From contig MWCJ01000007.1 in NCBI GenBank assembly GCA_002069975.1, positions 1 through 64,000 on the forward strand: a DNA stretch of 64,000 nucleotides. Reading direction: 5' to 3'. The DNA comes from Bacteroidetes bacterium ADurb.Bin217 (GTDB lineage Bacteria > Bacteroidota > Bacteroidia > Bacteroidales > UBA1715). Numbering within the stretch: position 1 is the stretch's first letter; the number at the start of each line of letters is the position of its first letter. A model generated the notes under the pieces. The model did not search any database. It was not told the origin of the DNA and worked only from the letters and a program-made list of their open reading frames with translations. Shown one piece after another: positions 1 to 64,000 of the stretch. The translations under genes and the position numbers were made by a program.

Positions 1-2405
1 AAAAGGGACAAGTCAGGACTCCGCTGACGAATAATCGATGAATATTTTTGTAAATTATCCATATCACCGAATGTTTCGGGCAATAATTCAGAAAATCCCA
101 TAATAGCATTGAGCGGTGTACGGATTTCGTGACTCATATTTTGTAGAAAAGCGGTTTTTAAATTATCGCTTTCTTCGGCTTTTAATTTTGCATGCAATAG
201 TTCTTGTTCTACTGTTTTTCTGTCGGTAATATCACGTGCTGCAGCATATATTAATTCTCCTTTCGGTGCACTTCGCCATTCAATCCATCGGTACGAACCG
301 TCTTTACATCTATATCGATTTGTAAAATTAAATACCGAAACATGTTTGCTTAATTGAGCAATTGCGTCTACTGTTTCTTCTAAATCGTCGGGGTGAACAA
401 ATTCTAAAAACGAATGTTGCACTAATTCATCAGTCTTATAGCCTAATACAACTTCCCACTGTTTGTTAATTCTAATAAAATAACCTTTAATATCGGCAAT
501 TGCTAATAAGTCGAGACTTGTTGTAAAGAATTGTTCTAATTCATTTGTTTTTTGCTCTAACGCTTGCTGAGCATACTTACGCTCGCTAATATCAAAAAAA
601 CTTACAAGACTTGCCACTACGTTGCCGGCATCGTCGCACACAGGAGCTCCAAAAATTTCGAGAATAGAAAATTCGCCATTTGGTTTATACACTATCATAT
701 CGTCTACATGCGATTTTTCGCCGTGCATACCCCGAATTATAGGCATTTTTTCGAGAGGGTATTTTTCTTGAGTGCCCAATACATATGCTTGATACACATC
801 GTTTATGGTAGTTTCGTTAGCATCGGGTAATATACCTCTGCCCAATAATTCACAAGCCTTGGCATTTGCTACTATTGGTTTGCCGGTATGAGCTTCCACC
901 ATAAATACTCCAATAGGTAAATTCTCTAATAATGTATCAATAATTTGTCGTCTATAATCGTTTTCTTGTTGAATGCGTTTGCTTTCGGTTATATCTTTTG
1001 ATTGCGAAAGTATACATGTTTGTTCATGTATTTGAATGATTTCTGACGAGATAGAAACTATTCCAATTTCGCCATGTTTTGTTCGGAATTCAGCTTCAAA
1101 ATTACGCACATTGCCTTTATTTTGTAATTCTGTAATGTATCGAATTCTATCATCTTCGTTGTTCCATACATGTAATTCTGTCGATGATTTTCCTATTACT
1201 TCTTCGCGTGTGTAGCCTGTTTGTTTTAAGAACGTATCGTTTACATCAATATATATTCCGTCTTCAAATGAACTTATAATTATTGCATCGGGGCTTGATT
1301 TGAATGCTTTAGAAAATTTTTCTTCGGATATTCGAATTGCTTCTTTAGTGATTTTTTGTTGGTGAATATCCCTAACTATAGCCATTATGCGTCGTTTGTC
1401 TTGTATTAGTATGGGTTTCAATACTACAAATACCCAAAATAATTCACCATTTTTCTTTTTTGCATACCACTCAAACGATGCTATTCCTTCGCGTTCAGCC
1501 AGTTCTAAATATTCTTTAATTTTATCTTTGGTGTACCCATACGAGTTGGCACTTAACGAACTTATTCTAATTACAGGTAATTCTTGTCGATTATATCCAT
1601 ACATGGTAAGCATGGCATCATTTACGTCTTCTATCGTGTCGTCTAACACCGAATGTATAAAAATAGCATCAATCGAAGAATGAAATATTTCTTTATATCG
1701 AATTTCGTTTTGTTCCGCTATCGTTTTTGCGGTAAATAATTCATCGTTTAGTTTTTTGTATTCATTATTAAGTGTAGCATATTCATTATTTTGTTGAACT
1801 AAATCTTTGGTTCGTTTAGCAATAATTTGCTCCAAGCCGGTATTTGTTTGCTCTAATTGTTGTTTGTAATAAAGTGTATCTAACTTTGATGAAATAATAC
1901 GACTAACGGTAAGTAAAACATCGATTTTTTCTGATGTAAATTGTTCGGTTGTATTGCTAATACACACTAAATACGAGCATGGGTAATAATTGGATTGTAT
2001 GTGAATGCATAAAGCTTCGAGTGCATGTATTCCTTGTGATGGATAGTTAAACGTAAATTCATGTTCGAGTAAATGTAAGTGTGATTCTTGTGTTTTTGGT
2101 TTTGAATAGGTAAATACAACGGTGTCGGTTTCATTTTGATTGTCGAATAATGCATAACTGTGAGTGCAAGTAAACGATTTGTTGTTACAAGTAAAAATGC
2201 CGGTAAATGGTACATGCAAAATTATTGCAATATGTTCAAGTATTTTTTGATACATATGGTCGATATCAGAATTATTGTCGATTTCGGAAAATGCATTATA
2301 CAGTAGTAAATTTATTTCCGCCATTGATGACAATGTTTCATTTTCGCGCTCTAAAATTTCTAATTGCGATTGTAAATCATGTATATGTGAATTGGAATGC
2401 TTCAT
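1..2405 (-). CDS. GAF/multi-PAS sensor histidine kinase (5' part, cut by window edge)
   Basis: The reading frame stays open from an ATG at 2405 to base 1 (801 codons), so the gene continues outside the window. Translation shows an N-terminal region resembling a GAF domain (about residues 30-180), a coiled coil (about 185-235), four PAS-like domains starting near residues 228, 358, 478 and 622, and the dimerisation H-box with [20 protein letters not shown], phospho-acceptor His759. The ATPase domain would lie beyond base 1; whether a receiver domain follows cannot be seen. It is probably a cytoplasmic sensor kinase, since I saw no obvious membrane segment. It starts 12 bp after the stop of the upstream hydrolase, so the two are probably co-transcribed. 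The ligand is unknown. Confidence 0.9.
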
Positions 2406-2417
2406 TATTTGAGAGTT

Positions 2418-3260
2418 TTATAGAGCTGAATGTAAATGTTGTAAACAATGTTGAGCCACTAATTCGGGTTCGTCTTCTTGTATAAAATGACCAGCTGTAG
2501 GAATACATACATATGTGCTGTGTGGAATAGCCGAATGCAACGATTCGGCAATGTTCGACGATAAATATACATCGGCATCGCCTCTAATTATAAGAACAGG
2601 AATAGATAAAGCAGAAATTTCGTGTGTAATACTTGTTAAGTTTGAGTTGTCTAAACAATGAGCAAAATGTAAAAATGCTTTTCGCCCGATAGAAGTTGTC
2701 ATAGGTTGCCAAAATAAATCCATGAGTTCTTTGGTGCATGCATCTTTATGAAACAACCCTCGGCGTACTATTATTTCAAATATTGTTTTATTGAGCGATG
2801 CCATAGCTATTTGTCGTATGATGGGAGTTCGCATTGCAATAATGGGTTGTACAGGCCAGAAATTATATGCTACGGTATTAATAAGTGTAAGACTGCATAC
2901 CATATGTGGAGATTGTACGGCAAAAATTTGTCCTATACCGCCACCTACATCGTGGCAAACTAAATGTACTTGCGACACTCCAATGTGTGAGCAGAAATCT
3001 GCCAACAGTGTAGCTTGTCGTTTGAGCGAAATATCTTCGTGAAGCGGCTTGCTCGAATCTCCACAGCCCAATAAGTCGGGGATTATAACATCGAACGATG
3101 AGGTGAATGCAGGTGCTATTTTACGCCAAATAAATGAGTAGGTAGTTATTCCATGTATACAAAGTACTACCGGTCCCGAACCTTCTCGGTAATATCGTAT
3201 AGTGTTGCCTTGTAGCTTACACTCTAATGGACGTTCGAATATATTTGAAGTAGATTGCAT
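2418..3260 (-). CDS. alpha/beta hydrolase, haloalkane dehalogenase/epoxide hydrolase type
   Basis: This 280-residue protein has the alpha/beta hydrolase fold. The oxyanion HG motif is at residues 36-37 (CIHGITT). The nucleophile elbow reads CHDVGGG with Asp104, an aspartate nucleophile as in haloalkane dehalogenases and soluble epoxide hydrolases rather than the usual serine. A GDADVYL segment near 227 supplies the acid and AGHF (His258) the base. The tryptophan after the nucleophile in classical dehalogenases (HDWGG) is Val here, so dehalogenation is not assured. No signal peptide is visible, so the protein is probably cytoplasmic. It is followed 12 bp later by the histidine kinase. The substrate cannot be named from sequence. 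Confidence 0.85.
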   Translation of the reverse strand: MQSTSNIFERPLECKLQGNTIRYYREGSGPVVLCIHGITTYSFIWRKIAPAFTSSFDVIIPDLLGCGDSSKPLHEDISLKRQATLLADFCSHIGVSQVHLVCHDVGGGIGQIFAVQSPHMVCSLTLINTVAYNFWPVQPIIAMRTPIIRQIAMASLNKTIFEIIVRRGLFHKDACTKELMDLFWQPMTTSIGRKAFLHFAHCLDNSNLTSITHEISALSIPVLIIRGDADVYLSSNIAESLHSAIPHSTYVCIPTAGHFIQEDEPELVAQHCLQHLHSAL

Positions 3261-3570
3261 ATAGAATTCTAAGTTTTTTATGTGAATGTTTTATTCTCTT
3301 TTTTAAATTGAAACCATAAAGATACAACATTATACATACAAATACTACTATTTGTAGTAAAAAATACGCAAAAAAAAAGGGCGGAAAGAGAGGTGGAAGT
3401 TCTCTTGTCCGCGCCATTCATTAAAGGAATAATAATAAAGCGTAACAGTAATGCAAATATATGCCAAAAAAAATAATAGTACAATAGTTTGCCAAAAAAA
3501 TATAATTAACGAGTTGTTAACAGCTTTTTGCGGCTTTCTATGAGGTGTTATTTTAACTGATTTACAGCAA
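3261..3570. other. intergenic region without a supported gene
   Basis: This 310 bp AT-rich stretch lies between the hydrolase and the upstream lipoprotein, both on the minus strand. Two overlapping minus reading frames exist, but they are low-complexity, unrelated to each other and lack coding character. The notable content is the GC-rich hairpin at 3379-3414. A tract after it must hold the promoter for the hydrolase, but no exact TAnnTTTG element was found there. Confidence 0.5.
3379..3414 (-). terminator. GC-rich intrinsic terminator hairpin
   Basis: The arms GCGGA-AAGAGA and TCTCTT-G-TCCGC pair over about 11-12 bp with a one-base bulge, and on the minus strand the stem is followed by a run of nine or more T. 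It lies about 150 nt after the stop of the 3571-3993 lipoprotein gene, so it would end that transcript or an unrecognised small RNA between them. Confidence 0.65.
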
Positions 3571-3993
3571 TTAATGCACAGTGAATACAGTTTCCGCTAC
3601 AAATTTTTTGTCGTCGCCTTGTACTATATATGCTACTACTTTATATGTGCCGGCAGTCCACATCCATTCAAACGATGATATTAGAATATGTCCGTAATCT
3701 TGAGTTGATGGTCTGCTTATAGAGTTGATTAAAGAATTATCTAATGTTTTGAATTCTAATAATATAGGATTCCCTGCAATATCTTCGGTAGATTCTACAC
3801 GAACATATATAATTGCACTTCCGCCTACTCGATAAAAATCAGAACTTTCGCCCGATAATTCAAAATAATTTGAATGGTTAAGACCAGTACCTAATGTAAT
3901 TTGATTTGAAAATTCATTGTCTGCCTCTTTTTTTTCGCAGGCACTAAAACATGCAATACATAATACAATGCTAATAAAAATACGTGCTTTCAT
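3571..3993 (-). CDS. hypothetical lipoprotein
   Basis: The 140-residue product starts with a basic, hydrophobic signal ending in a lipobox-like FSAC, putting the acylated Cys at residue 19; the mature protein begins CEKKEAD. The rest looks like a single beta-sandwich, with a Gly-Thr-Tyr-Lys-Val strand pattern near residues 115-122 resembling Bacteroidota Ig-like surface lipoproteins. No catalytic motif was recognised. A perfect Bacteroidota -7 box (TACCTTTG on the minus strand) lies 44-51 bp upstream. The gene is divergent from DUF4783-nadC. It probably faces the periplasm or the cell surface; function unknown. Confidence 0.75.
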   Translation of the reverse strand: MKARIFISIVLCIACFSACEKKEADNEFSNQITLGTGLNHSNYFELSGESSDFYRVGGSAIIYVRVESTEDIAGNPILLEFKTLDNSLINSISRPSTQDYGHILISSFEWMWTAGTYKVVAYIVQGDDKKFVAETVFTVH

Positions 3994-4036
3994 ATAAATA
4001 TTTAATTTTAAAAAATATTAATTTACAAATACATTA

Positions 4037-4044
4037 CAAAGGTA
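4037..4044 (-). promoter_or_regulatory. Bacteroidota -7 box for the 3571-3993 lipoprotein
   Basis: The minus strand reads TACCTTTG, an exact match to TAnnTTTG, about 44 bp upstream of the start codon. No clear -33 TTG was seen. Confidence 0.5.
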
Positions 4045-4108
4045 CATTGTTTGTATTAATTTTTTTTTGAAAAATTAGGTATTTATTGTATTTTTACAAA
4101 CAAATAGT

Positions 4109-4495
4109 ATGAGTATGAAACAAGTATTGACACTCGCATGCTTTTTGGCGTTTCAAATAACGCTGTATGCACAGAATTACGAATCAATTTTAACATCGTT
4201 TGAACAAGGAGATGTAGACAAATTATCGACGTATTTCGACGAAAATATTGATTTAACAGTTCTCCAAAACGAAGGAATATATAGTAAAGCTCAATCAAAG
4301 GTTATTTTAAAGAATTTTTTTGCAGCCAATACTCCGGCAAAATTTACTATGCAACATCAAGGGGGAGGCGAACAATCTAAATATATAATTGGAAAATTAG
4401 TTTCGAACGATAAATCGTATCGAGTGTATTTTCTGTTTAAAAAATCAAATGAAACAAGAGTAATACAAAAAATAAGAATAGAACATGATAAATAA
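4109..4495 (+). CDS. DUF4783 family secreted protein
   Basis: The 128-residue protein has a signal peptide ending at YAQ (about residue 22) and a mature domain matching the DUF4783 pattern known from Bacteroidota: an SILTSFEQGDVDKLSTYF segment followed by a C-terminal strand ending RIEHDK. DUF4783 proteins are predicted NTF2-like folds and commonly precede nadC. ATG codons at 4109 and 4115 are both usable. The stop overlaps the nadC start by 11 bp, indicating translational coupling. A weak -7-like box (TATTTTTA) at about 4089-4096 fits a promoter. The biochemical role is unknown; location is probably periplasmic. Confidence 0.8.
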   Translation: MSMKQVLTLACFLAFQITLYAQNYESILTSFEQGDVDKLSTYFDENIDLTVLQNEGIYSKAQSKVILKNFFAANTPAKFTMQHQGGGEQSKYIIGKLVSNDKSYRVYFLFKKSNETRVIQKIRIEHDK

Positions 4496-5330
4496 TCAAC
4501 TAATAGATAGTCTTATTTCTATAGCATTACAAGAAGATATAGGCGAAGGAGATCATACAACATTATCGTGCATACCTCATGAATTGCAAGGCAGAGCACA
4601 ATTATTAGTAAAACAAGCGGGAATTTTGTGTGGCGTGGAAGTCGCAAAAAAAATATATCAAACATTTGATCCAACTCTTAGAATCGATGTGTTACTCAAT
4701 GATGGTACTCCTATAAAAAAAGGTGATGTAGCTTTTACGGTTCACGGAAAAACAATATCAATATTGCAAACAGAACGGTTGGTGTTGAATTTTATGCAAC
4801 GATTAAGTGGTATAGCTACTCAAACTAATGAATATGTAAAACTACTCGAAGGAACCAATACCAAAATTTTAGATACGCGTAAAACAACTCCCGGGATGCG
4901 ATTGCTCGAAAAATATGCAGTTACAACCGGTGGAGGCGAAAATCATCGTATAGGCTTGTATGATATGATTTTAATTAAAGACAATCATATAGATTATGCA
5001 GGTGGTGTTACTGCTGCAATTACAATGACCAAAGAGTATTTGCTTTATAATAATTTAGATTTGAAAATTGTGGTTGAAGCTCGTACAATGCAAGATATTG
5101 CCGAAATACTCACGTTTACCGATATTTATAGAATTTTAATAGACAATTTCACTCCAGAACAAACCAAAGAAGCTATAGCGTTTATAAATGGAAGATGTAA
5201 AACTGAATCGTCGGGAGGTATTACTAAAGAAAGTATACGAGCATATGCCGAGGCAGGAGTAGACTATATTTCAGTAGGAGCATTAACGCATCAAATCAAA
5301 AGTCTTGATTTAAGTCTAAAAGCTTACTAA
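4485..5330 (+). CDS. nadC: quinolinate phosphoribosyltransferase (decarboxylating)
   Basis: NadC converts quinolinate and PRPP to nicotinate mononucleotide, CO2 and pyrophosphate in de novo NAD synthesis. The 281-residue length is normal. Family motifs are clear: LDTRKTTPGMR near residues 130-140, the glycine-rich ENHRIGLYDMILIKDNH segment, VVEARTM, and the C-terminal SSGGI...SVGALTH phosphate-binding segment. The start overlaps the preceding DUF4783 gene by 11 bp, and the next gene begins at the base after its stop, so the three form one tightly coupled operon. The enzyme is cytosolic, whereas both neighbours carry export signals. Confidence 0.97.
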   Translation: MINNQLIDSLISIALQEDIGEGDHTTLSCIPHELQGRAQLLVKQAGILCGVEVAKKIYQTFDPTLRIDVLLNDGTPIKKGDVAFTVHGKTISILQTERLVLNFMQRLSGIATQTNEYVKLLEGTNTKILDTRKTTPGMRLLEKYAVTTGGGENHRIGLYDMILIKDNHIDYAGGVTAAITMTKEYLLYNNLDLKIVVEARTMQDIAEILTFTDIYRILIDNFTPEQTKEAIAFINGRCKTESSGGITKESIRAYAEAGVDYISVGALTHQIKSLDLSLKAY

Positions 5331-6980
5331 ATGTTACGTGTAGTGAGTTTTAGATATATTCGAATACTTAGTGTGGTGTTATTTGTTTGTGCGTATGTAT
5401 CTTCTTTTGCACAAGTAAAAAAGCCAAAACTTGTAGTTACAATTGTGGTAGAACAAATGCGTTACGATTATATTAATCGGTTTTTGCCTCATTTTAGTAA
5501 AGCAGGCTTCAAAAAGTTATTGTACCAAGGTGTAAATTGCGAAAATGCTCATACAAATTATGCATATACTCAGAGTGCAAGTGGAATTGCTTCTATTGCT
5601 ACCGCTACCACGCCATCTATGCATGGAATAGTTGGTAATACGTGGTATAATCGTAGCTCGCAATCAAAAATATATAGCGTGCAAGATGCTACGAAAACTT
5701 GTGTCGGTTGTAAAAATTCCGGATCATATACCGTTTCGGCACAACATTTACTTTCTTCAACATTTTCTGAAGAGTTATATGTTGCAAGTCAAGGGAAATC
5801 AAAAATATTTAGCATTGCTTTAGAACCACAATCTGCCGTGCTTATGGCAGGTAAACAAGCTTCCGGTGTATATTGGCTCGACGATTATTCGGGCAATTGG
5901 GTTACTAGTTCGTGTTATTCGTCGCAGTTGCCTCTGTGGTTGCAATCGTTCAATGCAAAACGATTCGCAGAATTGTATGTCGATAGAACTTGGAATACAT
6001 TGTTACCTATTAATTATTATACAGAATCGTTGGGCGATACTTGTAATTTCGAAATTGGTATACAAAATCAAATTACATTTCCGTATTCTATTATGAAATT
6101 ACGCGACAATTCTCGTCCATATAAAATCTTAAAACAAATTCCTTTTGGAAATACATTTACTAAAGATTTGGCAATAGAAATAATTGACAAAGAAAAGTTG
6201 GGGAAAGATGAATTTACAGATTATTTAAGTATTGTATTTACTGCAACGCAAGAAATTGGTAATAAATATGGGGCATTATCTAAAGAGTTGCAAGATACGT
6301 ATGTGCGTTTAGATTATGAGTTAATGTTTTTTATGCAATATTTGGAAGAAACTATCGGAAAAGATAATTTTTTGATTGTACTCACTTCAAATCATGGGGT
6401 GGCATATTCGTCAAAATATACGATGTTGAAACAAAGTGATGCCGGTATTTTTAAACATGTAGAGTCTATGTATATTATTGATAAATATTTAGATACAGTT
6501 TTTGGTAACGGCGATTGGATTCTGTATTATAATTCGCAGCAAATTTATTTGAATCATACGTTTATCGAGAAAAAGCATATTCCTTTACAAGATGTTCAAC
6601 GTGCTGCTGCAGATTTTATTCTACAATTAAGTGGTGTGCAGCATGTTATGATTTCAACTGATTTACAAAAAACTGATTTTTGCAATAATGCCATTGAACA
6701 TAAAATTGATAATTCTTTTTATCAATCACGTTCAGGCGATATTTTTATACAATTAAAACCACATTGGAACGAACAATTAACCGATGTGGTAGCAGGTCAT
6801 GCTTCGGGATACACATACGATTCGCATGTGCCTTTATTGTGGTATGGGGCTGGTATTGTTCCTAAAACTATTAAAAAAACGGTTTACACTCCCGATATTA
6901 TAGTTACTTTATCAAATTTGCTTTCTATACCTCAGCCGTCTATGAGTACAGGAACCATTTTGAGTGAGTTGTTTAATTAA
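5331..6980 (+). CDS. PafA-like alkaline phosphatase superfamily protein, predicted inactive
   Basis: The 549-residue protein has an N-terminal signal (cleavage near SFAQ, residue 28) and the full fold of PafA-type alkaline phosphatases: VVEQMRYDY at 39-47, the TTPSMHGIVGN segment at 93-103, and HVPLLWYGAG near 499. By eye-alignment to PafA, the metal ligands Asp38, Asp305, His309 and Asp352 become Glu41, Gln307, Asn311 and Asn354; nucleophile Thr79 becomes Ser82; and Lys162/Arg164 become Glu165/Gln167. Asn103, His355 and His490 remain. I infer loss of phosphatase activity, leaving a binding or scaffold role. It starts directly after the nadC stop codon. The phosphatase fold call is firm; the role is unknown. 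Confidence 0.85.
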   Translation: MLRVVSFRYIRILSVVLFVCAYVSSFAQVKKPKLVVTIVVEQMRYDYINRFLPHFSKAGFKKLLYQGVNCENAHTNYAYTQSASGIASIATATTPSMHGIVGNTWYNRSSQSKIYSVQDATKTCVGCKNSGSYTVSAQHLLSSTFSEELYVASQGKSKIFSIALEPQSAVLMAGKQASGVYWLDDYSGNWVTSSCYSSQLPLWLQSFNAKRFAELYVDRTWNTLLPINYYTESLGDTCNFEIGIQNQITFPYSIMKLRDNSRPYKILKQIPFGNTFTKDLAIEIIDKEKLGKDEFTDYLSIVFTATQEIGNKYGALSKELQDTYVRLDYELMFFMQYLEETIGKDNFLIVLTSNHGVAYSSKYTMLKQSDAGIFKHVESMYIIDKYLDTVFGNGDWILYYNSQQIYLNHTFIEKKHIPLQDVQRAAADFILQLSGVQHVMISTDLQKTDFCNNAIEHKIDNSFYQSRSGDIFIQLKPHWNEQLTDVVAGHASGYTYDSHVPLLWYGAGIVPKTIKKTVYTPDIIVTLSNLLSIPQPSMSTGTILSELFN

Positions 6981-7028
6981 TATAAGTATAAACGGACTCT
7001 ACAACGAGTTTATAAAATGTAAAATGAA

Positions 7029-7772
7029 ATGAGAAATATATCTACCATAGCATTTGTAATAGTTGTTTTTTCTATTTGTAATTTAACAGTAAAAGGACAG
7101 ACGCCGGAAAATAAATCAGGCAAAAAGGTGTATACCCAAAGCGTGAGTGATTTGTTGTTTGGTTTTAGCGATTGTGTTGATACTGCAAATCATGCTCTTA
7201 AAAATGGAGTGCGTACTACGTATGTATTTAATTATGGACAGTTTTTACATATCGATGTTTCCAATGCTTTGGGAATTGTTACAGGATTGTCTGTTCGTAA
7301 TGTAGGCATCAAAACCTTTGACGAAACAATACAAAATTTTGAATACGATAAAGTTAAGCGCAGGGTTTTTGCATTAGGGGGCTCCTTTGCTGTTAAAGCT
7401 GGTTCGTTTAGTAATCATAGTTTTGTATATGCCGGAGGCGAATATGAAATGGCTTTTCATTATAGACAAAAATTATATGCAAAATCGAGTAATAAGGTAG
7501 AAAAACAAGGTGAGTGGTTAAGTTCGGCAACTCAAAGGTTTTTACCGTCGGTATTTGTGGGATATCAATTACCATCAAATTTTAATTTTCAAGTAAAATA
7601 TTATTTCGATGATTTTTTAAACCATTCATATAAAGGCGATTTGGGCGATTTTACGGTGTTTAAAAAATCTCAACTTATTTGCTTGGCTATTTCGTATCAA
7701 ATTAATAAAAGTAAAGGAGAGAGTTCTATACTTGAAAAATTAGAAGAGAAAAAAGGGACATTTGATTTGTAA
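7029..7772 (+). CDS. predicted outer-membrane beta-barrel protein
   Basis: The 247-residue product has a signal peptide ending around VKGQ (residue 24) and then alternating amphipathic strands such as FLHIDVSNALGIVTGLSVR, FSNHSFVYAGGEYEMAF and NFQVKYYFDDFLNHSY, the pattern of a small (8-10 strand) outer-membrane barrel. A short Lys/Glu-rich tail follows. It lies 48 bp after the PafA-like gene on the same strand and may be the last gene of that operon. An ATG at 7024 is out of frame, so 7029 is chosen. No specific family was recognised. Confidence 0.65.
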   Translation: MRNISTIAFVIVVFSICNLTVKGQTPENKSGKKVYTQSVSDLLFGFSDCVDTANHALKNGVRTTYVFNYGQFLHIDVSNALGIVTGLSVRNVGIKTFDETIQNFEYDKVKRRVFALGGSFAVKAGSFSNHSFVYAGGEYEMAFHYRQKLYAKSSNKVEKQGEWLSSATQRFLPSVFVGYQLPSNFNFQVKYYFDDFLNHSYKGDLGDFTVFKKSQLICLAISYQINKSKGESSILEKLEEKKGTFDL

Positions 7773-7917
7773 TAGTGTTTTAATGTGCGATTCTATGTTA
7801 TAACTACTTCTACATTCTTTTAAAATAAGTAGTTGTACAATAAAATAAAGCTACATTAAACATACTTCCATATTTCAAAGGGGTTCGTAGTAATTTTAAA
7901 AATAAATATTGTATCAG

Positions 7918-10641
7918 ATGAAAAAAATAATAATACTGTTAGTAATACTATGTATACAAGTTGGTGTAGGTCTATCGCAAGAAATGTATTATACATTATA
8001 TTCAAATGGGGAATTCGATAAATTAGAAAAACGATTGCAACAAGCTATTGCAAATCAGCCTCAGAATGTATTATTTAATCATGTGTACGGATTATTATAT
8101 GCTCATACGCAATACCAAAAACATGATTTACACAAAGCCTACGAATATGTTGCTCAAGCAAAAACATTGTATCCCAACATTAGTGTGAACGATAAAGAGC
8201 GTTTTTCTAAATTAGGATTAACACAATCGCGTATTAACAAAGATTTGGATACTATTTGTAAGCAATTGTGGAACAAAGCTTTAGATGCTAACACAATAGA
8301 AGCTTGTAATGCATTTATAAACAATTATGATAAAGCATCTAAACCTATTAAAGAACAAGCTGTAGAGTATCGTAATAATTTGGCGTTTACCGATGCAAAA
8401 ACAAAAAATACCATAGAAGCATATAATTCATTTATTCAAACATATTCGAAAGCACAACAGGTAGAAACAGCAATACAATTACGCGACGAAATAGCCTACA
8501 ATAAAGTTATGAAAACTAATACTCTGGAGGCGTTCAGGCAATTTATGAAAGAATACCCTCAAAGTTCATTTTACAAACAAATTAATACCTTGTATTCACA
8601 GCAATTATTTGCTGAGGCTACCAAAAATAAAGATTATAAGAGCTATGAGAAATTTATCAGAGATAATCCTTCGAATCCTATGTTACCATTGGCAATTGAA
8701 AATATGGTAGATATCGCAAAACAAAAACAAGATATAAAATTGCTAAAAAAAACAGTAGATTATAGCGTTGGTATCCATTATAATTATGCCTTGTATGAAT
8801 ATTTCAAAGAATTTACGAAAGATGGTGAATATTTAACTTTATATACATTTGTGCAACAATATCCTCGGTCGTTCTTAGATACATTATTAGCCAAGGAATT
8901 TAAAATTGCTGAAAAAGGTGAACGGTTAGATTTGGCAAAACCCTACGATACAGTTATGGCAAAGTATTTTGAAGAATATATCAAATTGGCGGCGCCAAAA
9001 GAAAAAGCATTTGTGGCATTACAAAAATATATTTCGAACGATGTTATAGCAAAAAATTGGAAGCAAGCACTTACAAAAGTTAAAACATTTGAACCGTATT
9101 TTGGGAAAAATAATCCGAAAATACTCGATTTAATAGCAATATTATCTGCACCATACGATGCTAATATAATAGTACGTTCAATTCCCGGACAAGTAAATAC
9201 TCCAACGGGAGGCGAATATGCACCTATAATTACCGCCGACAATAAACATTTGTATTTTTGTGGAAGCAAACGCCCCGATAATATTGGTAACGAAGATATA
9301 TTCATAAGCGACAACGAACAAGGAGAATGGGGAAAACCAAAGCTTTTGCGTGAATTGAGTACCCCGCAGTATAACGAAGCTGTTATAAGTATAAGCACCG
9401 ACGGTACTCAAATGATTTATTTTAGAGAGGGAATTATTTATTATAGCGAAAAATCATTTGGAGGTTGGTCGCAAGGAGTTTCTGTATCCGATTATATTAA
9501 TAGTGGCGAATGGACAGGTGATGCATGGATAACAGGAGATGGTAAAGCATTAATATTTGCTGCCGTTAGAAGCGAAGGTATGAATTATTATACGCAGCAA
9601 AATGCAAATCTTGGAGTATATCATGGAGCCATTCATCATCAGTCCGATTTATATGTAAGTATTAAGCAATCGAGCGGTGCATGGGGTAAACCTAAAAGTT
9701 TGGGACCTGTAATAAATACTATTTATACCGAACGAAGTCCATTTTTGTATCATGATATGAAAACTTTATATTTTAGTTCCGACGGACATGGTGGAGTAGG
9801 TAATTTAGATGTATTTAAAACTACTCGTTTGAGCGATACCTGCTGGGATTGCTGGAGTACTCCCATAAATTTAGGAAAAGAAATAAATACTCCCGAAGAA
9901 AATTGGGGATATAGAATTTCTCCCGATGCTAAGAATTTTTATTTTGCAGCTCGTAAAACAGGCGAAAAATTTAACGATATTATGTATGTGTCTATTCCTG
10001 CCAAATTTTTACCCGAACATGTGGTATGCCTCACCGGAACTTTGGTGGACTCAAAAAATAAACCTATATCGGCAACTATTATCTATGAAGATTTAACTTT
10101 AGGAACTATAGTTGGCGAGGCAAAAACCGACCCTATTGATGGTTCATATTTTATAGTATTACCCAACGGTAAATTATATGGGTATTATGTACAACACGAT
10201 ACCTATTACCCTCAATCACATTTTGTTGATTTAACAAAAAGCAAAGAATCGCGGACTGTTCGAGAAGATATTAAAGCTGTGAGTTTTGATCAAATGAAAC
10301 AAGAAAAAATAGCTGTTCGATTAAATAATTTATTTTTTGATACCAATAAAAGTGAATTGTTGCCATATTCAATTCCCGAATTGCAACGTGTAGCTAAGAT
10401 TATACAAACATATCAGTTGCGTATTGAAATCAGTGGGCATACCGATAATGTAGGAGAAGATAATTTTAATATGGATTTATCGCTGCGGCGAGCTCAGGCT
10501 GTTAAAGACTTCTTAGTAGCACATGGTTGTGATTCTGCCTTGTTCGAAGTAAAAGGTTATGGCGAAACCAAACCGGCACAAACCAACGAAACTGTTGAGG
10601 GAAGAGCGAAAAATAGACGAGTAGAATTGCGGTTTTTATAA
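7918..10641 (+). CDS. porE: PorE-like envelope protein: TPR, beta-propeller, CRD and OmpA domains
   Basis: The domain order matches PorE, the T9SS-associated protein of Porphyromonas: signal peptide (about 1-20), helical TPR-like repeats with recurring AYNSFI/AFRQFM patterns (about 25-370), WD40-like PD40 propeller repeats (about 415-680), a carboxypeptidase-regulatory-like domain starting LTGTLVDSKNKPIS (about 700), and an OmpA C-terminal peptidoglycan-binding domain with FFDTNKSELLP, ISGHTDNVG and NRRVELRF (about 797-907). The ATG at 7918 starts the signal peptide; a TTG at 7909 also opens the frame but is less likely. It should tether an outer-membrane or periplasmic complex to peptidoglycan. 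Other OmpA/PD40 proteins share parts of this plan, so the symbol is tentative. Confidence 0.8.
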   Translation: MKKIIILLVILCIQVGVGLSQEMYYTLYSNGEFDKLEKRLQQAIANQPQNVLFNHVYGLLYAHTQYQKHDLHKAYEYVAQAKTLYPNISVNDKERFSKLGLTQSRINKDLDTICKQLWNKALDANTIEACNAFINNYDKASKPIKEQAVEYRNNLAFTDAKTKNTIEAYNSFIQTYSKAQQVETAIQLRDEIAYNKVMKTNTLEAFRQFMKEYPQSSFYKQINTLYSQQLFAEATKNKDYKSYEKFIRDNPSNPMLPLAIENMVDIAKQKQDIKLLKKTVDYSVGIHYNYALYEYFKEFTKDGEYLTLYTFVQQYPRSFLDTLLAKEFKIAEKGERLDLAKPYDTVMAKYFEEYIKLAAPKEKAFVALQKYISNDVIAKNWKQALTKVKTFEPYFGKNNPKILDLIAILSAPYDANIIVRSIPGQVNTPTGGEYAPIITADNKHLYFCGSKRPDNIGNEDIFISDNEQGEWGKPKLLRELSTPQYNEAVISISTDGTQMIYFREGIIYYSEKSFGGWSQGVSVSDYINSGEWTGDAWITGDGKALIFAAVRSEGMNYYTQQNANLGVYHGAIHHQSDLYVSIKQSSGAWGKPKSLGPVINTIYTERSPFLYHDMKTLYFSSDGHGGVGNLDVFKTTRLSDTCWDCWSTPINLGKEINTPEENWGYRISPDAKNFYFAARKTGEKFNDIMYVSIPAKFLPEHVVCLTGTLVDSKNKPISATIIYEDLTLGTIVGEAKTDPIDGSYFIVLPNGKLYGYYVQHDTYYPQSHFVDLTKSKESRTVREDIKAVSFDQMKQEKIAVRLNNLFFDTNKSELLPYSIPELQRVAKIIQTYQLRIEISGHTDNVGEDNFNMDLSLRRAQAVKDFLVAHGCDSALFEVKGYGETKPAQTNETVEGRAKNRRVELRFL

Positions 10642-10686
10642 AAAATTATTTTTTGTGACCTAACTATTATAAAATAGTTGTTAATC

Positions 10687-10723
10687 AATAAAAAAGTAAT
10701 ACATTATGTATTACTTTTTTATT
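10687..10723. terminator. bidirectional intrinsic terminator
   Basis: A perfect 16-bp stem (10687-10702 with 10708-10723) has a 5-nt loop, with A-tracts on one side and T-tracts on the other. It sits between the convergent porE-like gene and M4 protease gene and can serve both. Confidence 0.85.
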
Positions 10724-10784
10724 TTGAATTTATTCTTTAGTTGATAGATTTACATTTGTAAAAAAAAACATATAAACATAGTAG

Positions 10785-13700
10785 TTATTGCTTAATTATT
10801 TTATTTGATAATAATTTTCCTTCAATTCTTATTGTTAAAATATATATACCATTTTCCAAATCTGATAAATCAATACTGTTTTTATTTTTTGTTTTAACTA
10901 ATACAGAACCTGTAGTTGAACACAATTCTAAATCAAAGTCTTTATTTGTTTCAATATGTAAAAGTCCATCTGTTGGATTTGGGAAAAATGAAATTATTTC
11001 TTCGCCTACATTATCAACAGAATTAGTATTTGTTGTAACTGAAATATAACTAGTTTTTGTTATGGTATTGCTACCTATATTATTTGTGCTAGTTAATGAT
11101 ACTTGGTATATTCCTGCTGAATTATATATAACCGCTGGATTTTGTTGGTTTGATGTTGAAGGAATTCCACTTTCAAAAGTCCAATTCCATGATGTTGGAT
11201 TGTTTATAGATAAATCCATAAATTGAACATAGAAAGGGGTTACACCCGATTTAACATCCGCAGTAAAATTTGCAATTGGAGTTAAATCTAAGCTTCTAGT
11301 ACCTACAGCATAAAAAACAGGCCATTTAGCATCATTTACAATAATAGAAGTAGACCCAATACCAGTTATTTTGTTCGTTGCTACTGAAATAGATGCAACA
11401 ACTTCTTCATCACTCAAATTTAAAGCTGAAAAGGCAATTTTATCATCATTCTTTGAATAGCTTGGATAACCAACTGTTGCATTAGTTGTTATCAAATCTA
11501 ATTCGCCTGTTAATAAATTTGCTCCAAATATTGCATATTCATTAGTTTCGCTATCTAAGTAATCAAAAGCAATTATATAGGGCGAATTATTAGAAAATGT
11601 AGGGTTGCCGATACTTACATTTTCAGGAAGTGAACCATATAATTTATTAATTGTACCATCACCAAAATCATTAGTAATGTTATCCCAAACTTTAATAAAA
11701 CCTATATCCCAATAATTAATATCATCACCGGTAGAAGTTTTTAACTCATTAAATGCATCATATATTAAATACTCGCCAGTATGGTCAAATTCTATAGCAT
11801 CTGCAAATAAAACACCTCCAGCATCAGTTCCACTATGACTAGTAGTAGGATTGTATAAACTAAATTTGGACCATTGATCACTTATAAAATCATAAACATA
11901 TATTGCTGTATCTATTTCTGTGGAAATAGCAGCTAAACGATTTCCATCTTTTGAAATAGCTACATTATCAAAAAATGCATCATCAGAGAGATAAAATTCT
12001 TGTTTATCATTTGGGTCTGTACTTATTATTTTTATTTTGTCATCAGTTGCAACAAATACAGCTCCACTGCCATCATCAGAAACACTAACGCTCCCTTTCA
12101 TTTCAGAAGTGGATAGAGCAAAAAAATCTGTTCCTGTGATTGATGACCTATATAATGTATTTGAGTTTGCTAAATTAGTGTCATAAGTCAATAAATAATC
12201 TTGACCTGGATTTACGGGATAGTCCTGTGCATAATCGATACTTTCCTCATCATATATCCCAACTGCATTAAACGCATTCCCGGCTTCTACTACTTCTGTA
12301 GAACTATCACCATATAAGTCTTTAGCTGCCTGTATAACTGCAATTCTAAAATCTATAAATTGAGACTTACTTGTTAGATAATTTGTTAATGCTCTGTAAA
12401 ATACTTGTTCTGCCTTTTCTTTTGTTATTGAAGTAGCGTAAAGATAATATGCATAATTTCCAATACCACTATTTATATGAACGCCGCCATTATCTCCTTC
12501 TCCAATATACATTTCTGTTATATGATTAGGTTGCCAATAATCATTTGAAGAATTACCTAAATTGTGTGGGTCTGACATATTTCTTAAAGCACCAGATGGT
12601 GAGAATGCTGTTTTTGTAACATCCTCTCCAATTAACCAGTCATCTCTGTCTACCATTGCACCGAAAATATCAGCAAATGTTTCATTTATTGCACCTGATT
12701 GTCCTTGATATTCAAGATTTGCGGTATTTGAAACTACACCATGTCCTAATTCATGAGCAATTACGTCTAAAGCACCTGCAAGAGCATAAAAATAAGAATC
12801 ACCATTCCCGTAAAAAGCAGCTTTTCCATTCCAAAAAGCGTTCCCCATCGAACTCCCATCTTCATTTGCAATATTAATAAAAGATAAAATATTGCCACCT
12901 TGACCATTAATAGAATTACGTCCAAATGTATTGTAAAAATATTTATAAGTAGCAGTTGTGTTATAATGTGCAGAAATAGCGGTTTTATTAGACCAAGTAT
13001 TATTTGATGAAGTGATAGTTGAATAGTCCAAATCTGCTGTAGATGTATTATTTGCATTTAAAGTTAAAATAACCCCTTCCTGTGACGTCGAATTATACAT
13101 ACTTTCTGATGCGTTTAGTAAAATGTAAGAGCCAGTTTCAAGATACGTATCAATTGTTCTTAAAACATTATTTAAATCGTATGCGGTAGCGGTAGTTGGA
13201 CCATCGGAATGAGTATTATTGAACATATTTATTATTGCTCCACTTTGAGCATCTACAAAATATTTCCATTCTTGAATAAAATTCGGACGTATTGAAATTT
13301 CATAAGCAAGTTTATTCTCATAAATTATTAGATTAATCAGAGGAGTATCATATTTTAATATTTCTTTTTGTTTTACAGATAATTCTTTTATAACTGTTTT
13401 TATTGCTAAATCTGTATTTACAATTCGTAATACTTCTGCTTTAGAAATATTTGGCGTAATTGTAATTATATCGGCTAAATCATATATGTATCCATTAAAA
13501 ATATCTTTTTTTGAACCTATATGAACAAATGATTCTGCACCATATACTTTTAGTCCTTTGAAATATTGTTGTGCTTTAATATGAGTAATACCTATATTGT
13601 CAGTATGGATTCCTGTTATTTTTAATTGTTTTGAAGGATCTGACAACTTCGTATTCTGCTTTATTGAGTTATGAAAAGCATAAAATTCTTCTTCGGATGT

Positions 13701-13991
13701 TTGAGTTTTCGCTGATTTTAGTGCAGATTTTTCTTTTACTAAAAACCTAGGAACTTCATTTTTGTTTAATTCAGGTTTCTTTATGTTTTGAGAAATAGAA
13801 AAGGTATTTTGCGAATTGCTTATTGTTGTTGATTTTAAAGATGATTTTCCTGTTATTTTATTAAAATTCAAACTAGTATTAGTTGTGCCAAATTGTTTTT
13901 TTGAATAAGCTTTAAAATTATTGCCTATTTGTGCTTGTAAATTGAAAGAAAATGCAAACACAATTATTGGAAAGAGTAAAAATTGTTTCAT
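10785..13991 (-). CDS. secreted M4 (thermolysin-like) metalloprotease with PKD and T9SS C-terminal domain
   Basis: The 1068-residue preproprotein has a signal peptide (to about LQAQ, residue 21), an FTP/PepSY-type propeptide (about 80-255), and an M4 catalytic domain with zinc motif HELGH at 413-417, third ligand Glu437 (NETFADIFG) and GGVHINSG with His505. A PD40-like propeller region follows (about 610-890), then a PKD domain (about 905-985, with WNWTFESG), and a type-A T9SS sorting domain (about 1000-1068) containing SFFPNPTDG and ending NKIIKQ. It is predicted to be exported by the T9SS to the cell surface. A small lipoprotein gene ends 7 bp upstream. The block is CpG-poor compared with der. 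Confidence 0.95.
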   Translation of the reverse strand: MKQFLLFPIIVFAFSFNLQAQIGNNFKAYSKKQFGTTNTSLNFNKITGKSSLKSTTISNSQNTFSISQNIKKPELNKNEVPRFLVKEKSALKSAKTQTSEEEFYAFHNSIKQNTKLSDPSKQLKITGIHTDNIGITHIKAQQYFKGLKVYGAESFVHIGSKKDIFNGYIYDLADIITITPNISKAEVLRIVNTDLAIKTVIKELSVKQKEILKYDTPLINLIIYENKLAYEISIRPNFIQEWKYFVDAQSGAIINMFNNTHSDGPTTATAYDLNNVLRTIDTYLETGSYILLNASESMYNSTSQEGVILTLNANNTSTADLDYSTITSSNNTWSNKTAISAHYNTTATYKYFYNTFGRNSINGQGGNILSFINIANEDGSSMGNAFWNGKAAFYGNGDSYFYALAGALDVIAHELGHGVVSNTANLEYQGQSGAINETFADIFGAMVDRDDWLIGEDVTKTAFSPSGALRNMSDPHNLGNSSNDYWQPNHITEMYIGEGDNGGVHINSGIGNYAYYLYATSITKEKAEQVFYRALTNYLTSKSQFIDFRIAVIQAAKDLYGDSSTEVVEAGNAFNAVGIYDEESIDYAQDYPVNPGQDYLLTYDTNLANSNTLYRSSITGTDFFALSTSEMKGSVSVSDDGSGAVFVATDDKIKIISTDPNDKQEFYLSDDAFFDNVAISKDGNRLAAISTEIDTAIYVYDFISDQWSKFSLYNPTTSHSGTDAGGVLFADAIEFDHTGEYLIYDAFNELKTSTGDDINYWDIGFIKVWDNITNDFGDGTINKLYGSLPENVSIGNPTFSNNSPYIIAFDYLDSETNEYAIFGANLLTGELDLITTNATVGYPSYSKNDDKIAFSALNLSDEEVVASISVATNKITGIGSTSIIVNDAKWPVFYAVGTRSLDLTPIANFTADVKSGVTPFYVQFMDLSINNPTSWNWTFESGIPSTSNQQNPAVIYNSAGIYQVSLTSTNNIGSNTITKTSYISVTTNTNSVDNVGEEIISFFPNPTDGLLHIETNKDFDLELCSTTGSVLVKTKNKNSIDLSDLENGIYILTIRIEGKLLSNKIIKQ

Positions 13992-13998
13992 AATATTA

Positions 13999-14406
13999 TT
14001 ATTTTAATAATTTTACTAAAGATTTGTAGAATTGCTTAATGCTATCATTTTGAGTTTGGTCTGTCCATGTAATTCTATTTTTATATGTAGAAGTTTGTAT
14101 TTCAATAAAATATGTCATATTCCCATTTTCATAGAGTTTTATATCTTTAAAATTTAGCTCAACAATTTGTTTTTCAATGTTCTTAATCTCTTTGTCTTCA
14201 ATTTGATTAATAAAATTAAGCTTTTCATTAGATACTTTATATATTTTACCGTTTTGTAGTAATAAATATTCATTTGTCATTCCAGTATATCCGCCACTAC
14301 TACCATATTTTATTTCAATAAAACTATTTGTTTGATTACTAGATTGCTTGTGTGTTGAACAACTAAAGGTGAAAATGGATAAAAATAATAAAATTAATAG
14401 TTTCAT
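13999..14406 (-). CDS. small hypothetical lipoprotein upstream of the M4 protease
   Basis: The 135-residue product has a lipoprotein signal (FTFSC, Cys16) followed by a Ser/Gln linker and a compact alpha/beta domain beginning FIEIKYGSSGGYTGMTNEY. No family with known function was recognised. Its stop is 7 bp before the start of the M4 protease, so the two are almost certainly co-transcribed and may be translationally coupled. A role as inhibitor, chaperone or regulator of the protease is an inference from position only. It would sit in the periplasm or on the surface. Confidence 0.7.
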   Translation of the reverse strand: MKLLILLFLSIFTFSCSTHKQSSNQTNSFIEIKYGSSGGYTGMTNEYLLLQNGKIYKVSNEKLNFINQIEDKEIKNIEKQIVELNFKDIKLYENGNMTYFIEIQTSTYKNRITWTDQTQNDSIKQFYKSLVKLLK

Positions 14407-14514
14407 TTTGAATAGAATGTTATTTTTTGAATTGATTATGTTAGTAGTTTGTATTAAAATTCAAAATTAAAAAAAAAGTTTTATAACAGTTATAATTTTT
14501 ATTACTAGATTATA

Positions 14515-14550
14515 AAAAAAATGCCTACATAAAAATGTAAGCATTTTTTT
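14515..14550 (-). terminator. intrinsic terminator of the 14568-15173 lipoprotein gene
   Basis: Sixteen-base arms (14515-14530 and 14535-14550) pair around a 4-nt loop. The single imperfect position is a G-U pair only in the minus-strand transcript, and the stem ends in a U-run in that direction, 18 bp after the stop codon. Confidence 0.8.
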
Positions 14551-14567
14551 CATTTCTATTATTGATT

Positions 14568-15173
14568 TTATCTAAATTCTAAAGTTACCTCATTGCCGCA
14601 TGAAACATTCGTAGATTGAGTATATTCGTCAGCATAAAATATATAATCAATTTGCACTAATTTAATAGTATAACTACCGCTTTCAACAGTAATATATTTA
14701 TCACCATATGCTGAAATATCACCTTTATAGACATTGTTAACATAAACTTCGTATGCTCCATCAAAAAAACTAGAAACATGAATTGTGCTTTCGGCTTCAG
14801 TCATTAAAATATTAGCTGTAGTTGTAACTCCTTCAACAATTGGATTTACAAATACAACACCTGAATTTAAATTATTTTGACAATCTTTCTCTGCATAAAA
14901 ATAGTATTTTAAAGGTTCTAAATTATCAAATAAAGCAATTCCATTTGAGTTAGAAATTTTTGTTTGTACAGCGTTAGTTTTAGAATCGAAATCAGTTGAG
15001 TTTTTGTACAATGAAACTGTTGCATTAGCAGCAGCATTTCCAGCTGAATTTAGAACTGTAAATTCAATTTTAGTATTGTTTTTTTGTTCTTCAGGACTTA
15101 CATCATCTTTAGTGCAACTATTAAACAATAATACATTAATAAGTGTAAATAAAATTAATAATTTTTTTTTCAT
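14568..15173 (-). CDS. lipoprotein with carboxypeptidase-regulatory-like/PEGA-like domains
   Basis: The 201-residue protein has a signal with lipobox FNSC (Cys20). The first domain (about 34-125) looks like a prealbumin/CarboxypepD-regulatory fold (KIEFTVLNSAGNAAANATVS ... NGIALFDNLEPLKYYFYA). The second (about 130-200) resembles a PEGA-like beta domain (YEVYVNNVYKGDIS, SGSYTIKLV). It is a monocistronic minus gene flanked by a terminator and by a promoter region shared with the divergent XRE gene. It is probably surface or periplasmic; binding partner unknown. The CpG-poor composition matches the protease next to it. Confidence 0.75.
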   Translation of the reverse strand: MKKKLLILFTLINVLLFNSCTKDDVSPEEQKNNTKIEFTVLNSAGNAAANATVSLYKNSTDFDSKTNAVQTKISNSNGIALFDNLEPLKYYFYAEKDCQNNLNSGVVFVNPIVEGVTTTANILMTEAESTIHVSSFFDGAYEVYVNNVYKGDISAYGDKYITVESGSYTIKLVQIDYIFYADEYTQSTNVSCGNEVTLEFR

Positions 15174-15213
15174 AGCTCTTTAGTTTTAAGTTAAAAAATA
15201 GTAATAATTAATA

Positions 15214-15221
15214 CAAATGTA
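15214..15221 (-). promoter_or_regulatory. -7 box for the lipoprotein at 14568-15173
   Basis: The minus strand reads TACATTTG, an exact TAnnTTTG match about 41 bp upstream of the start codon. A TTTG at 15244-15247 (minus) lies about 22 nt further upstream and could be the -33 element. Confidence 0.5.
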
Positions 15222-15280
15222 TAAATATTTTTTTAAATACAGAACAAATATGTTCGGTTAATTTAATGTAAAAAATGTAA

Positions 15281-15309
15281 TCATTGTAGAATATATTCAT
15301 CTACAATGA
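15281..15309. promoter_or_regulatory. palindromic operator overlapping the xre start codon
   Basis: A perfect 10-bp inverted repeat, TCATTGTAGA and TCTACAATGA, is separated by 9 nt. The right arm contains the ATG (15306-15308) of the XRE gene. It is a candidate self-binding site that would block initiation and possibly affect the divergent lipoprotein promoter. Binding is inferred. Confidence 0.6.
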
Positions 15310-15524
15310 CAAAAGAAGAACTTCAATTAAAATTAGGTGCTAATATTGTAAAATACAGACTTCAAAAAGGATTAAAACAATATGAGTTAGCTGATAAATT
15401 GGAAATTGAAGATTCGGCTTTAAGGCGTATAGAAAAAGGTCGTACAAACATTTCCGTTTGGTTACTTCACTGTATTTCTGAAGAATTGGAAATATCTTTT
15501 TCTGAATTATTAAACTTTGATTAA
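15306..15524 (+). CDS. small XRE-family helix-turn-helix regulator
   Basis: This 72-residue protein is almost entirely one Cro/CI-type HTH domain: IVKYRLQKGLKQYELADKL (helices 1-2), SALRRIEKGRTNIS (recognition helix and following helix) and ISEELEISFSELL. It has no sensor or catalytic domain. It is divergent from the lipoprotein at 14568-15173 and its start codon lies within a palindrome, which suggests autoregulation. Such orphan XRE proteins often mark mobile or accessory regions, matching the composition of this block. Confidence 0.85.
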   Translation: MTKEELQLKLGANIVKYRLQKGLKQYELADKLEIEDSALRRIEKGRTNISVWLLHCISEELEISFSELLNFD

Positions 15525-15582
15525 TTTTTTATAATTGGTTTTTAAATATAAAAAGGACAATATATTAGAGAGTTTTCTAATA

Positions 15583-16068
15583 TTATGGTATAAACACAAT
15601 TACATCACTCGTATCTCTATTGCTTTTATTAAGAGCTCTGTCGTAGACATGATATATTAATTGAATAGTATCGTACGGGAATAGTGAGCGGGCGAAATAC
15701 ATGTCTATTGTAACTTCGGCTTTTATAAATTTTTTTGAGTCTTTACTTCGTATTTGAGGAATTCTATAAAGTAGTCCATACGGAAGTATTTGTGTGTTAT
15801 TATCTTTTGTGGCTAGTATTGACGCATGAAAATTATAATACAAACTATCGATATATGGGCTTGTAGTATCGGCAACGCCAAGTCCCATATCGCCATCACC
15901 GTCTTTGAGTAAAAAATTAAATTGTATAGTTTTATCTGTTTCCGTTACTGAAGTATATGCTTGTACAAACTCAACTTCGGGAGTGTCGGGATACTCAGGA
16001 TAGTCGGTGCACGAATACTGAATTCCGAGCAAGCAAAAAATACCGAGTATGTATAATCTATTTTTCAC
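15583..16068 (-). CDS. hypothetical lipoprotein following der
   Basis: The 161-residue product begins MKNRLYILGIF with a GTG start, has a lipobox ending in Cys20 (QYSC), and contains the acidic DGDGDMGLG loop typical of a Bacteroidota lipoprotein family with a beta-sandwich body. The GTG at 16068 is chosen because it directly starts the signal peptide and no in-frame ATG precedes it; it overlaps the last 11 bases of der, implying coupled translation. No enzymatic motif was seen. It is probably envelope-located. Confidence 0.75.
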   Translation of the reverse strand: MKNRLYILGIFCLLGIQYSCTDYPEYPDTPEVEFVQAYTSVTETDKTIQFNFLLKDGDGDMGLGVADTTSPYIDSLYYNFHASILATKDNNTQILPYGLLYRIPQIRSKDSKKFIKAEVTIDMYFARSLFPYDTIQLIYHVYDRALNKSNRDTSDVIVFIP

Positions 16069-17365
16069 GCATGTAAATTCGTAATGGAACTCCTTCGAAA
16101 TTATATGTTTTACGCAATTGGTTTTCTAAATATCGTTTGTATGATTCGGGAACATATTTGGCATTGCTGCAGAAAAATGCAAACGATGGAAATGGCGTAG
16201 GTAGTTGAGTTATATATTTTATTTTAATTAGTTTGCCTTTTACCGAAGGTGGATGGAATCGTTCTACTGCTTCTAACATAACTTCGTTAAGTCGCGAGGT
16301 TGGAATACGTTGTTTACGATTTGTATATACTTCCATTGTTTTTTCGAGTACTCGCTGTACCCGTTGCATTTCGAGAACCGAAGTAAAAATAATAGGGACA
16401 TCATTAAAAGGAGCCATTTTTTCACGAAGTTTGTTTTCGAAATCGCGAGCAGTATTGGTTTCTTTTTCTATTAAGTCCCATTTGTTAACACATACAACCA
16501 CGCCTTTGTTATTTTTAACGGCTAAATGCATTATGTTCATATCTTGCGATTCTATACCATCACGTGCATCAACCATAAGTATACAAACATCGGCTGTTTC
16601 TATAGAACGAATCGATCGAAGTACACTATAAAATTCTAAATCTTCGCTCACTTTTTCTTTTTTTCGAATTCCGGCAGTGTCAACAAAATTCATATCGAAA
16701 CCATATTTAGAAAATCTGGTTTTAATACTGTCGCGAGTAGTTCCTGCAAGAGGTGTTACAATATTTCGCTCTTCGCCTATCAATGCGTTTACAAACGATG
16801 ATTTACCAACATTAGGTCTACCAACTACTGCAATATTAGGAATTTCTTCAATTATTATTTCTTCTTTTTGTTCGGGTAATAATGCTACTACGGCATCAAG
16901 CAAATCACCTGTTCCACTTCCATTAATAGCAGATAATGTGTAATAATCGCCTAAGCCCAATGAATAAAATTCAGTTGCATCATATAATTTGCTACCTTCG
17001 TCTACTTTATTTGCGACTAAAAAAAATGGTTTATTTGTTTTTCGCAACATTTTGGCAACATGCTCATCTAAATCTGTTATCCCGGTTTGCACATCAACTA
17101 AAAAAAGGATGACATCAGACTCATTTATAGCAAGCATTACTTGTTTGCGGATTTCATTTTCAAAAATATCATCTGATTTTACCGTTAATCCTCCAGTATC
17201 AATAACCATAAAATCTTTACCGTTCCATGTTCCGTTACCATAATGTCTATCGCGTGTTACTCCGCTTGTAGCATCTACTATTGCCGATTTGTTTTCGATT
17301 AATCTATTAAATAAAGTTGATTTTCCTACATTTGGTCTACCCACTATTGCTATTATTCCGCTCAT
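16058..17365 (-). CDS. der: ribosome-assembly GTPase Der (EngA)
   Basis: Der is a double-GTPase needed for 50S ribosome maturation. Both G domains are clear: GRPNVGKST (about residue 8), DTGG and NKVD in the first; GRPNVGKSS (about 180), DTAGIR and NKWD in the second, followed by a C-terminal KH-like domain ending in YMREK. The ATG at 17365 gives 435 residues, normal for the family. A TTG at 17413 opens the frame earlier, but a perfect -7 promoter box lies between the two, so the shorter start is correct. The stop overlaps the downstream lipoprotein. Cytosolic. Confidence 0.97.
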   Translation of the reverse strand: MSGIIAIVGRPNVGKSTLFNRLIENKSAIVDATSGVTRDRHYGNGTWNGKDFMVIDTGGLTVKSDDIFENEIRKQVMLAINESDVILFLVDVQTGITDLDEHVAKMLRKTNKPFFLVANKVDEGSKLYDATEFYSLGLGDYYTLSAINGSGTGDLLDAVVALLPEQKEEIIIEEIPNIAVVGRPNVGKSSFVNALIGEERNIVTPLAGTTRDSIKTRFSKYGFDMNFVDTAGIRKKEKVSEDLEFYSVLRSIRSIETADVCILMVDARDGIESQDMNIMHLAVKNNKGVVVCVNKWDLIEKETNTARDFENKLREKMAPFNDVPIIFTSVLEMQRVQRVLEKTMEVYTNRKQRIPTSRLNEVMLEAVERFHPPSVKGKLIKIKYITQLPTPFPSFAFFCSNAKYVPESYKRYLENQLRKTYNFEGVPLRIYMREK

Positions 17366-17379
17366 ATTGTATTTTTTTG

Positions 17380-17387
17380 CAAATATA
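17380..17387 (-). promoter_or_regulatory. -7 box of der
   Basis: The minus strand reads TATATTTG, an exact TAnnTTTG match about 15 bp upstream of the der ATG. It fixes the start codon at 17365. Confidence 0.6.
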
Positions 17388-17584
17388 TTCAATTTTATGC
17401 ATTTTTTACTCAAATACTTGAATTAGATATATGTTTTAAACACTTACAGTAGTTTGCTATATGAGTTACACAATAATTTTTCTGTTTTTTCGTAAAAAAA
17501 ACCGCAAAATTTACTTTGTTGTTTATAGTGTTTTTTTATAATTTCGTGTGCATTTTTTAGTAAACCATATAAAACGTATACATA

Positions 17585-18607
17585 ATGGAGGATATAGTAG
17601 TACAAAGCAATCAAAATCAGTCGGTTGATATTCAATCTTTGAATATGAGAATTCAGCAGGAAAGTGCGTTTGTCGAAGCTGTTACTATGGAAATGAATAA
17701 AGTAATAGTGGGGCAAAAGCAATTAATAGAAGGCTTACTTATAGGGTTATTGAGTAACGGGCATATATTGCTTGAAGGTGTGCCCGGTTTGGCAAAAACA
17801 TTAGCCATACATACTTTGGCAACATCTGTCAAAGCTTCGTGTAATCGTATACAATTTACTCCCGATTTATTGCCTGCCGATGTATTAGGTACTATGATTT
17901 ATAGTCAAAAAAATGAAGAGTTTGTTGTAAAAAAAGGACCAATTTTCGCACATTTTATATTAGCCGACGAAATTAATCGTGCTCCGGCAAAAGTTCAAAG
18001 TGCGTTGCTCGAAGCTATGCAAGAACGTCAGGTTACTATTGGTAATCATAGTTATGCATTGGATGAACCTTTTTTAGTTTTAGCTACTCAAAACCCCTTA
18101 GAACAAGAAGGTACATATCCACTTCCCGAAGCTCAAGTTGACCGATTTATGCTCAAAATTATAGTTGATTATCCTACCAAAGAAGAGGAGCAACGTATAA
18201 TTCGTCAAAATTTGCAAAAAGTATTTCCTCAAGCATCTGCAGTAATATCTGTTGAGCAAATTTGTAAAGCACGTGAAGTAGTTACCGAAGTGTATATGGA
18301 CGAAAAAATAGAGAAGTATATCGTAGATATTTTATTTGCTACTCGTAACCCGCAAGCCTATAATTTATCGCACTTACAACATTTAATTTCATATGGTTGT
18401 TCGCCTCGTGCAGGAATTAGCATGGCTAAAGCTGCTAAAGCATATGCATTTATAAAACGTAGAGGGTATGTAATTCCCGAAGATATACGTGCGGTATGTC
18501 ATGCTGTACTTCGTCATCGCATTGGATTAACTTATGAAGCCGAAGCTGAAAATGTGAAAGTAGAAGATATTATAAATCAAGTTATTAATGCAGTAGAAGT
18601 ACCGTAA
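17585..18607 (+). CDS. MoxR-family AAA+ ATPase
   Basis: The 340-residue protein is a MoxR-type AAA+ chaperone-like ATPase. It has Walker A GVPGLAKT (about 65-72), Walker B ILADEINRAP with the Glu of the DE motif (about 125), sensor segment LATQNPLEQEGTYPLPEAQ, and an arginine-finger/lid region ending in the C-terminal helix bundle. It is the first gene of the moxR-bat cluster; MoxR proteins are thought to work on the VWA and DUF58 proteins encoded next to them. The ATG at 17585 follows a near-match -7 box (TAATTTCG, about 17540). Cytosolic. Confidence 0.95.
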   Translation: MEDIVVQSNQNQSVDIQSLNMRIQQESAFVEAVTMEMNKVIVGQKQLIEGLLIGLLSNGHILLEGVPGLAKTLAIHTLATSVKASCNRIQFTPDLLPADVLGTMIYSQKNEEFVVKKGPIFAHFILADEINRAPAKVQSALLEAMQERQVTIGNHSYALDEPFLVLATQNPLEQEGTYPLPEAQVDRFMLKIIVDYPTKEEEQRIIRQNLQKVFPQASAVISVEQICKAREVVTEVYMDEKIEKYIVDILFATRNPQAYNLSHLQHLISYGCSPRAGISMAKAAKAYAFIKRRGYVIPEDIRAVCHAVLRHRIGLTYEAEAENVKVEDIINQVINAVEVP

Positions 18608-18662
18608 TTAATTGTGAATTATGATTTGTAAACCTTATACCCTTAACCGTATACCGTAAAAA

Positions 18663-19529
18663 ATGGAAACCTCCGAATTGCTAAAGCGTGTGCGTGCTAT
18701 TGAAATAAAAACACGTGGCTTATCACATAATATATTTGCCGGTGAATATCATAGTATGTTCAAAGGTAGGGGTATGGCTTTTAGTGAAGTTCGTGAATAC
18801 CAATACGGCGATGCTATTCGCGATATCGACTGGAATGTTACTGCTCGTTTTAATAAGCCTTATGTGAAAATATTTGAAGAAGAACGAGAACTGACTGTTA
18901 TGCTAATGGTTGACGTTAGTGCTTCAAATTCTATAGGTACTCGCGGTCAAATTAAACGAAATTGTATGACCGAAATAGCTGCTGTCTTGGCATTTTCTGC
19001 TTTGCAAAATAATGATAAGGTTGGCTTAATTCTTTTTTCCGATACTATAGAATTATGTATTCCTCCTCAAAAAGGTAGAAAACATATTTTACGTATTATT
19101 CGTGAATTGCTCGAATATAGATCGCACGCTTCGGGTACTAATATTCCTTTAGCATTACAATATGTAACAAATGCAATCAAACGTTCATGTACAGCCTTTG
19201 TAATTTCCGATTTCATCGATGCTCATCCTTCAATAGATGCGTTGTCAATAGCAAACAGAAAACATGATATTGTTGCTATTCGTGTGTTCGATGCGTTTGA
19301 AAAAAAGTTACCTGATGTTGGACTTATTCAAATGTATGATGTAGAATCGCACGAACAGCGTTGGATAAATACTTCTGATAAAAATACCAGAGCTCGATAT
19401 TCTCACAATTATGTGGAACGTATTCAAAATTTGCAATCGGTATTTGTAAAATCGGGTGTTGATGCTGTTCATATTCAGAGTGATGAAGATTATGTAAGAC
19501 CTCTTATGAATTTATTTAAAAGACGATAA
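18663..19529 (+). CDS. DUF58 domain protein of the moxR-bat operon
   Basis: The 288-residue protein carries the DUF58 core (YQYGDAIRDIDWNVTARFNKPYVKIFEEERE, only part quoted here: GDAIRDIDWNVTAR) and a VWA-like region with the MIDAS-like sequence DVSASNS and NDKVGLILFSD. No membrane segment is obvious. DUF58 proteins almost always follow moxR and are proposed MoxR clients. It is followed after 2 bp by the membrane protein at 19532, so it is clearly within the operon. Confidence 0.93.
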   Translation: METSELLKRVRAIEIKTRGLSHNIFAGEYHSMFKGRGMAFSEVREYQYGDAIRDIDWNVTARFNKPYVKIFEEERELTVMLMVDVSASNSIGTRGQIKRNCMTEIAAVLAFSALQNNDKVGLILFSDTIELCIPPQKGRKHILRIIRELLEYRSHASGTNIPLALQYVTNAIKRSCTAFVISDFIDAHPSIDALSIANRKHDIVAIRVFDAFEKKLPDVGLIQMYDVESHEQRWINTSDKNTRARYSHNYVERIQNLQSVFVKSGVDAVHIQSDEDYVRPLMNLFKRR

Positions 19530-19531
19530 CA

Positions 19532-20467
19532 ATGTTGAAGCACATATTTTTAGTTGTATTTCTGTGGCTGAGTTCATCGTTCGTGTACTCTCAAAATTAT
19601 TCGGTGCAAATAGCAACCGATACAAATGCTATAACTATAGGAGAGCAAATACACATAACACTTACCTATACCGTTTCTCCTCATTCTCAATATCAGCTTC
19701 CGGTATATGGCGAAGAATTAATACCACACATTGTGCAATGTAAATTGCCTGATATTGATACTCTTACAATTGATAAAGATTCATTCCAAATTTCATATAC
19801 GTATTGTGTTACTTCTTTTAATCCGGGAGAATATTCATTTCAATTAGGACCAATTTTGTATAATTTGAAAGATACAATTTGGACACCTACTATTCGTATT
19901 AGTGTGCGAGCCGAAGATGTTGATGTGCAAGCTGATATTCGTGATGTTCCACCTATTCGACAGTCGAAATATTCCTGGTTTGAACAAAATAAAACTTGGA
20001 TAGTGTGGATTGTTGCAAGTATTATTTTTTTAATTGTTGCTGCAGGAGTATGGTGGTATATACAAAAGCATAAACAGAAGCCTGTTTTAATTCAAGCAGC
20101 TGAGCTCGAATTACCTCATATACGAGCATTACGATTACTTGCCGAAATTAATGAAAAACAATTATGTCAAAAGAATTTATATAAACAGTACTATTCGGAA
20201 ATCTCCGATGTGCTGCGTGAATATTTCGAAGCTCGTTTGCATATTCCTTTGTTTGAGCGAACTACCGACGAAATTATTCGTGATGTTTCAAGGACAGGTG
20301 ATTTGCAGGTGGCGGTAATTCAAAATTTACAAATACTTTTACATGAAGCCGATTTAGTGAAATTTGCTAAATATATTCCTTCTATACAACAAAGCGAGAT
20401 TCATGGAGGATTGGCAGTATTTTGTGTAAAAGAAAGTAGTAAAACAGAACAAGGGGAGGGTATATGA
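19532..20467 (+). CDS. membrane protein of the bat operon with BatD-like periplasmic domain
   Basis: The 311-residue protein has a signal peptide (to about YSQ, residue 21), a beta-rich periplasmic domain (about 22-145) resembling the start of BatD (VQIATDTNAITIGEQIHITL), one transmembrane helix (about 155-175, IVWIVASIIFLIVAAGVWWY) and a cytoplasmic helical tail (about 190-311) of the DUF4381-like kind. It is 2 bp after the DUF58 gene and overlaps batA by 4 bp (ATGA). A role in presenting or assembling the BatA/BatB VWA proteins is inferred from context. Confidence 0.8.
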   Translation: MLKHIFLVVFLWLSSSFVYSQNYSVQIATDTNAITIGEQIHITLTYTVSPHSQYQLPVYGEELIPHIVQCKLPDIDTLTIDKDSFQISYTYCVTSFNPGEYSFQLGPILYNLKDTIWTPTIRISVRAEDVDVQADIRDVPPIRQSKYSWFEQNKTWIVWIVASIIFLIVAAGVWWYIQKHKQKPVLIQAAELELPHIRALRLLAEINEKQLCQKNLYKQYYSEISDVLREYFEARLHIPLFERTTDEIIRDVSRTGDLQVAVIQNLQILLHEADLVKFAKYIPSIQQSEIHGGLAVFCVKESSKTEQGEGI

Positions 20468-21480
20468 TAAAACAAATGCTGCATGTGTTTGAATTTGAAT
20501 CGTTTTTGTATCCGCAGGTTTTGTGGGGATTGGGAATCCTTTTACCTCTTATTGTATGGTACATATACTCCAACCGTACCCGATCTACTCAAGTGTATGT
20601 GTCATCGCTTTCAAATGTTTCGCAGATACCCCAATCGTGGTATGTGTATAGTATACATGCTCCATTTGTGATTCGTATGGTTGTATTGGCTTGTATTATT
20701 ACAGCTTTAGCACGTCCGGTTTCATACGATACATTTGCCGATTCTACCACCTATGGAGTAGATATAGTATTAGCTATGGATATTTCGAGCAGTATGCTTG
20801 CTCAAGATTTGAAACCCGATAGACTAGAAGCTTCTAAAGATGTTGCTGCAAAATTTATATCAAATAGACCATATGATAGAATTGGGCTGGTAGTATTTAG
20901 TGGCGAAAGTTTTACTCAATGTCCTCTTACATCAGATCATGCTACACTGTTAAACCAACTCGACGAATTACAATCGGGAATTATTGAAGATGGTACTGCT
21001 ATAGGAACAGGTTTGGGATTGAGTGTTACTCGCTTAAAAGATAGCAAAGCTATAAGTAAAGTAGTTGTGTTGCTTACCGACGGCGTAAATAATAGTGGCG
21101 ATATTGACCCCCTAACAGCCGCCGAATTGGCTCAGAAATACGGAATACGTATTTATACTATAGGTGTAGGAACACAAGGTGAAGCTCCGTATCCAGTTCA
21201 AACAATGTGGGGTGTTCAGTTTCAAATGATGCCGGTAGAAATAGATGAGGTAGTATTGAAAAAAATTGCTAAAACTACCGGTGGAACCTACTTTAGAGCA
21301 ACCAATAAAAAAGAATTATTGGAAATTTATCAAACAATAGATTCATTGGAAAAAACAAAAATTGAAGATTATAAATTTACAACCAAACACGAGATGTATG
21401 TCGGTTTTGTATTATGGGCATTGCTGCTTGTTGTGTGTGAATTTGTAATTAAACTATTTGTTACTAAAAAATATTTGTAA
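20464..21480 (+). CDS. batA: BatA, VWA-domain membrane protein
   Basis: The 338-residue protein has two N-terminal membrane helices, a von Willebrand A domain with complete MIDAS (DISSSMLAQD near residue 104 and downstream TDGVNNSGD) and a final C-terminal membrane helix. This is the BatA arrangement described for Bacteroides aerotolerance operons. The start codon overlaps the preceding stop (ATGA). BatA is paired with BatB, encoded 4 bp downstream. The periplasmic or cytoplasmic face of the VWA domain cannot be settled from sequence alone. Confidence 0.92.
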   Translation: MIKQMLHVFEFESFLYPQVLWGLGILLPLIVWYIYSNRTRSTQVYVSSLSNVSQIPQSWYVYSIHAPFVIRMVVLACIITALARPVSYDTFADSTTYGVDIVLAMDISSSMLAQDLKPDRLEASKDVAAKFISNRPYDRIGLVVFSGESFTQCPLTSDHATLLNQLDELQSGIIEDGTAIGTGLGLSVTRLKDSKAISKVVVLLTDGVNNSGDIDPLTAAELAQKYGIRIYTIGVGTQGEAPYPVQTMWGVQFQMMPVEIDEVVLKKIAKTTGGTYFRATNKKELLEIYQTIDSLEKTKIEDYKFTTKHEMYVGFVLWALLLVVCEFVIKLFVTKKYL

Positions 21481-21484
21481 ATTC

Positions 21485-22507
21485 ATGAACGAAACAAATT
21501 TTAGATTTGCCAATCCCGAATATCTATATGCTCTTGCCGGTATTGTAGTGTTTGTTGGTGCGTGTATGTGGTTTCGATATATTCGTGCTAAAAAAAGAAA
21601 AGCACTTGCCGATGCTCATTTGTTGCCTGTAGTGCTTCCCGATTTTTCTCCGATTCGATTTACTATTAAGTGCATGTTGTTTGGTATTGCATATATCTGT
21701 ATAGTATTGGCATTGGCTCGTCCGCAATTTGGAATGCAAATAGATGAAGTTAAAAAACGAGGAATAGAATTGGTAATAGCACTCGATGTATCTAATAGTA
21801 TGTTGGCACAAGATGTAAAACCATCACGTTTGGAACGAGCAAAACTTTCGATACAGAACATTATAAATAAATTGAATGATGATAAAATTGCAATAGTTGT
21901 TTTTGCAGGCGATGCATATATTCAACTACCGTTAACAACCGATATACATGCAGCTAAAATGTTTTTGCAGTCTATTTCTACCGGTACTGTTAGTAAACAA
22001 GGAACTGCAATAGGTGCAGCAATAACCAAAAGTTTACGGTCGTTTACCGATAATCCAAAAACAGGTAAAGCTATAATTATAATAAGCGATGGCGAAAATC
22101 ATGAAGATGATGCTCAAGCTGAAGCTCGCAAAGCTGTAGATCTTGGAGTTGTAATACATTCCGTTGGTATGGGGAGTCCTCAAGGTGCTATTATTCCACG
22201 TTCGCAAGGTGGATTTGTTGAAGACCGTAGCGGAAGACCGGTAACTACAAAATTAAATGAAATGATGTTACAGGAAATAGCTCAAATTGGAAATGGGGTG
22301 TATTCCCGCGAAGATTTTTCGCCTGTAATAAAAGCAATAGATGGTATGACAAAAACAGAATTTGAAACCAAACAATTCAGTAAATATGATGAAAAATTCC
22401 CTTATTTTTTACTCGTTGCTGTAGTTTGTTTATGTTTAGAATTCTTACTTTTAGAGCGAAAAAATAAATGGTTAAAACAATTTGATATTTTTACAGTTAA
22501 AAACTAA
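21485..22507 (+). CDS. batB: BatB, VWA-domain membrane protein
   Basis: The 340-residue protein has the same plan as BatA: two N-terminal membrane helices, a VWA domain with MIDAS DVSNSMLAQD (about residue 100) and SDGENHEDD, and a C-terminal membrane helix. The segment ARPQFGMQ precedes the VWA domain as in other BatB proteins. A TTG at 21458 opens the frame inside batA, but the ATG at 21485 is 4 bp after the batA stop and starts a typical BatB N-terminus. BatA and BatB are paralogues thought to work together. Confidence 0.93.
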   Translation: MNETNFRFANPEYLYALAGIVVFVGACMWFRYIRAKKRKALADAHLLPVVLPDFSPIRFTIKCMLFGIAYICIVLALARPQFGMQIDEVKKRGIELVIALDVSNSMLAQDVKPSRLERAKLSIQNIINKLNDDKIAIVVFAGDAYIQLPLTTDIHAAKMFLQSISTGTVSKQGTAIGAAITKSLRSFTDNPKTGKAIIIISDGENHEDDAQAEARKAVDLGVVIHSVGMGSPQGAIIPRSQGGFVEDRSGRPVTTKLNEMMLQEIAQIGNGVYSREDFSPVIKAIDGMTKTEFETKQFSKYDEKFPYFLLVAVVCLCLEFLLLERKNKWLKQFDIFTVKN

Positions 22508-22513
22508 ATAGGT

Positions 22514-22819
22514 ATGATAAAACATGTGGTAATGTGGACTTTTAAAGACCATGCAGAAGGTGCAACAAAGCAAGAAAATATAGTAAAATTTACTACTATG
22601 TTAACTTCATTAGTAGGCGTAGTGCCAGGAATTGAATTACTCGAAGTAGGGGCAAAACAAGCTGCTTCTCCTGCCGATAATTATGATGTGGTGTTGATTA
22701 CCGAATTTAAAACTTGGGTTGATTTGCAAGCTTATGCAGTGCACCCCGAACATCAAAAAGTGGTAACATTTGCTAAGCAAGTTGTAAGCGGACGAGCTGC
22801 CGTAGATTATGAATTTTAG
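22514..22819 (+). CDS. Dabb (stress-responsive alpha/beta barrel) protein
   Basis: The 101-residue protein is a single ferredoxin-like Dabb domain: MIKHVVMWTFKD at the start, PGIELLEVG in the middle and AYAVHPEHQKVV near the end, the hallmark of the family. Dabb proteins are dimeric; their ligands vary and none is clear here. It lies between batB (6 bp) and the next TPR gene (23 bp) on the same strand, so it is inserted in the bat operon. It has no signal peptide and is cytosolic. Confidence 0.9.
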   Translation: MIKHVVMWTFKDHAEGATKQENIVKFTTMLTSLVGVVPGIELLEVGAKQAASPADNYDVVLITEFKTWVDLQAYAVHPEHQKVVTFAKQVVSGRAAVDYEF

Positions 22820-22842
22820 TGTGTTGTATTTGATGTAATTGT

Positions 22843-23508
22843 ATGAATAGAATTGTTCTCTATATTATAGGTGTGCTTTGGGGGCTGCATGTACATGCAC
22901 AAACCGACATACGAAAGTATATTGACAAGGGGAATGAATTGTACGAAAAGCAAGATTTTAGAAGTGCTGCAGTAACATATAAACATGCCTGTATATTAGA
23001 TTCTACAAGCTTTGATGCGTGGTTCAATTTTGGAAATGCATTGTATAAATTACAAAAATATATTCTTGCAGGTGATGCGTATTCTAAAGCATTACAGAAT
23101 ACTCCTGATGCGCAACTGCAAGCTCAGACTTTGTATGCTTTAGGAAATGCATATATGAAACAAGAAGATTTTAAACAAGCTATAGATTTATATAAAAAAT
23201 CATTGTTGCTTAATCCATCACAACCCGATTGTCGCTATAATCTATCATTTGCTTTAAAACTTTTGGAATTACAACAAAAACAACAAAATGATTCAAAAAA
23301 GAATCAAGATAAACACAAGCAACCGCAAATTTCTCCGTATGCTCAACAACTAAAACAGCAAGCTGATGCTTTGGTGGCTCAGTATAAATTTTCGGAAGCA
23401 TTTTCTCTTATGAAGCAGGGGCTTGAAAAAGATAAAACAGTTCAAGAATATAAAGATTTTATAGATAGATTGCAAAAAATTTCGGAATTAACGGATTCAA
23501 TAAAATAG
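22843..23508 (+). CDS. BatC-like TPR protein
   Basis: The 221-residue protein has a signal peptide (to about VHAQ, residue 20) and three or so TPR units (about 28-140), with classical spacing in AWFNFGNALYKLQKYILAGDAYSKAL and YALGNAYMKQEDFKQAIDLYKKSL (only short parts are diagnostic). A Gln/Lys-rich linker (about 145-170) leads to another TPR-like helix pair. It lies where batC is expected. A second BatC-like gene follows 2 bp later, so the batC function may be split or duplicated. Periplasmic scaffolding is inferred. Confidence 0.8.
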   Translation: MNRIVLYIIGVLWGLHVHAQTDIRKYIDKGNELYEKQDFRSAAVTYKHACILDSTSFDAWFNFGNALYKLQKYILAGDAYSKALQNTPDAQLQAQTLYALGNAYMKQEDFKQAIDLYKKSLLLNPSQPDCRYNLSFALKLLELQQKQQNDSKKNQDKHKQPQISPYAQQLKQQADALVAQYKFSEAFSLMKQGLEKDKTVQEYKDFIDRLQKISELTDSIK

Positions 23509-23510
23509 CT

Positions 23511-24101
23511 ATGAAATTACGAATAGTTTTACTTGTAATTATTACTGTGTGTGCTATTGCTGTTCATGCTCAAAAAACAGCAAAAGAATATTTTAATATG
23601 TCTTCGCAATTGTATGTTGAAGGAAATCAGAAAGAGGCTTTGATACTTACTAAACGAGGGTTGGAGGTTTTTGAACAAGATGAGCAATTGCAAAAATTAT
23701 TAGAAATTTTACAAAAAAAGAATAATAATTCTCAACAAAATCAACAGCAAAATCAACAGCAAAACCAAAATCAGAACAACGATTCCAATTCAGACTCTAA
23801 TGATTCTTCGCAAGGGGGGAATCAAGGAAATAAAGATGAGCAAAAGGAACAAGATTCTAAATCGGGAGAGAACAAACAAAATAATCAACAACAACAATCG
23901 GGAGACCAACAACAAGGGAAAAAATCGCAAGCAAAGCCCGGTGAAGAAGGTAAAGAACAGTACACTAAAGGAAAAATATCTGAGAATGAAGCCGAAATGT
24001 TGTTGCGAACTATAGAAAACAACGAAAAAGCAATACAATTGAAATTGCAAAAACAAAAAAAAGAACAACAAAAACGACAAACTATTGAGAAAAATTGGTA
24101 A
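23511..24101 (+). CDS. batC: BatC-like protein with Gln/Asn-rich linker
   Basis: The 196-residue product has a signal peptide (to about VHAQ, residue 20), one TPR-like helical hairpin (about 22-65), a long low-complexity Gln/Asn/Ser-rich segment (about 69-150) and a charged C-terminal helix ending in IEKNW. That Lys/Glu-rich helix with a terminal Trp is typical of BatC proteins, so this is the better batC candidate of the two adjacent genes. The low-complexity part is partly built from 12-bp repeats. It is followed 12 bp later by batD. Confidence 0.75.
   Translation: MKLRIVLLVIITVCAIAVHAQKTAKEYFNMSSQLYVEGNQKEALILTKRGLEVFEQDEQLQKLLEILQKKNNNSQQNQQQNQQQNQNQNNDSNSDSNDSSQGGNQGNKDEQKEQDSKSGENKQNNQQQQSGDQQQGKKSQAKPGEEGKEQYTKGKISENEAEMLLRTIENNEKAIQLKLQKQKKEQQKRQTIEKNW
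23737..23760 (+). repeat. 12-bp tandem repeat coding for Gln/Asn
   Basis: The unit AAAATCAACAGC occurs twice exactly (23737-23748 and 23749-23760) and is followed by a diverged copy. It encodes part of the Gln/Asn-rich linker of the batC candidate and could vary in length by slippage. Confidence 0.8.
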
Positions 24102-24113
24102 ACAATTAATACT

Positions 24114-25925
24114 ATGAACAGTTTTAAAACATATGTTTCACGTTTTGTATTACTTGCTACTATACTCGTTTGTAGTGCAGTTGTATTTGCGCAATCTATT
24201 ACTGTAAAAGCCCCCAAAGTCGTTGAGGAAGGTGAGTATTTTCATATAACGTATTCTATAAATGTTCGTCCCGGTGATAACTTTAAAGTATCATCAGTTG
24301 ACGGTTTACAAGCTTCGGGGCGACCTCAAACAAGTTCCAGTAATAGTATTCAAATAATTAACGGAAAAACAATCTCCGAATATACATATAGCGAAATTCA
24401 TCAATTCAGACCAACTCGTAAAGGAGTATTTTCTATTCCAATAGCAAGTGTTGTAATCAATGGTAAAACTATTCGTTCGAAGTCTCAGGAAATAGAAGTG
24501 GTTGGTTCTAATTCTACAGCTCAGCGACAGCAATCTGCAGGAGGAGGTGCGTCGCAATCGCAAGATCCTACACCATCGGGGGCAGGTGCTGATGTGTTTG
24601 CTCGTGTATATGTAAATACGCAGCGTGTTTATATTGGCGAACCTATATATGTGTCAATAAAATTATATACACAGAAAAATTTTAATATTAATTCTCACAC
24701 CTTTCCCGATTATACTGGATTTTATAAAAAAATAATTGAACAACCCCAAGAACTTAAATTTGAACGAGAAGTCATAGATGGAAAGGAATATTATTCGGTA
24801 TTGTTTCAGCGATTGGTATTGTTTCCGCAAAAGTCAGGGAATTTGAAAATTACCCCCTTCAAACTCGATTGTAATGTTATAACACAAGTAGGTAACAGCT
24901 TTTGGAATATGTATAACAAACAAGAACGGAGAGTTATAGAAAGTAAACCCGTTACTATTACCGTATTACCTTTTCCTCAAGGGAAAACCGAAGCGTTTAC
25001 CGGAGCTGTAGGAGATTTTACTATTTCATCGAAAACCGATGTGCAATCGATTCCCGCAAACGAGGCTATTACCTATAGATTTACAATTCAGGGTATTGGA
25101 AATTTAGCTTTATTGCAAAAACCAACTATAGAATTTCCTAAAGATTTTGAAGTATATGAACCAAAAATTATTGATTCATATACAACAACAACACAAGGCG
25201 ATAAAGGTTCTAGAACATTTGAATATGTTGTAATTCCTCGTCACGAAGGGGAGTTTAGTATTCCTCAGGTAACTATGCAGGTGTTTAATCCTCATACAAA
25301 ATCATACAAAACAATTACAGCCCAAGCTATTCCTATTCACGTATCTAAAGGTTCTGCAACACCAACCGTTTCGGCAAATTTTGGTGCAAATAAGGAGCAA
25401 ATACAATATTCCGCAGATGATTTTAGATATATATATACCGATGATTTTGATATACATAGAATTTCGTCATATCTTGTTGCACAACCTTGGTTTATAGGTA
25501 TGTATGCTATTATAATTATTGCTGCCGCTTTGTATATAATTGTAGCTCGCAAACGTATTGAATTATATAGCAATACAAGTTTGTTGCGGCAAAAACAAGC
25601 AGCTAAAGTGTCTAAAACATATTTAAAACAAGCTCGTGAATTTCTTAATCAAGGTAATGATTCTGCTTATTATGAGGCTGTATCTAAAGCATTGCTCGGT
25701 TATTTAAGTCACAAACTTACAATTCCAATGATGCAGTTTACTACAGATACTATAGCCGAAACCTTGCAACAAAAGCATGTTCCGTCTGAAATTATAACTG
25801 CGTGTACCCACATAGTTGAACAATGCGAAATGGCAAGGTATGCACCTAAACAAACTATAGAAGGTAAAGAATTATTGTTTACAAAAACTGCCGAAATTAT
25901 TCAAGGAATTGAACAAAATGTATAA
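24114..25925 (+). CDS. batD: BatD, aerotolerance-operon membrane protein
   Basis: The 603-residue protein matches the BatD family: signal peptide (to about VFAQ, residue 27), a tandem beta-domain ectodomain including ITVKAPKVVEEGEYFHITY and the DVFARVYVNTQRVYIGEP segment, a transmembrane helix (about 465-485) and a cytoplasmic helical tail resembling that of the protein at 19532. A Gly/Ser/Gln-rich linker lies at about 138-158. The stop codon overlaps possible start codons of batE. BatD is thought to form an envelope complex with BatA-C and E; the exact activity is not established. Confidence 0.92.
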   Translation: MNSFKTYVSRFVLLATILVCSAVVFAQSITVKAPKVVEEGEYFHITYSINVRPGDNFKVSSVDGLQASGRPQTSSSNSIQIINGKTISEYTYSEIHQFRPTRKGVFSIPIASVVINGKTIRSKSQEIEVVGSNSTAQRQQSAGGGASQSQDPTPSGAGADVFARVYVNTQRVYIGEPIYVSIKLYTQKNFNINSHTFPDYTGFYKKIIEQPQELKFEREVIDGKEYYSVLFQRLVLFPQKSGNLKITPFKLDCNVITQVGNSFWNMYNKQERRVIESKPVTITVLPFPQGKTEAFTGAVGDFTISSKTDVQSIPANEAITYRFTIQGIGNLALLQKPTIEFPKDFEVYEPKIIDSYTTTTQGDKGSRTFEYVVIPRHEGEFSIPQVTMQVFNPHTKSYKTITAQAIPIHVSKGSATPTVSANFGANKEQIQYSADDFRYIYTDDFDIHRISSYLVAQPWFIGMYAIIIIAAALYIIVARKRIELYSNTSLLRQKQAAKVSKTYLKQAREFLNQGNDSAYYEAVSKALLGYLSHKLTIPMMQFTTDTIAETLQQKHVPSEIITACTHIVEQCEMARYAPKQTIEGKELLFTKTAEIIQGIEQNV

Positions 25926-25929
25926 TGCT

Positions 25930-26700
25930 ATGAATAAAAAAAATCCTCTAATATATTCTATTGTACTTATAACTATACTAGTGTCAAATGTACTTTCGGC
26001 TCAATCAATAGATAGTACTTTGCAGCGAGCAAAAATATTATATGATACTCAACAGTACGATAGTGTAATTGTATTATATAATCAATTAATTAGTAGCGGA
26101 AATGTAAGCGATAAATTATATTTTAATCTTGCAAATGCCTATTACAAACAACGTGAAATAGCTCAAGCTATATTATGGTACGAGCGAGCTCTCGTGTTAG
26201 ACCCCTATAATGATGATATTCGCAATAATTTACGAATAGCACAAGCTTCGCAACCCGATAAAGTGGAACAAATACAAGAGAGTTTGTTTCAAATATGGTA
26301 TCCGTATGTGTATCGAGTTTTTTCTTCAAATACATGGGCAGTAATGAGTATTATTTGTTTTGTAACAGCTATTATTAGTGTTTTATGGTTTTTATTTTCA
26401 AATATTCGATTGAATAAAAAAATATCGTTTTTTGGAGCTTTATTCTTGGCAGGCATTGCATTATTTTCATATAGTAATGCAAAATATAGATACAAAGAAT
26501 TAACGCAAAATTCATATGCAATAGTTATGGAGCCAAGTTTATCAATACTTACCGAACCGAAGCAGCATTCTAAAGAATTGGTTGTAGTACATGGCGGACT
26601 AAAAGTGTATATAGAAAAAGCAAGTGGCGAATGGCTTAGTATTAGATTGCCCGATGGTAAGGTAGGGTGGGTGCAACACTTTGCAATTCAGCGAATATAA
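25930..26700 (+). CDS. batE: BatE, TPR and SH3-like membrane protein
   Basis: The protein (about 256 residues) has a signal or anchor sequence (PLIYSIVLITILVSNVLSAQ), a TPR region (SAQSIDSTLQ through ALVLDPYNDD), two central membrane helices (near 26335-26480) and a C-terminal SH3b-like domain (LSILTEPKQHSKELVVVHGG ... GKVGWV). This TPR-TM-SH3 plan is BatE. The start is uncertain: ATG at 25930 is 4 bp after the batD stop and gives a good signal peptide, while ATG at 25918 overlaps batD by 8 bp. It is the last gene of the moxR-bat operon. Confidence 0.9.
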   Translation: MNKKNPLIYSIVLITILVSNVLSAQSIDSTLQRAKILYDTQQYDSVIVLYNQLISSGNVSDKLYFNLANAYYKQREIAQAILWYERALVLDPYNDDIRNNLRIAQASQPDKVEQIQESLFQIWYPYVYRVFSSNTWAVMSIICFVTAIISVLWFLFSNIRLNKKISFFGALFLAGIALFSYSNAKYRYKELTQNSYAIVMEPSLSILTEPKQHSKELVVVHGGLKVYIEKASGEWLSIRLPDGKVGWVQHFAIQRI

Positions 26701-26781
26701 AATGAAGTAAAATATACAAGTAAAAAATTATTTCAAATCAATAAATAATGTATTTTTACTTCGTGAAATTTAGTGTGTTGT

Positions 26782-29259
26782 ATGAGTATTGATAAAGAAA
26801 AAATTATTTCGCTTCTCAGAAATTTTATTGGTAAAACAAAGTATTTTTTTAAAAAATTGTGTGCTTTTTATCGGGCTAAAGATAAAAAATGGTACGAAAA
26901 AATATTGCATTGGTCTGCCTTTGCTTTTTCTATGCTAATTGTGTATATATTAGCAGTAGAATTAAATTTTTTGTGGCTTTTTGGATATACCCCCAATTTA
27001 AGTGAAATTAATAATCCCAATCAATATGTAGCGTCAGAGATGTACGCATCAAATGGTAAATTATTAGGTAAATTTTTCTATGAAAATAGAACTCCTGTTG
27101 AATATAAGGAATTATCGCCATTACTCATTAAAACACTTATTGCAACAGAAGATGCTCGATTTTACCAACATAGTGGAATCGATTTTAGAGCATTGCCTCC
27201 GGTAATCATGGATGCTATTAAAGGTAATCCGCGTGGAGGGAGTACCTTAACACAACAATTGGTGAAAAATTTATTTAAAACTCGTAACCGAAATCATGGA
27301 TTGTTAGGTAAAATTCCATTTTTAAAGATTTTTATTGTTAAATCAAAAGAATGGATTGGAGCTGTAAAAATTGAATTGTTTTTCTCAAAAGAAGATATTA
27401 TAACATCGTATTTAAATACGGTAGATTTTGGAAGTAATGCCTATGGAATAAAAACTGCTGCCAAAACGTATTTTAATACAACACCTATGCGTCTTAAGCC
27501 CGAACAATGTGCTGTTTTGGTTGGAATGCTCAAAGCTCCTACAGCATATAGTCCTATTTTAAATAAGGAACGTTCTACGATGCGTCGCAATGTGGTGTTG
27601 GGAATTATGAAACGCGACAACATAATTACAGCAAAAGAATACGATACATATACTAAAAAACCAATAGTGCTACAATATAAAGTCGAAAAAAATGTTCATG
27701 GAATTGCTAATTATTTTCGTCGTGCGGTATTCGAATATTTAAAACCGTGGCTCAAAGAAAACGATTTGGATTTGTATGCCGATGGATTGAAAATATATAC
27801 GACATTGGATTATACTATGCAAGTATACGCCGAAGAAGCTGTTGCTCAGAATATGAAGCGAGTACAACGGCAATTTGATAATCATTGGCGAGGTCAGAAT
27901 CCATGGATTGATAAAAATAAAGTTGAGATACCCAATTTTATAGAAAGTGTAGTTAAAAATTCTTGGTTTTATTATAAACTCGATTCTCGCTTCAAAGGAA
28001 ATCAAGATTCTATACAATATTACCTACACAAAAAAGAACCCATGAAATTGTTTTCGTGGAATGGACCTATTGATACAGTTTGTAGTTTTGTTGAAGCAAC
28101 AAATTATCTGAAACGATTATTGCATAGCGGTTTTGTAGCTATGGATCCAGAAACAGGTGCAGTTAAAGCTTATGTGGGAGGTATAGATTTTAATCATTTT
28201 CAACACGATAATGTTAAGTCTATGAGACAGCCTGGCTCTACATTTAAATCTATTGTATATACTACAGCTATTGATAAAGGTATGTCGCCTTGCGATAGTA
28301 TTCCAGATGTACCGCAAGTTATTAAATATATGGAAAAGGGCGAAGAAAAAGTATGGACACCGCAGAATTCCGATAGAAAATTTGTAGGAGGAAACGTTGC
28401 ACTTAAATATGCATTTGCACATTCATTAAATACTATAAGTGTGCAACTTACACAAAAATTTGGAATAGAAACAGTTATAGATTATGCTCATAAATTGGGA
28501 ATAGAAGCTCCATTAGACACAGTGCCTTCTGTTTGTTTAGGATCTAGTGATGTTACCTTATTGGAATTAACAACTTCGTATTGTCCATTCTTAAATGGTG
28601 GATATCGCGTTACCCCAATGTTTGTAACTCGTATTGAAGATAAAGATGGCAAAATTTTGGCTGAATTTAAACCTGAAAAAGAAAAAATATTAAACGAAGA
28701 AACGGTGTTTTTGATGCAGCAAATGTTTTTAGCATCATTGTCGGAACCATATGGAACGACTCAAAATTTATTTTCGTACGATTTATTTAAGTATAAAACT
28801 GATTTTGGTGGAAAAACAGGAACATCGTCAAATTATTCTGATGGTTGGTTTATTGGTGTTTCGCCAAAATTAGTTGCAGGTACTTGGGTAGGAGCAGAAG
28901 AACGATGTGTGCATTTTAGATCATCACATATGGGCGAAGGCGGGAAAACAGCCTTGCCAACATTTGGTTTGTTTATGGAAAAGGTAATGCGCGATACTGC
29001 TTATGATTATTTGCGTGGCATGTTTCCTCGACATTTAAAAGGACTTAAAAATAGACCATACTCTTGTTATACCAAATATGTTCCTCGCGATACTTTGGAT
29101 ACTTTAGATATTGAAGAAATGGAATTAGATTCACTGGAAGTACCTATAATTCAAGATGTGTCTGTGTCTCATAAGCCTGAAATAAAACCATCGGAAACAC
29201 AACAAATTGAGGCTGTTGAGAATAAACGTACTCGATTGTTTCAGCGTCGCGAACAATAA
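26782..29259 (+). CDS. penicillin-binding protein 1A (bifunctional transglycosylase/transpeptidase)
   Basis: The 825-residue class A PBP polymerises and cross-links peptidoglycan. After a cytoplasmic N-terminus and one membrane helix (about 50-72) comes the GT51 transglycosylase with ATEDARFYQHSG and GGSTLTQQLVKNL. The transpeptidase has the active Ser in PGSTFKS, the SLN motif (AHSLNT) and KTGT. All catalytic motifs are intact. The ATG at 26782 is preferred to an in-frame GTG at 26773. A weak -7-like box (TATTTTTAC) lies about 25 bp upstream. The C-terminal tail after about 760 is charged and probably disordered. Confidence 0.95.
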   Translation: MSIDKEKIISLLRNFIGKTKYFFKKLCAFYRAKDKKWYEKILHWSAFAFSMLIVYILAVELNFLWLFGYTPNLSEINNPNQYVASEMYASNGKLLGKFFYENRTPVEYKELSPLLIKTLIATEDARFYQHSGIDFRALPPVIMDAIKGNPRGGSTLTQQLVKNLFKTRNRNHGLLGKIPFLKIFIVKSKEWIGAVKIELFFSKEDIITSYLNTVDFGSNAYGIKTAAKTYFNTTPMRLKPEQCAVLVGMLKAPTAYSPILNKERSTMRRNVVLGIMKRDNIITAKEYDTYTKKPIVLQYKVEKNVHGIANYFRRAVFEYLKPWLKENDLDLYADGLKIYTTLDYTMQVYAEEAVAQNMKRVQRQFDNHWRGQNPWIDKNKVEIPNFIESVVKNSWFYYKLDSRFKGNQDSIQYYLHKKEPMKLFSWNGPIDTVCSFVEATNYLKRLLHSGFVAMDPETGAVKAYVGGIDFNHFQHDNVKSMRQPGSTFKSIVYTTAIDKGMSPCDSIPDVPQVIKYMEKGEEKVWTPQNSDRKFVGGNVALKYAFAHSLNTISVQLTQKFGIETVIDYAHKLGIEAPLDTVPSVCLGSSDVTLLELTTSYCPFLNGGYRVTPMFVTRIEDKDGKILAEFKPEKEKILNEETVFLMQQMFLASLSEPYGTTQNLFSYDLFKYKTDFGGKTGTSSNYSDGWFIGVSPKLVAGTWVGAEERCVHFRSSHMGEGGKTALPTFGLFMEKVMRDTAYDYLRGMFPRHLKGLKNRPYSCYTKYVPRDTLDTLDIEEMELDSLEVPIIQDVSVSHKPEIKPSETQQIEAVENKRTRLFQRREQ

Positions 29260-29267
29260 ATATACGT

Positions 29268-30668
29268 ATGAATTTTACTTCGAAATTGGTTTCTCCCAAG
29301 CGTCATAAAATGGGAGGAATGAAAGAGTTATTATTTTTGGCATTACCTATTATTGCATCACAATCGTGCGAAACGGTTATGGTTTTTACCGATAGGGTAT
29401 TTTTATCAAAATTGAGCTCAGAACAAATGAATGCAGCAACGGGCGGTGGTATTTCGTCGTTTTTGTTACTCACTTTTTTTATGGGACTTATAGGTTTTAG
29501 TACAGCACTTATAGCTCAATTTTATGGTGCAAAAAAGTATGAACAATGTTCGGTAACTTTGGTTCAATCGGGTATAATTTCGTTTGTGGCATATCCACTT
29601 ATAATTCTTGCATTACCTTTATTGTATTGGTACTTTGAAGTTACACACATTTCGGCAGGTCAAATAGAATATCAAAAAATATATGTACAAATTTTAGTGT
29701 TTGGCTCTATAATTTCGCTTATAAGGCATAGTTTAAGTTGTTATTTTTCAGGTATTGGTAGAACTAAAGTAGTTATGATAGCTGCTATAGTTACTATGCT
29801 CATAAATATTGGGTTTAATTACATATTTATTTTTGGTCACTGGGGTTTTCCTGCTATGGGAATACGGGGGGCAGCATATGGAACAATATTATCTGCATTG
29901 TGTGGTGTCGCCATTATGGTATATTTTTTCTTCGAAGAAAAAAATGCTAAAGCTTTTAAAGTATTTCAAGCGTTTCGATTTCATGCCAAAACAATAACAA
30001 CATTGTTGCGATACGGAACTCCGGCGGGGACTGAATTTTTTGTGAATTTTATTGCATTCTCATTTCTTGTTTTTTTGTTTCATTCATATAATGAACATAC
30101 AGCAACAGCTGCGTCTATCATGTTTAATTGGGATATGGTAACTTTTGTGCCATTAATTGGAATTGAAATAGGAATTACAAGTATGGTAGGACGATATGTA
30201 GGTGCTAAAAAATTACACGTGGCAGAACGTGCCACATATACAGCTGTTCGTTTAGGTTGGTTCTTTTCTGCTTTTGTAGTGCTTATGTTTGTATTTATTC
30301 CGCATGTGTTGGTAGATGTGTTTAAGCCTCAACAATACGATACTGTGTTTGAACAGGCTCGTCCGTTGGCTATACGAATGCTGCAGTTGGCATCGCTGTA
30401 TGTATTAGCCGAAGCTATATTGGTTTCGTTTGTTGGAGCATTACGTGGTGCCGGTGATACAGTGTGGACTATGTGGGTATCTATGGCAATACATTGGACA
30501 TTTGTTCCGGTTACGTATCTTTCGTTGTTTGTATTCAATATAGGTCCGGTATGGGCATGGACTGTTTTAGTTTTCATGTTTTTATTGTTTTGTATAGTCT
30601 TTTACTTCCGTTTTAAAACAGGCAAGTGGAAAACTATTCAAGTAATAGACCATGGAACAGAGGGCTAG
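29268..30668 (+). CDS. MATE-family efflux transporter
   Basis: The 466-residue integral membrane protein has about 12 hydrophobic helices and the MATE signature features: an early LALPIIASQSCETVMVFTDRVFLS segment (short parts diagnostic), repeated pseudo-symmetric halves, and GALRGAGDT in the second half, typical of NorM/DinF-type proteins. It would export cationic or other compounds using a Na+ or H+ gradient. It starts 8 bp after the PBP1A stop, so it is probably co-transcribed. The substrate is unknown. Confidence 0.93.
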   Translation: MNFTSKLVSPKRHKMGGMKELLFLALPIIASQSCETVMVFTDRVFLSKLSSEQMNAATGGGISSFLLLTFFMGLIGFSTALIAQFYGAKKYEQCSVTLVQSGIISFVAYPLIILALPLLYWYFEVTHISAGQIEYQKIYVQILVFGSIISLIRHSLSCYFSGIGRTKVVMIAAIVTMLINIGFNYIFIFGHWGFPAMGIRGAAYGTILSALCGVAIMVYFFFEEKNAKAFKVFQAFRFHAKTITTLLRYGTPAGTEFFVNFIAFSFLVFLFHSYNEHTATAASIMFNWDMVTFVPLIGIEIGITSMVGRYVGAKKLHVAERATYTAVRLGWFFSAFVVLMFVFIPHVLVDVFKPQQYDTVFEQARPLAIRMLQLASLYVLAEAILVSFVGALRGAGDTVWTMWVSMAIHWTFVPVTYLSLFVFNIGPVWAWTVLVFMFLLFCIVFYFRFKTGKWKTIQVIDHGTEG

Positions 30669-31014
30669 TTTTTTATTGTGCTATTGGAGTTTGTTTTACT
30701 TAATATTAATATCTCATATCAATATATAGCCCATAGTTTCAATCATGGAAATCCAAAATAATTTTTGTTTTTTATTGCTTTCAAACGATTATATAAATTG
30801 TAAATAATCAGGTTTTTATTTAAACCCTTGCCCCATTTATATTCACAGACAATGAGACACTCTGACACTCAGACTTTTAAAACAGTATCCTATTGTTAAC
30901 AAACTTTTAATATTTTTTAAATCACTTATTATTACAATTAAATAAAATTAGTAGTTTTACTTCGTATTTATTTGGTTTTTGAAGTTTCATAATAGATTTA
31001 TAATATACAAATAC
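30669..31014. other. intergenic region upstream of prs
   Basis: The 346 bp between the MATE gene and prs hold no supported gene. The stretch is very AT-rich apart from a patch around 30850-30885 with the short repeat GACACTC...GACACTC. A promoter-like TAGTTTTAC lies near 30950-30958, similar to the TATTTTTAC before PBP1A, and is the best candidate promoter for prs. No terminator for the MATE gene is evident. Confidence 0.4.
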
Positions 31015-31953
31015 ATGTCTAATAATCAGCAAATTAAAATTTTTACCGGAACAGCATCACGGTATCTTTCAGAAAAAATCGTTGCACATTTTGGTACAGA
31101 CTTAGGAGATTCATCGGTTACTTTTTTTAGCGATGGAGAATTTGAACCGCGTTTTGATATTTCTGTGAGAGGAAAAGATGTGTATATTGTACAATCAACG
31201 TTTCAACCTTCGGATAATTTAATGGAATTGTTGTTGATGGTTGATGCTGCTAAACGAGCATCGGCTCGTCAAGTAACAGCTGTAATTCCATATTATGGTT
31301 TTGCACGTCAAGATAGAAAAGATAAATCGCGAGTGTCTATTGGAGCAAAATTAATTGCAAACTTGTTGACTGCAGCAGGTGTTGATAGAGTCGTTACTAT
31401 GGACTTGCATGCAGGTCAAATTCAAGGTTTTTTCGATGTGCCTGTTGATCATTTGTATGCTTCAACTATTTTTGTTCCGTATTTACGAGGTTTGCAAATT
31501 CCCGATTTGCTTATAGCCGCTCCCGATATGGGGGGAACAAAACGAGCAAAATCATATGCGAAATTTTTGAATGCTGATATTGCTATTTGTCATAAAACTC
31601 GTACAAAAGCTAATATTGTAGATTCTATGGAAATTATAGGTGACGTGAGTGGCAAAAATGTAATTATTGTTGATGATATGATTGACACTGCGGGAACTAT
31701 AACTATGGCAGCTAATTTAGTAATGGAACGCGGAGCAAAAAGTGTTAGAGCATTATCTACACATGCGGTATGTTCAGGTCCGGCTTGGGAACGCATCGAA
31801 AATAGTGCAATTCAAGAATTGTTAATTACCGATACTATTCCTCATGAAAATGTGTCGTCTAAAGTTACTGTTCTGTCGTGTGCTCCATTTTTTGCCGATT
31901 CAATTAAAAAAATATTTACAAATGAATCTGTAAGCTCAAATTTTATAGTGTAA
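31015..31953 (+). CDS. prs: ribose-phosphate pyrophosphokinase (PRPP synthase)
   Basis: Prs makes PRPP from ribose 5-phosphate and ATP, feeding nucleotide, histidine and NAD synthesis (including nadC in this window). The 312-residue class I enzyme shows FSDGEFEPRFDI, the flexible-loop YYGFARQDRKDKSR, DLHAGQIQGFF and the PRPP-binding VIIVDDMIDTAGT. The ATG at 31015 gives a normal N-terminus; an upstream TTG at 30979 is rejected. The rplY promoter follows its stop codon by 2 bp. Cytosolic. Confidence 0.97.
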   Translation: MSNNQQIKIFTGTASRYLSEKIVAHFGTDLGDSSVTFFSDGEFEPRFDISVRGKDVYIVQSTFQPSDNLMELLLMVDAAKRASARQVTAVIPYYGFARQDRKDKSRVSIGAKLIANLLTAAGVDRVVTMDLHAGQIQGFFDVPVDHLYASTIFVPYLRGLQIPDLLIAAPDMGGTKRAKSYAKFLNADIAICHKTRTKANIVDSMEIIGDVSGKNVIIVDDMIDTAGTITMAANLVMERGAKSVRALSTHAVCSGPAWERIENSAIQELLITDTIPHENVSSKVTVLSCAPFFADSIKKIFTNESVSSNFIV

Positions 31954-31955
31954 TG

Positions 31956-31985
31956 TTTGAAAAATAAAAATAATACCTATATTTG
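31956..31985 (+). promoter_or_regulatory. rplY promoter (TTTG and TATATTTG)
   Basis: A TTTG at 31956-31959 is followed after 18 nt by an exact -7 box TATATTTG (31978-31985), matching the Bacteroidota consensus. The predicted start site (about 31988-31991) falls at the left arm of the hairpin just downstream. Confidence 0.7.
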
Positions 31986-31987
31986 CA

Positions 31988-32014
31988 GCCTCGATAAATA
32001 TCGGGGCTTTTTTT
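31988..32014 (+). terminator. intrinsic terminator of prs / hairpin in the rplY leader
   Basis: GCCTCGATA (31988-31996) pairs with TATCGGGGC (31999-32007), with one G-U pair and a very short loop, followed by seven T. It fits a terminator for prs, but since the rplY promoter is just upstream it may also act in the rplY leader. Confidence 0.65.
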
Positions 32015-32075
32015 ATATATATTAACCGTGTAATGGACAACGGCAGTTGTAAGTAGCACATAAAAATTTGGTAAT

Positions 32076-32657
32076 ATGCAAAGTATTGAATTACAAGGTC
32101 AATTACGACCAACAATTGGAAAAACAGAATCAAAATTAACTCGAGTTAGCGGAAGTATTCCTTGTGTATTGTATGGTGGAACAGAAAATGTACATTTTAC
32201 TATAGATGAAATTGCTTTTAGTAAAGTTTACATTACTCCTATAGTGTATGTTGTTCATTTAGTTATTGATGGCAAAACTTATAAAGCAATTATTAAAAAT
32301 ATCCAATTTCACCCGGTTACCGATAAAGCATTACACGTAGATTTTTACGAAATTTTTGATAACAAGCCATTTAGTATAAAATTACCGGTAAATATTATTG
32401 GAGTTTCTGAAGGTGTGAAACAAGGTGGTAAATTGCAATTGAAAATGAGAAAAATAAAAGTGAAAGGTTTATTAAAAGATTTACCTGAAGTACTTGATGT
32501 GGATATTACAAAATTAGGTATTGGACAATCTGTTAAAATGGATTCGTTGAATTATTCAAATTTAACAATTGAAGAGTCTAAAAGTGCCGTTGTATGTAGC
32601 GTTAATCTTACTCGTTCGGCAGCAAGAGCTATGCAACAAGAAGGTGGTAAAAAATAA
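32076..32657 (+). CDS. rplY: 50S ribosomal protein L25 (Ctc form)
   Basis: The 193-residue protein is the long, two-domain L25/Ctc type: an N-terminal 5S-rRNA-binding domain (about 1-90, with SGSIPCVLYGG and HVDFYEI) and the C-terminal TL5/Ctc beta domain (about 100-185, VSEGVKQGGKLQ, LPEVLDVDITKLGIGQS). It binds 5S rRNA in the large subunit. The prs-rplY order is common in bacteria. It has its own strong promoter and an intrinsic terminator 19 bp downstream. Confidence 0.95.
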   Translation: MQSIELQGQLRPTIGKTESKLTRVSGSIPCVLYGGTENVHFTIDEIAFSKVYITPIVYVVHLVIDGKTYKAIIKNIQFHPVTDKALHVDFYEIFDNKPFSIKLPVNIIGVSEGVKQGGKLQLKMRKIKVKGLLKDLPEVLDVDITKLGIGQSVKMDSLNYSNLTIEESKSAVVCSVNLTRSAARAMQQEGGKK

Positions 32658-32675
32658 TTTTCTTAGGAATGTATT

Positions 32676-32706
32676 AAAAAAGGGATGTACATTACATCCC
32701 TTTTTT
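32676..32706. terminator. bidirectional intrinsic terminator between rplY and tsaE
   Basis: A perfect 14-bp stem (32676-32689 with 32693-32706) encloses a 3-nt loop, with an A-run before it and nine T after it. It can serve both rplY (+) and the convergent tsaE (-). Confidence 0.85.
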
Positions 32707-32770
32707 TTTGCGCAGTTGTGAACAAAAAATAGGTCTTTACAATTAAGCTATTCTTATTGTGTAATTTGGG

Positions 32771-33178
32771 TTAAAACGATATTTTTCGATACCCTTTTTC
32801 TGTTTCGGTAATTGAGATGCGTAAGGTATGTGGGGGAAGTATTGTTTGAGCTAAATCAGGCCATTCAATAAAACACATGTTACCACTATAAAAATAGTCT
32901 TCAGCACCAATGTTTTGTAAATCTTGGATTGTATTAAGTCTATACAAATCAAAATGATAGAGAAATTTATTGTTATCCGTTTTATATTCGTTAATAATTG
33001 CAAATGTAGGACTCGCTACGGTATCAATTACTCCCAATTCTTTGCACAATGCTTTAATAAATGTTGTTTTTCCAACACCCATTTCAGCGTTAAATGCAAA
33101 TACTGAGTATGATGATGTGGCTGCTAAAAATTCTTTGGCAGCATTCGAAATAGTATCTATGTGAAAAATAATTTCCAT
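32771..33178 (-). CDS. tsaE: tRNA threonylcarbamoyladenosine biosynthesis ATPase TsaE
   Basis: TsaE is the small P-loop ATPase that works with TsaB and TsaD in making the t6A modification of tRNA. The 135-residue product has Walker A EMGVGKTTF (about residues 32-40), VASPTFAIINEY, the FDLYRL segment and EWPD, all typical of YjeE/TsaE. The ATG at 33178 is used; a TTG at 33193 would add five residues without a better N-terminus. Cytosolic. Confidence 0.95.
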   Translation of the reverse strand: MEIIFHIDTISNAAKEFLAATSSYSVFAFNAEMGVGKTTFIKALCKELGVIDTVASPTFAIINEYKTDNNKFLYHFDLYRLNTIQDLQNIGAEDYFYSGNMCFIEWPDLAQTILPPHTLRISITETEKGYRKISF

Positions 33179-33259
33179 GTTTTTTTTATGCAAAAAACAA
33201 AAAAAAATGATTGATTACGTAACTATTACTACGAAATGCTTTGTGTTTTTCAATGATTT

Positions 33260-33676
33260 TTATAATGTTTTTTCAATATTTTGTTCTCTGTGTTGGAGTA
33301 CAATTGAAACATTCGGAAATTGTTTGCGAACATATTCGTAAAGAGTTTCAGCAAAAAATACCGATCTATGTTGTCCTCCGGTACAGCCAAAGTTGAACAT
33401 TATATGAGTAAACTCACGTTCTATATAACGAGCAATGCTTAGTTTGGCAATTTCGGTAATATGAGAAATGAATGTTTGTGTAAAGGGTAAATCTTCTAGG
33501 TAAGTAATTACTTTAGAGTCTAATCCTGTAAGTTGTTTATATTCTTCAATGATACCCGGATTTGGAATGCATCTGCAATCGAATACGTATCCACCACCAT
33601 TACCACTGGGGTCATTTGGTAATCCTTTTTTAAACGAAAAACTAGTAATTCTAACAGTTAAGGTAGGTTTATTCAT
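33260..33676 (-). CDS. stand-alone RapZ C-terminal domain protein
   Basis: The 138-residue protein corresponds to the C-terminal domain of RapZ, including the signature FNFGCTGGQHRSVFFAE (about 93-109) and DCRCIPNPG. It lacks the P-loop kinase half found in E. coli RapZ. In proteobacteria the RapZ C-terminal domain senses glucosamine-6-phosphate and binds small RNAs that control GlmS; that role is not shown for Bacteroidota. It overlaps the upstream kinase gene by 8 bp, so the two are translationally coupled and probably work together. Confidence 0.88.
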   Translation of the reverse strand: MNKPTLTVRITSFSFKKGLPNDPSGNGGGYVFDCRCIPNPGIIEEYKQLTGLDSKVITYLEDLPFTQTFISHITEIAKLSIARYIEREFTHIMFNFGCTGGQHRSVFFAETLYEYVRKQFPNVSIVLQHREQNIEKTL

Positions 33677-34682
33677 GTGTATTTGAAATAAGAGGTAATT
33701 GTTGTATAAGTGTTTGTAAGTATGGTATTTGTATGATTTGAGATACTATGTTGCATTGCTGTTTCGCATTTTCTAATGCTTGGGGAATACTAGCTATAAA
33801 ATGTGGTTTTTTTTGAATAATGCCTCTATATCCATATGCACCTAATGTTTGTAAAATTCTAATACAAATAAAACCTTCGTACAGAGTTTTAAATTCTTGT
33901 AGGTCAATATACATATATTTCGAAACCTGATTAAGATAGTGTTCTAATAATTCATTTCGTTGTTTTTCTGTAAAATTTGCTTTTGCTTGATATAGCAATG
34001 AAACTACATCGTATTGTAGTGCTCCTCGCATTCCACCTTGAAAATCAATATACCACAATTCGTTATTGTGAAGCATTATATTTCTCGATTGAAAATCGCG
34101 ATACATAAAAAATGAACGGGGTGATTGTAGTAAAAATGAAATTAACGTATTATAATCTTCTTCTAATTTTTGTTCGTTTATTTCAATATCGGTGAGCTTA
34201 CAATAATAATACTTAAAGTACGATAAATCCCAATTCATATATACCGAATCAAATTCGTTACGAGCATAACAATGTGAAAAATCAAGTCCTTCTATACCTT
34301 TGCACTGAAACTGAGCAATGTCTGTGAGTGCTTGTTTGTATAAGGGCAACCATTCATGTTCTTGAGATTGTAGCTTAAATGAAAGTAAATCTGTATTGCC
34401 TAAATCTTGCAGTATATACATGTTGAATTCAGGAGTGTGCCCATAAACTTTTGGAACTCGCAATCCTTTGTTATAAAAATGATTAGATAGGTATATAAAA
34501 GATTTGTTTTCATCTACTTGAGTACCATTACATACAATATACGAATTGTGAGCAGTGTATACTCGATAATAGTGTCTGTTTGAACCTGCACCAGGTAAAA
34601 GCTCAATAGAAATAATAGATTCTCCTAAACTTGTTTTTACAAGTGATTGAATATTGCTATGTAGTATTGAGTCGTTGTGCAT
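33669..34682 (-). CDS. APH-fold (AmgK-like) phosphotransferase
   Basis: The 337-residue protein has the aminoglycoside-phosphotransferase fold: glycine-rich LPGAGSNRHYYRV (about 29-41), hinge YILQDLGNTDLL, catalytic loop FMYRDFQSRNIML (about 193-205, with Asp in the HxD-like YRDFQSRN), and metal-binding YIDFQGGM. The closest functional relatives I can name are AmgK-type sugar kinases for MurNAc/GlcNAc; homoserine/choline kinases are alternatives. It overlaps the RapZ-domain gene downstream. A perfect -7 box lies 20 bp upstream. Cytosolic. Confidence 0.88.
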   Translation of the reverse strand: MHNDSILHSNIQSLVKTSLGESIISIELLPGAGSNRHYYRVYTAHNSYIVCNGTQVDENKSFIYLSNHFYNKGLRVPKVYGHTPEFNMYILQDLGNTDLLSFKLQSQEHEWLPLYKQALTDIAQFQCKGIEGLDFSHCYARNEFDSVYMNWDLSYFKYYYCKLTDIEINEQKLEEDYNTLISFLLQSPRSFFMYRDFQSRNIMLHNNELWYIDFQGGMRGALQYDVVSLLYQAKANFTEKQRNELLEHYLNQVSKYMYIDLQEFKTLYEGFICIRILQTLGAYGYRGIIQKKPHFIASIPQALENAKQQCNIVSQIIQIPYLQTLIQQLPLISNTHE

Positions 34683-34701
34683 GTATTATTAAATGGGTAT
34701 G

Positions 34702-34709
34702 CAAATGTA
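34702..34709 (-). promoter_or_regulatory. -7 box of the APH-kinase/RapZ-domain operon
   Basis: The minus strand reads TACATTTG, an exact TAnnTTTG match 20 bp upstream of the kinase ATG. Confidence 0.55.
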
Positions 34710-34756
34710 CGTATATTTTATAAATTATCGTAGTAGTGTTTATGAACTCTTATACA

Positions 34757-36577
34757 TTATACAATTTGCATACTATGTAATCGTTGGTATGCACCTTTTA
34801 GTGCAACTAATTCGTTATGTGTACCTTGCTCTACAATTGCACCATCTTGCAATACAATTATTTGATCGGCATTTTTTATTGTTGAAAGTCGATGAGCAAT
34901 AATAAGAGATGTACGGTCTTTCATTAAATGTTCTAATGCATTTTGAACTAAACGTTCTGATTCGGTGTCGAGTGCCGAAGTTGCTTCGTCTAACAATAGG
35001 ATTTGTGGATTTTTCATAATAGCTCGTGCTATACTAATACGTTGTCGTTGTCCACCCGAAAGTTTACCACCTTGGTCGCCAATATTGGTATGGTATCCCA
35101 GTGGTGTTTCCATTATAAAGTCGTGAGCATTAGCAAGTTTTGCGGCTTCTATTACTTTTGCTTCATCTGCGTTTTCAATACCAAAAGCTATATTGTTAAA
35201 AATAGTATCGTTAAATAAAATTGAATCTTGTGTTACTATGCCTATTAAGTTTCGTAAATCCTGTAATTTAATATCTTTAATAGATATTCCGTCTATTACA
35301 ATATCTCCTTGCTCTACTTCGTAAAATCGTGGCAAAAGGTGAGCTATTGTAGTTTTTCCCGAACCTGATTGTCCAACCAATGCAATAGATTTTCCTTTCT
35401 CCAGTTTTATTGAAATATTTTGTAATACAGGTCTTTCTTTTGTATACGAAAACGATACATTTTTAAATTCTATGTCTTTTTCAAATGTTGTTATTGATTT
35501 TGCGTTGGGTGCATCAAGTATTTGAACTTCGGCGTGGAGAATTTTCTCTATACGTTCTATACTGGCTGCACCGCGTTTTATACCGTAAAATGAATTGGTA
35601 AATGCTTTGGCAGGACTAACAATTTGAGTAAATGCCAATAAAAAAGTAATAAAACCTTCGGCACTCATAGAGCCATCGTTTTTGAGTACTAATGATCCTC
35701 CGTAAAATATTGCAAATGATAATGTTATAATGATTAATGATTCGGTAATAGGGTGAGCTAACTGATGTTTCCTATTAGCATTATTCATTGTTTTATAATA
35801 CTCATAATTATTGCTTTTAAATTTTTGTTGCATATATCCTATGCCGTTAAACACTTTAATTACTTTAAGACCCGAGAGGGTTTCGTCTATAAATACTAAA
35901 ATGTCGCCTTGTAAGTGTTGAGCTTTGTGAAGAGCCTTTTTTAAATTTTTCCCTATTCTGCCGGTAATTATTGCTGTTATAGGAAGTAATATAAGTATTA
36001 TTAATGTCATTTGCCAGCTAATAATTAAAATACCGGCGAAGTATATAACTATGTATAATGGATTTTTAATAAATCCGGTAAATGAATTTACCATACTGTT
36101 TCGCACTTCTGTAATGTCAGACGACATGCGAGCCATAATATCGCCTTTGCGTTCGTTGGTAAAATAATATATAGGTAAATGTAAAATTTTATCGAATGTA
36201 GCATTATATAAATCTTTGGGAACTCCATTTACTACCGGTATATTGAAGTATTGCGATAAATATTCAAATATGTTTTTGAGCAACGTAATACATATCAAAA
36301 ATCCACAAATAAAGAGTAATGTTGCTGGTTTGCCATAGGTTTGTATTATTGCCGAAAGTAAATAATTACTATTATGTTGCAACGATTCTTTGGTTAATTC
36401 AAAGGGTATAGAGTCTGCAACTATCTCGTTGGTATTGAATAAAATACTTAAAAAGGGAATAATCGTAGCTATAGTACCAAATGAAAATATTGCTCCAAAT
36501 AAGTTGAAAATGACATTAAGTGCTATGTATTTTTTGTAGCGACGTAAATATGGAATTAGTTTTATAAAATCTCTCAT
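34757..36577 (-). CDS. MsbA-like ABC exporter (TM-ATPase fusion)
   Basis: The 606-residue half-transporter has six membrane helices in the N-terminal half (about 20-320) and an ATPase domain with Walker A GQSGSGKTT (about 385), Q-loop, signature LSGGQRQRISIARA and Walker B ILLLDEATSALD, H-loop AHRLSTI. The intracellular-loop sequence RKGDIMARMSSDI is typical of lipid A-core flippases (MsbA) and related drug exporters. The start is the ATG at 36577, 13 bp below a perfect -7 box. The likely substrate is a lipid, but this is not proven by sequence. Confidence 0.93.
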   Translation of the reverse strand: MRDFIKLIPYLRRYKKYIALNVIFNLFGAIFSFGTIATIIPFLSILFNTNEIVADSIPFELTKESLQHNSNYLLSAIIQTYGKPATLLFICGFLICITLLKNIFEYLSQYFNIPVVNGVPKDLYNATFDKILHLPIYYFTNERKGDIMARMSSDITEVRNSMVNSFTGFIKNPLYIVIYFAGILIISWQMTLIILILLPITAIITGRIGKNLKKALHKAQHLQGDILVFIDETLSGLKVIKVFNGIGYMQQKFKSNNYEYYKTMNNANRKHQLAHPITESLIIITLSFAIFYGGSLVLKNDGSMSAEGFITFLLAFTQIVSPAKAFTNSFYGIKRGAASIERIEKILHAEVQILDAPNAKSITTFEKDIEFKNVSFSYTKERPVLQNISIKLEKGKSIALVGQSGSGKTTIAHLLPRFYEVEQGDIVIDGISIKDIKLQDLRNLIGIVTQDSILFNDTIFNNIAFGIENADEAKVIEAAKLANAHDFIMETPLGYHTNIGDQGGKLSGGQRQRISIARAIMKNPQILLLDEATSALDTESERLVQNALEHLMKDRTSLIIAHRLSTIKNADQIIVLQDGAIVEQGTHNELVALKGAYQRLHSMQIV

Positions 36578-36589
36578 TGTTTTTTTTTA

Positions 36590-36597
36590 CAAAATTA
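36590..36597 (-). promoter_or_regulatory. -7 box of the ABC exporter
   Basis: The minus strand reads TAATTTTG, an exact TAnnTTTG match 13 bp upstream of the ATG, predicting a very short leader. Confidence 0.5.
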
Positions 36598-36690
36598 CAG
36601 TTTTTTTTAGAGCTTACTTATATTTTATGAAGTAAAACAGATATTGTATGGTTTGTTTTAATAGTTTCAAAATATGTTGTGTGCAATTAG

Positions 36691-37629
36691 TTAAAGTATA
36701 GATTCTAAATTGCTGAATAGTATATTTTTATATTGTACAATATTTTTGCATTTTTTTACTTGTTTCAGAATTTTTTTTCCATCATCATACGCTTCGTGGT
36801 GCAGAGTCCACATTTCTTCTAAGCGTTTAAGTACAGAAAAATCACCCGAATATTTTTGAGAACAATACTCTAAAATTGCAGTATGAAATGCTCGTAATGC
36901 GTCTATTTGTTCTGATTTTGGTACAGGTATACCTCGAATTTCATGGAGTATAAAAGGATGTTTAATTATTCCTCTCCCAATCATACAAGCCTGTGTGTGC
37001 GGTGAGATTAATTGTAATTTTTTAATATCATGTATGTTCAATATATCTCCATTGTAGCACACTGGGTGTTTTAGCTCTGATGCCGCTTGCGAGTATTCAT
37101 CTAATAACACATCTCCTTTATATTGCATATATCCGGTACGAGCATGTATTATAATTTCATGCAGTGGATATGAGTTGAAAATAGGTATCAATGCATTAAA
37201 TTCCGAAGCGTGTTCTTGTCCTAATCTGCATTTTACTGAAATGGTAAGAGTGGATGTTGAAAAAATATCATCAAATAATTGTTTGATATCATCGGTATAG
37301 GGGAGCAAACCAGATCCTAATTTATGTTTGCTTACTTTTGAAAACGGGCATCCAATGTTTATATTTACTTCACTATATCCGTGGAGCTTACATAATTCTT
37401 CAAATACCTTAAAAGATTTACTGTCGTTACCTAAAAATTGCGGAATAGGTTTCTGAAACGTATTGTGTTGGGGGAGTATATCATTACATTGACTTTTTCT
37501 GAGAAATTCTCCTTGTTCAATGCGGATAAAAGGCGAAAATGTTTTGTCGAATTGTGCTATATGTTTAAAAAATGCTTCGCGAAAAATCCAATCGGTAATT
37601 CCCTGAAGCGGAGCGAGATACAATTGCAT
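36691..37629 (-). CDS. tRNA-dihydrouridine synthase
   Basis: The 312-residue flavoenzyme reduces uridine to dihydrouridine in tRNA. Dus motifs are present: LAPLQGITD at the N-terminus, NINIGCPF with the catalytic Cys (about 94), VKCRLG, IIHARTGYMQYKG, CYNGDI and MIGRGIIKHP, followed by the helical C-terminal domain. It starts 3 bp after the stop of the small upstream gene, so it is the last gene of a possible long transcript from the sugar-nucleotide cluster. Which uridine it modifies cannot be told. Confidence 0.92.
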   Translation of the reverse strand: MQLYLAPLQGITDWIFREAFFKHIAQFDKTFSPFIRIEQGEFLRKSQCNDILPQHNTFQKPIPQFLGNDSKSFKVFEELCKLHGYSEVNINIGCPFSKVSKHKLGSGLLPYTDDIKQLFDDIFSTSTLTISVKCRLGQEHASEFNALIPIFNSYPLHEIIIHARTGYMQYKGDVLLDEYSQAASELKHPVCYNGDILNIHDIKKLQLISPHTQACMIGRGIIKHPFILHEIRGIPVPKSEQIDALRAFHTAILEYCSQKYSGDFSVLKRLEEMWTLHHEAYDDGKKILKQVKKCKNIVQYKNILFSNLESIL

Positions 37630-37632
37630 ATG

Positions 37633-38013
37633 CTATTTTTTTACAAAAGGGGTGAACATATACGCATTGTTATATATAATACCAAAACTGGTAATTTGTG
37701 TATTGTCTTGGGTTATATTCATGTCTTGAATTGTAAGGGTATCCATACACGAACGTTTCATTCTATATCCATTGTTTTGAATAGGGATTATAGTTTCTAT
37801 CGATTCTATGTTTTTTGTTTTTCCATTTATTTTCAATTGTTTTAAAACCAATTGAATTCGCGAAACGTTTGTAGGTTGTATATCGTAATACACGAATTTT
37901 GTACACTTTCTGCGCGGCATTCCACCATCACCAAACATTGTTAACGGAAGTATGCACATGGCAATACAAACAATGATTATGAACTTAAAATTTTTTTTGA
38001 TTCGTAATTTCAT
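37633..38013 (-). CDS. hypothetical secreted protein
   Basis: The 126-residue product has an N-terminal basic and hydrophobic segment (to about residue 28, LPLTMFGDGG) consistent with export, then a short beta-rich domain with RRKCTKFVYYDIQ and a central Cys. No family was recognised. It overlaps the upstream small lipoprotein gene by 29 bp and is 3 bp from the Dus gene. The tight spacing supports it being a real gene; function unknown. Confidence 0.6.
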   Translation of the reverse strand: MKLRIKKNFKFIIIVCIAMCILPLTMFGDGGMPRRKCTKFVYYDIQPTNVSRIQLVLKQLKINGKTKNIESIETIIPIQNNGYRMKRSCMDTLTIQDMNITQDNTQITSFGIIYNNAYMFTPFVKK

Positions 38014-38260
38014 TGCCTGTAATTTTTATGGAGTAAATAAATTCGTATGTAGTGTCATTATCACTATATTTTATAGTTGCTGTGGAATCATTGAGATTCC
38101 ATGTGATGTTGTCTTTTGAAAATGCTTCATCTACGGTATATGTTCCATTCGGAAGCACGTTTAATGCATCTACTTGTGGTAATGTATCGCGTTCTTCATA
38201 GCATTCTTTTTCGCACGAAAGCATGAATACGATGGTCAAGGCAATTATGATTTGTTTCAT
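37985..38260 (-). CDS. small hypothetical lipoprotein
   Basis: The 91-residue product begins with a lipoprotein signal (ALTIVFMLSC, Cys16) and a CEKECYEE mature start; the body (NGTYTVDEAFSKDNITWNL, DTTYEFIYSIKITGNEI) looks like a small beta-barrel or lipocalin-like domain. It lies 54 bp after rfbD on the same strand with no terminator between, and overlaps the next gene by 29 bp. Function unknown. Confidence 0.65.
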   Translation of the reverse strand: MKQIIIALTIVFMLSCEKECYEERDTLPQVDALNVLPNGTYTVDEAFSKDNITWNLNDSTATIKYSDNDTTYEFIYSIKITGNEITNQKKF

Positions 38261-38314
38261 GAATGAGAGGTTTATAGGTATAGGGGTAATGGGTATATAG
38301 GTTTTTGGGCTGTT

Positions 38315-39178
38315 TTATAATTGTTGTACACATTCTTTCAAGCTATCTTTCCAGTGTGAAATGCTTATGTTAAATGTACTTTTAATTTTAGTTTTATTTA
38401 ATACACTATAATGTGGCCGTTTCGCCGGAGTAGGGTAGTCTTTGGTTTCTATGGGTAAAACTGTACATGCAATGTTTTGTAAATCATGAATTTCTTTTGC
38501 GAAATCGTACCAACTGCAAACTCCTTCATTTGAGTAGTGATATATTCCCGGTATAAATGCTTGTGTGTTTTGCGATGAAATGTTTACAATATGAATTATT
38601 GCTGTAGCTAAATCACGTGCGTACGTTGGTGTTCCTATTTGGTCAAAAATTACGTTGAGTTGGTCACGTTCTTTCCCCAATCGTATCATAGTTTTTACAA
38701 AATTATTTCCAAACGATGAGTAGAGCCATGAGGTACGTATTATACAGGTGTTTGCATGTATGCTTATTGCATTTTGTTCTCCTTGTAATTTGCTGGTACC
38801 ATATATAGATTGTGGATTTGTTGTATCTGTTTCAATGTATGGCGTATGTTTGGTTCCATCGAACACATAGTCGGTTGATATGTGTATAAAAAGTGAGTTG
38901 TGTAGTTTACACGCTTCTGCTAAATGTTTCGGTGCTTCGGCATTTATTTTATTGGCAGTATCTACATCAGTTTCTGCTTTGTCTACCGCAGTATATGCTG
39001 CACAATTTATAATAAAATCGCATGTGTGTGTTGATAGAAATTTGGAAATTGCTGCAGGATTACAAATATCGAGTTCTGCAATATCGGTAAAATGCCAAGT
39101 ATGTGATGTTTGTTTTGCCAATACTTGCAATTCATTTCCAAGTTGTCCATTCGATCCGGTTACTAATATTGAAGCCAT
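38315..39178 (-). CDS. rfbD: dTDP-4-dehydrorhamnose reductase
   Basis: RfbD (RmlD) carries out the last step of dTDP-L-rhamnose synthesis. The 287-residue SDR protein has the N-terminal TGSNGQLG nucleotide-binding motif, DYVFDGT, the YGTSKLQGE catalytic motif (Tyr-x3-Lys), RTSWLYS and a C-terminal substrate domain with RPHYSVLNKTK. It is 3 bp downstream of rfbC, and the last of five co-directional sugar-nucleotide genes. Cytosolic. Confidence 0.95.
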   Translation of the reverse strand: MASILVTGSNGQLGNELQVLAKQTSHTWHFTDIAELDICNPAAISKFLSTHTCDFIINCAAYTAVDKAETDVDTANKINAEAPKHLAEACKLHNSLFIHISTDYVFDGTKHTPYIETDTTNPQSIYGTSKLQGEQNAISIHANTCIIRTSWLYSSFGNNFVKTMIRLGKERDQLNVIFDQIGTPTYARDLATAIIHIVNISSQNTQAFIPGIYHYSNEGVCSWYDFAKEIHDLQNIACTVLPIETKDYPTPAKRPHYSVLNKTKIKSTFNISISHWKDSLKECVQQL

Positions 39179-39181
39179 ATC

Positions 39182-39733
39182 TTATATAAATGGAGTAATG
39201 AAATCTTGTAATAGTGGTAATTTTGAATCTTTCTCTGAAATAATTGCTTTGTTGGTGGGGACTTTCCAATCTATTCCTAAACTACTATCGTTAAACGATA
39301 TACCGCCTTCTGTTTCGGGGTAATAATAGTCGGTGCATTTATATTGTACAATAGCGGTTTCACTTATAACCGAAAAGCCGTGAGCAAATCCTTGTGGAAT
39401 GAGTAATTGTTTAAAATTGTCGGCACTGAGTTCTATAGCTACATGTTGTCCGTAAGTTGGTGAATTTTTGCGAATATCTACCGCAACGTCTATAATAGTG
39501 CCTTCAACAACCCGTAATAATTTAGCTTGCGTATGCGGAGCCTTTTGAAAATGCAATCCGCGAATCACACCATAGCTCGATTTCGATTGATTGTCTTGTA
39601 CAAAATTGTATTCTATACCTTTATCTTGTAATCTAAGTTTATTATAACTTTCGAAAAAGTGACCGCGTGCATCGTTAAATACTCGTGGTTCTATAATATA
39701 TACACCGTCTATATGGGTTGGGGTAATGTTCAT
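39182..39733 (-). CDS. rfbC: dTDP-4-dehydrorhamnose 3,5-epimerase
   Basis: RfbC (RmlC) epimerises the 4-keto-6-deoxy sugar before reduction. The 183-residue cupin shows EPRVFNDARGHFFESYN, the catalytic-His segment GVIRGLHFQ, VDIRKNSPTYGQ, and LLIPQGFAHGFSV with YKCTDYY. Its start codon shares one base with the rfbA stop, giving full translational coupling. Cytosolic. Confidence 0.96.
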   Translation of the reverse strand: MNITPTHIDGVYIIEPRVFNDARGHFFESYNKLRLQDKGIEYNFVQDNQSKSSYGVIRGLHFQKAPHTQAKLLRVVEGTIIDVAVDIRKNSPTYGQHVAIELSADNFKQLLIPQGFAHGFSVISETAIVQYKCTDYYYPETEGGISFNDSSLGIDWKVPTNKAIISEKDSKLPLLQDFITPFI

Positions 39734-40611
39734 TATTCTATAACTTTATTGTTTGCAATTTTTATAAGATATTGTCCGTAACTATTTTTCTTAAGTGGTT
39801 CGGCTAAGTCAAGTAATTGTTGTTTTGTAATATACCCTTTCACATATGCTATTTCTTCTAAATTCGCGACCATAAGTCCTTGACGGTTTTCTATAGCTGC
39901 AATATAATTCGATGCTTCCAATAAACTATCATACGTTCCTGTGTCGAGCCATGCAATGCCACGTCCCAGTAATTTTACTTGCAGCGAGCCTTCTTCCAAA
40001 AATAATTTGTTTAAGTCAGTTATTTCCAATTCACCACGTGCCGATGGTTTTAAATTTTTAGCTTTCTCAACTACCGAATTGTCGTAAAAGTATAAGCCGG
40101 TAACCGCATAATTCGATTTAGGTTCTTTTGGTTTTTCTTCTAAACTTATAACTTGTTTTTGTGCATTAAATTCAACTACACCATAGCGTTCGGGGTCGTT
40201 TACGTAGTATCCGAATACATGTGCTCCCGAACTCAGGTTTCTACTTTGTTCCAATATTTTTGCGAAATCGTGTCCAAAGAAAATATTGTCGCCAAGGATT
40301 AAACATGCAGTATCGTTACCTATAAATTCCTCGCCTATAATAAATGCTTGTGCTAAACCATCGGGTGATGGTTGAATAGCGTATTCTATTGATACTCCCC
40401 ATTGGTTTCCGGTACCCAACAATTGTTTAAACAAAGGATTGTCTTCGGGAGTGGTAATGATAAGGATTTCTTTAATATTGGCAAGCATGAGTACCGATAG
40501 TGGATAATAAATCATAGGTTTATTATAAATTGGTACTAATTGTTTCGAAACGCATTTGGTAATAGGGTAGAGGCGTGTTCCCGAACCTCCTGCTAATATT
40601 ATTCCTTTCAT
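39733..40611 (-). CDS. rfbA: glucose-1-phosphate thymidylyltransferase
   Basis: RfbA (RmlA) couples dTTP and glucose 1-phosphate to dTDP-glucose, the first step of the rhamnose route. The 292-residue length is standard. Motifs are [16 protein letters not shown] at the N-terminus, [44 protein letters not shown] (diagnostic EEKP) and [14 protein letters not shown]. It is 10 bp downstream of the UXS gene. rfbB, the 4,6-dehydratase between RfbA and RfbC, is not in the window. Confidence 0.97.
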
Positions 40612-40621
40612 ATGTACGTAT

Positions 40622-41557
40622 TTATATTATTTGTTTAAAGTATTCAATTGTTTTTACAAGCCCGGCGTCGAGTCCAATAGTTGGTGTCCAGTTATTTAGT
40701 TTTTCTTGTGCTAAGCTAATATCCGGTTTGCGTTGCATTGGGTCGTCTTGTGGTAATGGTTGAAATGTTATTTTTGATGAAGATCCGGTAAGAGCAATTA
40801 CTTTTTGTGCCAATTCCAATATGGTAAATTCACCGGGATTGCCAATATTTACTGGTCCTAAAAATGATTTTTCTGAATTCATCATGCGAATCATACCTTC
40901 CAAAAGGTCATCAACATACTGAAAGCTTCGTGTTTGCGAACCGTCACCATATATTGTAATATCTTTGTTTTGTAAGGCTTGTACTATAAAATTTGACACA
41001 ACTCTACCGTCGTTAGGATGCATGCGTGGTCCATAAGTATTGAATATGCGAATAATTTTAATGTTTACATTGTTTTGGTTATGATAATCCATAAACAATG
41101 TTTCGGCACATCGTTTGCCTTCATCGTAGCATGAGCGAATACCTATAGGGTTTACATGTCCCCAATAATCTTCGCGTTGCGGATGCACTTGCGGGTCGCC
41201 ATATACTTCGCTGGTAGATGCTTGTAAAACGGTAGCTTTTACTCGTTTTGCTAAGCCAAGCATATGTATAGCTCCCATTACCGAAGTTTTAATGGTTTTA
41301 ATAGCATTGTATTGGTAATGTACCGGTGATGCAGGGCAAGCAAGGTTATAAATTTGGTCAACTTCGGCGTAGTATGGACTGGTAACATCGTGACGAACAA
41401 GTTCAAAATGTGGGTTCGGTAATAAATGTAGAATATTTTGTTTACTTCCGGTAAAAAAATTGTCTAAGCATATTACATCATTGCCTTCGTTGAGTAATCG
41501 TTCACACAAATGTGAACCAATAAATCCGGCACCTCCGGTTACGAGAATTCGTTTCAT
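40622..41557 (-). CDS. UDP-glucuronate decarboxylase (UDP-xylose synthase)
   Basis: The 311-residue extended SDR has [10 protein letters not shown] at the N-terminus and the UXS-specific segments [23 protein letters not shown] and [11 protein letters not shown] with the catalytic Tyr-x3-Lys. These distinguish it from RfbB dehydratases, for which it might be mistaken in this operon. It converts UDP-glucuronate, made by the adjacent Ugd, to UDP-xylose. It lies between ugd (28 bp) and rfbA (10 bp). Cytosolic. Confidence 0.94.
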
Positions 41558-41585
41558 TTAATTACTTTTATTTGTATTGTTTTTT

Positions 41586-42926
41586 TTATACACACGATGT
41601 TTGAATTATTGGTTTTTTTCCTATTCCAAAATAATCAAAACTATTGTCAAGCATATCTTGAGTTTCATATATATTTCTGCCGTCGAATATCACTTTGCGT
41701 TTCATTATTTTTCCCATAATTTCGAAATTTGGCATTCTAAATTCTTGCCATTCGGTAGCAACTATGAGTGCTTCGGCATTATTCAAACATTCATAGGGTT
41801 CGTTGCAATATGTAATTGTATCGCCTATAATTCGTTTGGTTTCGTGCATTGAAACAGGGTCGTACGCATATATGTTAGCTCCTTGTTCTAATAGTTTTTG
41901 AATAATTACTAATGATGGCGCTTCGCGCATATCGTCGGTGTTTGGTTTAAACGATAGTCCCCAAAGAGCAATTTTTTTACCAACTAAGTTTCCTTCAAAG
42001 TAGCTGATAATTTTATCGTATAATACTTCTTTTTGTCGCTCGTTTACTCGTTCTACAGCTTCAAGTACGTGTAAATCGTAGCCATGTTTTTTCCCAGTTT
42101 TTATGAGTGCTTTCACATCTTTTGGAAAACAGGAACCTCCATATCCAATACCGGCATACAAAAATTTACTGCCTATACGAGAATCGCTGCCAATACCTTT
42201 GCGAACCATGTGAATATCGGCACCTACAATTTCGCATAAATTTGCAATGTCATTCATAAAGCTGATGCGTGTTGCAAGCATTGAGTTTGCTGCATATTTA
42301 GTCATTTCAGCCGACGGAATATTCATGAAAATAATAGGGTGTCCGTTGAGTAAAAATGGTTTGTATATTTTTCTCAAAACTTGTTCGGCACGGTCAGAAT
42401 CTACCCCAATAACAATACGTTCGGGTTTCATAAAATCGTCTATTGCTGCACCTTCTTTCAGAAATTCAGGATTCGATGCTACATCAAACGGTATCGAAAC
42501 GCCACGTTTGTCAAGTTCTTCTTGGCAAGCCGTTCGTACTTTTTCGGCAGTTCCAATAGGAACGGTACTTTTGGTAATTATTACCAAATAGTCAGTCATG
42601 TGTTGACCAATTTCGCGAGCTACTGCTAGTACATATTTTAGGTCCGCACTACCGTCTTCGTCGGGCGGGGTACCTACGGCAATAAACACAGCGCTACAAT
42701 TGGTCAAACATTCCGATAATTTTGTACTAAAAAGTAATCGTTTTTTCTGAAAATTTTGCACAACTAACGTATCGAGTCCCGGTTCAAAAATTGGAATAAT
42801 ACCTTTTTGAAGTCGTTCAATTTTTGATGTATCAATATCCACACAGGTAGTGCTAATACCTGTTTCCGCAAAACAAGCACCCGAAACTAATCCAACATAT
42901 CCTGTTCCTACTATTGTAATGTTCAT
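41586..42926 (-). CDS. ugd: UDP-glucose 6-dehydrogenase
   Basis: Ugd oxidises UDP-glucose to UDP-glucuronate with two NAD. The 446-residue protein has the N-terminal GTGYVGLVSG Rossmann motif, VGTPPDEDGSADL, FLKEGAAIDDF, and the catalytic-cysteine segment GGSCFPKDVKAL (about 255-266), then a C-terminal Rossmann domain with WGLSFKPNTDDMREAPS. The ATG at 42926 starts directly at the Rossmann fold; a farther in-frame start at 42971 would overlap the upstream terminator hairpin and is rejected. First gene of the five-gene operon. Confidence 0.96.
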   Translation of the reverse strand: MNITIVGTGYVGLVSGACFAETGISTTCVDIDTSKIERLQKGIIPIFEPGLDTLVVQNFQKKRLLFSTKLSECLTNCSAVFIAVGTPPDEDGSADLKYVLAVAREIGQHMTDYLVIITKSTVPIGTAEKVRTACQEELDKRGVSIPFDVASNPEFLKEGAAIDDFMKPERIVIGVDSDRAEQVLRKIYKPFLLNGHPIIFMNIPSAEMTKYAANSMLATRISFMNDIANLCEIVGADIHMVRKGIGSDSRIGSKFLYAGIGYGGSCFPKDVKALIKTGKKHGYDLHVLEAVERVNERQKEVLYDKIISYFEGNLVGKKIALWGLSFKPNTDDMREAPSLVIIQKLLEQGANIYAYDPVSMHETKRIIGDTITYCNEPYECLNNAEALIVATEWQEFRMPNFEIMGKIMKRKVIFDGRNIYETQDMLDNSFDYFGIGKKPIIQTSCV

Positions 42927-42959
42927 TATTGTGTAAATTGTTAAATTGTTAAAATAAAA

Positions 42960-42990
42960 AAACACATACAAAAATAAATTGTATGTGTTT
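42960..42990 (-). terminator. terminator of the FKBP operon
   Basis: A perfect 12-bp stem (42960-42971 with 42979-42990) has a 7-nt loop; on the minus strand it is followed by a T-rich run. It lies 19 bp after the stop of the first FKBP gene. Confidence 0.8.
42969..42976 (-). promoter_or_regulatory. -7 box of ugd inside the terminator hairpin
   Basis: The minus strand reads TATTTTTG, an exact TAnnTTTG match 43 bp upstream of the ugd ATG. It spans the end of one stem arm and the loop of the FKBP terminator. Confidence 0.45.
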
Positions 42991-43009
42991 CAAATATATG
43001 CATTTTTTA

Positions 43010-43750
43010 TTAATTACCCATCATTTGTTGCATTGCATTCATGTCCATTTTAGGAGCTTCTCCTTTTTTTGTTGCAAGCAATTCTACTTCAAATATTAAT
43101 GTTTCGTATGGTTGAATAGAGCCACGGGCATTTACGCCGTATGCTAAATTTTCAGGAACATATAATTTAAATTTACTTCCTACAGGAAATAAAGTCATAC
43201 CTTCAACCCAACCTTCAATAAGTCTACCCGGAGTTAACGATAATGTTACAGGATTTGCTCCTTTTGAACTATCAAATACAGACCCGTCTAATTTAGTTCC
43301 ATGGTAATGAACAGTAACCGAATCGTACATTTGTGGTTTAGCTCCGGTTCCCAAAGTAATTACTTCGTATTGTAATCCCGAAGCGGTAGTAGTTACACCT
43401 GTACGTTTTTTATTTTCTTCTAAAAATTTATTACCTGCTTCAATATTTGGAGCATATTGATTTTTCATTTCTTGCATTGCAAAATTTTGAATTGTGTTGG
43501 TAATTTCAGCAACAGCAATTTTATATGATTCCGGATCTTTTGCATCCATATATCCTGCAATAAATGCATCTAAATTTAAAGAATCTAATTTGTCTTGAGC
43601 CAAATTGGTAGCAACACTTAATCCTAAACAGTAACTGGCACTGTCGCGTAAATCGTTAAGTGAAGCATCTTTGTCTTTTTTTAATCCGTTACAAGATAAT
43701 AATCCGATAGTTACGGTAGCAATTGTTGTAATTTTTACAAGTGATTTCAT
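43010..43750 (-). CDS. FKBP-type peptidyl-prolyl isomerase lipoprotein
   Basis: The 246-residue protein has a lipoprotein signal (IGLLSC, Cys20), an FKBP_N dimerisation helix region (about 35-125) and a Mip-like FKBP catalytic domain (about 130-230) with conserved VHYHGTKLDGSVFDSS and RLIEGWVEGM plus ENLAYG. Active-site Tyr, Phe-Asp and Trp are present, so it is predicted active in folding exported proteins. A Met-rich tail ends the protein. It is 21 bp downstream of a second, more diverged FKBP gene. Confidence 0.94.
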   Translation of the reverse strand: MKSLVKITTIATVTIGLLSCNGLKKDKDASLNDLRDSASYCLGLSVATNLAQDKLDSLNLDAFIAGYMDAKDPESYKIAVAEITNTIQNFAMQEMKNQYAPNIEAGNKFLEENKKRTGVTTTASGLQYEVITLGTGAKPQMYDSVTVHYHGTKLDGSVFDSSKGANPVTLSLTPGRLIEGWVEGMTLFPVGSKFKLYVPENLAYGVNARGSIQPYETLIFEVELLATKKGEAPKMDMNAMQQMMGN

Positions 43751-43771
43751 GTGTTTTTATTATATTAATGA

Positions 43772-44545
43772 TTATTTTTTTACGGTATCTGCGTATAAGG
43801 AATCTCTACTTGTGTCGGTATAATTTCCTTTTAAAGTTTTAACTAATTCTATATCAAATAGCAATGTTTGATATGGTTCAATTACATCTTTTTTGGTAAC
43901 TTGTGTTCCGTATGCAAATTCATGCGAACTAAAAATTCTTAGTTTTGCTCCGGTATATACTAACGGTAGTACCCGTTTAAAAGCTGTAATTGCAGAGTCC
44001 ATCGGAAGTTTTATTGGTTCACTCGATTTTGAACGTGAATCGAACAATACTTTTTGACTTGTGTTTAAAATTTTAAAATGAACAAGTATAGTATCGCGAA
44101 CATCGGGTTGTAATTGTCCCCAACCTGCATAATATACTTGGTATTGAAGACCTTTTTGCAATTCTATAACACCTTGATTTTTTTTGTTGTTATCTAAATA
44201 AATATTGCCTTCGGTTTCGTTTTTTAAAAATTGCGACGCATATGCCTTGTTCGATGAACTCATAATTTGTTCAATATATCGTTGTACCAATTTTTGTGAT
44301 TCTTCTTGAGTTAGAACAGTTGTACCTGTACTGTCAAAATAATCGCGTATGCCTTGAATAAAATGCTGAAACGATATGCTGTCTATATTGTTTTGTTCTA
44401 AATTTTGAGGAATTTTACTTGCAAATAGGAGTCCTAAACTATATGAAGTTGAGTCTAACGAAGTTTCGAGTTTTTTGTATTTGTCGGCATTACTGCACGA
44501 TGCAAATAACAAACTAACTACAAAAACTATCAACACATTTCTCAT
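43772..44545 (-). CDS. diverged FKBP-type lipoprotein
   Basis: The 257-residue paralogue has a lipoprotein signal (LLFASC, Cys17), the same FKBP_N helical region and an FKBP fold with FAYGTQ and EPYQTLLFDIELV. Against its neighbour the active site is altered: VHYHGTKLDG becomes VHFKILNTSQ, and the conserved EGWVEGM becomes TAFKRVL, so the binding-pocket Trp is lost. Isomerase activity is doubtful; a chaperone role is possible. The ATG at 44545 starts the signal peptide; earlier in-frame starts lack one. A -7 box lies 41 bp upstream. Confidence 0.85.
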   Translation of the reverse strand: MRNVLIVFVVSLLFASCSNADKYKKLETSLDSTSYSLGLLFASKIPQNLEQNNIDSISFQHFIQGIRDYFDSTGTTVLTQEESQKLVQRYIEQIMSSSNKAYASQFLKNETEGNIYLDNNKKNQGVIELQKGLQYQVYYAGWGQLQPDVRDTILVHFKILNTSQKVLFDSRSKSSEPIKLPMDSAITAFKRVLPLVYTGAKLRIFSSHEFAYGTQVTKKDVIEPYQTLLFDIELVKTLKGNYTDTSRDSLYADTVKK

Positions 44546-44585
44546 TGTATATAATTCTATAATGTATAAGGTTTTGAAACCTTTG

Positions 44586-44593
44586 CAAACATA
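44586..44593 (-). promoter_or_regulatory. -7 box of the FKBP operon
   Basis: The minus strand reads TATGTTTG, an exact TAnnTTTG match about 41 bp upstream of the ATG. Just downstream, AAGGTTT and AAACCTT (44568-44583) form a 7-bp inverted repeat in the leader. Confidence 0.5.
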
Positions 44594-44628
44594 CATTTTT
44601 TTATTTAAAAAAACGAAAGTAATATGCA

Positions 44629-44672
44629 AAAAAAAGAGGCTGTTTTATGAATAAAAAACAGCCTCTTTTTTT
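44629..44672 (-). terminator. terminator of the methylmalonyl-CoA decarboxylase operon
   Basis: Eighteen-base complementary arms (44629-44646 and 44655-44672) enclose an 8-nt loop, with A/T-runs on both outer sides. It lies 15 bp after the oadB stop and ends the operon on the minus strand. Confidence 0.85.
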
Positions 44673-44686
44673 GATTTTTTTTAAAA

Positions 44687-46003
44687 TTACCCTAAAATAC
44701 TTAATAAAATACCGGCCGCAACAGCAGATCCTATAACTCCTGCTACATTTGATCCCATTGCATGCATCAATAAGTAGTTGTGAGGATTTGATTCTTGTCC
44801 CACATTCTGAGAAACACGTGCTGCCATAGGTACTGCAGAAACTCCGGCAGAACCTATAAGTGGATTTATTTTTTCTTTTAAGAATAAGTTCATGAATTTA
44901 GCAAGTAAAACACCACCGGCAGTTCCTAAACAAAATGCTGTAACACCCATCAATAAAATTTTAATTGTTTGAATGTTTAAGAATGTTGAGGCAGTTGCAG
45001 TAGCTCCAACTGAAATACCTAAAAATATAGTTACTATATTCATTAATTCATTTTGCACAGTTTTGCTTAAACGTTCTACAACGCCACATTCTTTCATTAA
45101 ATTACCTAACATTAATGATCCAATAAGTGATGCGGCTGATGGTAAAGTTAATGATGTTATGATAGTTACAACAATAGGAAATAGAATTTTTTCTGTTTTT
45201 GAAACCATTCGGAGTTGTTTCATTTCAATCAATCGTTCCTTTTTACTTGTAAGTAAACGCATAATTGGCGGTTGAATTACAGGAACTAATGCCATGTATG
45301 AATATGCTGCAACAGCAATAGGACCTAAAAGTTCAGGTGCTAGTTTTGATGTGAGGTATATGGCTGTTGGTCCGTCTGCTCCACCTATAATTCCTATTGA
45401 TCCTGCTTGTCTTGGTAAAAAGTCTAATCCAATAGCACCAATATATGTTGCGAAAATTCCAAGTTGCGCTGCTGCTCCTAATAATAAACTTTTAGGATTT
45501 GCAATAAGAGGCCCAAAATCTGTTAAAGCACCAACACCTAAGAAAATTAAACACGGATAAATCCCTAATTTAACACCTAAATATATATAATCAAGTAATC
45601 CGCCTTTATCTGTGAAAATATCCCAATGTATTTTACCATTTGCAAATAATTCGGGATTAAACATTCCTGCAGTAGGAAAATTTGAGAGCAACATTCCAAA
45701 TGCAATAGGCAATAATAGTAGTGGTTCATATTGTTTAGCTATAGCAAGATATATAAGCAAACAAGATATTAAAAGCATCAAAATTACTTTGAAATCAATG
45801 AAAACAAATCCAGTGCTATTCAATATTTTATTAAAACTATCAATAAGATCCAATGGTTCTACAGAATCAGCAGTTTGTTCTATTGATTTTTCTGTTTGTA
45901 TAGAAGAATCCGGAGTATTTTTACTCGATTCATTTTGAGCCGAAATAGATAATGTAATAAAAACAAAAATCGGTAATAAAAGATATTTTTTAAATTTTTC
46001 CAT
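44687..46003 (-). CDS. sodium-pumping decarboxylase, beta subunit
   Basis: The 438-residue membrane protein is the OadB/MmdB/GcdB beta subunit, which decarboxylates carboxybiotin and couples it to Na+ export. It has a signal-like N-terminus and a Ser/Thr/Glu-rich linker (about 22-45) before about nine to eleven helices. Family motifs include [21 protein letters not shown]-type sequence ([10 protein letters not shown], about 203), [24 protein letters not shown] and [14 protein letters not shown]. It is the last gene of an operon whose alpha and carrier subunits indicate methylmalonyl-CoA as the substrate. Confidence 0.95.
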
Positions 46004-46014
46004 TTCAATTATTT

Positions 46015-46695
46015 TTATTGGTTAATTTCAAAAAGAGTATCTCCTTGCATTACGCTTTGACCAATTTCAACAGTAATTGATTTTACAACACCATCTTTAT
46101 CTGCCAATATGTTATTTTCCATTTTCATAGATTCCATTATTAATAGAGTGTCTCCTCGTTTTACTTTTTGTCCTACTGAAACTAATGTTTTTAATATTAC
46201 TCCAGGTAAAGGTGATGTTACCAAATGTTTTCCATTAGTATTGGAGGCAGAAGCATTTGTTTTTGAGGATTGCTTAACAACTTCAACACTACCTTCAAAA
46301 TCTATTAAAATATCACCTTGCATTACTGTTTGATCAACATTAATATGCAATGCTTTTACAACACCATCTTTTTCAGCTGTTATATTATTCTCCATTTTCA
46401 TAGATTCCATTATTAAGAGAATATCACCCCGTTTTACTTTTTGTCCCTTTGTTACAAGTATTTTTTTAATTACACCAGGAAGAGGAGATTTAATAGCCGT
46501 AGGAATTGTTATTGGAAGTGGAGGTGTAGCTATAGATGATACTGTTTTTATACCACTTATTGTTGAAGTTTCACTTTTTTCTATTTCAACAGTAAACGGC
46601 GTGCCATTTACTTCTATTTCAACAATATTTTTATTTACCTCATGTATAGAAACTTCAAAAGAACTTCCTTCTATTGTGAATTTGAATTTTTTCAT
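46015..46695 (-). CDS. biotin carrier subunit with two tandem biotinyl domains
   Basis: This 226-residue protein has an N-terminal beta region (about 1-60) like other decarboxylase carrier subunits, then two biotinyl domains: about 68-133 with the biotin site MESMKMEN at Lys100, and about 159-226 with the same site at Lys191, joined by a Ser/Asn/Lys linker (about 135-157). Normal carriers of this class have one domain. Both copies keep the lipoyl/biotinyl fold residues [13 protein letters not shown] and VMQGD. The carrier shuttles carboxybiotin between the MmdA transferase and the beta subunit. Confidence 0.93.
46018..46494 (-). repeat. 273-bp-offset direct repeat encoding the two biotinyl domains
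   Basis: Domains at 46297-46494 and 46018-46221 are direct repeats offset by 273 bp. A 24-bp block around each biotin site (46119-46142 and 46392-46415) is identical at DNA level, so the duplication is recent or kept similar by recombination or selection. Confidence 0.85.
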
Positions 46696-46699
46696 TGTT

Positions 46700-47041
46700 T
46701 TAACGTACTAAATTATTTATACCATATATTTTTGAACTCCAAGGAGAATATTTTCTTTCAATATTCTTTATTGTAATTTGTTGTTTTTCAGTCTCAATAT
46801 CATTGTAATAGTATAGATGAATAGCTGCGGCTATTGCTGCACTTTCAGAAGCTGTAAGATGAATTTCATAAAAGTCATCTTTATTTTTTGATTCTGTTGG
46901 AATTTTAATTTTAGTAGTCATTATAGCACTAAATATATTAAGAATGAAAACCAAAACTATTAATACAGCAAAAACAATAGCTATTCCTATACCACAAATA
47001 ATAAATGCATTACTCCATATTGTTAATAATAAATTATTCAT
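46700..47041 (-). CDS. OadG-family gamma subunit
   Basis: The 113-residue protein has one N-terminal membrane helix (about 12-38, ICGIGIAIVFAVLIVLVFIL) followed by a soluble, charged tail with LTASESAAIAAAIHLYY and a C-terminal PWSSKIYGINN, as in OadG-like subunits and Bacteroidota relatives. It lies between the carrier (4 bp) and mmdA (8 bp) genes. Gamma subunits hold the carboxyltransferase on the membrane-bound beta subunit. Confidence 0.9.
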   Translation of the reverse strand: MNNLLLTIWSNAFIICGIGIAIVFAVLIVLVFILNIFSAIMTTKIKIPTESKNKDDFYEIHLTASESAAIAAAIHLYYYNDIETEKQQITIKNIERKYSPWSSKIYGINNLVR

Positions 47042-47049
47042 AATTTTAA

Positions 47050-48609
47050 TTATAAAGGTATATTACAATGTTTTTTAAGAGGATTAGTTACTCGTTTTGT
47101 TTGTAGTCTTTGTAGAGCTCTGATAATTCTAAAACGAGTTGTATGAGGTTCAATTACATCATCAATAAATCCATATTTAGCTGCTTGATATGGAGTTGCG
47201 AATAAATCATTATATTCTTTTTTCTTTTCTTCATATTTTGCTGCTTTTGCTTCAGGAGTGTCAAGTGCGGCTATTTCTTTAGCATATAATACCTCAACAG
47301 CACCATCTGCACCCATTACTGCAATTTCTGCAGTTGGCCATGCGTAATTAATATCGCCACGCAATTGTTTGCTGCTCATTACTATATGAGCTCCACCATA
47401 TGATTTGCGAAGTGTTACAGTAACTTTAGGAACAGTTGCTTCACCATATGCATATAATAATTTAGCTCCATGAGAAATTACACCGCCATATTCTTGAGTG
47501 CTACCAGGTAAAAATCCAGGTACATCTACAAGTGTTACTATGGGAATATTGAATGCATCACAAAAACGAACAAAACGAGCACCTTTACGAGAAGCTTCAA
47601 TATCGAGTACTCCAGCTAAAAACATTGGTTGATTGGCAACCACACCTACAGGCATACCACCCATTTTAGCAAAACCTACTACAATATTTTTTGCATATTC
47701 TTTATGTACTTCAAAGAAATCACCACCATCAATAATCAATTCAATTACTTTAATCATGTCATATGGTTTGCTTACGCTATCTGGTATAATTTCATTTAGA
47801 GATTCTTCATTTCTGTTATTTGGATCAATGCAAGATGTAATAATTGGTTCTTCCATATTGTTTTGAGGAATAAATGAAATTAATTTTCGAATTTTCATCA
47901 AACAATCCTCTTCAGATTCTGCTACAAAATGCGATACGCCTGATTTTGAGGCATGTACATAAGCTCCACCTAAATCGTCAACAGATATATCTTCGCCAGT
48001 TACTGTTTTAACAACTTTAGGACCTGTTAAAAACATGTAACTATTTTGTTGTGTCATAAAAATAAAGTCGGTAAGGGCAGGAGAGTATACTGCACCACCG
48101 GCACAAGGACCCATAATTGCAGAAATTTGAGGAATTACACCCGACGCCATAATGTTGCGTTGGAAAATTTCGGAGTAGCCAGCTAAACTTTGAATACCTT
48201 CTTGAATTCGAGCGCCACCTGAATCGTTTAATCCAATTACGGGTGCACCAACTTTCATAGCGTTATCCATTACTTTACAAATTTTCTGAGCCATAGTTTC
48301 TGATAACGAACCGCCAATAACTGTAAAATCTTGAGCAAAAACATACACTACACGTCCGTCAATAGTTCCGCTACCTGCAACCACACCGTCGCCTAAAAAT
48401 TGTTGTTTTTCCATGCCGAAGTTTGTACAACGATGCTCCTTAAATACATCGTATTCTTCGAAACTGCCTTTGTCTAGCAAAATATCAACTCGTTCTCGAG
48501 CTGTATATTTTCCTTTTGCATGTTGTGCTTCAATTCTTTTTTCGCCTCCTCCTAGCTTTGCTTTTGTACGGAGGGCAATTAGATCATTTAGTTTATCTTG
48601 ATTACTCAT
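47050..48609 (-). CDS. mmdA: methylmalonyl-CoA decarboxylase alpha subunit (carboxyltransferase)
   Basis: The 519-residue carboxyltransferase transfers the carboxyl group of methylmalonyl-CoA to biotin. It has both crotonase-like halves: [14 protein letters not shown] and [19 protein letters not shown] in the N-terminal half, and [28 protein letters not shown]-type sequence (VDVPGFLPG) and GGAHIVMSS in the C-terminal half. The sequence could equally be a propionyl-CoA carboxylase beta chain; the adjacent Na+-pump beta and gamma subunits and mce support the decarboxylase. Cytosolic face of the membrane complex. Confidence 0.95.
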
Positions 48610-48632
48610 AATAATTTATATAAAAATATGTT

Positions 48633-49043
48633 TTATTTTTTTGGATTTTCACAAACTTCAGTTAAAACTCCATTTGTCGATTTTGGATGAAGAAATCCGA
48701 TTTGTAATCCTTCAGCACCGGCACGTGGAGCTTTATCTATTAACGCTACTTCTTTAGATGCAGCATGGTCTAGAAATTCTTGCACGCTTTCTACTGCAAA
48801 TGCAATGTGATGAATACCTTGTCCTTTTTTCTCTATAAATTTCCCAATTGGTCCTTCGGGGTCTGTAGATTCCAACAATTCAATTTTTGTTTGCCCTACC
48901 ATAAAAAAAGCAGTTTTTACTTTTTGGTCTGCAACTTCTTCAATATTGTAACACGTAAGTCCCAATACTTCTTCGTAATACTTAATTTGTTCTTCTAAAT
49001 TTTGAACAGCTATACCAATGTGTTCAATATGACTTGGTTTCAT
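48633..49043 (-). CDS. mce: methylmalonyl-CoA epimerase
   Basis: The 136-residue VOC-fold enzyme interconverts (R)- and (S)-methylmalonyl-CoA. It starts PSHIEHIGIAVQNLEEQIKYYE and has GIHHIAFAV and the C-terminal HPKSTNGVLTEVCE; His and Glu metal ligands (His6-9 region, His in GIHH, Glu in LTEVCE) are in place. It is first in the operon, 23 bp before mmdA. The methylmalonyl-CoA mutase that would supply substrate is not in the window. Cytosolic. Confidence 0.95.
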   Translation of the reverse strand: MKPSHIEHIGIAVQNLEEQIKYYEEVLGLTCYNIEEVADQKVKTAFFMVGQTKIELLESTDPEGPIGKFIEKKGQGIHHIAFAVESVQEFLDHAASKEVALIDKAPRAGAEGLQIGFLHPKSTNGVLTEVCENPKK

Positions 49044-49080
49044 ACGTAAATAGTTTTTTATGTTTTTAAAATTTTGTGAA

Positions 49081-49088
49081 CAAATATA
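49081..49088 (-). promoter_or_regulatory. -7 box of the mce-mmdA operon
   Basis: The minus strand reads TATATTTG, an exact TAnnTTTG match 37 bp upstream of the mce ATG. Confidence 0.6.
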
Positions 49089-49193
49089 TAACTTAAACTA
49101 ATAGGACATAAGAAAATATGTTTTTTTTTTTTATGAAAAATTACAGTTGATATTATGTTTATAGTTTTATGTGTGCAGAAATAAAAAAAAATG

Positions 49194-49201
49194 TACATTT
49201 G
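49194..49201 (+). promoter_or_regulatory. -7 box of the alpha-oxoamine synthase gene
   Basis: TACATTTG is an exact TAnnTTTG match 37 bp upstream of the ATG. It lies between the short inverted repeats TGTAC and GTACA, which may be chance. Confidence 0.55.
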
Positions 49202-49238
49202 CTCGTACAATTTTTAAGTATAATTAAATTTTTTAACA

Positions 49239-50492
49239 ATGGATATTTTTGAAAGAGTAAAGAAAAACAGAGGAGCTCTTGGAATTTGGCAAAAAGAAGC
49301 TCATGGATATTTTATGTTCCCAAAATTAGAAGGAGAAATAGCTCCTCGTATGAAATTTCGTGGAAAAGAAGTGTTGACGTGGAGTTTAAATAACTATTGC
49401 GGTTTAGCAAATTTACCAGAAGTTCGCGAAGCCGATGCACAAGCTGCAAAAGATTGGGGACTAGCATATCCTATGGGTGCTCGTATGATGAGTGGTCAAA
49501 CAAAATATCACGAAGAATTAGAACAAAAATTAGCTGATTTTGTTAAAAAACCGGCTGCGTATCTTTTAAACTTCGGATATCAAGGTATGGTTTCAATTAT
49601 TGATTCTCTTGTATCTCGTCATGATGTTATTGTATATGATTCTGAATCACATGCATGTATTATGGACGGTATATTCTTACATAAAGCAAAAGGTGGAAAA
49701 AGTTTTGTGTTTCCTCACAATGATATTGCAAAATGTGAAAAAATGCTTGGGTTTGCTAAAAAAATAACCGATGAAACCAATGGTGGTATTTTAGTTATTA
49801 CCGAAGGTGTTTTTGGTATGGCTGGCGACCTTGGTAAACTTGATGAAATAGCAGCATTGAAAGAAAAATTTGATTTCCGTTTGTTGGTTGACGATGCACA
49901 TGGTTTTGGTACTATGGGACATGATGGTAGCGGTACAGGAACTCATTTTGGGGTGCAAGATCAGATAGATATTTACTTTAGTACATTCGCTAAAGCTATG
50001 GCATCTATTGGTGCTTTTGTTGCCGCAGAGGAGGAAATTATAGATTATTTAATGTATTCTTTACGTTCTCAAATATTCGCAAAATCGTTACCAATGCCTT
50101 TGGTAATAGGTGCAATGAAGCGTTTGGAATTAATTCAAACCCGTCCTGAATTACGTGAGAAATTATGGACAGTAGTAAATGCGTTACAAAAAGGTTTCAA
50201 AGAAGCCGGATTTGATATAGGAAAAACTCAATCACCGGTAACTCCGGTATTCTTAAAAGGTACTGTTGCTATGGCAGGTAACTTAGCATTGGATTTACGC
50301 GAAAATCATGGATTGTTCTGTTCTATTGTAATTTATCCTGTTGTTCCTAAAGATGTAATCATGCTTCGTATTATACCTACTGCTGCTCATAGTTTAGAAG
50401 ATGTTGCATTTACTATCGAATGTTTTAAAGCAATTAAACATAAACTCGATAATGGTATGTATGCGTCTGATAAAATTCAAATGAATTTATAA
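49239..50492 (+). CDS. alpha-oxoamine synthase family PLP enzyme
   Basis: The 417-residue enzyme belongs to the family that condenses an amino acid with an acyl thioester (KBL, BioF, serine palmitoyltransferase, cysteate acyltransferase). It has LNNYCGLAN, GARMMSGQTKYHEELE, ESHACIMDG, LLVDDAHGFGTMG and the PLP-Lys segment STFAKAMASIGA. Its N-terminus (MDIFERVKKNRGALG) differs from the classical Bacteroides serine palmitoyltransferase as I recall it, so sphingolipid or sulfonolipid synthesis is only a possibility. It is monocistronic with its own promoter and terminator. Cytosolic. Confidence 0.88.
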   Translation: MDIFERVKKNRGALGIWQKEAHGYFMFPKLEGEIAPRMKFRGKEVLTWSLNNYCGLANLPEVREADAQAAKDWGLAYPMGARMMSGQTKYHEELEQKLADFVKKPAAYLLNFGYQGMVSIIDSLVSRHDVIVYDSESHACIMDGIFLHKAKGGKSFVFPHNDIAKCEKMLGFAKKITDETNGGILVITEGVFGMAGDLGKLDEIAALKEKFDFRLLVDDAHGFGTMGHDGSGTGTHFGVQDQIDIYFSTFAKAMASIGAFVAAEEEIIDYLMYSLRSQIFAKSLPMPLVIGAMKRLELIQTRPELREKLWTVVNALQKGFKEAGFDIGKTQSPVTPVFLKGTVAMAGNLALDLRENHGLFCSIVIYPVVPKDVIMLRIIPTAAHSLEDVAFTIECFKAIKHKLDNGMYASDKIQMNL

Positions 50493-50514
50493 TTAGTATA
50501 ATTGTCTTTAATAT

Positions 50515-50545
50515 AAAGGGAATTCGAAAGGGTTCCCTTTTTTTT
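50515..50545 (+). terminator. intrinsic terminator 8 nt before the SET-recR start
   Basis: AAAGGGAA (50515-50522) pairs with TTCCCTTT (50533-50540) around a 10-nt loop, followed by T. It ends the oxoamine synthase transcript and lies 8 nt before the SET gene ATG. Confidence 0.75.
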
Positions 50546-50553
50546 GAACTATC

Positions 50554-51096
50554 ATGTACGAACATTTATTTACTAGTGAAAATATTTCTGTAGAAAGTAC
50601 TTGTGAATATAAACATGCAGGTTTGTATGTAGATGAAAGTATATATGTGCCCAATCAACAAGCTCTGCGTACTAAAGAATTTATTCCAGCTCAAACAGTA
50701 TTAAGTATTCAGCAATGTGCGTTGTCAACTCATCGAACACGTACTTCAATACAAGTTACGGAATTGTTTCATGCCGAAGCCGACGATTGTATTCGTTTTG
50801 CTAACCATAGTTGTCAGCCCAATGCCGCTGTAATTTCAAAATATATTGATGGGGCTGCGTATGTTACTATATTATTAGTTTCTGTTCGCGATATAATAGG
50901 TGGCGATGAAATTCAATTTGATTATGCAAGTACCGAAACGACTCTAACAAAAGAATTGTTGTTTGCTCCCTGTTTATGTAATTCACCATTGTGTCGAAAG
51001 GTTTTGACAGGTTTTTCGGAATTAACACCTACACAAAAAGACCAGGTGGCAGCAACTCTCCCTGTAGCATCTCATATTCTTAAATTGTATGTATGA
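50554..51096 (+). CDS. SET-domain protein, predicted protein-lysine methyltransferase
   Basis: The 180-residue protein is a compact SET domain. It has the N-terminal GLYVDES...LRTKEFIPAQTVL strand pair, the SAM/active-site motif RFANHSCQPNA (NHSC at 84-87), DEIQFDY (118-124) with the catalytic Tyr, and a post-SET-like Cys cluster CLCNSPLC (Cys140, 142, 147) that with Cys87 could bind zinc. SET proteins are mainly eukaryotic, with scattered bacterial members. Its stop overlaps recR by 4 bp (ATGA). No signal peptide, so it acts in the cytosol. The substrate is unknown. Confidence 0.87.
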   Translation: MYEHLFTSENISVESTCEYKHAGLYVDESIYVPNQQALRTKEFIPAQTVLSIQQCALSTHRTRTSIQVTELFHAEADDCIRFANHSCQPNAAVISKYIDGAAYVTILLVSVRDIIGGDEIQFDYASTETTLTKELLFAPCLCNSPLCRKVLTGFSELTPTQKDQVAATLPVASHILKLYV

Positions 51097-51713
51097 ATCA
51101 GTATGAATATCCATCGAAAATTTTAGAACAAGCTGTTTTAGAAATTGCTAAATTACCAAGTATTGGAAAAAAAACAGCATTGCGACTTGCTTTACATATT
51201 TTAAAACAAGATGTAGAGTATGCTCAAAAGTTAAGTGATGCTATTATTCATCTTAAACAATCTATTCAATTTTGTCGTGAATGTCATACAATATCCGATA
51301 CAGAATTGTGTGATATATGTGCAAACCCTAAACGCGATACGTCTGTTGTGTGTGTAGTTGAATCAATCAAAGATGTGTTTGTAATTGAACAAACTCATCA
51401 GTTCAAAGGTGTGTATCATGTGTTGGGAGGAGTTATTTCGCCTATCGATGGTGTTTCGCCTCAAGATTTGACTATTGAAAGTTTACTAGAACGAATAACG
51501 ACTCATGCAATGAAAGAAATAATTTTTGCATTACCCGTAACTATCGAAGGTGATACAACTTGTTTTTATATATACAAAAAAATTCAAGATAAACCTATTG
51601 TGGTAACCATGCTTGCACGGGGAGTTGCTGTTGGAAACGAATTGGAATATACCGATGAAGCAACTTTGGCACGTTCTATTAAAGATAGAGTAGCTTATTC
51701 CGGTTCAAAATAA
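51093..51713 (+). CDS. recR: recombination protein RecR
   Basis: RecR works with RecO (and RecF) to load RecA in gap repair. The 206-residue length is normal. It has the helix-hairpin-helix LPSIGKKTALRLALHIL, a Cys4 zinc finger CRECH...CDIC (about 57-72), a Toprim domain with VVESIKDVFVIE and YHVLGGVISPIDG, and a C-terminal Walker-like LARGVAVGNELEYTDEATL. It is translationally coupled to the preceding SET gene. Cytosolic. Confidence 0.97.
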   Translation: MNQYEYPSKILEQAVLEIAKLPSIGKKTALRLALHILKQDVEYAQKLSDAIIHLKQSIQFCRECHTISDTELCDICANPKRDTSVVCVVESIKDVFVIEQTHQFKGVYHVLGGVISPIDGVSPQDLTIESLLERITTHAMKEIIFALPVTIEGDTTCFYIYKKIQDKPIVVTMLARGVAVGNELEYTDEATLARSIKDRVAYSGSK

Positions 51714-51717
51714 ACAA

Positions 51718-52158
51718 TTAATTTTGAATTACCCGTAAACTTTCTATTGTGTTCATCTCTACATATGTAAGTGTGTCTTCGTGCATTTTGGTAAGTGTGT
51801 TTGATTCAAGGTCGAGAATAAAAACATATTTTTTACTATCGGTACCCAAACAGCTATATGTGTATGTGCTGGCATCACTTTCGTCTGTAGTTAATATATA
51901 ATATGTCTTCCACGAATTTTGACTTTTAACTTCAAAAAGTTTGGTCATGTCGCACGAGAATAAAAATTCTACATTAAACTTTTGAATTGAATCTACAAAT
52001 ACTTGTTCGTTTTTATAAATCCCAAATTGTTTACTATTTGCTATCATAGCATAACAAATTTTGTCATTACGAAAAATAGTACTGTCGCCTTGACTATAGG
52101 TAAAATTGATATACCCAATAATACTGAGTAAAATACTTACACAAATTCGTTTATTCAT
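51718..52158 (-). CDS. hypothetical secreted protein
   Basis: The 146-residue product starts at ATG 52158 with a signal peptide (RICVSILLSIIGYINFTYSQ); the longer frame from 52221 adds residues that overlap ppnP and is rejected. The mature part is beta-rich with a YTYSCLGTD segment; no family was recognised. It overlaps ppnP by 8 bp and is convergent with recR, only 4 bp away. Likely periplasmic; function unknown. Confidence 0.65.
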   Translation of the reverse strand: MNKRICVSILLSIIGYINFTYSQGDSTIFRNDKICYAMIANSKQFGIYKNEQVFVDSIQKFNVEFLFSCDMTKLFEVKSQNSWKTYYILTTDESDASTYTYSCLGTDSKKYVFILDLESNTLTKMHEDTLTYVEMNTIESLRVIQN

Positions 52159-52432
52159 AGATGCAAAGATAAGCAACGTCTGATGTAGCACGAACTTTAA
52201 ATTTATCGCAACAAGGTACAATAAACATATCGCCTTTTATAAATTTTTTCCACTCAGTTTGCTCGGGAAGTAAAGCTTCAATAGTTCCCGATACTATATG
52301 CATATATTCCTTGGTTGAAGTTCCAAATTCATATTCACCCGGAGCAATTACCCCCACAGTAGCTTTCCCGTCTTGATTTCGTAATCCTATAGATTTTACG
52401 TTTCCTTCAAAATATTCGTTTACTTGTAACAT
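52151..52432 (-). CDS. ppnP: pyrimidine/purine nucleoside phosphorylase (PpnP family)
   Basis: The 93-residue single-cupin protein matches PpnP (formerly YaiE/DUF1255): VNEYFEGNVKSIGLR, VGVIAPGEYEFGTSTKEYMHIVSGTIEALLP (diagnostic: GVIAPGEYEFGT), FIVPCCDKFKVRA. E. coli PpnP phosphorolyses many nucleosides. It is the second gene of a three-gene minus operon, 10 bp after DUF3127. Cytosolic. Confidence 0.93.
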   Translation of the reverse strand: MLQVNEYFEGNVKSIGLRNQDGKATVGVIAPGEYEFGTSTKEYMHIVSGTIEALLPEQTEWKKFIKGDMFIVPCCDKFKVRATSDVAYLCIYE

Positions 52433-52442
52433 ATAATATATA

Positions 52443-52820
52443 TTAAAATGGTAGTTCTTCGTCGTTTTGTTGTGGCATTAAAAAATCATCTTGAGATGGA
52501 AAGGGAGCATCGAAATTTGGAGGTATTTGCTCGGTTTGATTTGAGGTTTGCGAAGTCTGAGTTAATTCTACTTTCCACGCTTTGGCTTCAGTATACCAAC
52601 GTCCCATATATTCTCTACTTTCAATATCAAATTGAGCTGTTATTTTGTTGCCTTTTTGTAATACAGTTGGTTGTATTTTGTCGCCCCATACCGCAATACA
52701 CACTTTTTTAGGAAATTGCCCTTGAGTTTCGAGTATAAATTCTTGTTTTTTCCATTCTCCATTACGTCCGTTTCCAGTTTGTAAAGCTAATACATCTATA
52801 ATTGTTCCTTGTATCTCCAT
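52443..52820 (-). CDS. DUF3127 OB-fold-like protein with SSB-like C-terminal tip
   Basis: The 125-residue protein has a DUF3127 domain (about 1-90: EIQGTIIDVL, WKKQEFILET, KITAQFDIESREYMGRWYTE), predicted to be an OB fold, then a disordered Gln/Pro/Asp-rich tail (about 93-120) ending DEELPF. That tip resembles the acidic DDDIPF/DDDLPF end by which SSB recruits repair proteins. DUF3127 is a Bacteroidota family of unknown function. It is first in an operon with ppnP, on the opposite strand to recR. A -7 box lies 19 bp upstream. Confidence 0.88.
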   Translation of the reverse strand: MEIQGTIIDVLALQTGNGRNGEWKKQEFILETQGQFPKKVCIAVWGDKIQPTVLQKGNKITAQFDIESREYMGRWYTEAKAWKVELTQTSQTSNQTEQIPPNFDAPFPSQDDFLMPQQNDEELPF

Positions 52821-52838
52821 TGTATAAATAATATGTTA

Positions 52839-52846
52839 CAAATATA
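52839..52846 (-). promoter_or_regulatory. -7 box of the DUF3127-ppnP operon
   Basis: The minus strand reads TATATTTG, an exact TAnnTTTG match 19 bp upstream of the DUF3127 ATG. Confidence 0.6.
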
Positions 52847-52996
52847 TGATTTTTTTTTATTTAATTAAAAAGTATAAGCTAAATAAATAGCGATGAGTAT
52901 AGGTGTAATAGTTTATTCTATATAGGATAAAGGGTATATTTAATATAAAAAAATGTACTGTCAATAAATTACTGTAACTTCATATTAAAAAAAGTA

Positions 52997-53004
52997 TATA
53001 TTTG
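52997..53004 (+). promoter_or_regulatory. -7 box of the aspartate aminotransferase gene
   Basis: TATATTTG is an exact TAnnTTTG match 25 bp upstream of the ATG at 53030. Confidence 0.6.
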
Positions 53005-53029
53005 CATGATTTTTTAAAAAAACGGATAG

Positions 53030-54226
53030 ATGGAACAAATTTCAAAACGACTTGCATCGTTGGCTGCCTCGCAAACACTTGCTATGGCACAAAAGAGTAG
53101 AGAGTTAAAAGCTGAAGGAAAAGATGTAATCAATTTGAGTGTAGGTGAACCCGATTTTAACACTCCCGATTATGTGAAAGAAGCTGCAAAACAGGCTATA
53201 GATGATAATTATTCGTTTTATACACCAGTTGAAGGTTTTGGAGATTTAATTCAGGCAATTTGTGAAAAATTTAAAAACGAAAATGATTTAGAATATGCTC
53301 CAAACCAAATTATAGTTTCGGCAGGGGCTAAGCATTCGTTATCAAATATTTTTTTAAGTTTACTCGATCCGGGTGATGAAGTTCTTATACCTACACCGTA
53401 TTGGGTTAGTTATCCCGAAGCTATTAAATTAGCCGAAGGTAAACCAGTGTATATACCTTCGAACATCGATTCGGGTTTTAAAGTAACACCCGAACAAATT
53501 TCTAAAGCAATAACGTCTAAAACAAAGATGTTTGTTTTTAGTTCACCGTCAAATCCTTGTGGTGCTGTATATACAAAAGAGGAATTGCAACAATTAGCAA
53601 AATTATTTGCAAAAAATCCGCAAATTCTTATTGTTTCTGACGAAATTTATGAACATATCAATTTTACAGGTAAACATGAATCAATAGCACAATTCAAAGA
53701 AGTTAAAAATCAGGTAATTGTGGTTAACGGTGTATCGAAAGGATACGCAATGACAGGCTGGAGAATAGGGTATATGGCAGCTCCGGAATGGATTGCTAAA
53801 GCTTGCAATAAGTTGCAAGGACAAGTAACTTCGGGCGTGTGCTCTATAGCTCAAAAAGCTTCAATAGCTGCATTACGGGGTGGTTTGGAATTTCCTCAGA
53901 TGATGACCGAAGCATTTTTGCGTAGAAGAAATCTTATGGTTCAAGGATTATCGAACATTAAAGGAATGAAAATAGATAGTCCACAAGGTGCTTTTTATAT
54001 TTTTGCCGATGTGTCAGGATTATTTGGTAAAAAAACGCAGAGTGGAACTGTTATTAAAAATTCATACGATTTAGCTCTCTATTTATTGTCTGATGCATGG
54101 GTTGCAGCCGTTTCTGGCGAAGGTTTCGGAAATCCCGAATGTATTCGTTTTTCATTTGCAACAAGCGACCAAAATTTGGAAAAAGCTATTACTCGAATTC
54201 ACGAAGCTATTAATAAATTACAATAG
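53030..54226 (+). CDS. pyridoxal-phosphate aspartate aminotransferase
   Basis: The 398-residue class I aminotransferase (subfamily Ib) interconverts aspartate and oxaloacetate with glutamate/2-oxoglutarate. Motifs: INLSVGEPDFNTPD, ISAGAKHS-type (VSAGAKHSLSN), SSPSNPCGAVY, VSDEIYEHI and the PLP-lysine segment SKGYAMTGWRIGY (about 232-244), then RFSFATS. Related tyrosine or kynurenine enzymes cannot be excluded. It precedes asnB, which consumes aspartate, with a terminator between. Cytosolic. Confidence 0.94.
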   Translation: MEQISKRLASLAASQTLAMAQKSRELKAEGKDVINLSVGEPDFNTPDYVKEAAKQAIDDNYSFYTPVEGFGDLIQAICEKFKNENDLEYAPNQIIVSAGAKHSLSNIFLSLLDPGDEVLIPTPYWVSYPEAIKLAEGKPVYIPSNIDSGFKVTPEQISKAITSKTKMFVFSSPSNPCGAVYTKEELQQLAKLFAKNPQILIVSDEIYEHINFTGKHESIAQFKEVKNQVIVVNGVSKGYAMTGWRIGYMAAPEWIAKACNKLQGQVTSGVCSIAQKASIAALRGGLEFPQMMTEAFLRRRNLMVQGLSNIKGMKIDSPQGAFYIFADVSGLFGKKTQSGTVIKNSYDLALYLLSDAWVAAVSGEGFGNPECIRFSFATSDQNLEKAITRIHEAINKLQ

Positions 54227-54244
54227 GTTTTTTAAACGAATTGT

Positions 54245-54284
54245 AAAATCCGGTAAAAAGTACTACCTTTCTACCGGATTTTTT
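54245..54284 (+). terminator. intrinsic terminator 8 nt before the asnB start
   Basis: AAAATCCGGTA (54245-54255) pairs with TACCGGATTTT (54272-54282) around a 16-nt loop, with a run of T to 54284. It lies 8 nt before the asnB ATG. A near -7 match (TACCTTTC, 54264-54271) lies in the loop. Confidence 0.8.
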
Positions 54285-54292
54285 ATTTGAGT

Positions 54293-56179
54293 ATGTGTGG
54301 TATTAGTGGACTTTTTTCCTTTTCAAATAATGCATTAAATTATATACATGCATTAGACCAGTCTTTAGTCGTTATGCATCATCGCGGTCCCGATGCTCAG
54401 GCTGTATTTCATAATAATTCAGCGGTTTTAGGTCATGTTCGTTTGTCTATCATAGATATGTCTGCAGGAGCTAATCAACCTTTTTCCGATACTACCGGTA
54501 GATATACAATGGTATTTAATGGAGAATTTTACAATTTCAAAGATTTTTATAAAGAACTTAGTGCCGATGGTGTGGAGTTTAGAACTACTTCCGATACAGA
54601 AGTGCTATTATATTTGTATATAAAATACGGTGCTGCGTGTTTACAATATATACAAGGTTTTTTTGCATTCGCAGTATACGATTCACTCTCGGAATCGTTG
54701 TTTGTAGCTCGAGATAGATTTGGTGTTAAACCTTTATATGTTTACAGCTCTAATACGTTTTTTTGTTTTGCGTCAGAATTGCAATCGCTTATGCAGTTTC
54801 CATTTGAGAGAAACATTAATCTCGATGCATTATATATGTATCTTCAGTTGCTGTATGTTCCTGCACCTCTTACTATGTTGCAAAATGTAGAAAAGCTTAT
54901 GCCCGGCTATTATATAGAAGTTTCAAAACAAGGTATTTCAAAACATCAGTATTATACCTTGCCTGTATATTCTAATAATTCTCCAATTATCCCCTATGAG
55001 CAAGCTCAACAAGAGTTTTATTCAGTTTTAGAAAATGCGGTACAATCTCGATTAGTTTCTGATGTTCCGTTAGGAACGTTTTTGAGTGGTGGTTTGGATT
55101 CTTCTGTTGTAAGTGCTATTGCAGCTAAACATGTTACTGGTTTGCAAACATATTCAATAGGTTTCACCGATAATCCATATTTCGACGAAACTTCCTACGC
55201 TCAGGCTGTAGCTCGTAAAATTGAATCAAATCATACGGTTATTCCCATTTCGAATTCAGTTTTCTCTGAATCTGTTTCGCACGTATTACAACAATTTGAT
55301 GAGCCGTTTGCCGACTCTTCGGCTATTGCTGTATATGCCTTGTCAAAATATGTGAAACAATATGTTACCGTAGCATTGTCTGGCGATGGTGCCGATGAAT
55401 TATTAGGTGGATATAGAAAACATGCTGCTCATATGAGGAGTTTTGTGCCATCTATTTCGAATTCAGTATTACCATATGCTGAACCTATATTACGTATGCT
55501 TCCGCAATCACGAAATAATAAAATTACCGATATGTTTCGTAAAGCTTATCGATATTCTAAAGCTTTGCGGTTAAGTAAACAAGATATGTATTGGTTGTGG
55601 TGCAGTTTGCAGTCCGAACACGAAGCTCAGATGTTATTGCCCAATTATATCCCTTCGCTTAAATATAATAGTGCCAAACAATTGTATGTGCAAGGTATAC
55701 ATTCTCATTCAAACCTAAACGACGTATTGTATGCCGATCAGTTATTGGTGTTGGCAAACGATATGCTTACAAAAGTTGATAGAATGAGTATGGCTCATAG
55801 TCTAGAGGTGCGTTCTCCATTTTTAGATTATAGATTAATTTCATATGTTAATTCGTTACCCGATTCATATAAAATACACGGTTCTTTGCAAAAGCGTATT
55901 TTGTTTGATTCGTGCAAGCATTTGTTGCCGCAAGAATTATATAACAGACCTAAACAAGGATTCGAAGTGCCATTACATAGTTGGTGTACCGGAAATGTAT
56001 TACAACTTCATATTCAAGAATTATTGTCAGATAAAATGTTGAATTCACAAGGAATTTTTTCGAAAGAGCGAGTTGGCTTTTTGTTACAAAAATTACATTC
56101 GTCAAATCCGGGCGATAGTGCCTCTGTTATATGGGCATTACTTGTGTTTCAAACATGGTATGCCAAGTATATTTCATAA
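54293..56179 (+). CDS. asnB: glutamine-hydrolysing asparagine synthase
   Basis: AsnB makes asparagine from aspartate, glutamine and ATP. The start must be the ATG at 54293 because the next residue is the catalytic Cys (MCGISGLF); a TTG at 54287 is rejected. The 628-residue protein has the Ntn glutaminase domain with HHRGPDA, RLSIID and NGEFYN, and the synthetase domain with the PP-loop motif LSGGLDSS and SGDGADELLGGY. It could instead act on a polysaccharide precursor, as some AsnB homologues do, but the context with an aspartate aminotransferase fits asparagine. Cytosolic. Confidence 0.93.
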   Translation: MCGISGLFSFSNNALNYIHALDQSLVVMHHRGPDAQAVFHNNSAVLGHVRLSIIDMSAGANQPFSDTTGRYTMVFNGEFYNFKDFYKELSADGVEFRTTSDTEVLLYLYIKYGAACLQYIQGFFAFAVYDSLSESLFVARDRFGVKPLYVYSSNTFFCFASELQSLMQFPFERNINLDALYMYLQLLYVPAPLTMLQNVEKLMPGYYIEVSKQGISKHQYYTLPVYSNNSPIIPYEQAQQEFYSVLENAVQSRLVSDVPLGTFLSGGLDSSVVSAIAAKHVTGLQTYSIGFTDNPYFDETSYAQAVARKIESNHTVIPISNSVFSESVSHVLQQFDEPFADSSAIAVYALSKYVKQYVTVALSGDGADELLGGYRKHAAHMRSFVPSISNSVLPYAEPILRMLPQSRNNKITDMFRKAYRYSKALRLSKQDMYWLWCSLQSEHEAQMLLPNYIPSLKYNSAKQLYVQGIHSHSNLNDVLYADQLLVLANDMLTKVDRMSMAHSLEVRSPFLDYRLISYVNSLPDSYKIHGSLQKRILFDSCKHLLPQELYNRPKQGFEVPLHSWCTGNVLQLHIQELLSDKMLNSQGIFSKERVGFLLQKLHSSNPGDSASVIWALLVFQTWYAKYIS

Positions 56180-56188
56180 TCAAAATTT

Positions 56189-56212
56189 CAACCTATATTG
56201 GGGTTGTTTTTT
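56189..56212 (+). terminator. weak terminator of asnB
   Basis: CAACC (56189-56193) pairs with GGTTG (56202-56206), followed by six T. The stem is only 5 bp, so it is a weak candidate; it is 9 bp after the asnB stop. Confidence 0.4.
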
Positions 56213-56238
56213 GAATTAATTCGAAACACTTACTGCTA

Positions 56239-56607
56239 TCAATTATTTTTTCGTGCTGCTATTATAAGTATACTAATACCTATAATTTTTAAAGGTATTG
56301 CTATATATACTAGGATAGTTGCTATATCCAACCACGATAATACATATTTAGCATACATAGAAAGTGAAATGAATATAACTCCTAAAACTAAAGGCATGAA
56401 ATATTTAAAAGGTACATGCGAAAAATTGCGAAACGAATAGAGTAAAAAAATTATTTTCGAAATTATTCCTATACCAAGAAAAATATAATAAACAAGCGAA
56501 AGAGTTGTCGTATATTTAGTTATAAAAGCAGCAGTTATGCTTATAAGTCCTATATATAAATATAAAAAATGCTGCTTTGTTTTTTTTGAATCGATTGATT
56601 GAAGCAT
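56239..56607 (-). CDS. small four-helix membrane protein
   Basis: The 122-residue product has four hydrophobic helices (about 13-30, 36-55, 66-83, 92-116) and basic ends (SKKTKQ, AARKNN). No motif or family was recognised. It starts 6 bp after the korB stop on the same strand and so belongs to the kor operon. A plus-strand reading frame over the same bases is judged spurious. A link to the ferredoxin oxidoreductase is possible but unsupported beyond position. Confidence 0.6.
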   Translation of the reverse strand: MLQSIDSKKTKQHFLYLYIGLISITAAFITKYTTTLSLVYYIFLGIGIISKIIFLLYSFRNFSHVPFKYFMPLVLGVIFISLSMYAKYVLSWLDIATILVYIAIPLKIIGISILIIAARKNN

Positions 56608-56613
56608 TAAAAT

Positions 56614-57621
56614 TTATATTTCCCAAATTTCACCGCTGCTAAATAAAGCTTCAATTGAATGTATATTAGAATTTTGATGAGCATATTCCAATTGTTCTGT
56701 CAAAGCATTATCATATGTTTGGTCTTCTACATCGCGAATAACTCCTAAAGCTATAGGGAAATTCGGAGCTTTCATAGTAATTAACATGTTGTGAATTACT
56801 GTATTGGAGCAGTGTGCGTCGTGTATAAGAATATCTGATTCGGTAATTCCCGATTCACCAATAGTTACCACTTGCAATTCCATTCCTTTAAGAACTAATC
56901 CTTTTTCTCTATTTTTACCGAAAATCATTGGTTTTCCATGTTCCAAGATTACTTGTCTGTCGTCTTTTTCGTTACGATTGGCAAAATATTCATGAGCTCC
57001 ATTATTGAAAATTACACAATTTTGTAAAATTTCAACCACAGAAGTCCCTTTGTGGTTTTGAGCTTGAATCATGACATCGGTACATAAAGCTATATTATTG
57101 TCGATAGCTCGTGCAAAAAAAGTTCCTCTACAACCTAAGGTTAATTCACCGGGATTAAATGGTGTTTCTATAGTTCCCATGGGTGAAGTTTTGGTTACTT
57201 GACCTTTTTTAGATGTTGGAGAGTATTGCCCTTTCGTAAGACCGTATATTTCGTTGTTAAATAAAATAATATTAATATCGATATTTCTGCGAACAGCATG
57301 TATAAAGTGATTACCCCCAATAGCCAAACAATCGCCATCGCCTGTAATTTGCCAAACACTTAATTCAGGATTTGCTGATTTTACTCCAGATGCTATAGCC
57401 GAAGCTCTCCCATGTATGGTGTGCATGCCATAGGTATTCATATAATATGGTAACCGAGATGAACAACCAATACCCGAAACTACCACAATATTTTCTATTG
57501 CAACACCACATTGAGGCATGGCTTTTTGTAATGCATTAAGAACTGCATGGTCGCCACACCCGGCACACCATTTTACATCAACATTACTTTTTAAATCTTG
57601 GGCTGTATATGATTGAGTCAT
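56614..57621 (-). CDS. korB: 2-oxoacid:ferredoxin oxidoreductase, beta subunit
   Basis: The 335-residue subunit binds thiamine diphosphate. It shows CAGCGDHAVLNA, GIGCSSRLPYYMNTYGMHT (diagnostic GIGCSSR), HGRASAIASGVK and the ThDP motif TGDGDCLAIGGNH followed by NNEIYGLTKGQ. With the alpha subunit it forms CoA-dependent, ferredoxin-linked oxidation of a 2-oxoacid, most likely 2-oxoglutarate by the subunit plan. It is 9 bp downstream of korA. Oxygen-sensitive family, in line with anaerobic life. Confidence 0.94.
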   Translation of the reverse strand: MTQSYTAQDLKSNVDVKWCAGCGDHAVLNALQKAMPQCGVAIENIVVVSGIGCSSRLPYYMNTYGMHTIHGRASAIASGVKSANPELSVWQITGDGDCLAIGGNHFIHAVRRNIDINIILFNNEIYGLTKGQYSPTSKKGQVTKTSPMGTIETPFNPGELTLGCRGTFFARAIDNNIALCTDVMIQAQNHKGTSVVEILQNCVIFNNGAHEYFANRNEKDDRQVILEHGKPMIFGKNREKGLVLKGMELQVVTIGESGITESDILIHDAHCSNTVIHNMLITMKAPNFPIALGVIRDVEDQTYDNALTEQLEYAHQNSNIHSIEALFSSGEIWEI

Positions 57622-57630
57622 GCTTGTTGG

Positions 57631-59469
57631 TTATAAATATTTTAAACATTCATGTTTTATTTCTTCAACAGTAAAAGGTAAGCCTTGAACTTTGTTGTAT
57701 TGTTCGTATGAAAATTCTTGACATTCAATACGTAAGTAATTTGCAAACTGTCCTAAATTTAATTCACAAACAAGTATTTTTTTATATCGTTTAAATACTT
57801 CTTTTGTATTAGCCGGTAGGGGTTTTATATAATTAAATTGAGCTAATGCAACATGTTTTCCCTCGAGCAAAAGTTCTTGTACCGCCGATAATAAGTGTCC
57901 GTATGTGCCACCCCAACCTACAACCAACAAATCTCCGTACTCTTCTCCTTCAACTTGAATATGAGGAATTTTGGTTACAACTTTGTCGACTTTTTCTTTG
58001 CGTAATGCGACCATTTTATGGTGATTTTCAGGCACATGAGAAGCTTGTCCTGTTACGTAATCTTTCTCTAAACTACCAATACGATGCATTAATTCAGGAG
58101 TTCCCGGAATAACCCAATTGCGAGCAAGAGTATCGTTGTTGCGCATAAAAGGTGTATGCTCCGAAAGTTTGTCCTTTTGAATACGAGGCGTAATCGAAGG
58201 CAATTCGTTCATTGACTTTATTTTCCATGGTTGCGATCCATTCGCTAAAAAACCGTCGGTAAGTAAAATAACGGGTGTCATGTGTTCTAACGAAAGTTTT
58301 GCCGACATGTATGCATAGTCAAAACAGTCCGAAGGCGAAGTTGCTGCAATTACTATACATGGAGCCTCACCATTTCTGCCGTAAAGAGCTTGTAATAAAT
58401 CAGCTTGTTCTGTCTTGGTTGGTAACCCGGTCGATGGTCCTCCTCGTTGAACATTAACAATAACAATAGGTAATTCCATAATACATGCAAGCCCTATAGC
58501 TTCGGTTTTAAGAGCAAGTCCCGGTCCCGAAGTCGTAGTAACAGCTAAATTTCCTGCATACGCTGCACCTATAGCAGTACATATTCCTGCAATTTCATCT
58601 TCAGCTTGAAATGTTTTAACACCTAAATTTTTGTGCTTTGCCAATTCTTGTAAAATATCAGTAGCAGGCGTTATAGGATATGAACCTAAAAACAAAGGTA
58701 ATTGAGCTTTTTCTGCTGCAGCCATGAGTCCCCATGCTACCGCCATATTCCCGTTCATATTGCGATATTTCCCTTTTTCAATTTTTCCGGGTTCAATACT
58801 CGCAGAAGGCATTGCGTGAGTGTTTTCGGCAAAAATATACCCTTCGCGCAATACTTTTTTGTTTGCTTCAATTAACGCTGGATATTTCGCAAATTTTTCT
58901 TCAAAATATCTAAATGTATGTTCAAACGGTCTGTTGAATAAACTATAAGTAATACCTAATGCAAACATGTTTTTGCATCGCATTATACTTTTATTGTCGA
59001 GTTGTGAATCTACTAAACAAGCTTGTGTTTGCGATGAAATAGGTGCACAAATAAGATTATATGGTTGTAACGAATTGTCGGAAAGAGGATTCGAAATATA
59101 ACCTGCTTTTTGTAAATGTTTATCGTCAAACGTGTCGGCATCAACAATAATTGTAGCACCGCGTTTAGCCCATTTTAAATTTGCTTTAAGAGCAGCCGGA
59201 TTCATTGCAACCAATACATCGCAATAATCTCCCGGAGTATGTATTTTATTGTGTCCTATGTGAACTTGAAATCCGGAAACACCGGCTACGGTTCCTTGCG
59301 GTGCTCTAATTTCCGATGGGTAATCAGGAAATGTTGAAACATCGTTACCAAATAGGGCAGAAGTGTCTGAAAATAAAGTGCCGACTAATTGCATTCCATC
59401 TCCTGAATCTCCCGTAAATCGAATAGTAACGTTGTTTAAATTAATTATTTGTTTTTGTAATTGAGTCAT
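57631..59469 (-). CDS. korA: 2-oxoacid:ferredoxin oxidoreductase, fused gamma-alpha subunit
   Basis: The 612-residue subunit begins with the gamma (catalytic) domain (RFTGDSGDGMQLVG at the N-terminus, about 10-190), followed by the alpha pyrimidine-binding domain (GNMAVAWGLMAAAEK, LGSYPITPATDIL, AEDEIAGICTAIGAAYAG, TTSGPGLALKTE) and the C-terminal domain (VVGWGGTYG, NLGQFANYLR). This gamma-alpha fusion is normal in Bacteroidota KorA. The ATG at 59469 is used; an earlier GTG at 59526 is possible. A -7 box is at 59551-59558. Confidence 0.94.
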   Translation of the reverse strand: MTQLQKQIINLNNVTIRFTGDSGDGMQLVGTLFSDTSALFGNDVSTFPDYPSEIRAPQGTVAGVSGFQVHIGHNKIHTPGDYCDVLVAMNPAALKANLKWAKRGATIIVDADTFDDKHLQKAGYISNPLSDNSLQPYNLICAPISSQTQACLVDSQLDNKSIMRCKNMFALGITYSLFNRPFEHTFRYFEEKFAKYPALIEANKKVLREGYIFAENTHAMPSASIEPGKIEKGKYRNMNGNMAVAWGLMAAAEKAQLPLFLGSYPITPATDILQELAKHKNLGVKTFQAEDEIAGICTAIGAAYAGNLAVTTTSGPGLALKTEAIGLACIMELPIVIVNVQRGGPSTGLPTKTEQADLLQALYGRNGEAPCIVIAATSPSDCFDYAYMSAKLSLEHMTPVILLTDGFLANGSQPWKIKSMNELPSITPRIQKDKLSEHTPFMRNNDTLARNWVIPGTPELMHRIGSLEKDYVTGQASHVPENHHKMVALRKEKVDKVVTKIPHIQVEGEEYGDLLVVGWGGTYGHLLSAVQELLLEGKHVALAQFNYIKPLPANTKEVFKRYKKILVCELNLGQFANYLRIECQEFSYEQYNKVQGLPFTVEEIKHECLKYL

Positions 59470-59550
59470 TACACTACTGTTTTTGAATTTTAAACCACTC
59501 GTAATGTAAGAATGGTATATCCTCACACTATTCCTTTTTTATTTCGAATA

Positions 59551-59558
59551 CAAAAGTA
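59551..59558 (-). promoter_or_regulatory. -7 box of the kor operon
   Basis: The minus strand reads TACTTTTG, an exact TAnnTTTG match about 82 bp upstream of the korA ATG. No other gene lies between. Confidence 0.5.
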
Positions 59559-59712
59559 CTTTTTTATGTGTACTTTTCATAATTCATTTGTTCTAACATG
59601 TTTTTTATGTGTATGAAATTTTATATGTAAAAATATGATGAATTTAAGGTTTTTGAGAGATTGTTTTGGTAAATGTTAACAAAATGTGAATGCTTTGTTA
59701 GAATAGAATGTG

Positions 59713-59740
59713 TTGAGTGATGCAGAAAACAATACTTTTG
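59713..59740 (+). promoter_or_regulatory. mutS promoter (TTG and TACTTTTG)
   Basis: TTG at 59713-59715 and an exact -7 box TACTTTTG at 59733-59740 are 17 nt apart. The start site would fall near 59744, which places the real mutS start at ATG 59756 rather than the upstream GTG 59717 or ATG 59720. Confidence 0.6.
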
Positions 59741-59755
59741 TGTAAAACTAAAATT

Positions 59756-62365
59756 ATGCAAGAAAAAATTGTAGAAACACCTTTAATGAAACAATATTAT
59801 CAGGTAAAAAGCAAACATCCTGATGCTATACTTTTGTTTCGTGTAGGCGATTTTTACGAAACTTTTTCTGAAGATGCAATTCAAACATCTCGAATTTTAG
59901 GTATTACGCTTACTCGCAGAGCAAACGGTTCGGCAAGTTTTGTGGAATTAGCCGGTTTCCCGTTTCATGCCTTAGATACATATTTGCCAAAATTAGTGCG
60001 TGCAGGGCAACGAGTTGCTATATGCGAACAGTTAGAAGATCCGTCAAAAACTAAAACTATAGTAAAACGAGGTGTTACTGAGCTCGTTACTCCCGGTGTT
60101 TCGTTGAGTGATACTATTTTAAATAATCGTGAAAATAATTTTTTAGCTGCAGTACATTTTTCTTCTCATGCTATAGGAGTTGCGTTTCTCGATATATCTA
60201 CCGGAGAATTTTTAGTAGGCGAAGGTTCTATAGATTATATAGATAAACTTATTAGTGGATTTCGCCCCAAAGAAGTATTATTTGACAGGAATAAAGAAAA
60301 ATTATTTAAAGATTCATTTTCAAACGGTTTATATACCTATAAATTAGATGATTGGATTTTCACAACAGAAGCTGCAAACGATAAGCTTTTGCAACACTTT
60401 GAAACTACATCGCTTAAAGGCTTTGGTATAGATATTTATCCGCAAGCAATTATTGCTGCCGGAGCTGTTTTGCACTATTTAGATATTACAGAACACAAGC
60501 AAATTCAGCACATACGCTCTATTTCTCGTATAGAACAAGATGAATTTGTCTGGCTCGATAGATTTACAATCAGAAATTTAGAATTGTTTTCGTCGCCTAA
60601 CGAAGGAGCCAAAACATTACTCGATGTCGTAGATTTTACGCAAACCCCTATGGGGTCTCGCTTACTTAAACGATGGATAGCCTTGCCGCTTAAACAGGTT
60701 AATCAAATTCAACAACGACTTGATGTGGTTCAAGATTTTGTAGTTAATCTTTCTTTATTCGATACCGTTCAGTCGCTTTTACACAACATGTGCGACTTAG
60801 AACGAATAGTTGCCCGAGTGGCTACCGGCAGAATTTTACCTCGCGAAATGATACAGTTGGTAAAAACATTGCAAGATATTGCTCCGCTTAAAGAATTGTG
60901 TAAAACGCATACTAATAAACTCTTACAGTTATTTGCGGAGCAATTGAATCCCTGCGAAAAATTAACTGAACATATCACAACGCATATAGTATCAGATCCA
61001 CCTAATGCTATTCAGCGTGGAGGAGTTATTGCTCATGGGGTTCATGCCGAACTCGATAGGTTACGAGAAATTTCGCACAGCGGAAAAGATTTTATTTTGC
61101 AATTGCAAGAACGTGAGGAGATTAAGAGTGGTATTCCAAAACTTAAAGTCGCATATAATAATGTGTTTGGGTATTACATCGAAGTTCGAAATACTCATAA
61201 AGACAAAGTTCCCGAAGATTGGACTCGTAAGCAAACATTAGTTAATGCCGAACGGTATATTACACAAGAATTGAAAGAATACGAAGAACAAATTCTTGGA
61301 GCTGAGGAACGTATAGTTCAAATTGAACAAGAATTGTACATGGCTTGTATACAAGAAATGTGTTTGTATATCTCTACATTGCAATTAAATGCTTCTATTG
61401 TTGCTAATATTGATTGTTTGTATTCTTTTGCTGAGGTATCACTAAAAAATAAATATTGCAAACCAACAATTGATGATTCTACACAATTAGAAATTTGTAA
61501 TGGGCGGCATCCTGTTATTGAAACACGAATGACTCCCGGCGAACAGTATGTTGGCAATGATGTAAGTCTTGATACCGAACATCAGCAGATAATTATTATT
61601 ACAGGTCCGAATATGGCCGGAAAGTCCGCTTTGCTTCGTCAAACGGCACTTATTACGTTGTTGGCACAAATAGGATGTTTTGTGCCTGCCGATACTGCAC
61701 ATATAGGTGTAGTAGATAAAATATTTACTCGTGTAGGTGCTTCTGATAATATATCGCAAGGTGAATCTACGTTTATGGTAGAAATGAACGAAGCTGCAAG
61801 TATTTTGAATAATATGTCAAATCGTAGTTTAATTTTGCTCGATGAATTGGGGCGTGGAACAAGTACCTACGATGGAATATCTATAGCATGGGCTATTGTT
61901 GAATTTTTACACGAACACGCAACCGCTCATCCCAAAACATTATTTGCTACCCATTATCACGAACTTAATGAATTGGAATCTTCATTTTCTCGTGTCAAAA
62001 ATTATAACGTGTCGGTTAAAGAACACGATAATAAAGTTATTTTTTTAAGAAAATTAGTGCGTGGAGGGAGCGAACATAGTTTTGGAATACATGTAGCAAA
62101 AATGGCTGGAATGCCAAAGTCTGTAGTGAAACGAGCTCATGAAATTTTAAAAGAATTAGAGGGAACATATCGTAAAAAATCCCTCGCCAAACCGGTAAAA
62201 GAAATTGCACAACATCGCGAAGGATATCAATTAAGTATTTTTCAACTCGACGATCCGGTATTATCACAAATTCGTGATCAAATTAAAGGTATAGATATTA
62301 ATAATCTTACCCCTATTCAAGCACTGAATACTTTACATGAAATTAAAAAATTGATAGGAAAGTAA
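59756..62365 (+). CDS. mutS: DNA mismatch repair protein MutS
   Basis: MutS1 recognises mismatches and recruits MutL. The 869-residue protein has the N-terminal mismatch-binding domain with the Phe-x-Glu motif in GDFYETF (about 31-37), the clamp and lever helices, and the ATPase domain with Walker [29 protein letters not shown] and the catalytic-His ATHYHEL. All core motifs are intact. It is convergent with fic; a hairpin between them serves fic. Cytosolic. Confidence 0.97.
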
Positions 62366-62397
62366 TTGGATTATAAACTTAATTGTTTTATTAAAAA

Positions 62398-62427
62398 ATG
62401 AGCCTGCATTTTTGTATACAGGCTCAT
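62398..62427 (-). terminator. intrinsic terminator of fic
   Basis: ATGAGCCTG (62398-62406) pairs with CAGGCTCAT (62419-62427) around a 12-nt loop. The T-run follows the stem only in the minus direction, so it acts on fic, which ends 4 bp away; the fic stop is next to the stem. Confidence 0.75.
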
Positions 62428-62431
62428 AATT

Positions 62432-63499
62432 CTATGCAAGTTCTATATGTTCTTGTAACGATTGTATAACATTTTGAACAATCAATTCATAAAATGTATT
62501 AGGATTGTTATGAATTTGAACTTGTTCTAAAGCATTGTAATATTGTTTTTTAGCATCTGAATCTCCTTTTACTATTGCAATTGTATAGCCATGTTGTAAT
62601 AATATACAATTCATAAGCAAACGAGCTGTTCGACCGTTGCCATCAATAAATGGATGAATAGTAACCAATCGTTCATGCATTTCGGCAGCCAAAAGAATTG
62701 GATGTAATTTCTTTTTTTGTTTTTTATAATGAGTAAAGAAATCATTCATCATTTGTGGTACAAGCAGCCAATCGGGAGGAACATGCTCACTTCCCGAAAT
62801 TCGAACTTGAACTTTTCTATATGTGCCGGCATTTTCATTATCTATGCTTTTTAATATTAATCGATGAATTTCTAAAACATTTCTTTGCGATATTTCTTCT
62901 TTTCCAACAAGCATAGTACTTACAAAATCTATAGCTTCACTATGGTTAATAGCTTCCAAATGTTCGCGCATACTTTTACCTCCTATAGTAATACCTTCGT
63001 TTACCACAAGTTGTGTTTCTTGCAGAGTTAAGGTATTTCCTTCAATTCTATTACTTTCAAAAGTATACTTTAATGCAAAATATTCTTTCATTTTGTGTAA
63101 TTGAGTTGCGTTTAAAGGTTTTTTTGAAAGCCACACTTCACGTAATGTATCTGCAATTTGAAGTTTTTCTTGAACAGAAGAATGTATCTGTTGAAGTTTA
63201 AAAACTTGTTTACTTGATAAATACTCAATTCTAGCTTCAGCAGCTTGTAATGCTTCTTTAGCGGTTTCTTCAAATTGTATGATTTCGTAAATTTTTTCTG
63301 TAATATATGCTGTACGTATTTCTGTATAGGGAATTTCTAATGCTCTTGATAAATTTTGTATATGAGCTTCAGAAGGAATTCTTTGTCCCGATTCGTATTT
63401 TGACAAAAGTGCTTGGTCTATACCCGAAAGATTACTGAGGGTTAGCATAGTCATGTTTTGAGATATACGTGCTTTTTTTATTATTTCTTGTAGTTTCAT
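62432..63499 (-). CDS. XRE-Fic fusion protein (predicted AMPylase with self-inhibitory helix)
   Basis: The 355-residue protein joins an N-terminal Cro/CI-type HTH (about 5-60, LSNLSGIDQALLSKYESGQR core) to a Fic domain. The Fic motif HPFIDGNGRTAR is at 282-293. An inhibitory-helix motif SNRIEG (Ser149-x3-Glu153-Gly154) precedes it in the same chain, the class II arrangement where the Glu blocks ATP binding. The segment 62-145 is helical, linking the domains. The predicted activity is transfer of AMP, normally restrained. Inverted repeats around its -7 box suggest it binds its own promoter. Targets unknown; cytosolic. Confidence 0.94.
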   Translation of the reverse strand: MKLQEIIKKARISQNMTMLTLSNLSGIDQALLSKYESGQRIPSEAHIQNLSRALEIPYTEIRTAYITEKIYEIIQFEETAKEALQAAEARIEYLSSKQVFKLQQIHSSVQEKLQIADTLREVWLSKKPLNATQLHKMKEYFALKYTFESNRIEGNTLTLQETQLVVNEGITIGGKSMREHLEAINHSEAIDFVSTMLVGKEEISQRNVLEIHRLILKSIDNENAGTYRKVQVRISGSEHVPPDWLLVPQMMNDFFTHYKKQKKKLHPILLAAEMHERLVTIHPFIDGNGRTARLLMNCILLQHGYTIAIVKGDSDAKKQYYNALEQVQIHNNPNTFYELIVQNVIQSLQEHIELA

Positions 63500-63503
63500 T
63501 GTG

Positions 63504-63537
63504 TATGACTTTTTATTTCATGACAAAAATAGTCATA
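63504..63537. promoter_or_regulatory. fic promoter with flanking ATGAC inverted repeats
   Basis: The minus-strand -7 box TATTTTTG (63524-63531) lies between ATGAC (63520-63524) and GTCAT (63532-63536). A third half-site, ATGAC, is at 63505-63509, and TATGACT (63504-63510) with AGTCATA (63531-63537) form a 7-bp inverted repeat. Candidate operator for the XRE domain. Confidence 0.55.
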
Positions 63538-63830
63538 TTTTATGTGTTTGTCAATATTTAATCTATTTATTTGTTAGATTTTGTTTAGTGTATATTATTC
63601 TCTGTTAATTGTAATTAAAAAACCTTATATATATAGAGCAAGCCAAGATAGGTGGTCTTTCATTCTTATAGTTTTTCCAATTTATATTAGGTTAGGCTCT
63701 GGAGTTGGGGGAAGATTTAGTTTTGGAGCACACTTGATGATTTTAGGAATTTAGATATAAACATATTCTAAAGAATTCAAAAAATTGGTATGCTAATTTT
63801 TATATTATTATAGAAATCAATATTATGGAG
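63538..63830. other. intergenic region without a supported gene
   Basis: About 290 bp between the fic operator and the anmK stop. A short plus reading frame (about 63622-63753) contains a glycine-rich GSGVGGRFSFGAHL-like stretch, but it lacks a clear start and known homologue and may be a gene remnant. The rest is AT-rich with nothing recognisable. Confidence 0.4.
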
Positions 63831-64000
63831 TTAGATTTTCCAAATTATACCTCCGCATACATTTTGGTGAGCACCGGTAACACTTGCAAGGCAATTGTGT
63901 TTTTCCTGTATACGTAAATATCCTAAATAGGCAAAAATGAGAGCTTCTTTAAACTGTATAATTTCGTTCGATGGAATTATAAGTTCAGATTCGCTATAAT
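63831..64000 (-). CDS. anmK: anhydro-N-acetylmuramate kinase, C-terminal end (cut by window edge)
   Basis: The minus strand is open from base 63998 to a stop at 63833-63831 (56 codons). The peptide contains IQFKEALIFAYLGYLRIQ and CLASVTGAHQNVCGG, the pattern at the end of AnmK in Bacteroidota. AnmK phosphorylates 1,6-anhydro-MurNAc during peptidoglycan recycling. Only the last domain fragment is visible, so activity residues cannot be checked. The identification rests on this short but distinctive end. Confidence 0.8.
   Translation of the reverse strand, partial: YSESELIIPSNEIIQFKEALIFAYLGYLRIQEKHNCLASVTGAHQNVCGGIIWKI

Follow-up and report, generated by a model that had tools for sequence, protein, structure and literature searches.

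What keeps an exported protein with the fold of the alkaline phosphatase PafA in a genome, once most of its catalytic residues are gone? The question is raised by a gene directly behind nadC in a 64,000-nucleotide stretch of Bacteroidetes bacterium ADurb.Bin217 (contig MWCJ01000007.1, positions 1 to 64,000; hereafter the window). Dead enzymes kept as partners, or pseudoenzymes, combine a conserved fold with lost catalysis and purifying selection. The 549-aa protein encoded here is a variant of this kind, built on a known fold. Like pseudoenzymes in general it has kept the fold and lost catalysis, but almost every lineage shows its own pattern of residue drift. The explanation we favour, at about an even chance, is that this non-catalytic PafA orthologue is a periplasmic partner of lipoprotein N-acylation, most likely an accessory of Lnb. 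Lnb is described as the Bacteroides lipoprotein N-acyltransferase (Armbruster et al. 2024, doi 10.1073/pnas.2410909121, as reported in PMC12345273 and PMC13103446).

A PafA fold without phosphatase residues

The 549-aa protein is an exported PafA homologue, matching PafA (PDB 5TJ3) by phmmer with an E value of 4e-92 and 34% identity across residues 29–547. It was the sole PafA homologue in its own genome. The frame is open throughout, and both phmmer and Foldseek recovered the AP-superfamily fold (PF01663) with the PafA-type inserts over the full length. An AlphaFold2 model based on ten aligned sequences had a mean pLDDT of 77 and a pTM of 0.78. Its best Foldseek matches were the PafA structures 5TOO (E 9e-48) and 5TJ3 (E 2e-47). 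The protein is thus like PafA in fold, secretion signal and insert domains, but it has lost most of the catalytic residues and scored 515 bits against the NCBIfam profile alk_phos_PafA (NF042991), under the cut-off of 650 bits.

Seven of the ten PafA catalytic positions were changed (D38E, T79S, K162E, R164Q, D305Q, H309N and D352N), both in the phmmer alignment to 5TJ3 and in two MAFFT family alignments. N100, H353 and H486 were retained, as N103, H355 and H490 (Table 1). The metal-ligand set D38/D305/H309/D352/H353/H486 reads E/Q/N/N/H/H, and T79/N100/K162/R164 reads S/N/E/Q. Every residue loss listed in a sequence-only reading of the locus was borne out by these alignments, and so were the intact structural segments and open frame that it had described. 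The flanks of the catalytic positions aligned without gaps (e.g., STDYVGHNF in PafA with ATQEIGNKY in the window, and LSADHGA with LTSNHGV), so no placement of intact ligands elsewhere was apparent. Loss of the two-metal phosphatase site, upkeep as a protein and export, all claimed by the same reading, are supported as far as sequence comparison reaches. The top structural match, 5TOO, is a laboratory mutant of PafA (T79S/N100A/K162A/R164A) in which the other metal ligands are kept. The window protein shares with it T79S and the loss of K162 and R164, but has lost D38, D305, H309 and D352 too.

Table 1 Features at and around the PafA-like gene in the window.
Feature	Position	Strand	Basis
DUF4783 protein, overlapping the nadC start	4109..4495	+	PF16022, E 3e-29
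nadC, quinolinate phosphoribosyltransferase, abutting upstream	4485..5330	+	TIGR00078, 298.6 bits (cut-off 198.4)
PafA-fold protein without phosphatase residues, 549 aa	5331..6980	+	Profile, PDB, own-genome and Foldseek searches
Probable signal peptide, residues 1–27 (MLRVVSFRYIRILSVVLFVCAYVSSFA, followed by Q), without lipobox Cys	5331..5411	+	Sequence reading; modelled helix 2–25
Glu41, replacing PafA Asp38 (metal ligand)	5451..5453	+	Alignments
Ser82, replacing PafA Thr79 (nucleophile)	5574..5576	+	Alignments
Glu165 and Gln167, replacing PafA Lys162 and Arg164 (phosphate contacts)	5823..5831	+	Alignments
Gln307 and Asn311, replacing PafA Asp305 and His309 (metal ligands)	6249..6263	+	Alignments
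Asn354, replacing PafA Asp352; His355, the retained PafA His353	6390..6395	+	Alignments
His490, the retained PafA His486	6798..6800	+	Alignments
247-aa exported protein, family unassigned	7029..7772	+	Homologues (c1) at 7 loci

Active-site drift across the order

Of the 295 genomes (≥90% complete) sampled from the window's order, several related contigs of which are titled Bacteroidales, 181 encoded a PafA-like protein. The family alignment comprised 68 proteins, namely PafA and 67 members from the order. Of these 67, 62 were broken and kept at most five of the ten catalytic residues; 58 different residue combinations occurred among them, and some retained none of the ten. Six of the 68 aligned proteins, PafA among them, kept nine or ten. 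Column variability at catalytic positions 79, 164, 305, 309 and 486 lay between the 87th and 98th percentile; scaffold residues such as P32, G59, W221, E319 and D322 were invariant in all aligned members.

Elsewhere in the class, the 29 best-scoring homologues from other orders were all intact at the same ten positions (DTNKRDHDHH), a set chosen by score and hence not a census. These intact homologues and the identical residue set of the window protein's nearest relative indicate that the residue loss is not due to chance. The gene crcB adjoins intact copies of other orders as well as three broken copies (L007, L047 and L055), and intact and broken copies are in places orthologous by position. 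In a tree calculated without the catalytic columns, intact and broken proteins were intermixed, with an intact copy (G183) and a broken one (G254) as sisters. At least four losses are required if loss is irreversible, many branches of this tree being weakly supported. The largest broken group may go back to one loss followed by drift. Judging from alignment and tree, the active site appears to have drifted several times over across the order while the fold persisted, which makes the family a clean natural case of chemistry lost more than once and another role kept.

The scaffold of the 549-aa protein is intact and purifying selection acts on it. Its closest relative (G001/L002; 76% protein identity) carries the same ten-letter set, ESNEQQNNHH. 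The dN/dS against this relative was ~0.12, a rough value with a dS of 1.5, close to saturation; three further pairs with computable dS gave 0.09–0.17, again rough, with dS near saturation. A gene on its way to decay, still in frame by chance or through coupling to nadC, might be suspected from the patchy presence in the order and from the internal stop in a few copies (G104, G176 and G041). The full-length frames, the dN/dS of ~0.1 at 20–30% protein divergence, and the scaffold residues that are invariant even in very distant members make decay very improbable.

We also regard as improbable an altered enzyme, that is, a one-metal site (Glu41, Ser82, His355 and His490 remain) or other chemistry on a different substrate. 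Glu is common at position 38 (30 of the 62 broken members), and His353 and His486 are kept in the window protein and in most of its family, as this explanation would have it. Against it stands the lack of a constant replacement set in the broken proteins. The pocket loops also have the lowest confidence in the model (pLDDT <50 at residues 78–84, 99–114 and 485–491), though with only ten aligned sequences behind it. The phosphate-contacting residues T79, N100, K162 and R164 vary among the relatives, which weakens the suggestion of the sequence-only reading that the protein binds a phosphorylated ligand.

No description of pseudo-PafA proteins was found in the literature searched. Gut PafA sequences have been placed with Bacteroidales, in a paper whose searched passages do not discuss residue loss (PMC8812569). 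PafA homologues are readily tallied as phosphatases in phosphorus-cycling surveys; most of those examined here from this order cannot be.

nadC and other neighbours

The stop codon of nadC (5328–5330) abuts the ATG at 5331 with zero gap. The back-to-back arrangement, from which joint translation with an NAD biosynthesis enzyme had been proposed, is real and recurs in 10 of 12 genomes examined from the window's family, the two genes being separated by -4 to +11 bases. It is not a feature of the protein family as a whole: orthologues outside the window's family adjoin crcB, murF/gldJ, gldD-gldE or Lnb-SecA, and nadC was the neighbour in none of the other families examined. The pairing is best read as shared transcription, perhaps with coupled translation, within one family. 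A functional tie to NAD synthesis is suggested by the abutting genes. We consider it highly unlikely because of this restriction, and also because NadC is cytoplasmic and the PafA-like protein exported.

The type of 247-aa protein encoded downstream follows the PafA-like gene only in the window's family and had no match in Pfam or NCBIfam. When the small exported proteins after the PafA-like gene were compared between the window's and other families, HH-align matched signal peptides only. Further downstream (7909–10641) is a 910-aa protein of the OmpA family that contains PD40 propeller repeats and is similar to the CHU_0125/PorE type, with scores below both cut-offs. It is followed on the minus strand (10785–13991) by a 1068-aa thermolysin-family (M4) protease that has an FTP propeptide, a PKD domain and a sorting tail for type IX secretion. 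The genome also encodes a sortase of this secretion system. We considered a role in type IX secretion, given the PorE/CHU_0125-like protein and the presence of PorU, PorP, GldJ, GldD or GldE near some orthologues. It was rejected as the main reading, as the neighbours vary by lineage and PorU was found in 56 of 60 relatives regardless of the PafA-like gene.

Adjacency and fusion with Lnb

The PafA-like gene adjoined Lnb in at least 41 genomes from 24 genera (by coordinates, with one fusion counted among them). The usual order at these loci was Lnb-PafA-SecA, with the genes close together and some touching or overlapping. Six genomes from five genera of one family (G053, G562, G559, G575, G554 and G569) encoded Lnb-PafA fusions as single frames of 911–932 aa (loci L204, L205, L206, L207, L208 and L072; f41 genomes). 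The fusions were composed of Lnb_N, the Lnb transmembrane domain and a PafA-like domain. In the G569 fusion the Pfam Phosphodiest score was under the cut-off, and the family profile matched at E 9e-84. The PafA half of the G053 fusion, aligned to PafA, kept one of the ten catalytic residues. The fusions were 27–44% identical between genera, which argues against an assembly artefact. For L072, the first fusion seen, which still has the PafA signal peptide where the two parts meet, a single sequencing slip merging neighbouring genes was considered. This was dropped after a family-wide search had turned up five more genomes with a fusion, four of them in other genera.

Lnb (PF13387 plus PF25221; NF051878) carries the acyltransferase, by which lipoproteins receive their final fatty acid; deletion of Lnb reportedly leaves lipoproteins diacylated. 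The window protein has relatives adjacent to or fused with Lnb; it differs in having no Lnb domain and in being unlinked in its own genome, where Lnb (L129) lies on another contig (G000:C2:90360-91511) and keeps the invariant His47 and Cys145. Lnt was not detected in this genome, which is therefore Lnb-only.

Co-occurrence with Lnb and Lnt

Among the 295 genomes, 131 had both the PafA-like gene and Lnb, 50 only the PafA-like gene, 21 only Lnb and 93 neither (odds ratio 11.6, P 3e-20, from genome lists transcribed by hand from tables). Counted by genus, the PafA-like/Lnb figures were 82/29/12/54 (odds ratio 12.7, P 4e-13), and with genera having adjacent genes removed 58/29/12/54 (odds ratio 9.0, P 2e-9); these statistics assume independent genomes or genera, an assumption that does not hold. 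No association of PafA with Lnb was seen in other orders (counts 21/134/9/73; odds ratio 1.27, P 0.68), whose inspected PafAs were intact. The number of catalytic residues kept did not differ between genomes with and without Lnb (P 0.41).

Lnt and Lnb were nearly exclusive (both 36, Lnb only 116, Lnt only 133, neither 10; odds ratio 0.023, P 7e-37), a pattern consistent with a swap of one N-acyltransferase for the other. The PafA-like gene was present in 105 of the 116 Lnb-only genomes (91%), 26 of the 36 with both enzymes, 47 of the 133 Lnt-only genomes and three of the ten with neither. The PafA-like gene stays unchanged where Lnb and Lnt are exchanged within four families (f8, f24, f77 and f107), and shared ancestry therefore accounts for part of the co-occurrence. 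The 11 Lnb-only genomes without a PafA-like gene include one genus with Lnb and SecA directly adjacent. Such an arrangement was seen at L113 and L123 (genus g69), with Lnb directly beside SecA and no PafA-like gene between them.

Most of the sampled PafA homologues from the 47 Lnt-only genomes were broken. Lnb is thus not the sole reason for the PafA-like gene, and another or older role besides Lnb must exist. These copies favour a general envelope scaffold, in which a second, protein-binding role of the ancestral PafA alone survives, apart from lipoprotein acylation, and links to Lnb came later in some lineages only. Residues typical of the broken clade, such as W396 and G435, that occur even in intact proteins from this order point the same way, as do the varied neighbourhoods (the type IX secretion genes porU/porP/gldJ, gldD-gldE, nadC). 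We hold this to be possible but rather doubtful, as it does not account for the high retention in Lnb-only genomes, or for why one particular enzyme should repeatedly be encoded next to the protein or be fused with it. An envelope scaffold was the better of the two guesses made from the sequence; the evidence now points to lipoprotein N-acylation as its site.

A proposed role in lipoprotein N-acylation

What the computation establishes is the fold, the residue loss, the purifying selection, the order-wide drift, the adjacency to and fusion with Lnb in relatives, and the co-occurrence with Lnb. A functional partnership is very probable in the linked and fused lineages. For the window copy, being unlinked, a partner role is inferred from its relatives, and we put it at close to even. 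If the link is true, the partner of a recently discovered lipoprotein enzyme has so far been overlooked.

Lnb carries an invariant Gly-His and an invariant Asn-Cys, and presumably therefore performs the acyl transfer itself, through the invariant His and Cys. The exported PafA-fold part would sit on the periplasmic side of Lnb, where it may hold or orient the apolipoprotein or the phospholipid donor, or stabilise Lnb. A docking or substrate-holding role without use of the old active site would be the simplest reading. Since acyl transfer by Lnb would need no PafA active site, the site would be free to drift. On a wider scale, repeated active-site loss could have made a Bacteroidales alkaline phosphatase into a dedicated non-catalytic subunit, with Lnb a two-component system in many species, the window's included; to this broader proposal we give slightly less than an even chance.

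In many families, the PafA-like gene lies opposite a conserved block of ssb, gldE, gldD, sfp and geranylgeranylglyceryl phosphate synthase (L045, L050, L141, L145, L146 and L148). This is perhaps noteworthy because lipoprotein N-acetylation in Bacillus draws on a prenylglycerol lipid donor (PMC12345273).

Follow-up and report, generated by a model that had tools for sequence, protein, structure and literature searches.

Compact bacterial SET proteins (PF00856; annotated as SET domain-containing protein-lysine N-methyltransferases) consist of a SET domain and a post-SET segment without a pre-SET region, are ~160 to 180 amino acids long, and carry NHSC and CxCx4C motifs. BurB of Burkholderia thailandensis has this compact form and is a methionine S-methyltransferase that acts on free methionine (PMC12542666). 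Histone lysine methyltransferases with a post-SET segment, such as DIM-5, MLL, SETD2, and ASH1L, share the NHSC motif, an F/YDY motif, and a zinc site of four cysteines. In archaea, methylation of MC1-alpha, a chromosomal protein, by Go1-SET of Methanosarcina mazei (reviewed in PMC3980110) is a precedent for a prokaryotic SET enzyme whose proposed substrate is a DNA-associated protein of the cell itself. Here we describe a compact SET gene that lies directly upstream of the recombination mediator gene recR in a 64,000-nucleotide stretch of contig MWCJ01000007.1 from Bacteroidetes bacterium ADurb.Bin217, called the window below.

The window protein resembles each of these systems in part. It has the length, architecture, and motifs of the compact bacterial SETs, but its clade is set apart by the motif RTRTSIQV, by a 16-residue loop between the catalytic Tyr and the first post-SET Cys, and by a pairing with recR that is unmatched in the sampled SETs. 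BurB (9l4t, 9l4v) is the nearest solved structure and has the DYASTE segment and the post-SET cysteines in common with it; however, BurB is nearer another subclade, its loop is 3 residues shorter, its His138, Met122, and Leu92 differ, and its genomic setting is another one. The histone enzymes align with the window protein at Z scores of about 11 to 12.5, but the window protein has neither their pre-SET nor their chromatin modules, its GxG motif is degenerate, and the channel aromatics are only partly kept. Go1-SET is alike in being a prokaryotic SET enzyme with a proposed DNA-associated target, and a pairing with recR is not reported for it in PMC3980110.

The SET gene occupies positions 50554 to 51096 of the forward strand and runs from ATG to TGA, encoding 180 amino acids. 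It matches the Pfam SET family (PF00856) with 35.3 bits (E value, 1.6e-8; curated cutoff, 22.4 bits), and this is the only SET match in the source genome, which is 98% complete. The complete recR gene follows on the same strand (51093 to 51713; 206 amino acids) and was identified by TIGR00615 (E value, 1e-68), with helix-hairpin-helix (HhH), Cys4 zinc finger, Toprim, and C-terminal domains. As the preliminary description had stated, the stop codon of SET overlaps the start codon of recR by 4 bases, in an ATGA at 51093 to 51096 (+), from which we infer that translation of recR is coupled to that of SET. A terminator-like hairpin followed by a T-run (50515 to 50545, +) lies between SET and the upstream gene, which encodes a pyridoxal phosphate (PLP)-dependent acyltransferase of the serine palmitoyltransferase/BioF type, so that SET and recR look like one transcript. 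The second genome of the genus has a similar hairpin sequence in the corresponding position. The T-run ends only 8 bases ahead of the SET start codon, which leaves no obvious room for a promoter. A scan for sigma-70 promoters at the SET start returned nothing convincing; promoters in the Bacteroidota differ from the type scanned for. Elsewhere in the window, the biotin carrier protein of a decarboxylase cluster (46015 to 46695, −) has two tandem biotinyl domains, each with an ESMKMEN motif, and its copy in a sister genome (L023, 665 to 1087) has a single such domain.

The catalytic core of the window protein is intact. The motifs named in the preliminary description are all present: NHSC, the SAM-binding core, at residues 84 to 87 (50803 to 50814, +); DEIQFDY at residues 118 to 124, ending in F122-D123-Y124 (50917 to 50925, +), which places Phe at the Phe/Tyr switch and provides the catalytic Tyr; and CLCNSPLC at residues 140 to 147 (50971 to 50994, +), which supplies the post-SET cysteines in a CxCx4C arrangement. 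Together with Cys87 of NHSC, the expected fourth zinc ligand, C140, C142, and C147 complete the post-SET zinc site of a protein that has no pre-SET region. Eight of these residues (N84, H85, S86, C87, Y124, C140, C142, and C147) do not vary among the 13 family members. NHSC and the post-SET cysteines are likewise constant throughout an alignment of 42 sequences, and they are also kept in 28 distant bacterial and archaeal SETs. The clade signature RTRTSIQV (residues 61 to 68; 50734 to 50757, +) is near-invariant in the same 13 members and recurs, minus its first Arg and last Val, in a sister protein from the Methylococcaceae. An AlphaFold2 model (pLDDT, 92.2; pTM, 0.86) is uncertain only in the first 20 residues, and a Foldseek search with it returned SET structures of the beta-clip fold as all of the top matches. 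The ratio dN/dS was 0.06 to 0.24 in five within-genus pairs, a sixth pair being saturated. Because of this ratio and a pLDDT of 92, a chance open reading frame can be ruled out.

Departures from the canonical enzyme concern the N-terminal SAM motif and the lysine channel. The preliminary description had set store by the SAM-binding residues; NHSC and Tyr124 are retained, but the GxG loop is degenerate, reading N34-Q-Q36 (NQQALR) in the window protein and mostly G-E-K (GEKAL) in its relatives. Within the aromatic channel, F122 and Y124 are kept. Position 53, which we take to be the channel Tyr of the YxG motif on a presumed mapping to the human enzymes, is Gln in the window genus and Phe or Tyr in the other genera. 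Three residues before Gln67, Thr64 replaces an aromatic residue throughout the family, at a position occupied by Tyr, Phe, or His in many relatives. The degenerate GxG together with Gln53 and Thr64 leaves room for a target other than plain lysine. Phe122 was placed at the switch position by alignment with DIM-5; Phe at this position matches the trimethylating enzymes and would allow di- or trimethylation.

Conservation of the pair was assessed in 14 species genomes from four genera of one Bacteroidales family of uncultured gut and digester bacteria. SET is present in 13 of the 14, each time as the gene immediately preceding recR and in the same orientation. The two genes overlap or lie within ~15 bases of each other in 11/13, with the exact ATGA overlap in the window genome; in two members of genus g4 the gap is ~105 to 120 bases. 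An apparent internal stop in genome G001 was traced to a match running past the true stop, and the same gene is intact in L023. Around the pair the neighborhood is fluid, with six types of upstream and eight types of downstream neighbor. Across the four genera, at least 12 changes occurred at the outer junctions versus none between SET and recR; thus, only the pair has been kept. If the three junctions were equally breakable, the chance of 0/12 breaks falling at the inner one would be roughly (2/3)^12, or ~0.008, an estimate to be read with the caveat that the overlap itself may harden this junction against breakage. Trees of SET and of RecR recover the same genus groups throughout, with SET diverging faster (75 to 80% identity in close pairs versus 95 to 97% for RecR). 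Uniqueness of the pair to the window genome, which the preliminary description had named as grounds for refutation, is contradicted by these counts; conservation across the Bacteroidota is likewise not supported, the pair being limited to one family. Its persistence there hints at a joint function.

The exception within the family is informative. In the 14th genome, G004 (locus L103), SET is absent and recR stands directly behind pfkA. Since pfkA lies upstream of the SET-recR pair in a relative of the same genus, G004 represents a clean loss of SET, from which it follows that the gene is old in the family yet dispensable. It is a natural loss usable as a comparison. Downstream of recR at this locus, a gene judged MutY-like by eye is convergent with it.

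Outside the family the pairing disappears, while SET genes do not. No SET gene was found near recR at 29 other Bacteroidales recR loci from other families. Among 80 SET loci, recR lay within 5 kb in family members only, with 68 others lacking it, and it was absent within 1.5 kb at 29 further SET loci sampled at class level and 31 at phylum or order level. In total, 128 other bacterial or archaeal SET loci lacked the pairing. The family profile matched 9/295 genomes of the order, 4 of these 9 from the family itself, and SET matches occurred in 35/295 genomes of the class and 87/395 of the phylum. The latter counts contradict the earlier view that such genes are rare in bacteria outside some pathogens, at least for the Bacteroidota; because bacterial SETs are common, it is the pairing with recR that is the special feature. 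In a quick tree the paired SETs formed one group (support, 80), which joined a Methylococcaceae protein with support of 99. This protein, the closest SET outside the family, is encoded in a metagenome-assembled genome (L034, 3311 to 5501) at a locus that contains no recR and adjoins two genes that look TerD-family-like by eye. The relationship hints at a single older horizontal transfer, in one direction or the other. A recent horizontal gain by the window genome alone was rejected because the two trees share every genus group. Scanning of genome contigs with a single-protein query found nothing, and an alignment query retrieved relatives. Neither viral contigs nor phages yielded a relative of the window SET, and plasmids carried distant SETs only, in 9 records and with identities of at most 37% across a portion of the protein. 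In the literature searched, no description of a SET-recR pair was found; co-mention of recR and a SET domain there concerns PIWI families. The conserved pair thus appears to be undescribed.

We tentatively favor the explanation that the gene encodes a functional SET methyltransferase that is made with RecR and acts on RecR or one of its partners. The intact core, the predicted SET fold, the purifying selection, and the retention of the pair despite turnover of its neighbors support a functional enzyme. According to this model, a compact SAM-dependent SET methyltransferase would have joined recR in an operon before the members of one Bacteroidales family diverged. It would be translated together with recR and would methylate a lysine, either on RecR itself or on a protein that RecR meets, such as RecO, SSB, or a nucleoid protein, and the mark may tune recombination mediation. 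The broader proposition, that in this lineage a dedicated enzyme from the same transcript methylates lysine in RecR or a RecR-bound protein and thereby controls homologous recombination, is on present evidence unlikely. The candidate substrates of the preliminary description (RecR, RecO, SSB, and HU) gained no positive support: no RecR lysines tracked the presence of SET when SET-bearing genomes were compared with G004 and others. Lysines K20, K27, and K162 of RecR are invariant in the family, but they are kept in G004 and are K or R in many RecR proteins outside it and are therefore not specific. Literature searches on RecR lysine methylation and on Bacteroides lysine methylomes gave nothing useful. 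Also counting against a target in the RecR pathway are the best structural match, which is BurB, and the Gln53, Thr64, and degenerate GxG described above.

A small-molecule substrate, such as a free amino acid or metabolite, is a serious rival, though a less likely one; the position before recR would then provide constitutive, coupled expression only. BurB was the top structural match by both Foldseek and VIA-align, with Z scores of 14.5 (9l4v) and 13.7 (9l4t) versus 12.5 for the best histone enzyme. Both proteins share a compact architecture and the DYASTE and CRxxxTGxxEL segments, and related SET genes belong to cassettes that also encode ATP-grasp ligases and ABC transporters. BurB is, however, the only compact bacterial SET among the solved matches seen, and so ranks first partly by default. 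Its core fragment scored 74.5 bits with another subclade (the STEW clade) versus 49.5 with the window family, and the loop that connects Tyr124 with the first post-SET Cys has 16 residues in the window protein and 13 in BurB and that clade. In BurB, loop residues Val130 to Arg133 and His138 make Met and SAM contacts, with His138 touching the adenine (PMC12542666). These contacts are absent from the window protein, in which the loop is longer and His138 is Leu141, and BurB has Leu92 where the window family keeps the Asn of NHSC (Asn84). The subclade scores, the longer loop, and these replacements exclude BurB orthology. The window SET may still act on a small molecule, but a metabolic role leaves the retention beside recR unexplained. 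Distant small SETs of the BurB-like subclade (L189, 2848 to 7109; L190, 773 to 4809; L191; L092; and L100) lie in cassettes that combine ABC transporter proteins with an ~490-amino-acid fusion of ATP-grasp (Dala_Dala_lig_C) and SET; L190 adds a second ATP-grasp enzyme and L189 a third SET gene. These cassettes are a possible peptide or amino acid modification system.

Operon pairing can serve expression alone, and the enzyme might methylate a protein unrelated to recombination, such as a protein of the ribosome or the cell surface, with recR acting as a stable housekeeping neighbor that fixes its expression. The missing RecR lysine signal, the family genome that does without SET, and the faster evolution of SET than of RecR are all in keeping with this view, which we nevertheless regard as rather unlikely, and the survival of the pair through at least 12 changes of outer neighbors in four genera speaks against it. 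Much less probable is a noncatalytic SET that serves RecR by binding or by translational coupling. The degenerate GxG loop, the Gln53 of the window genus, and the overlap or near contact with recR in 11/13 genomes would suit such a partner, but NHSC, Tyr124, and the zinc cysteines have stayed unchanged while the proteins diverged strongly, which points to catalysis. Finally, a secreted effector aimed at host chromatin, the role proposed for NUE and RomA, would be compatible with the SET domain and with the origin of several relatives of the window genome from animal guts (one is from a digester); conserved coupling with a cytosolic repair gene and the occurrence of the gene's relatives in many environmental bacteria and archaea make it very improbable.

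Bacterial SET enzymes are common, and their endogenous substrates are hardly known. Here, a SET gene is tied to one identifiable partner throughout a family and has been lost naturally once, which narrows the candidates to a few (RecR, RecO, and SSB) and provides a built-in comparison. Were the substrate a metabolite, the small-molecule branch of SET enzymes would be widened. If a target in the RecR pathway were confirmed, lysine methylation would enter the control of bacterial recombination, and this family would carry a eukaryote-like methyl mark on a core bacterial repair complex.
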